From the IMG/VR virus record IMGVR_UViG_3300047195_000542, positions 1 through 20,225 of that record: 20,225 bases of DNA; one strand, written 5' to 3'. The notes beneath the pieces were generated by a model. It worked only from the letters and a program-made list of their open reading frames with translations, searched no databases and was not told the origin of the DNA. Positions 1 to 20,225 of this stretch are shown one piece after another. The DNA comes from a virus. The translations under genes were made by a program, and so were the position numbers. The first letter of the stretch is position 1; each line of letters opens with the position of its first letter.

Positions 1-7
1 GAAATAC

Positions 8-598
8 TTAATTCTTATTAGCATATTCTGCCCTAATACTTTTTTCAAATATTTCATATTTGGTTGGAATCCAAAACTGGGGACATGTATATCTTTTGCC
101 CTTAGTTATTTCACGAACACCATGAATAAACATGTTATTTGATGGGAAAAATACTACTGTGCCTGCTTTGGGAATGAAGTCAATATCCTGATCTGGGAAA
201 TATATTTCTCCACCCTCATAGTCATCATTAAGATACATTACTGAGCCATAGTCAACTATATACGCTTCATTTGGATGACCCTCTGGATCTTCTCCATCTG
301 CATGCAAGGGTTGGTATTCTCCAACATTCCATTCTCTTATTCCTGGAAAACCTTCTTTTAGTGGTCTACCAAAGTGCATTTCAATTTCGTGTTGTAATTT
401 GTCCATAGCCTGCTTTAAAATATTAAATGCTTCTGGCTTATCATAAAAATTTCTAGAAACCTTATCTGGAATACCCTGAATGGTATTTGAACCCCAAATA
501 ATAGTTTCATCAATAGAGTCAACTATAAACTTACAATCTTTTTCAGAAATAAAGTTTTCAATAACAACCACATTTTTCTTTAAGCCTTTTTTTCTCAT
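8..598 (-). CDS. 2OG-Fe(II) oxygenase, prolyl 4-hydroxylase type (copy 1)
   Basis: Predicted 196-residue 2-oxoglutarate/Fe(II)-dependent dioxygenase with a double-stranded beta-helix fold. Family members couple 2-oxoglutarate decarboxylation to hydroxylation of a substrate, often a protein prolyl residue. The iron ligands are visible as H99-A-D101 and H159, and R169, ten residues after H159, is the expected 2-oxoglutarate C5-carboxylate ligand. The segments GGEIYFP (129-135) and VVFFPSN (148-154) are the usual core strands. It is the closest relative in the window of copy 4 on the opposite strand (shared HAD, GGEIYFP, GKR(Y/F)TCP and FW blocks). The start overlaps the stop of the 48-codon gene before it (TAATG), with AAGGAG 5 bases upstream. 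The substrate is not identifiable. The fold and active site are secure; the prolyl target is family inference. Confidence 0.9.
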   Translation of the reverse strand: MRKKGLKKNVVVIENFISEKDCKFIVDSIDETIIWGSNTIQGIPDKVSRNFYDKPEAFNILKQAMDKLQHEIEMHFGRPLKEGFPGIREWNVGEYQPLHADGEDPEGHPNEAYIVDYGSVMYLNDDYEGGEIYFPDQDIDFIPKAGTVVFFPSNNMFIHGVREITKGKRYTCPQFWIPTKYEIFEKSIRAEYANKN

Positions 599-744
599 TA
601 TTGCTCCTTTGCTATTTTTTCAATATCATCAAATAGTGAGTCATTTACCATTGATGCTAAAACAAAACAAATCCATCTATAAGAAGATTTTTCACAGTAA
701 CCCTTTGACTGCATTAGTTGTGCAATATCGTCAATTTTTTCCAT
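598..744 (-). CDS. 48-residue hypothetical protein between two oxygenase genes
   Basis: A short gene whose protein begins MEKIDDIAQL and ends IEKIAKEQ. It fills the gap between two oxygenase genes exactly. Its ATG shares one base with the stop of the preceding gene (TAATG at 742-746), and its TAA shares one base with the ATG of the following gene (TAATG at 596-600). GGAG lies 8 bases before its start. This double coupling and the ribosome site argue that it is really translated. The protein looks mostly alpha-helical and acidic at both ends, with two cysteines (C17, C26), and has no signal peptide or clear membrane segment. I do not recognise the family and assign no function. It could simply be a coupling peptide that carries ribosomes from one oxygenase gene to the next. 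Confidence 0.7.
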   Translation of the reverse strand: MEKIDDIAQLMQSKGYCEKSSYRWICFVLASMVNDSLFDDIEKIAKEQ

Positions 745-1265
745 TATTTATACTCCATAAAAAAATTAATAGCGTACCTAGTTCCAGACTTTACAATGTG
801 AGCAGTGTGAGCATATGGATAGTTTGAAGGAAATAAAACCATTGAGTTTTTTTGTGGTTTTACTTTAATGTCAAAGTTATTAAACTCAATCTCTCCTCCA
901 TCATAATTATCATTCAGATATATGACACAACTTGTAATTCTTGAAGCAACATGCTTTGAGCCATTGTCATAATGAGTTACATATTTTTCATCTGGCTCAT
1001 ACTTTAATGCTTCAATAATATTAAATTCAAGTTCTGGAATGTGATACTTATTGCAATAATTAATAACATTTGGTTTTACTGATTTTTCAACCATATCAAA
1101 AATTTCTGAATAAAGTTTCTTATCAGTTAAATAAATTACAGAATTAGAACGATCATCGTGACTAACATTTTCAGGACGAGTCCATTTAAATTTATTAAAT
1201 GTTTCAATCAACAATTCTGGATTTTCAAAAACATTATAATAAAACTCTATACCACTATTGTTCAT
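744..1265 (-). CDS. 2OG-Fe(II) oxygenase, prolyl 4-hydroxylase type (copy 2)
   Basis: Predicted 2-oxoglutarate/Fe(II) dioxygenase. Numbering from the longest frame, which starts at 1283, the iron ligands are H104-Y-D106 and H159, and R169 is the 2-oxoglutarate ligand. The H-to-R spacing of ten matches copy 1. Core strands are CVIYLNDNYDGGEIEF (119-134) and MVLFPSN (148-154). I prefer the second in-frame ATG (1265, M7), giving 173 residues: AAAGAG lies 6 bases before it, whereas the first ATG has no ribosome site. The overlap with the preceding DUF6065-like gene is then 11 bases. H162 also lies close to H159, but the conserved spacing favours H159 as ligand. Substrate unknown. Confidence 0.88.
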   Translation of the reverse strand: MNNSGIEFYYNVFENPELLIETFNKFKWTRPENVSHDDRSNSVIYLTDKKLYSEIFDMVEKSVKPNVINYCNKYHIPELEFNIIEALKYEPDEKYVTHYDNGSKHVASRITSCVIYLNDNYDGGEIEFNNFDIKVKPQKNSMVLFPSNYPYAHTAHIVKSGTRYAINFFMEYK

Positions 1266-1974
1266 TTTGAACTCTTTGATCATTAGTATTTAATTTTATC
1301 TTTTTTACTTCATGCTCACCAATTTTATTTTCAAACTGGTCTACTGCACTTCTATAAAAATCGGACCATTTAGGAATTTTGTTATTTTCAAGAATAACAT
1401 TTCCATACTCCGTTAATCTCTTATTATAATCATTAAGTTTATATGGACTACTGTTTAATGTCATTGTTGAATTATTTAACTCACTCAAAGATATAGGAAT
1501 GACAGCCATGAAAGGCTCATTTGCCTTAAAGGTTATTGGAACATTTGGTTTTGTAATTTTCCAAGATACAGGAATTGGACTATCCCAAAAACTTGTACTA
1601 ATAATATTTGATAATGGAGTTGCTCCATCTATAACCAGGTTAGGTGGTCCAAAAAACAACAAACTTACATTTGGATCTGTTTTAAAAAACCAACCAATGT
1701 TAAAGATTAAAGTTGCTGTTCCTCTATTTGTATCAACAAATTCTTTTCCTTCAATAACTTCTATGTGATTTCCCTCTGAAGAATCATTTCCATCCCAAAC
1801 AACAGTTATATCTTTAGGAAATGAAAAACCCCAACCCATCTGATTTGTTAAAGATAATGGGAAGCATCTATAAGCGTGGCCGTCAAAAGTTTTGTCCATC
1901 CACTCCCTTTTCATTGGCAGTTGTTCTAATTTTGCTGCGCCAGGAAAAATTTGATATGCTTCAACATTATACAT
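1255..1974 (-). CDS. DUF6065-like protein
   Basis: A 239-residue protein that I recognise as resembling the DUF6065 family of uncharacterised proteins. Family-like features are an N-terminal AYQIFPGA block (6-13), a REWMD block (24-28), HAYRCFPLSLTNQMGW (33-48), VVWDG (58-62), a central GWFFKT...FFGPPN stretch, and W/P-rich strands later on. It has no catalytic motif known to me, no signal peptide and no membrane segment. It lies between two oxygenase genes of the same strand: its ATG directly follows the stop of copy 3 (TAAATG) and its end overlaps copy 2. This placement suggests it works with the oxygenases, perhaps as a partner or substrate-handling protein, but that is inference from position only. 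The family assignment is from memory and could be checked by a profile search. Confidence 0.72.
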   Translation of the reverse strand: MYNVEAYQIFPGAAKLEQLPMKREWMDKTFDGHAYRCFPLSLTNQMGWGFSFPKDITVVWDGNDSSEGNHIEVIEGKEFVDTNRGTATLIFNIGWFFKTDPNVSLLFFGPPNLVIDGATPLSNIISTSFWDSPIPVSWKITKPNVPITFKANEPFMAVIPISLSELNNSTMTLNSSPYKLNDYNKRLTEYGNVILENNKIPKWSDFYRSAVDQFENKIGEHEVKKIKLNTNDQRVQNEQ

Positions 1975-2640
1975 TTATTCTGTTGGCCTATTTCTTAATA
2001 TTTCATTTTCTCCATGAGTTCTGCCATTATAATCAAACATTGTAACTGCAGAATACTTTATTCCTTCTTCAACTGGAAGAGCAGCATGAGAATATATAAA
2101 GTTTGAAGGGAATAACACAATATCTCCTTCTTCTGGTTGATATGTATAATTTAAGTATGGGAAATGTAGTCCACCACCAGTAAAATTATCATTTAAATAC
2201 ATAACTGTTGAAATTGTGCATACATAACTAAATCCATGATCTGCATGAACACCAAAATGATGCCCTGGTCCATATTTAACAAAATTAACTGCTTCTTGAT
2301 ATTTCATTTGAACATTATACATAGAACAATAATGCTCTAAACAAGATTGAAGCCTAACATCAATGTCATTATAAATATTTTTTAGATCTGATTTAAAAGC
2401 AATTTCTCGCATTTTAATATCATCTTTTCTTACTTTAAAATCTACACAATCACGATAATCTTTCATAGTTTGATAATCGCCTACTTGGGCTTCAGACCAT
2501 TTAAACCAAGGGTCTTTGTCTTTATTTTCTTCAATTGCATTTTCTAGTCTTTGAACTAGATCTAATTCTCTATTAAGTGTGTTCCTATATATATACACAC
2601 CATTGGCTGGATTTAATACTTCAATATTGTTTGTTTCCAT
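1975..2640 (-). CDS. 2OG-Fe(II) oxygenase, prolyl 4-hydroxylase type with Lys 2OG ligand (copy 3)
   Basis: Predicted 221-residue 2-oxoglutarate/Fe(II) dioxygenase, the longest of the five in the window. Iron ligands are H132-A-D134 and H185. The residue ten positions after H185 is K195, where the other copies have arginine. Lysine at this place is known in animal collagen prolyl 4-hydroxylases, so the site can still bind 2-oxoglutarate. Core strands are TVMYLNDNFTGGGLHFPY (145-162) and IVLFPSN (174-180). The first hundred residues form an extra helical N-terminal part. The ATG has a strong AAAGGGG ribosome site about 6 bases upstream, and it is the first gene of the leftmost minus-strand operon, behind its own promoter candidate. 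Substrate unknown. Confidence 0.9.
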   Translation of the reverse strand: METNNIEVLNPANGVYIYRNTLNRELDLVQRLENAIEENKDKDPWFKWSEAQVGDYQTMKDYRDCVDFKVRKDDIKMREIAFKSDLKNIYNDIDVRLQSCLEHYCSMYNVQMKYQEAVNFVKYGPGHHFGVHADHGFSYVCTISTVMYLNDNFTGGGLHFPYLNYTYQPEEGDIVLFPSNFIYSHAALPVEEGIKYSAVTMFDYNGRTHGENEILRNRPTE

Positions 2641-2671
2641 TATTTTCCCCTTTATTCCCTTTTCTTTTTTA

Positions 2672-2683
2672 ATTATACACCAT
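2672..2683 (-). promoter_or_regulatory. Promoter candidate for the left oxygenase operon
   Basis: On the minus strand this reads ATGGTGTATAAT: a perfect TATAAT -10 box (2672-2677) preceded by an ATGG element one base further away than at the other promoter sites in the window. It sits about 30 bases before the start of copy 3 and leaves room for a leader with the AAAGGGG ribosome site. I see no convincing -35 box. Confidence 0.5.
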
Positions 2684-2707
2684 AAACATCTTTTTATTAA
2701 ATAACTT

Positions 2708-2718
2708 AATGATATACT
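2708..2718 (+). promoter_or_regulatory. Extended -10 promoter candidate, leaderless start
   Basis: AATGATATACT, with the -10 hexamer TATACT at 2713-2718. It ends exactly 6 bases before the ATG at 2725, so transcription should begin at or within a base of the start codon and give a leaderless mRNA. There is no Shine-Dalgarno sequence before the ATG. The element differs by one base from the one at 6266-6276, which has the same spacing to its ATG. Confidence 0.55.
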
Positions 2719-2724
2719 ACTAAT

Positions 2725-3321
2725 ATGACAGAAAACAAAATATCTATTATTCCCTCTGGCTATTATGGAAAATCTGAAAAAAATATTGTAATCATAAATA
2801 ATTTTATTAAAGATAAAGATTTAAAAACAATAAAAAATTTTTGTTTTACTATAGATAAATTTTTATCTATTCCAGGGGATAACTGGGATAATCGTGTTTG
2901 CGACAATAATATTTTAAGAAATATAGGATCTGAAATAGAATCGCTTCTTAGTCAATATCAAGCAAAACATAAAAAAATAATTGAAGAGTTTTTTGAGGTT
3001 GAATTACGAGAAAATGTTCCGAGTATTGTGATTTGGAGACCTGGGGATTCTCAACCACCTCATGCAGATAAGGAAAATCTAGATGGATCTCCAAATTATT
3101 ATCCAGAAAATGACATTGCTTCTCTTTTTTATTTAAATAACGAATATGTTGGAGGAGAAATTTATTTTCCTATACAACACTTAAAACTTAAATTATCTGC
3201 AGGTGATGCAGTATTTTTCCCTGGTGATATTAATTATCAACATGGGGTAACTGAGGTTACTGAAGGTAAACGATTTACATGTCCTGCTTTTTGGAATGTT
3301 ACAAAAAATAAAAAACTTTAA
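2725..3321 (+). CDS. 2OG-Fe(II) oxygenase, prolyl 4-hydroxylase type (copy 4, plus strand)
   Basis: Predicted 198-residue 2-oxoglutarate/Fe(II) dioxygenase. Iron ligands are H113-A-D115 and H173, and R183 is the 2-oxoglutarate ligand. GGEIYFP (143-149) and AVFFPGD (162-168) are core strands. It closely resembles copy 1, so the two probably arose by duplication or repeated acquisition. It is the only oxygenase on the plus strand. It is divergent from copy 3 across an 84-base gap holding both promoters, and convergent with copy 5, with 4 bases of overlap between the two stop regions. Its ATG appears to be leaderless. Base composition looks even more AT-rich than its neighbours. Its orientation and private promoter suggest an independently acquired cargo gene. 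Confidence 0.9.
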   Translation: MTENKISIIPSGYYGKSEKNIVIINNFIKDKDLKTIKNFCFTIDKFLSIPGDNWDNRVCDNNILRNIGSEIESLLSQYQAKHKKIIEEFFEVELRENVPSIVIWRPGDSQPPHADKENLDGSPNYYPENDIASLFYLNNEYVGGEIYFPIQHLKLKLSAGDAVFFPGDINYQHGVTEVTEGKRFTCPAFWNVTKNKKL

Positions 3322-3333
3322 TCTTTTTTGTAA
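3299..3333. terminator. AT-only inverted repeat at the convergent gene ends
   Basis: TTACAAAAAA (3299-3308) and TTTTTTGTAA (3324-3333) are perfect inverted repeats around a 15-base loop, placed where copies 4 and 5 converge. The long A and T runs would give a U-tract on both strands, so it could act as a weak bidirectional terminator. The stem has only one G-C pair per strand and lies inside coding sequence, so this is tentative. Confidence 0.3.
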
Positions 3334-3908
3334 ATGGTTGATGCCAAGGAATATCTATTTCCTTCTATCATTGCTAATACGCCGTGACGAACATTTCCTC
3401 TATGAAAAACAACGGATCCTTCTTCTGGTTTATATTTAAAATTGTATTTTGGATAATGAATTTGTCCACCTAAGTAATTGCTATTTGGATATATTACTGC
3501 TCCCCAAAAAACTTCTCTTCCGTACCCATTAAGTTCTTGATTATCTGTATGATAAAACATTTCTATATGTTGGTTTTCTCTTTCTGGAAAAGGATGAGAA
3601 CCATTCCACATTTTTATACAATTAAGTTCTTTTAATTCCCAGTCATTTTCTTCATAAGTTTTTAATACTTCTAATGTTCTTTTTTTTATGTTATTTAAAA
3701 TAACATTAACATCATCAAAACTTTTTTCATAACCAGGCAAAGTTGTAGTATCGTCATTTCTAATTAATCTTTTTTGCCAGAAAGTTACCTCATGTTTTGG
3801 CAAATCCGCATAATTAAAATCATTCATCCATTTTGTAATTGTTTGACATTCTTCTTTAGATAAAAAATCTTTTTTAATTAATATATTCCCATTAGCAAGA
3901 ATTTCCAT
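3318..3908 (-). CDS. 2OG-Fe(II) oxygenase, prolyl 4-hydroxylase type (copy 5)
   Basis: Predicted 196-residue 2-oxoglutarate/Fe(II) dioxygenase, more divergent than copies 1 and 4. Iron ligands are H120-T-D122 and H175, and R185 ten residues later is the 2-oxoglutarate ligand. Core strands are AVIYPNSNYLGGQIHYP (137-153) and VVFHRGN (166-172). The N-terminal half contains a tryptophan-bearing helical region (W27, W44, W90, W101). Its ATG lies 11 bases after the stop of the Hint-domain gene, with TAGGA about 6 bases upstream, so it is the last gene of the operon that also makes the proline-rich Hint protein. That co-transcription is the best contextual clue to a substrate, but remains inference. 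Confidence 0.88.
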   Translation of the reverse strand: MEILANGNILIKKDFLSKEECQTITKWMNDFNYADLPKHEVTFWQKRLIRNDDTTTLPGYEKSFDDVNVILNNIKKRTLEVLKTYEENDWELKELNCIKMWNGSHPFPERENQHIEMFYHTDNQELNGYGREVFWGAVIYPNSNYLGGQIHYPKYNFKYKPEEGSVVFHRGNVRHGVLAMIEGNRYSLASTIYKKD

Positions 3909-3919
3909 TTTATTCCTAA

Positions 3920-5287
3920 TTACTTATTGTGTGTAATAATGTCGCCAGCAATAATTAAATCTTGTGGCTCTGCGCTAAATATATAAACTGGTTGTTTTTC
4001 AAACTCAACATCAATTGTTTCAATAACAACTTCATCATAGATATTTGTTTCGCTATTATATTTTAGAATTATGTCGCCTTCATTAATTTCAGAAATCATA
4101 GCAAATTGCCATACAGTATTATTATCAATGTCTAAAGTCTTAATTAAAATTGGATGCTCTGCTGTAAATTGAGCAGTTTTATCTCCATTGAAATAAAGCA
4201 TTTGTGTTTTAAGTGATTCATCAATATCAACAATGGTTGTGGATGTATGATCTTGGAAATTCATAGTTGGAGAACTCCATGAGAATACTGCATAGTCTGG
4301 TACACTTGAGTCAAATTCATCATAAATTGCTGAAAGAACTTCATCTCCAATTTTAATATCTTTGGCTTTCTTTGCAACAATTTTGCCATCAGAATCAATC
4401 AGAACTTCAAGTCCAGTTTCTGGATCTGTAAATAATGATCCAGCACCAATTCCTACACGCACAAACGTTTCTGCAGAAATACATTTAACTCCATAAACAC
4501 CTCTAATTGGTCCACCAATAAATGTAGGTGGGAATGGAGGAGCAAATGGAGGGGCAAATGGAGGAGCAAATGGAGGGGCAAATGGAGGGGCAAATGGAGG
4601 AGCAAATGGAGGAGCAAATGGAGGGGCAAATGGAGGTGGGAATGGAGGAGCAAATGGAGGGGCAAATGGAGGTGGGAATGATGGAGGTGCAACAGGTGTT
4701 GCAGAATTAGATGCAGCAGATGGCAAAGATACTCCATTAGCATTTGTTGCAGTTACTGTAAATGTGTATGCAGTTCCATTACCAAGACTTGTTACTGTAA
4801 TTGGACTTGTTGTGTTTGTTCCAGTTATTGACCCTGGAGAAGAAGTTGCTGTATAACCAGTGATTGTTGATCCGCCAGTTGCATTTCCTGAAAATGTAAT
4901 AGTTGCCGTTGCGTTTCCTGCAGTAGCAGTTCCAATTGTTGGGGCTTGTGCAACAGTTGTAGACGTAATGCTATTAGATGATAAAGATGCAGATCCTGGT
5001 CCAACTGCTGTAGTTGCAGTTATCGTAAATGTATATGCTGTTGCTGACTGCAGCCCTGCTACAGTTACTGGAGAAGTTGCTCCAGTTCCAGTGAACGACC
5101 CTGGGGAAGAAGTAACTGTGTAACCAGTAATTGGAAGTTTTCCATTAAATCCTGGAGCAGTAAAAGATACAGTTGCTAATCCATTGTTAAATGCACGGGT
5201 TGAGCCAGTATCTGATGCAGTACCTATAGTTGGAGCAAGTGGAGTAGATTTAGTTGATGAGGAAACAATTCCAGGAATAATAGCCAT
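3920..5287 (-). CDS. Fibronectin-III / proline-rich rod / Hint (intein-like) domain protein
   Basis: A 455-residue modular protein (numbered from the chosen ATG at 5287; the frame runs on to an ATG at 5317). Two fibronectin-III-like repeats (about 20-115 and 116-200) share ITGYT..SSPGS.TGT and SP.TV..L..GTAYTFT. Residues 201-256 are fourteen XPPF tetrapeptides, mostly APPF. The C-terminal part, 269-455, is a Hint domain: it opens with C269, then GDEVLS, then AEHPIL with H378 (block B), then VYIF and a terminal THNK with H453-N454. There is only lysine after the HN, so no Ser/Thr/Cys extein nucleophile is present, as in some bacterial intein-like domains. Family members cleave or splice themselves. 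The start at 5287 is chosen because it shares a base with the upstream stop (TAATG). It is probably a virion surface or adhesin protein; the processing outcome is unknown. Confidence 0.82.
   Translation of the reverse strand: MAIIPGIVSSSTKSTPLAPTIGTASDTGSTRAFNNGLATVSFTAPGFNGKLPITGYTVTSSPGSFTGTGATSPVTVAGLQSATAYTFTITATTAVGPGSASLSSNSITSTTVAQAPTIGTATAGNATATITFSGNATGGSTITGYTATSSPGSITGTNTTSPITVTSLGNGTAYTFTVTATNANGVSLPSAASNSATPVAPPSFPPPFAPPFAPPFPPPFAPPFAPPFAPPFAPPFAPPFAPPFAPPFAPPFPPTFIGGPIRGVYGVKCISAETFVRVGIGAGSLFTDPETGLEVLIDSDGKIVAKKAKDIKIGDEVLSAIYDEFDSSVPDYAVFSWSSPTMNFQDHTSTTIVDIDESLKTQMLYFNGDKTAQFTAEHPILIKTLDIDNNTVWQFAMISEINEGDIILKYNSETNIYDEVVIETIDVEFEKQPVYIFSAEPQDLIIAGDIITHNK
4520..4687. repeat. 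12-bp tandem repeat encoding (XPPF)14
   Basis: Fourteen copies of a 12-base unit, on the plus strand GGAGGAGCAAAT or GGAGGGGCAAAT, with GTGGGA variants. On the minus strand it encodes the APPF/PPPF rod of the Hint-domain protein. Adjacent units are nearly identical in DNA, so copy number can change by slippage in whole tetrapeptide steps without breaking the frame. The plus-strand open frame over the same DNA is a by-product of the repeat. Confidence 0.92.
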
Positions 5288-6198
5288 TATGCTACAAGGT
5301 CTCCAATCGCAATCCAAGTATCAGTTGCACGTTTAATTAAAGTACAAGATGACCACTGAGTTCTAAGTTTACCAGCATTTGTGGAAGATTGTGGAGTACA
5401 ATTTAATGTTACTCCAGATGTAACAGCCAAGGAAGTTTGTCCAGTATTTGTTTGAATGATTGTTATTTGTGTTCCAATAGCAAATGAAACAGAAGAGTCT
5501 AATGGAATGTTTACAACATTAGCAGAAGTACTTGACATTTCTACAATTTTTGCTTCATCTGCAGCAACCAGTGTATATGAAGCAGTTCTAGCATTTGTTT
5601 CTACTGTTGATAAAACAATTGTTCCTGATCTATTTGGTAATACGATTATTCTATCTGCCGTTGGATCAATGACTGTTAGGGTAGTTTCATATATATCATT
5701 TGTCGCCCCTTCAAAAATTATTGAAGAATCGGATAATTGAAGAGAAGATACTATTGGACCAACTAAAGTTTTATTTAAAAGTGTTTCAGAACCTGCTGCG
5801 GTAACTTCTGGCATTGTCCAAGAAAGTCCAGTTGTTGCAGCAGAGTTTGCAGTTAAAACTGTTCCATTGGCTCCAACAGAAATATTAGCAGGTGTAGAAG
5901 GTGCAGTTGCTGTTACCAAAGATCCTTTTGCAGTCCAAGTTGATGCGACCACACCAGTAACAATTGAATCAATCTCATTTTGCAAAGTATACAATGCATG
6001 GGCTATAGAAGGATTTTTTAAGTTTGCTGGATTTGTATTTGATGGACTATATTGCCCAACACCAGATCCTGATGGTGCTCCATAATGATATAGTCTGAGG
6101 GCTTCTTGAATATCAGCATTATCTGAAAGAGATGGGACAAGTGTATTAACATTAAAGGACGTTAGTCCAGTAATAGCACTTCCAATATTTTCTGACAT
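5287..6198 (-). CDS. Tail fibre protein without collagen repeats
   Basis: A 303-residue phage structural protein. The N-terminal 80 residues (YHYGAP, then NPSIAHALYTLQNEID) look like a fibre attachment region. Residues 88-128 (WTAKGSLVTATAP, then VGANGTVLTANSA, then GLSW) form a segment common in fibre proteins of actinobacterial and aquatic phages. The last hundred residues (TASYTLVAADEAKIVEM, IGTQITII, KLRTQWSSCTLIK, TWIAIGD) match the C-terminus of the protein encoded at 8483-9295, so both carry the same terminal head domain. AGGAGG lies 10 bases before the ATG behind an extended -10 promoter candidate. It is the first gene of the operon that continues into the Hint-domain protein and copy 5. 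Likely a receptor-binding or side fibre; the exact role is unknown. Confidence 0.8.
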   Translation of the reverse strand: MSENIGSAITGLTSFNVNTLVPSLSDNADIQEALRLYHYGAPSGSGVGQYSPSNTNPANLKNPSIAHALYTLQNEIDSIVTGVVASTWTAKGSLVTATAPSTPANISVGANGTVLTANSAATTGLSWTMPEVTAAGSETLLNKTLVGPIVSSLQLSDSSIIFEGATNDIYETTLTVIDPTADRIIVLPNRSGTIVLSTVETNARTASYTLVAADEAKIVEMSSTSANVVNIPLDSSVSFAIGTQITIIQTNTGQTSLAVTSGVTLNCTPQSSTNAGKLRTQWSSCTLIKRATDTWIAIGDLVA

Positions 6199-6208
6199 TA
6201 AGAATAAT

Positions 6209-6214
6209 CCTCCT
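6209..6214 (-). promoter_or_regulatory. Ribosome binding site AGGAGG
   Basis: A perfect AGGAGG on the minus strand, 10 bases before the ATG at 6198. The spacing is on the long side but no other start codon in that frame fits better. Confidence 0.7.
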
Positions 6215-6220
6215 CAAAGT

Positions 6221-6231
6221 ATTATACCATT
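6221..6231 (-). promoter_or_regulatory. Extended -10 promoter candidate AATGGTATAAT
   Basis: On the minus strand this reads AATGGTATAAT: TATAAT (6221-6226) preceded by TGG, the extended -10 form. No good -35 box is seen. The identical 11-mer occurs at 11946-11956. It should drive 6198 down to 3318. With the plus-strand site at 6266-6276 it forms an inverted pair around the divergent start region. Confidence 0.65.
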
Positions 6232-6247
6232 TAATCCCCGCTTAAAT

Positions 6248-6276
6248 TTGCGAAAGTTTGGCTCAAATGGTATACT
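6248..6276 (+). promoter_or_regulatory. Sigma-70-type promoter of the cargo operon
   Basis: TTGCGA (6248-6253) as -35, a 17-base spacer, then TATACT (6271-6276) as -10, with the extended motif AATGGTATACT (6266-6276). The -10 box ends 6 bases before the ATG at 6283, so the mRNA is expected to start at that ATG without a leader. This matches the arrangement before the plus-strand oxygenase at 2725. Confidence 0.7.
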
Positions 6277-6282
6277 GAAAGG

Positions 6283-6384
6283 ATGGAGAATCTAGTTCAA
6301 AAATCTGTTAAACATGGAGGCAAATTAGCCCCATTAAGGACTTACAAGCGGAACTGGTTTAATGAATCCTTCCGTATTTGTTGA
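6283..6384 (+). CDS. 33-codon frame, probable displaced N-terminus of the following gene
   Basis: The frame starts at the ATG set exactly 6 bases after the -10 box and reads MENLVQKSVKHGGKLAPL before continuing as RTYKRNW... to a TGA at 6382-6384. It overlaps the start of the next frame. The following frame, read backwards from its first ATG at 6362, stays open to 6338 and encodes GLTSGTGL. Skipping one A at 6337 (within 6331-6340) would join the two as ...KLAPL-GLTSGTGL-MNPSVF..., giving a protein of about 332 residues. The most likely readings are a one-base insertion or assembly error, or a programmed +1 frameshift. A separate leader peptide coupled to the next gene cannot be excluded. Confidence 0.55.
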   Translation: MENLVQKSVKHGGKLAPLRTYKRNWFNESFRIC

Positions 6385-7282
6385 CAACGATGGTGATATT
6401 TTGGTAAACCTTCGTCATGTCAATTACACCTTATATCATTCTGAAAATAATCAAATGTTTCCTTCAAAATGGGGTCCTTTATCATACCTTCATCCAGAAG
6501 CAGATAGGAATCTTAGAACAACTAACTATATTTGTCGTTTAGATGATGATCTTAATATGACAGATTATTCAGTTATTGATACTACCTTGCTTGATGTTCC
6601 GCCAAAATGGGAATTTGTTGGTGAAGAAGATTGTCGCCTTGTTCAATGGGATAACAAATATTATGCTGTTGGAGTTCGTAGAGATACAACTCCGCATGGT
6701 CAAGGTCGCATGGAATTGTCAGAAATTGAGATCAATAAAGAAAATTGGTCTGCAAAAGAAATATCTAGAATAAGAATTCCTGCGCCAGGACCTGATGAAA
6801 GTTATTGTGAAAAAAATTGGGTACCAGTAAATGATAAACCATATCATTTTATTAAATGGACATCCCCATCAGAACTAGTAAGAACATACCCAGATCTTCC
6901 AGAAAGATGCGAACAAGTATCACATAAAAATACACTTACACCTCCTACAGATCAAAGAGGTAGTTCTCATTTAGTTCGTTGGGGAAGCATGTATATATCT
7001 ATTACTCACGAAGTTAATTTATTTAAGAATTACCTTGGACAAAAAGATGGTATTTACAGACATAGACTATGTGTTTGGGATGATCAATTAAATCTTGTTG
7101 GATTATCTAAAGAACCATTTTCATTTTTAGATGCTCGTATTGAATTTTGTGCAGGAGCAGCAGTTCATAATGGAGACCTTCTAATATCTTTTGGTTTTCA
7201 AGATAACGCTGCATTTGTGCTTAGAACGCCTAAGTTAGTTGTTGAAGATATGATATTGGAGGCTTTATCTTATGGAAATTGA
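6362..7282 (+). CDS. Beta-propeller glycoside hydrolase/phosphorylase-like protein (GH130/GH43-like)
   Basis: A 306-residue protein (about 332 if joined to the 6283 frame) with the repeating strand pattern of five-bladed beta-propeller sugar enzymes. Family-like landmarks are GEEDCR (87-92, compare GxEDPR in GH130), EKNWVP (150-155), RGSSH (199-203), THE (215-217), YRHR (232-235), IEFCAG (260-265) and ISFGFQDNAA (275-284). Enzymes of this fold cleave or phosphorolyse glycosidic bonds. I cannot name the substrate, and it may be a non-catalytic sugar-binding relative. No ribosome site precedes the ATG at 6362, which argues that translation really begins at 6283. It overlaps the next gene by 11 bases and heads a cargo operon opposed to the structural genes, so modification of host or virion glycans is plausible. 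Confidence 0.62.
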   Translation: MNPSVFVDNDGDILVNLRHVNYTLYHSENNQMFPSKWGPLSYLHPEADRNLRTTNYICRLDDDLNMTDYSVIDTTLLDVPPKWEFVGEEDCRLVQWDNKYYAVGVRRDTTPHGQGRMELSEIEINKENWSAKEISRIRIPAPGPDESYCEKNWVPVNDKPYHFIKWTSPSELVRTYPDLPERCEQVSHKNTLTPPTDQRGSSHLVRWGSMYISITHEVNLFKNYLGQKDGIYRHRLCVWDDQLNLVGLSKEPFSFLDARIEFCAGAAVHNGDLLISFGFQDNAAFVLRTPKLVVEDMILEALSYGN

Positions 7283-7838
7283 AAATCTTATTTATGATCT
7301 TTCATATGATCCTTTTAACCCGTCTTTAAATTTTGAGGTTGCAAAGAAATATGAAGAACTACAACAAACTGCATCTGCAGTATCATTTTATTTAAGAGCA
7401 GCAGAATATGGCTATGCATCAGATCCTTTGATTGCATATTCATCTTTACTTAGAGTTTCAATTTGTTTTGAAGATCAAAATGATAGAAATAACACAATAA
7501 CAAATTGCCTACTTCAAGCAATTCAATATCTTCCAGATAGACCAGAGGGGTATTTTCTTTTATCTAGGTTTCATGAACGTGCTACTAACTGGCAAGAGTC
7601 TTATACATTTGCAGAACTTGGATTAATGTTTAGCAAACAAGAAGAATCTCTTCCAATTAATGTTGACTATCCTGGCGAATATGGACTAACATTTCAAAAG
7701 GCAGTTGCTGCTTGGTGGATTGGAAGACTAAATGAGTCTGTCATGTTGTTGAAAACATTAAAAGAAAATCCTAAAGTTTCTGAAGCATACATGTATTCTA
7801 TTAATAGCAATTTGGAAAAAATAAATGTTGCTGTTTGA
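7272..7838 (+). CDS. TPR-like helical repeat protein
   Basis: A 188-residue, mostly alpha-helical protein with tetratricopeptide-like helix pairs at about 17-48, 53-88, 91-122 and 140-165 (A..Y..A.., YFLLSRFHE, A.LGL..). The stretch DYPGEYGLTFQKAVAAWW (132-149) resembles a segment I associate with TPR modules fused or adjacent to glycosyltransferases in phages and bacteria. It has no catalytic motif and no signal peptide. GGAGG (7258-7262) lies 9 bases before the ATG. It overlaps the propeller gene by 11 bases and the methyltransferase gene by 14, so the three are made together. A scaffold or partner role for the two enzymes is inferred from this context. Confidence 0.68.
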   Translation: MEIENLIYDLSYDPFNPSLNFEVAKKYEELQQTASAVSFYLRAAEYGYASDPLIAYSSLLRVSICFEDQNDRNNTITNCLLQAIQYLPDRPEGYFLLSRFHERATNWQESYTFAELGLMFSKQEESLPINVDYPGEYGLTFQKAVAAWWIGRLNESVMLLKTLKENPKVSEAYMYSINSNLEKINVAV

Positions 7839-8481
7839 TATTGGAGCAAATAGAGGAGATGCAACTCTTGCTGGATTATCTCAAGGGTATAAAGTAATAG
7901 CACTAGAACCTGGATCAAGAGTATTTAAACAATTAGTCTCAAACTTTATATATAATCCTATGGTTATTCCAGTTAAACTTGCTGTATCTGATTCAGACAA
8001 CCAATCTATAGAGTTTTACGAGTGTATTGAGGACGGACTATCAACTATAGAGAAGTCGTGGCTTACAGACCCTTCTATGCCTTATAACGGTAAGGAATAC
8101 AGGACTGTTAATGCTACAACTATAACTATTGATACCCTTGCAAAAATATACGGAAAGCCTGATCTAATTAAGATAGATGTTGAAGGTGCTGAGTGGTCTG
8201 TATTTAATGGAATGACAGAAAAATATGGAAAAATAACATTTGAGTGGACTTATGAAACTCTTTCTGAACATGAAAAACAATTAAAATATTTAAAGAATCT
8301 TGGTTATGAATTCTTTGCTCCACAGTTTATTGAAAATCATTTACAAGAACCATTAAATTGGTATCCAATAGGTAGCCTAACAAAATGGGTAAAATCTAAT
8401 TCTCAAAGATGGATTGATGGAGAGTGGAAAAACTCTAATCTAAGACCCACAGCAGATGTTGGAATGGTTTGGGTTAGATAG
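7825..8481 (+). CDS. FkbM family methyltransferase
   Basis: A 218-residue S-adenosylmethionine-dependent methyltransferase of the FkbM family. Motif I is FDIGANRGD (4-12), the acidic end of beta-2 is LEPG (27-30), and the family hallmarks TIDTLA (101-106) and LIKIDVEGAEW (114-124) are clear. FkbM enzymes O-methylate small molecules and sugars, including surface glycans. The protein starts almost directly at motif I, so it lacks the N-terminal helices present in many members and is near the short end of the family. The C-terminal 60 residues (NWYPIG...WIDGEWKNS...) look like a substrate cap. It is last in the cargo operon and ends one base short of the convergent fibre gene. A role in methylating a host or phage glycan is inferred. 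Confidence 0.88.
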   Translation: MLLFDIGANRGDATLAGLSQGYKVIALEPGSRVFKQLVSNFIYNPMVIPVKLAVSDSDNQSIEFYECIEDGLSTIEKSWLTDPSMPYNGKEYRTVNATTITIDTLAKIYGKPDLIKIDVEGAEWSVFNGMTEKYGKITFEWTYETLSEHEKQLKYLKNLGYEFFAPQFIENHLQEPLNWYPIGSLTKWVKSNSQRWIDGEWKNSNLRPTADVGMVWVR

Positions 8482-8482
8482 T

Positions 8483-9295
8483 TTAAGCACTTATATCGCC
8501 TGTTAGCAACCATGTGCTAGCAGTGCCAGAAGCAGAAGAAGCAGACATCTTTATTAATGTTGCTACAGAATTTGCTGCTCTTAGTTTAAGTCCTGGTGTA
8601 TAAAGAAGTGTTGGAACAGTAGCATTTGCAGTTAATGAAACGGTGACTCCAGAAGTCAAAGCCAATAATGTAATCTGAGTTCCAATAGGAAGAACTGCTA
8701 AAGATGTGTCAAGTTGAAATGTAAATGCACCATTCATTTGAACAATAGTATTTGCATCTCCAGTTACTAGTTGATAGTTTGCTGTTTTTGCTGTTGTATT
8801 AACAGAAAATGGCATAAAGTTTAGTGTTGATGTTCCGTTACCAACCTGCATATTTTTATATGTTGTATCCCAAGATAAACGAGCATCTGAAATAGATGAT
8901 GTAGTATCTAGTGTTAGAATAGGTTGATTTGATATTGCTGATGTAAGAGTAAGTCCTGCAATTGTTGTTACAGTTGTACCTGAAGGAATTGATGTTGATC
9001 CAATAGTAGGTGCTGTATATGTTGTATTAGTTGGTCCTTGAATTCCCTGAAATCCTTGAATACCCTGCGTACCTTGAATTCCTTGGTTTCCCTGTATGCC
9101 TTGAGTTCCTTGAACTCCCTGAGTACCTTGAATACCAGTTAAACCTTGAATACCTGCAAGTCCTTGAGTTCCTGTAAGTCCTTGCACAGTTCCAACAGAT
9201 TTCCAAACGGTACCAGTCCATAGCCATGTTCTACCACTATTAGAATATGTAGTTACATTTGGTGTTAATCCAGTTGTAGGAAAAGTAATAGCCAT
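8483..9295 (-). CDS. Short collagen-like tail fibre protein
   Basis: A 270-residue phage fibre protein in three parts. Residues 1-36 (MAITFPTTGL, then WLWTGTVWKSVG) are a small N-terminal motif common in fibre genes of aquatic phages. Residues 37-88 are Gly-X-Gln collagen-like triplets. Residues 90-270 are a beta-rich C-terminal part. The last hundred residues (TANYQLVTGDANTIVQM, IGTQITLL, LKLRAANSVATLIK, TWLLTGD) match the C-terminus of the protein at 5287-6198. Collagen-like triplets in phage fibres form trimeric stalks, and the C-terminal head is the likely binding or trimerisation domain. The start has GGGAG 6 bases upstream and shares a base with the stop of the gene before it (TAATG). 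It is the last gene of the right-hand minus-strand operon. Confidence 0.85.
   Translation of the reverse strand: MAITFPTTGLTPNVTTYSNSGRTWLWTGTVWKSVGTVQGLTGTQGLAGIQGLTGIQGTQGVQGTQGIQGNQGIQGTQGIQGFQGIQGPTNTTYTAPTIGSTSIPSGTTVTTIAGLTLTSAISNQPILTLDTTSSISDARLSWDTTYKNMQVGNGTSTLNFMPFSVNTTAKTANYQLVTGDANTIVQMNGAFTFQLDTSLAVLPIGTQITLLALTSGVTVSLTANATVPTLLYTPGLKLRAANSVATLIKMSASSASGTASTWLLTGDISA
8500..8523. terminator. Hairpin at the convergent ends of the cargo and fibre operons
   Basis: CTGTTAGCA (8500-8508) pairs with TGCTAGCAG (8515-8523) around a 6-base loop, with one mismatch that is a G-U pair in RNA. It starts 19 bases after the stop of the methyltransferase gene. No U-run follows on either strand and it lies inside the fibre gene's last codons, so a role in ending cargo transcription is only possible. 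Confidence 0.3.
9032..9190. repeat. Collagen-like Gly-X-Gln repeat DNA, short fibre
   Basis: About 17 triplets with a 9-base codon rhythm (plus strand CCTTGAATA, CCTTGAGTT and similar), encoding the stalk of the short fibre. It shares DNA words with the repeat blocks in the three larger fibre genes, so it is a likely site of recombination between them. Confidence 0.85.
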
Positions 9296-9867
9296 TAATT
9301 GCTCCCTGTAAAGTTAATAAAGTTTTTAGTTTCATATACGCCAGTGCCTTTTCCATCTGTTATGGCAATATTTTTAAATCTTGCAACAGATGTGCCTATT
9401 GTTTCATTTTCACAAGTTGGCTGTATATTAGTTATTGAAGTTCCTATTGTGCTTCCACCTGTACCTGTTGTAATTGGAATTTTTCTATAATACCATTTTT
9501 GACCTGCTTGAGCAGTTAAATCTGTAGCAGGATGAGCATTTATTCCATTTTGATCAAACTGTCCAGCATCTCGCAAAACACCATTAGTAAAAAAAATATC
9601 AACACCGAATGATTGTTGTCCTGTAATGTTTGGAAGATAGATACAATATTCTAAATAGTCTCCTGCTTGAATAGTGTATGAAGATAATGGCATATTAGCA
9701 TATAGATATCCATTTCCAGCAGCAGTACCTGCAATATTAAAATTAACTGTAAAGTAGTCTAAGGTTGTAGAGTTTGACACAGTATTACTTACATTACTAA
9801 TTGTTGTTGAGTTTGTAATTGATGGATTTGCATCTGGATATATCCAAATTCTTTTTCTAATAGCCAT
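9295..9867 (-). CDS. Beta-sandwich (carbohydrate-binding-like) structural protein
   Basis: A 190-residue protein beginning [17 protein letters not shown]. After a short basic and aromatic N-terminus it is almost all beta-strand, with long S/T/N-rich strands and segments typical of jelly-roll sugar-binding modules (YFTVNFNIAG, GDYLEYCIYLP, SFGVDIFF, KWYYRKIPI, RFKNIAITDG). It has no collagen repeats. I prefer the ATG at 9867 over the longer frame from 9900, because it shares a base with the stop of the preceding gene (TAATG) and has AGGA 8 bases upstream. Position between two collagen-like fibre genes suggests a fibre-tip or accessory adhesin that binds surface polysaccharide. The fold is inferred from pattern only. 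Confidence 0.7.
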   Translation of the reverse strand: MAIRKRIWIYPDANPSITNSTTISNVSNTVSNSTTLDYFTVNFNIAGTAAGNGYLYANMPLSSYTIQAGDYLEYCIYLPNITGQQSFGVDIFFTNGVLRDAGQFDQNGINAHPATDLTAQAGQKWYYRKIPITTGTGGSTIGTSITNIQPTCENETIGTSVARFKNIAITDGKGTGVYETKNFINFTGSN

Positions 9868-11582
9868 TAAAAGTTTCCTAACGATGCAATTAAATCCCAT
9901 TTTGTATCTGTAGTATTATAAACAAATCCAAGATAAAGAGTTTTTGAAATTACAGTTGCAGTTGGTAATGCAAGGTCTGATGATGCTCTATAAATAGCAT
10001 TCCAGGCAAGTGCTCTTGCTGTGCCATTATCTTTAATTCTAATCATCAACTTTTGTCCATGAATAGGAGAACCAGTTGGTGCTCCAAATGTTGGTGCGGA
10101 TGCTAATGCTGTAATTATATATAAATCTGTTGTGTCTGCATTTGGTGTAGGCGTAGCACTATCTGCAACAGAAGTTACACGAGATAATGTTGCTGGTCCC
10201 TGAATTCCTTGCAATCCTAATGTGCCTTGTAAACCTGTAAAACCTTGTAAACCTGTTAAACCCTGTGATCCAGTTATTCCTTGCAAACCTTGAAGACCTT
10301 GCAATCCTGTTATACCTTGTAAGCCAGTAGTACCCTGTAATCCTTGAGTTCCCTGCAACTGTGCATAACCAAAACCTTGTGTACCAGTATTTCCCTGAAG
10401 TCCTTGGATTCCTTGTAAACCACTTAAATTATCATATGGTTCATACCATTCAGTTCCACTCCAAATATACAATGTTCCATCATTTGAGTTTGCCCAGACT
10501 ACGCCAGATGTCGGAGATACTGGGGCAGTTGATGAAATTATATATGTTCCAGATACACCAATTACTCCTTGTGTACCCTGAAGTTGTGCATAGCCTAAAC
10601 CTTGAACTCCTTGATTTCCTTGAATACCCTGAATACCTTGAGTGCCTTGTAATCCTAAAAGACCTTGAACGCCTTGCGTACCCTGCACACCCTGTATTCC
10701 CTGTGTTCCTTGTGGTCCTTGAATTCCCTGAGTACCCTGTACACCTTGGGTGCCTTGTACTCCTTGAGTCCCCTGAATTCCTTGAGTACCTTGTGGCCCT
10801 TGAATTCCTTGAGTACCTTGAGTACCCTGAAGACCTTGTGGACCTTGAATTCCTTGGGTTCCTTGACGGCCTTGTAAGCCTTGTGTTCCCTGTATTCCTT
10901 GATCTCCCGTATCACCTGTACGAGCAAAGTTAACAATAGTATCTGTATTATTAGCAATAGATGTTGATCCAGATAAATAAGAAACGGGTATTCCTAAATA
11001 TCCCGTATGTTCGGTATGCAAACCAGTAATAGCAAACATTGCAGAAACACTATCATCTAAAACCTTTTTAATAGCAAAATGGCCTTTAATAGTAGAAGTA
11101 GAATCATCTACTGTTTGCAAATATCCATTTGCTGAAAGTGAATTATAGTCAACTTTGCTAATATAAAGCATTGTCGCAGCAGAGAGATCAGTATTATTAA
11201 ACTTTAGTTTACCACTAGTAGGATCTGTATCAGTTGTTGCTGTTGTGTATGTATATTCAAATGATGATCCACCAAATGAACCTACTAATCCTTGAATTCC
11301 TTGAAGTCCCTGCAAAATTTGATACTGTCTTTGCCAAGTTGGATTTCCTGGTGTTTCAATATATTGATACATCCAACCATAATATGGATCTGAAGATGAT
11401 GTATTTATATAGGTATCATTAATTAAAATTTCTTGTCCTGACAAAGTTAATGCTGGATCTCCTGCACCAACCCACATCTTACTTCCACGAGATCCAGTTT
11501 GACCATAATCAACTGAAACTCCTACTGAAGCGGGACCACCAAAAACATCTAAACTTGTTCCACTGAGTATAATATCAGCCAT
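9867..11582 (-). CDS. Modular collagen-like tail fibre protein
   Basis: A 571-residue fibre with alternating modules. Residues 1-88 are an N-terminal attachment domain ([20 protein letters not shown]). Residues 103-222 are a beta-domain that recurs in the large fibre at 16949-20225 (GSFGG.SF..., YLQT.DDST..IKG, FARTGD.GD). Residues 223-344 and 388-463 are Gly-X-Gln stalks, each containing a G(L/F)GYAQLQG interruption (329-336, 403-410). Residues 345-387 form a small W/Y-rich domain ([21 protein letters not shown]). Residues 464-571 are a C-terminal domain frequent in phage structural proteins ([41 protein letters not shown]). GGAG lies 9 bases before the ATG, and the stop of the BppU-like gene is one base away. 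A host-range determinant is likely. Confidence 0.85.
10194..10421. repeat. Collagen-like repeat DNA, modular fibre, distal block
   Basis: Gly-X-Gln/Gly-X-Thr triplet repeats with the 9-base rhythm, encoding residues 388-463 of the modular fibre. It contains one GFGYAQLQG interruption, followed by an L-T-G-rich segment (LQGITGLQG and similar) unlike the I-Q-G pattern elsewhere. Confidence 0.85.
10551..10916. repeat. Collagen-like repeat DNA, modular fibre, central block
   Basis: About 40 Gly-X-Gln triplets encoding residues 223-344 of the modular fibre. It is the only collagen block with several GPQ triplets, that is, with proline at the X position. It includes one GLGYAQLQG interruption near its end. 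Confidence 0.85.
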
Positions 11583-11583
11583 A

Positions 11584-11928
11584 TTAGACTGCTCCAGTTA
11601 TATCATCTGTTGATGTAATTGTTCCTGTTAGCAATGTATAAATAGTTGAACCGTATGTAATTTGAACATCATATACCCAAGTTGTTCCAGGAGTAATACT
11701 TCTTCCAATAACTGGTGTAATTGTGCAAGTAACAATATTATTTACTGTATCAATTTCTGCAGTGCCTGAATATTGTGTAGCACCTGCTCCACGCTTGTCT
11801 GCAATTGTGAAGTCAGCGGTATATCCAGTTAAACTCCATGGATCACCTACTGAATCTTTAGGATTGAGAATAAATGACATGGTATCACCACGGTAGTAAT
11901 TGAAATTATATGTTCCTGGAAATGCCAT
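11584..11928 (-). CDS. BppU-like N-terminal-domain baseplate/fibre protein
   Basis: A 114-residue beta-rich protein starting [16 protein letters not shown]. The [12 protein letters not shown] stretch followed by W-S-L-T-G-Y and paired strands ending in YDVQITYG resembles the N-terminal domain of baseplate upper proteins (BppU family) that link fibres to the phage baseplate. In BppU proteins this domain is followed by a helical stalk. Here it stands alone, so it may be an adaptor between baseplate and the fibres encoded around it. AGGAGG lies 6 bases before the ATG, directly behind an extended -10 promoter. It heads the operon of the three genes running down to 8483. The family assignment is from pattern and moderately sure. 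Confidence 0.7.
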
Positions 11929-11934
11929 TTGAAT

Positions 11935-11940
11935 CCTCCT
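11935..11940 (-). promoter_or_regulatory. Ribosome binding site AGGAGG
   Basis: A perfect AGGAGG on the minus strand with a 6-base spacer to the ATG at 11928. It is one of the strongest ribosome sites in the window and supports high expression of the small baseplate-like protein. Confidence 0.8.
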
Positions 11941-11945
11941 GAATT

Positions 11946-11956
11946 ATTATACCATT
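11946..11956 (-). promoter_or_regulatory. Extended -10 promoter candidate AATGGTATAAT
   Basis: The same 11-mer as at 6221-6231 on the same strand: TATAAT (11946-11951) preceded by TGG. No clear -35 box. It lies in the only gap (48 bases) of the right-hand structural cluster and would allow the 11928-8483 genes to be transcribed separately from the large fibres upstream. Confidence 0.65.
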
Positions 11957-11976
11957 ACACCTTAAAATTAGTTTCA

Positions 11977-14028
11977 TTATGCCCAGGCTCCGATGTTATA
12001 AACTGTATTTGAACCAATTGGAGTTATTCTGAAGAAAGATGTTGGGCTTAAAGAGTTAGGTGCTGTTGGTGCAGCAGAGAATGTTATTTGAGGAATTAGT
12101 GTACCTGAAGTGGTTGTACGGATAATTCCTTTAGTTCTCCATGCAGTTTGTGCTGCCGTTGTTGCTGCTTCTATTACACCTCCAGCAAGAGTTGTCCATG
12201 CAATTGTTGAAAGACCTGAAGTACCTGATGATTGAATTGTTCCAGATACCCCTGTAAGACCAGAGTCTGTTTGATGCCAAATACTTGAAACTCCAACGGT
12301 TCCACCAAAACCTAAAGCAGTAGTATGAGAAGTAACACCAGTAGTCAAATATAGCATTTGTTCAAATATATAAGTAGTATTTGCAAGCAATGTTAAAGCA
12401 CCTGTAGTTGATACTTTTACGTTTGTTATTGCTCCAGCAGTTGGAATAGTTCCACCAGTTGATGAAACAGTTATTTGAGTAGCAGAATCAACAGAAACAA
12501 TTGTTACCGTATTTGTATTGAATGTTCCTACACCTGCTGTATATGTAATAGTTTTACCAGGAATAAATCCACCAGTATTAGCCAATGCTGTAATTGTTGT
12601 TGTCCAAGGTCCTGTTCCTGAAGGAGTTCCAATTGTTCCTGTTGGATTTAAATAACCACCCCATAAAGGTTGAACAGTTGCTATATTTTGAATTGCTGCT
12701 GCGTAAATACCAGTTGTGGCAAAATACGAAGTATCAATTAAACTTCTACCAGTAGTTGCAGATTCAGTAATGTATGGAGATGTTCCATCAGACTCTATTA
12801 CTCCTGCTGCTGGTGTTGTCAATAATGATCCTGCTGGTAAAATTAGTGGAGCAACTGTAGTAGTTGATGTAGGTAAGGTTACTGTTCCAGTAAATGTTGG
12901 AGAAGCAGTTCCGCCAGAAGGTCCAATAGTACCTTGAGTTCCAGTTGTTCCTTGAGCACCAGAACCAGTAAAACCTTGAAGACCAGTAAAACCTTGAAGA
13001 CCAGTAAAACCTTGAAGACCAGTTGTTCCTTGAGCACCAGTTGTTCCTTGAGCACCAGTTGTTCCTTGTAAACCAGTAAATCCTTGAATACCAGTAGTAC
13101 CCTGTGGACCTTGAATTCCTTGAAGACCAGCCAAAGAAATTGTCCATGCTGTAAATGTTCCAGCACCACCAGTTAAAGTAACTGTTACAATCATAGAAGT
13201 ATTAGCAGTTAAAGTAGTTATTTGTCCTTCCATCCAGTTTGCTGGAACACCAGTATTAACAACTCTTACATAATCTCCAACTACATATGAACCTGTATTT
13301 GTTACTGCAAATGTCTTTGCACCAGTACCAATTATGTTAGATGTGGCTGATGCTGGAATAGTATATCCAGTTCCTTGAATACCTTGTGTTCCCTGAATAC
13401 CCTGAACTCCACGCACACCTGCTAAAGTAATTGTCCAAGCAGTTGCTGTAACAGCACCTAAGTTATAATCTGCAACAATTGCAAATGATGTTCCACCTGT
13501 AATAGTAACAGTTCCTTCAAAATAGTTTGAGGCTGTATTAATTGCACGAACACGATCACCAGTTACAAACGCTCCTTGCTGGTTTGTAGTAAGTGTTATT
13601 GTTCCAGTTGCAGCAGGGGTGGCAGATGTAGTTGATGTAATACCGCTATAACCAACTCCTTGAGTACCCTGAATACCTTGAGTTCCCTGAATACCTTGAA
13701 TTCCTTGAATGCCCTGAGTGCCTTGGATACCATCTGAACCAATATATCCTGATAAACCTTGTAATCCCTGAATACCTTGAATTCCTTGAATGCCCTGAGT
13801 GCCTTGAAGTTGTCCGTAACCAAATCCTTGAGCACCAGTTGAGCCCTGTAGTTGTGCATAACCAAAACCTTGTAGCCCTTGTATTCCTCTAAATCCTGTA
13901 GTTCCTTGGGGACCATACGAAGCAGAATTTGCTATCCAAGCAAGGGCAGTAGAATCATATCTCCAACTTCTAGATCCATATGTATAGATTTGTCCATCTA
14001 TGGGGCTAGTTGGAAAGGACAGGGTCAA
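11977..14028 (-). CDS. Collagen-like tail fibre with duplicated beta-domain and receptor-binding-like C-terminus
   Basis: A 683-residue fibre. Residues 1-38 (LSFPTSPIDGQIYTY, then SWRYD) are a common N-terminal motif. Collagen-like triplets occupy 39-127, 204-220 and 301-371, with GFGYAQLQG and GFGYGQLQG interruptions (54-75). Two related beta-domains of about 75 residues (128-203 and 221-300) share a GTIT..., GD.VR..NT, EG..T and TAWTI.LAG pattern. The C-terminal domain (about 415-683; FATTGIYAA, TTYIFEQMLYL, AWRTKGIIR, FFRITPIGSNT) resembles a widespread phage distal domain and holds an extra insert at about 466-540. The start is a TTG at 14028, two bases after the preceding stop, with AGGTGG 7 bases upstream. 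No ATG fits, and the N-terminal motif begins right at this codon. Confidence 0.83.
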   Translation of the reverse strand: MTLSFPTSPIDGQIYTYGSRSWRYDSTALAWIANSASYGPQGTTGFRGIQGLQGFGYAQLQGSTGAQGFGYGQLQGTQGIQGIQGIQGLQGLSGYIGSDGIQGTQGIQGIQGIQGTQGIQGTQGVGYSGITSTTSATPAATGTITLTTNQQGAFVTGDRVRAINTASNYFEGTVTITGGTSFAIVADYNLGAVTATAWTITLAGVRGVQGIQGTQGIQGTGYTIPASATSNIIGTGAKTFAVTNTGSYVVGDYVRVVNTGVPANWMEGQITTLTANTSMIVTVTLTGGAGTFTAWTISLAGLQGIQGPQGTTGIQGFTGLQGTTGAQGTTGAQGTTGLQGFTGLQGFTGLQGFTGSGAQGTTGTQGTIGPSGGTASPTFTGTVTLPTSTTTVAPLILPAGSLLTTPAAGVIESDGTSPYITESATTGRSLIDTSYFATTGIYAAAIQNIATVQPLWGGYLNPTGTIGTPSGTGPWTTTITALANTGGFIPGKTITYTAGVGTFNTNTVTIVSVDSATQITVSSTGGTIPTAGAITNVKVSTTGALTLLANTTYIFEQMLYLTTGVTSHTTALGFGGTVGVSSIWHQTDSGLTGVSGTIQSSGTSGLSTIAWTTLAGGVIEAATTAAQTAWRTKGIIRTTTSGTLIPQITFSAAPTAPNSLSPTSFFRITPIGSNTVYNIGAWA
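12916..13128. repeat. Collagen-like repeat DNA with Gly-Thr-Thr/Gly-Phe-Thr triplets
   Basis: Encodes residues 301-371 of the 683-residue fibre. Besides Gly-X-Gln it has tandem [13 protein letters not shown] and GAQGTTGAQGTTG units. Their DNA copies (18-base units around 12970-13065) are near identical, which suggests recent tandem duplication. Confidence 0.85.
13648..13914. repeat. Collagen-like repeat DNA, proximal block
   Basis: Encodes residues 39-127 of the 683-residue fibre. It contains two close copies of a block reading [13 protein letters not shown] or [13 protein letters not shown], and two G-Y-(A/G)-Q-L-Q interruptions 15 residues apart. Confidence 0.85.
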
Positions 14029-14030
14029 TT

Positions 14031-16949
14031 TTAAACCACCTGCTCAATAGTTACAAAGATTGCACCAGTTGTATTGGCTCCAGATTGAGCATATGATATT
14101 TTTAAGTAGTTAATTACTGTTGTATCAACTGTTTGTGCAGTTGCAACACCTGTTGCTGGAGTTAAGGATGTAGTTGCAGTAAGAAGGTTTGTTCCTCCAC
14201 CAGACATTGTTCCACCAGTACCTATTGATCTAACTGTAAACATCCAGTCAATAACAGATGAAACTGTAGCCACTGCTGCAGCACGAGACCATGTTGCTAA
14301 AATATTTCCAGTACCTGCTGTTGATGCTGTTCCTATTCTTGCAAAATAGGCATCTGTAGAAGATACCGTACCAGTACGATCAACCATCGCTCTTACTCTA
14401 TAAGTGCTTCCAATTTGAAGATAGTTTTGTGGAATTTGAAGTGTTGCAAGATTTAATTCACCAGTTGTAGTATATGTTGTTGCTACAGATGAAGATGAAC
14501 TTAGATTAGATGATAATTTAACAAAGTTAACGTTAGACTGTCCAATACCAAAAATACCACCAGCGGTTAGAGTACATTGCCAAGTAGTTCCACCATTTGT
14601 ACTTGATCCAATTGCTTGATTTGGTCCACCAATAACTTGAACTAATGATGCAGCAAGTTTATCTGCTGTATTAGCATCATTATCTCTTGCAAGAATAACG
14701 TGTCCAGATGTTCCAGCACTAAGTCCATCATCTGTAACAATCCAGATACCATTTTGATAAGCAGATGCTTGATCTTTAAGAAGAATGCGATCATCAAATG
14801 CAACTTGGTATCCATCAACAGTCATTGAACCTGCTGCAGTTAAAATCATGTAATCTGAAGGAGTTTGAGGATCAATATCTATAACTCCTTGTTCTATATC
14901 TCCAAGGACTGTTGCTGTTCCTGGATTTGAACTATTCGTAATTGTAAATTTAGGAACTACGGCTGTTGCTGTAGATGTTGCTCCTGTTGCAGCATTAGTT
15001 ACTGTAAATTGTGTTCCAGTTGCACTAGCAATAGTTGCATTAACTAAATTATATGCAGCGGTAGTTGCTCCAGTAATATTAACTGTATCTCCAGCGGTAA
15101 AAGTATTAACTGCTGTATAAGTAACTGTTCCAGCAGAAGCAGATATTGCAGTAACTGGAGCGGTAAATACTGAAGCAACTGTCCATGCTCCATTATATAC
15201 TGATGGAGTAATTTCATCAATTTCAACTGGTTGGCCTGCTGTCAAAGTATATCCTGGATAAGGAATATTTGCTGCAGACCCATCATATGTAATAGTCCAT
15301 GTTGTAGAATTTGATGTAATTGAAGTTGGAAGTATCATTACACCCTTGACATATGTACTTATTGGATAATCTATTTTAGATGCTGCTGTTACTGGTTCAT
15401 GAACGTTTAACTGAATGTATTTAGGCGCATTGACTCCATAACCACCATATGACATAAGAAATTCTCCAGCACGTCCTGTGCCAGGGGCTTGAACCATAGT
15501 ATTCCAAACAATTGGATCATCTCCTAGTGTTCCAGCACCATTTACATATGTGGTAAATGATTGTCCAGCATTAACATCTCCTTCAATAACTTGAACAATA
15601 GATGCTGGAAATTTTCCAATTTCATTCATATCATTATCACGAGAAAATTTTGCTGATACTCCTGCTGCACCTGCAGTGGTGCAAATCCAAATACCGTTTT
15701 CAGACTCATTTGTTTGATCTTTAAATAAAACTCTATCATCTAGTGCAACTGGAATTGTATCAACATAGCAAATTCCAGAAGATGTTATATAAAATTCATC
15801 ACCTATAACATTTGGATCAGTTTCTATATCTCCTTGAATTGCATTTCCAAAAATTGTTCCTGGTCCAGGATTTCCTGTTTGAGTAATCACAAATTGAGTA
15901 GTACTTGCTGATGATACTGTCCATGTTCCATTATAAGCAAGTGGTGTACAACCGCTAATAGTAATTTCTTGTCCAACTGCTGGTTTATATGTAGCAAATG
16001 GTGCATTAGTATAAGTAAATGTCCAAGTAGATGAATTAGATGATATAGCAGATATGTTTAATTCTGCTCCAATTATATATGTACCAACTAGTTCAGCAGA
16101 TGTTGCTACTAATACTGGTTCGTGCACGTTTAACTGTACAAATTGTGGTGCATGAACACCATACCCGCCATATGACATAAGAAACTCGCCTGCACGACCT
16201 GTTCCACCAGTCTGAACAATATTATTATAAACAATTGGAGATGTTCCTAAAATATCACTTTCTGCAAAGTAAGTTGTAAACATCTGACCACCGTTAATTA
16301 AACCATTTTGTACCTGTGCAAGAGCACAAGCAATTTTGCTAGCGGTATCTGAATCATTATCACGAACAAAAATTGTTACTTGACCAAGTGGGTTTGCTGG
16401 ATCTTCTCCAACATCTTCTCCTTCTTGCATAACTACATAAATACCATTTTGAATTGGATCATTTTGATCTTTAATTAAAACACGGTCATCAAGTTCAAGT
16501 TCAACTCCATCAATAAAAGTATGGCCAATGACATTCATTGTTAGTGAAGAAGCAATAACTGGATAGTCACCTTCTGTAATATTTGCATTATTATATGTTG
16601 CATCAAGGTGTGTAGTAGTTGCTACGTGAATAGATTCTTTAATAGAAACGTCAACCATCCGTGGTCCGCCATTAACAATATCACCATAGGACATTAAAAA
16701 TTGTCCAGCAGTACCTGATTCATTTTGACTAGCAGTTCCAGTAGCAGATCCAAAAACAACTGCTCCAGGTGTAAGACCAGTCAGTGTAGCAGGGGATGCA
16801 TAGTCAAGAACGTTCCAAAGGTCAGTTCCATTTCCAATTTTCCAATAACCTGTGTCTAACTCAAGACCCATTTCTCCTTCTGAAAGAAGAGTATTTGCAG
16901 CAGTCCACTCACTGGCTGTGCCACGTCTAAATTGAATCTTTGTTGTCAT
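14031..16949 (-). CDS. Large modular tail fibre/adhesin with three repeated domains
   Basis: A 972-residue adhesin (numbered from the ATG at 16949). The N-terminal 60 residues (TTKIQFRRGTASEW, then LLSEGEMGLELDTGYWKIGNG) are the phage fibre N-terminal module seen in tropism-determinant-like proteins. Three homologous modules follow at about 81-247, 251-487 and 492-812. Each begins with G(T/R)AG(Q/E)FLMSYG and contains DDR(V/I)L(I/F/L)KDQ, NGI(Y/W) and RDND landmarks. Modules 2 and 3 carry inserted Ig-like beta-domains, and module 3 has a second one nested inside the first. Residues 813-972 are a beta-rich C-terminal domain (GSTYRVRAMVDR, YFARIGTAS). The start at 16949 shares a base with the preceding stop (TAATG), and GGAGG lies 6 bases upstream; the longer frame from 16964 lacks this support. 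There are no collagen repeats. Confidence 0.84.
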   Translation of the reverse strand: MTTKIQFRRGTASEWTAANTLLSEGEMGLELDTGYWKIGNGTDLWNVLDYASPATLTGLTPGAVVFGSATGTASQNESGTAGQFLMSYGDIVNGGPRMVDVSIKESIHVATTTHLDATYNNANITEGDYPVIASSLTMNVIGHTFIDGVELELDDRVLIKDQNDPIQNGIYVVMQEGEDVGEDPANPLGQVTIFVRDNDSDTASKIACALAQVQNGLINGGQMFTTYFAESDILGTSPIVYNNIVQTGGTGRAGEFLMSYGGYGVHAPQFVQLNVHEPVLVATSAELVGTYIIGAELNISAISSNSSTWTFTYTNAPFATYKPAVGQEITISGCTPLAYNGTWTVSSASTTQFVITQTGNPGPGTIFGNAIQGDIETDPNVIGDEFYITSSGICYVDTIPVALDDRVLFKDQTNESENGIWICTTAGAAGVSAKFSRDNDMNEIGKFPASIVQVIEGDVNAGQSFTTYVNGAGTLGDDPIVWNTMVQAPGTGRAGEFLMSYGGYGVNAPKYIQLNVHEPVTAASKIDYPISTYVKGVMILPTSITSNSTTWTITYDGSAANIPYPGYTLTAGQPVEIDEITPSVYNGAWTVASVFTAPVTAISASAGTVTYTAVNTFTAGDTVNITGATTAAYNLVNATIASATGTQFTVTNAATGATSTATAVVPKFTITNSSNPGTATVLGDIEQGVIDIDPQTPSDYMILTAAGSMTVDGYQVAFDDRILLKDQASAYQNGIWIVTDDGLSAGTSGHVILARDNDANTADKLAASLVQVIGGPNQAIGSSTNGGTTWQCTLTAGGIFGIGQSNVNFVKLSSNLSSSSSVATTYTTTGELNLATLQIPQNYLQIGSTYRVRAMVDRTGTVSSTDAYFARIGTASTAGTGNILATWSRAAAVATVSSVIDWMFTVRSIGTGGTMSGGGTNLLTATTSLTPATGVATAQTVDTTVINYLKISYAQSGANTTGAIFVTIEQVV
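14036..14041 (-). promoter_or_regulatory. Ribosome binding site deciding a TTG start
   Basis: AGGTGG on the minus strand, inside the last codons of the large adhesin gene and 7 bases before the TTG at 14028. It supports TTG as the start of the 683-residue fibre gene. Confidence 0.65.
14865..15323 (-). other. Nested Ig-like insert in module 3 of the adhesin
   Basis: This segment of the adhesin gene codes for an inserted beta-domain (SITSNSTTWTITY ... GVIDID) that is homologous to the insert in module 2 at about 15825-16052. About 14955-15167 is a further insertion of roughly 70 residues (APVTAISAS ... TATAVV), placed between TVASVF and KFTITN where module 2 reads continuously. The inner piece itself follows the same pattern (GTVTYT, F.AGD.V.I.G, AYN, TQFTVT), so it looks like a copy of the domain inside a copy of the domain. 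Confidence 0.65.
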
Positions 16950-19900
16950 TATATTCCTCCACAATCAATTACTGGTATTCCGCCGTAAACACTGTTTGCG
17001 ACTCCACCATCTAAACTAATATTTGCTGGTCCTTGCGGTCCAACATATCCGCTTGCAATGGTCTCTACCCAATTATACCCTACTCCATCATAAATATATG
17101 TAAATTCTATACCATAATTTGAATTTACCCATCTATCTCCAACTAACAATCCTGTTGTTGGTGCAGATGATTGATAATAATAATGTGTTACTGGTGCTCC
17201 TTCTGTACCCTGCAATCCTTGGGTTCCAAGTAATCCCTGAGTTCCTTGAAGTTGAGCATAACCAAACCCTTGTATACCAGTATTTCCTTGAATACCTTGG
17301 GTACCTTGTAATCCACGATCTCCAATATCTCCAGTACGAGCAAATGTTAGTGTTAATATTTCATCTTGAGTAAATGTTGTAACTGTTCCAGAAACATATG
17401 CAATTGGTACTTCAAAGTGATCATCATCTTCTATATGATTTCCAACAATACTTAAAAATACATAATTAAGTGGATTTGTTTGGCTTGTTACTTTTATATT
17501 TCCCTTAATAGCAGATGTTGAATCATCAATTGTTTGCAAGAAAGATGTTACATCTATATCATTCATATCAACAATGCTAATATCAATTGCTACTGCTGTT
17601 GTTACATTCACTACGTCAAACTCTATATACCCTGGAGATAATGCAACACTAACATTGTATGGATCGTCATTAAATTGGAAATCAAATGATGCTCCTCCAA
17701 ATGATCCTGTTAACCCTTGAACACCAATATGACCCTGAATGCCTTGAGTTCCTTGAATACCTTGTGTTCCTTGTGTTCCAAAATTTCCCTGAATTCCTTG
17801 TATTCCTTGTGTTCCTTGAGAACCTATAAATCCTTGAGTACCAACATCTCCTTGGACACCTTGTGTACCTTGGGCTCCTGTGCTACCCTGTAAACCTTTA
17901 TCTCCTTGAATGCCTTGTATACCTTGAGCACCTTGAATACCTTGAACACCTTGTACACCTTGAGCACCTCTTTGTCCTTCTGCTCCTTGGATTCCCTGAA
18001 TACCTTGTATTCCAAAATTACCTTGAAGTCCCTGGAGACCTTGAGTTCCTTCTGCCCCTTGAATTCCTTGAATACCCTGAGTTCCCTGTAAACCATCTGT
18101 ACCTTGAATTCCTTGTGTACCTTGAATTCCATTTATTCCTTGAACACCTTGGATACCTTGAGTTCCTTGAACTCCCTGAGTTCCTTCAACTCCTTGGACC
18201 CCTTGTGTTCCTTGCAAACCTTGTGTACCTTGAGTGCCATCTGTGCCTTGAGTACCTTGACGACCTTGTATTCCTTGTGATCCAATAGTTCCTTGAATTC
18301 CTCTTGGACCTTGTCCACCTTGTGTTGCATCTTCAAGTGCAACATAATCAATTTTAGTTTCATGTCCAACATGTCCTGCAGAAAAATGGTAGAAACGTAA
18401 AGAAACATTTCCAGCATTAATATAAGGGTCAGAGTAAATAACTCCTAGTGTAAACTGAGTCCAGTTAGAAAGACCATTGTATCTTCCAATTTCTTCCCAC
18501 TCACTTGTTAACCAATTGTAAACTTGAATTTCAATAAGGTGTGATGAAGTGTTTGTATAGTTAACACTTATAACAACTCTATTAAATCTTGTTACGTCTG
18601 TAAATCCAATATTTGTAATATACCCTGGGGTTGTGTCAGTATCAAGAACTTGGAAATAATATCCATCTCCATAATCACCAAATGTAGCAATATCAGAAAC
18701 ACTTCCATATGTTGATGTTCCATATCCTGGTTCTAGTGCAATAGAACTTGCAAGATATGTTGTTGTTTCTGGAAGAGGTCCTACCTCACCTTGTAAACCT
18801 TGATTTCCTTGTATACCCTGAATTCCTTGAGAACCCTGAGTTCCTTGGACACCTTGGACACCTTGAGTACCCTGAGTACCTTGTGTTCCTTGTACTCCTT
18901 GAATACCTTGTTCTCCAGTAAAACCTTGTATACCTTGAACTCCTTGGGAACCTTTAATACCCTGTATGCCTTGTGTTCCTTGCGAACCAGTTATTCCTTG
19001 AGATCCAATTATTCCTTGATTACCCTGAATACCTTGCAAACCAGTTTGACCTTGTATTCCAGTTGTTCCCTGAATACCAACGGCAGTGGTAACTAAAATA
19101 ACATTATGGTTATTATTAAACCCAGTTAAACCAGTTCCTAAACCATCTACATAAATTACTGGAACTTGTACATAATCATTATTTCCAGGATTGATTGTTC
19201 CATTAACTTTAAATTGTTGATAGTTACTAGAATTGTTTGCATCTTGAATAAAGATATTATCATTAAGTTGTAATAGTGATAGGAATAAATCTATATCAAC
19301 AACATCTGCTGTTAAGTGACTAATATAAAGTGTAGTAGCACTAGTTTGTGTAACATTGTTATATTTTATATGACCGTTAGTTGGTTGTGAGTTAGTTATA
19401 TCATTATTAGTTATTTGATAATTAAAGTAACTAGAAGAAACTCCACTTGCACCAGTTACACCTTGTATGCCTTGTGAACCAAGTAAACCTTGAACGCCCT
19501 GAGTACCATTATTTCCTTGAATACCTTGTAATCCATCATTACCCTGAATTCCTTGAATACCGTTTGTTCCCTGAATTCCTTGAATACCTTGAGTACCTTG
19601 ACTTCCAGTAATTCCTTGATTTCCATTAATACCTTGAATACCTTGTAGTCCTTGAGACCCCTGTATTCCTTGAGTGCCATTAACTCCTTGATTTCCTTGA
19701 ATACCATTTGTTCCTTGTGAACCTTGAAGTCCATCTAATCCTTGAAGACCACGAATACCTTGTGTACCTCTAAATCCTTGAGCACCTTCTAATCCTTGTG
19801 CTCCGTCTGATCCAACATATCCATCAGTTCCTTGTAAACCTTCAAAACCTTGAATTCCATCTGTGCCTTGAATACCTTGTATGCCATCTAAACCTTGCAC

Positions 19901-20225
19901 ACCATCTGTGCCCTGGATGCCTTGAATACCATCCAATCCCTGTAAGCCTTCAAATCCTTGAACACCATCTAATCCTTGAATACCTATAAATCCTTGTGTT
20001 CCTTCAAATCCTTGTATTCCATCAAATCCTTGTAAACCGTCTGTTCCTTGAATACCCTGAATGCCATCAAAGCCCTGCAGTCCGTCAGTTCCTTGAATTC
20101 CTTGTAAACCATCAAAACCCTGAATACCATCTAGGCCTTGTATTCCAATAAAACCTTGAATACCATCTAGACCTTGAAGACCCTCAAAACCTTGCAAACC
20201 ATCAAAACCCTGTATACCTTGTAAG
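16949..20225 (-). CDS. Giant collagen-like tail fibre protein, N-terminus outside the window
   Basis: At least 1091 residues; the frame is open at the right edge, so the true start lies beyond it. TTG at 20197 is an ordinary Leu codon inside the repeat. Counting from 20197, collagen-like stalks lie at 1-252, 374-475, 627-833 and 958-1000. Between them are beta-domains at 253-373 and 834-957, both related to the one in the fibre at 9867-11582, and at 476-626 a jelly-roll-like, sugar-binding-type domain ([30 protein letters not shown]). A small W/Y-rich C-terminal domain (1001-1082) ends in VIDCGGI. The first stalk is rich in Gly-X-Asp/Glu and Gly-Phe-X; the later ones are nearly all Gly-X-Gln. 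Likely a long trimeric tail or side fibre. It is the first of the structural genes seen and is coupled to the adhesin gene by TAATG. Confidence 0.87.
16956..16960 (-). promoter_or_regulatory. Ribosome binding site deciding the adhesin start
   Basis: GGAGG on the minus strand with a 6-base spacer to the ATG at 16949, located in the final codons of the giant fibre gene. It favours 16949 over the in-frame ATG at 16964. Confidence 0.75.
17198..17326. repeat. Collagen-like repeat DNA, giant fibre, last stalk
   Basis: Encodes residues 958-1000 of the giant fibre, including one GFGYAQLQG interruption identical in sequence to that in the fibre at 9867-11582. Confidence 0.82.
17699..18319. repeat. 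Collagen-like repeat DNA, giant fibre, third stalk
   Basis: About 69 triplets, mostly G-(I/T/V/L)-Q with a few charged ones (GAE, GDK, GDV, GQR), encoding residues 627-833. The uninterrupted triplet phase suggests a continuous triple helix of about 200 residues. Confidence 0.85.
18773..19078. repeat. Collagen-like repeat DNA, giant fibre, second stalk
   Basis: About 34 triplets encoding residues 374-475, bounded on both sides by beta-domains. Confidence 0.85.
19442..20225. repeat. Collagen-like repeat DNA, giant fibre, first stalk (open at window edge)
   Basis: More than 85 triplets without a break. From the window edge to about 19800 the Y position alternates Gln with Asp or Glu and phenylalanine is frequent at X (GFD, GFE, GFI). 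Nearer 19442 it becomes Gln/Asn-rich. The DNA contains nested higher-order copies of a block encoding [13 protein letters not shown]. Confidence 0.88.

Follow-up and report, generated by a model that had tools for sequence, protein, structure and literature searches.

The cluster of five 2OG-Fe(II) oxygenase genes described here probably forms a virion-modification module that hydroxylates the proline-rich stalk of an adjacent FN3 tail-type protein. This proposal is based on the genes that accompany such clusters in related viral loci, on the conserved active sites and on the predicted fold of one of the enzymes.

The window analyzed is a viral DNA fragment of 20,225 bases (IMG/VR record IMGVR_UViG_3300047195_000542). 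The count of five refers to this fragment and not to the whole phage, and thus cannot be claimed as the full set of oxygenases of the phage. The markers phrog_2, gp23 and Terminase_6N gave no placement of the phage lineage.

Gene layout and conservation of the oxygenases

On the minus strand, collagen-like fibre genes are followed by a fibre with an Mtd-type N-terminus, more fibre genes, the FN3 protein and the oxygenase cluster. The features in and next to the cluster are as follows.

8–598, minus strand: oxygenase A, a P4H-like 2OG-Fe(II) oxygenase (196 aa; PF13640, 38.7 bits; H99/D101/H159/R169)
598–744, minus strand: conserved small gene (48 aa; orthologue in the same place in L005, L006, L015–L017, L019 and L020)
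744–1283, minus strand: oxygenase B (179 aa; PF13640, 63.3 bits; H104/D106/H159/R169)
1255–1974, minus strand: putative DUF6065 partner protein (239 aa; PF19541, 137 bits, E 8e-40; predicted dUTPase-like beta-clip fold)
1975–2640, minus strand: oxygenase C (221 aa; PF13640, 47.1 bits; H132/D134/H185/K195)
2725–3321, plus strand: oxygenase D (198 aa; PF13640, 33.4 bits; H113/D115/H173/R183)
3318–3908, minus strand: oxygenase E (196 aa; H120/D122/H175/R185; phrog_2297, E 1e-10)
3920–5287, minus strand: FN3 – Pro/Phe stalk – Hint-like tail-type protein, the proposed substrate (455 aa; PF00041, E 1.6e-14)
4520–4687, minus strand: (PPFA)n stalk of the FN3 protein (30 Pro in 56 residues)
3920–4483, minus strand: Hint/intein-like domain of the FN3 protein, 3' of the proline stalk (terminal THNK; weak Pfam match, E 0.019)
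5287–6198, minus strand: fibre-type protein 5' of the FN3 gene (PHROG tail and unknown families)

A TTG at 5317 was considered as start of the FN3 gene and dropped in favour of the ATG at 5287. The gene is located directly upstream of oxygenase E, and apart from its (PPFA)n stretch the window contains nothing proline-rich. Overlaps of 1–29 bases occur between adjoining gene ends in the cluster. Elsewhere in the fibre region, a trio of plus-strand genes (6362–8481) encodes an unknown protein of 306 aa, a TPR-like protein of 188 aa and an FkbM methyltransferase of 218 aa. The Mtd_N-type N-terminus (PF18454, E 2e-12) belongs to the fibre at 14031–16964.

The HxD...H iron triad and the basic 2OG ligand are present in all five oxygenases; the coordinates and every residue named in the initial annotation were confirmed, as was the embedding of the 48-codon and DUF6065-like genes in the cluster. 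The five copies are adjacent, as had been described, but they do not share a common strand, since D is encoded on the plus strand, tail to tail with E. Oxygenases A–D pass the curated cut-off of PF13640 (33–63 bits). E is below this cut-off, with matches to phrog_2297, phrog_274 and phrog_61 (E 1e-10 to 1e-5) in addition to the full triad. The labels carried by phrog_2297, phrog_274 and phrog_3531 ('DNA endonuclease', 'DNA endonuclease V' and 'ferrochelatase') match oxygenases with the full 2OG motif at 8–3908 and are likely mislabels.

A tree built from 89 oxygenases places A, B, C and D in separate supported clades, each with orthologues in other phages. The copies are divergent as well as intact. 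The triad and the basic ligand are invariant across the orthologues (nine for A, six for B, nine for C including K195, and eight for D). Between phages, omega is approximately 0.1–0.4 for A–D, an estimate that is only approximate because dS is high in many pairs. These low values and the invariant residues indicate old, maintained and distinct enzymes. As judged from their sequences, A–D are thus separately conserved under purifying selection, and recent identical duplication, which a phylogeny had been suggested to detect, is contradicted. E is the most divergent of the five and lies outside the conserved block described below; its sole relative in the block is a gene of 267 aa in L020–L023. 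A search of viral contigs for close relatives of E and B found none. Among the matches listed, none of 69 loci around collagen-like phage genes has at least three 2OG genes within 6 kb, and the clustering of the five genes is therefore not chance.

Oxygenase C was the one enzyme modelled (pLDDT 90, pTM 0.87). The model has the double-stranded β-helix (DSBH) fold of the P4H/PHD type. Its best Foldseek matches include the algal P4H in complex with (Ser-Pro)5, PHD2, the Pseudomonas EF-Tu prolyl hydroxylase and the P4H of PBCV-1. A profile of C built with bacterial neighbours matches the B. anthracis P4H at 2.5e-15. Structure prediction confidently assigns C to the protein prolyl-hydroxylase fold. 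PolD also appears among the fold matches, so the P4H-type fold leaves the substrate unfixed.

Oxygenase clusters and the proline-rich stalk

Scanning viral contigs for DUF6065 yielded 21 loci, most of which are arranged as D, C, DUF6065, B, small gene, A. D is mostly transcribed divergently, as it is here; in L015 and L016 it is co-directional with the rest. B is absent from L015 and L020–L023. In L013 and L014, C and DUF6065 occur alone amid other, siphovirus-like genes. Most relatives keep the small gene in its place between B and A, and it is found even without B (L020); it has no family match.

An FN3 gene with (PPPF)n, similar to that of the window, is present in most block loci. In L016 the proline-rich gene is at the opposite end of the block, with other genes between. 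No proline-rich FN3 gene was found in the 11.6 kb of L020, which has the block, or in the 8 kb of L013 and L014. These loci count against the proposal. Hint-like ends resembling that of the window FN3 protein occur in L017, L019 and L469.

Since the focus on proline arose from the block loci, two further sets served as tests. FN3 proteins were collected from viral contigs by a pattern involving neither proline nor oxygenases and were dereplicated. Among the matches listed, an oxygenase is present within 6 kb of 15/20 proline-rich FN3 proteins vs 3/50 others (Fisher p 1e-8). The five proline-rich proteins without one lie at or near the downstream edge of their contig or of the stretch analyzed. 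When at least 2 kb of downstream sequence is available, 2OG genes follow 14/14 proline-rich FN3 proteins vs 1/35 others among the matches listed (p = 2e-11). These p-values describe dereplicated loci, which are not independent origins because the phages have common ancestry. Collagen-like fibre genes served as controls, and 2OG genes are downstream of none of the 37 among the matches listed.

The second set, a scan for PFFPPFFPPFF, gave 2OG genes within 4 kb downstream of 51 of the 64 proteins listed as matches, accompanied by DUF6065 in 43; the remaining 13 have no 2OG gene in that range. In a scan for PPFPPPFPPPF, the matches listed comprise, after dereplication, 12 ORFs of 150 aa or longer, nine of them with 2OG genes no more than 6 kb away. 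Among the three exceptions, L160 has the block just past 6 kb, and L171 and L176 are not FN3-type. The oxygenases are downstream and in the direction of the FN3 gene, and none was found upstream among the proline-rich genes tested. Since such clusters follow the proline-rich stalk almost every time, the enzymes probably modify it.

In L491, L485, L447 and L380, 7 to 11 oxygenases come after a proline-rich FN3 gene. Genes resembling GPx, SDR, TauD or sulfotransferase are found inside such large clusters (also in L343, L467 and L477).

The alternative that survives best, although we regard it as unlikely, is action on host targets or metabolites (for example translation factors, envelope glycans or 2-oxoglutarate levels): the oxygenases would then be auxiliary metabolic genes merely placed in a variable tail region. 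This is the published view for the 2OG genes of cyanophages (PMC9602691), the bacterial P4Hs matching C act on EF-Tu, and the accessory genes of the larger clusters would fit it. It leaves unexplained, however, why 2OG genes follow proline-rich FN3 genes and not other FN3 or collagen-like tail genes.

DUF6065

The DUF6065 protein of the window matches PF19541 with 137 bits (threshold 26.6 bits) and covers profile positions 2–178 of 236. The partnership with oxygenases extends to bacteria. Bacterial loci (80 among the matches listed) were taken with an oxygenase pattern blind to DUF6065 and ranked by likeness to B. In 14 of these a DUF6065 gene is located beside the oxygenase; one of them, L027, resembles a phage contig. 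In some alphaproteobacteria, DUF6065 and a PF13640 oxygenase form a single polypeptide (L058 and L094), or DUF6065 is fused to a Cupin_8/JmjC domain, another oxygenase class (L118 and L098). This adjacency and the fusions indicate that the partnership is general, and by its gene context DUF6065 is a recurrent partner of 2OG oxygenases.

Searches for DUF6065 in genome contigs with peptide patterns confirmed none, and the bacterial cases came via the 2OG loci. No DUF6065 was found in INPHARED phages, and neither DUF6065 nor the FN3-stalk protein had a match in 50,697 phage records at the sensitivity used. A literature search found no paper naming DUF6065.

Stand-alone DUF6065 genes adjoin a gene for aminoacyl-tRNA editing (YbaK/ProX type) in four alphaproteobacterial loci; its identity is based on Pfam in L143, L146 and L148 and on sequence likeness in L144. 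In a Verrucomicrobiales contig (L038, L042), about nine 2OG oxygenase genes surround a DUF6065 gene. The 2OG–DUF6065 pair of L049, a MAG titled Klebsiella pneumoniae, resembles those of environmental Gammaproteobacteria, and the title is probably a mislabel.

The model of DUF6065 (pLDDT 75) has dUTPases as top matches in Foldseek (probability 1.00) and VIA-align (Z up to 11). A dUTPase-like beta-clip fold is thus predicted. The RGxGGFG P-loop and other dUTPase motifs were not found, and the protein of the window has no GG pair. Comparison of the DUF6065 and dUTPase profiles was not significant, as 21/200 shuffles score as high. The score being within the range of the shuffles, assignment as a dUTPase by sequence was ruled out and only a dUTPase-like fold is claimed. 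A remote relative of DUF6065, phrog_7084 (hhalign probability 92), is present in haloarchaeal viruses and in many larger clusters. It adjoins thymidylate synthase in HSTV-2; in HRTV-14 it sits where the tail module ends, close to a ribonucleotide reductase gene (L126, L127).

The fold, these neighbours of phrog_7084 and weak matches to Tet_JBP could be read as modification of nucleotides or DNA by DUF6065 and the oxygenases. This is improbable: besides the missing P-loop motif and the non-significant profile match, C matches protein hydroxylases far better, and the cluster sits among tail genes.

Proposed function and comparison with known systems

The data are best accommodated by modification of the stalk. 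We infer that the oxygenases are catalytically active, with proline as the modified residue and the stalk as substrate. Several non-redundant, prolyl-hydroxylase-like enzymes would hydroxylate prolines of the PPFA, PPPF and PFFP repeats, with DUF6065 as a helper partner. The phage might benefit from hydroxyl groups that stiffen or alter the stalk or that anchor further groups. Phe is as regular as Pro in the repeats, which counts against a proline-specific reading. The interpretation of the initial annotation is partly supported: the genes that accompany the clusters suggest a single type of target, namely the proline-rich stalk of the adjacent FN3 protein, a link that the annotation did not draw.

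The window's collagen-like fibres as targets, as in animal collagen, are a very improbable option, suggested by four collagen-like genes upstream and by matches of the C profile to structures of collagen P4H and lysyl hydroxylase, and rejected on the control scan above and on composition, as the largest fibre has one Pro and two Lys in the Y position of 203 triplets (Y is taken by Gln in these fibres), which makes these fibres poor substrates; furthermore, long collagen repeats are missing near the same block in relatives.

A more elaborate version of stalk hydroxylation is conceivable but speculative. By analogy with the hydroxyproline-rich glycoproteins of plants and algae, each P4H-like enzyme might take a subset of the prolines in PPPF, PFFP and PPFA, the dUTPase-fold DUF6065 or phrog_7084 might present or hold the stalk, and the hydroxyprolines might in some lineages be glycosylated by a PF11397 glycosyltransferase. 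PF11397 genes adjoin C/DUF6065 or the cluster, or lie close by, in L013, L192/L168 and L518/L544. The Dictyostelium enzyme that attaches GlcNAc to a hydroxyproline of Skp1 presumably belongs to this family; a literature search gave no confirming paper. The presence of PF11397 in few lineages makes this family a suggestive lead only, and it was rejected as a general part of the module.

Phage 2OG oxygenase genes are abundant and tend to be catalogued as metabolic genes without a known use. An adjacent, specific and chemically sensible substrate brings the question of viral P4Hs within reach of a test by peptide and mass spectrometry. If true, the proposal would also give a first clue to what DUF6065 does; this family occurs in fusions with two 2OG oxygenase classes. 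The linkage to the stalk and the DUF6065 partnership appear to be new; literature searches, with most subscription journals outside their scope, found no paper tying oxygenase clusters to a proline-rich tail protein.

Among bacterial enzymes, PPHD (PDB entry 4iw3) and the B. anthracis P4H (5hv0, 5v7y) come nearest to C in both fold and profile; unlike the enzymes proposed here, they act on EF-Tu. The bacterial DUF6065–2OG operons and fusions likewise have DUF6065 beside or joined to an oxygenase; they differ in usually having one of each, and no tail genes were seen with them. The viral P4H vCPH of PBCV-1 uses proline-rich non-collagen repeats. To our knowledge, PBCV-1 has one such enzyme.

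Many 2OG genes per phage are already known, and the view that several of them are unusual in themselves is not supported: cyanophages commonly carry one to five and S-SCSM1 has 24 (PMC9602691), and one locus of the present study has 11. The cyanophage genes (phrog_61) belong to the same superfamily, with many divergent copies per genome (PMC9602691), but they are scattered in the regions seen, have less than 60% identity to C, and no stalk link is reported for them. A viral P4H and hydroxyproline in PBCV-1 are known as well (PMC9301287): the title of Eriksson et al. 1999, as cited there, reports 4-hydroxyproline in viral proteins and peptide substrates. According to the same survey, the viral use of prolyl 4-hydroxylase 'remains cryptic' (PMC9301287). 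PBCV-1 vCPH (PDB entry 5c5t) is a virus-encoded enzyme of P4H fold and among the best matches of C. It belongs to an algal virus, whereas the present clusters are from tailed phages, comprise three to eleven enzymes each and adjoin DUF6065 and a proline-rich FN3 gene.
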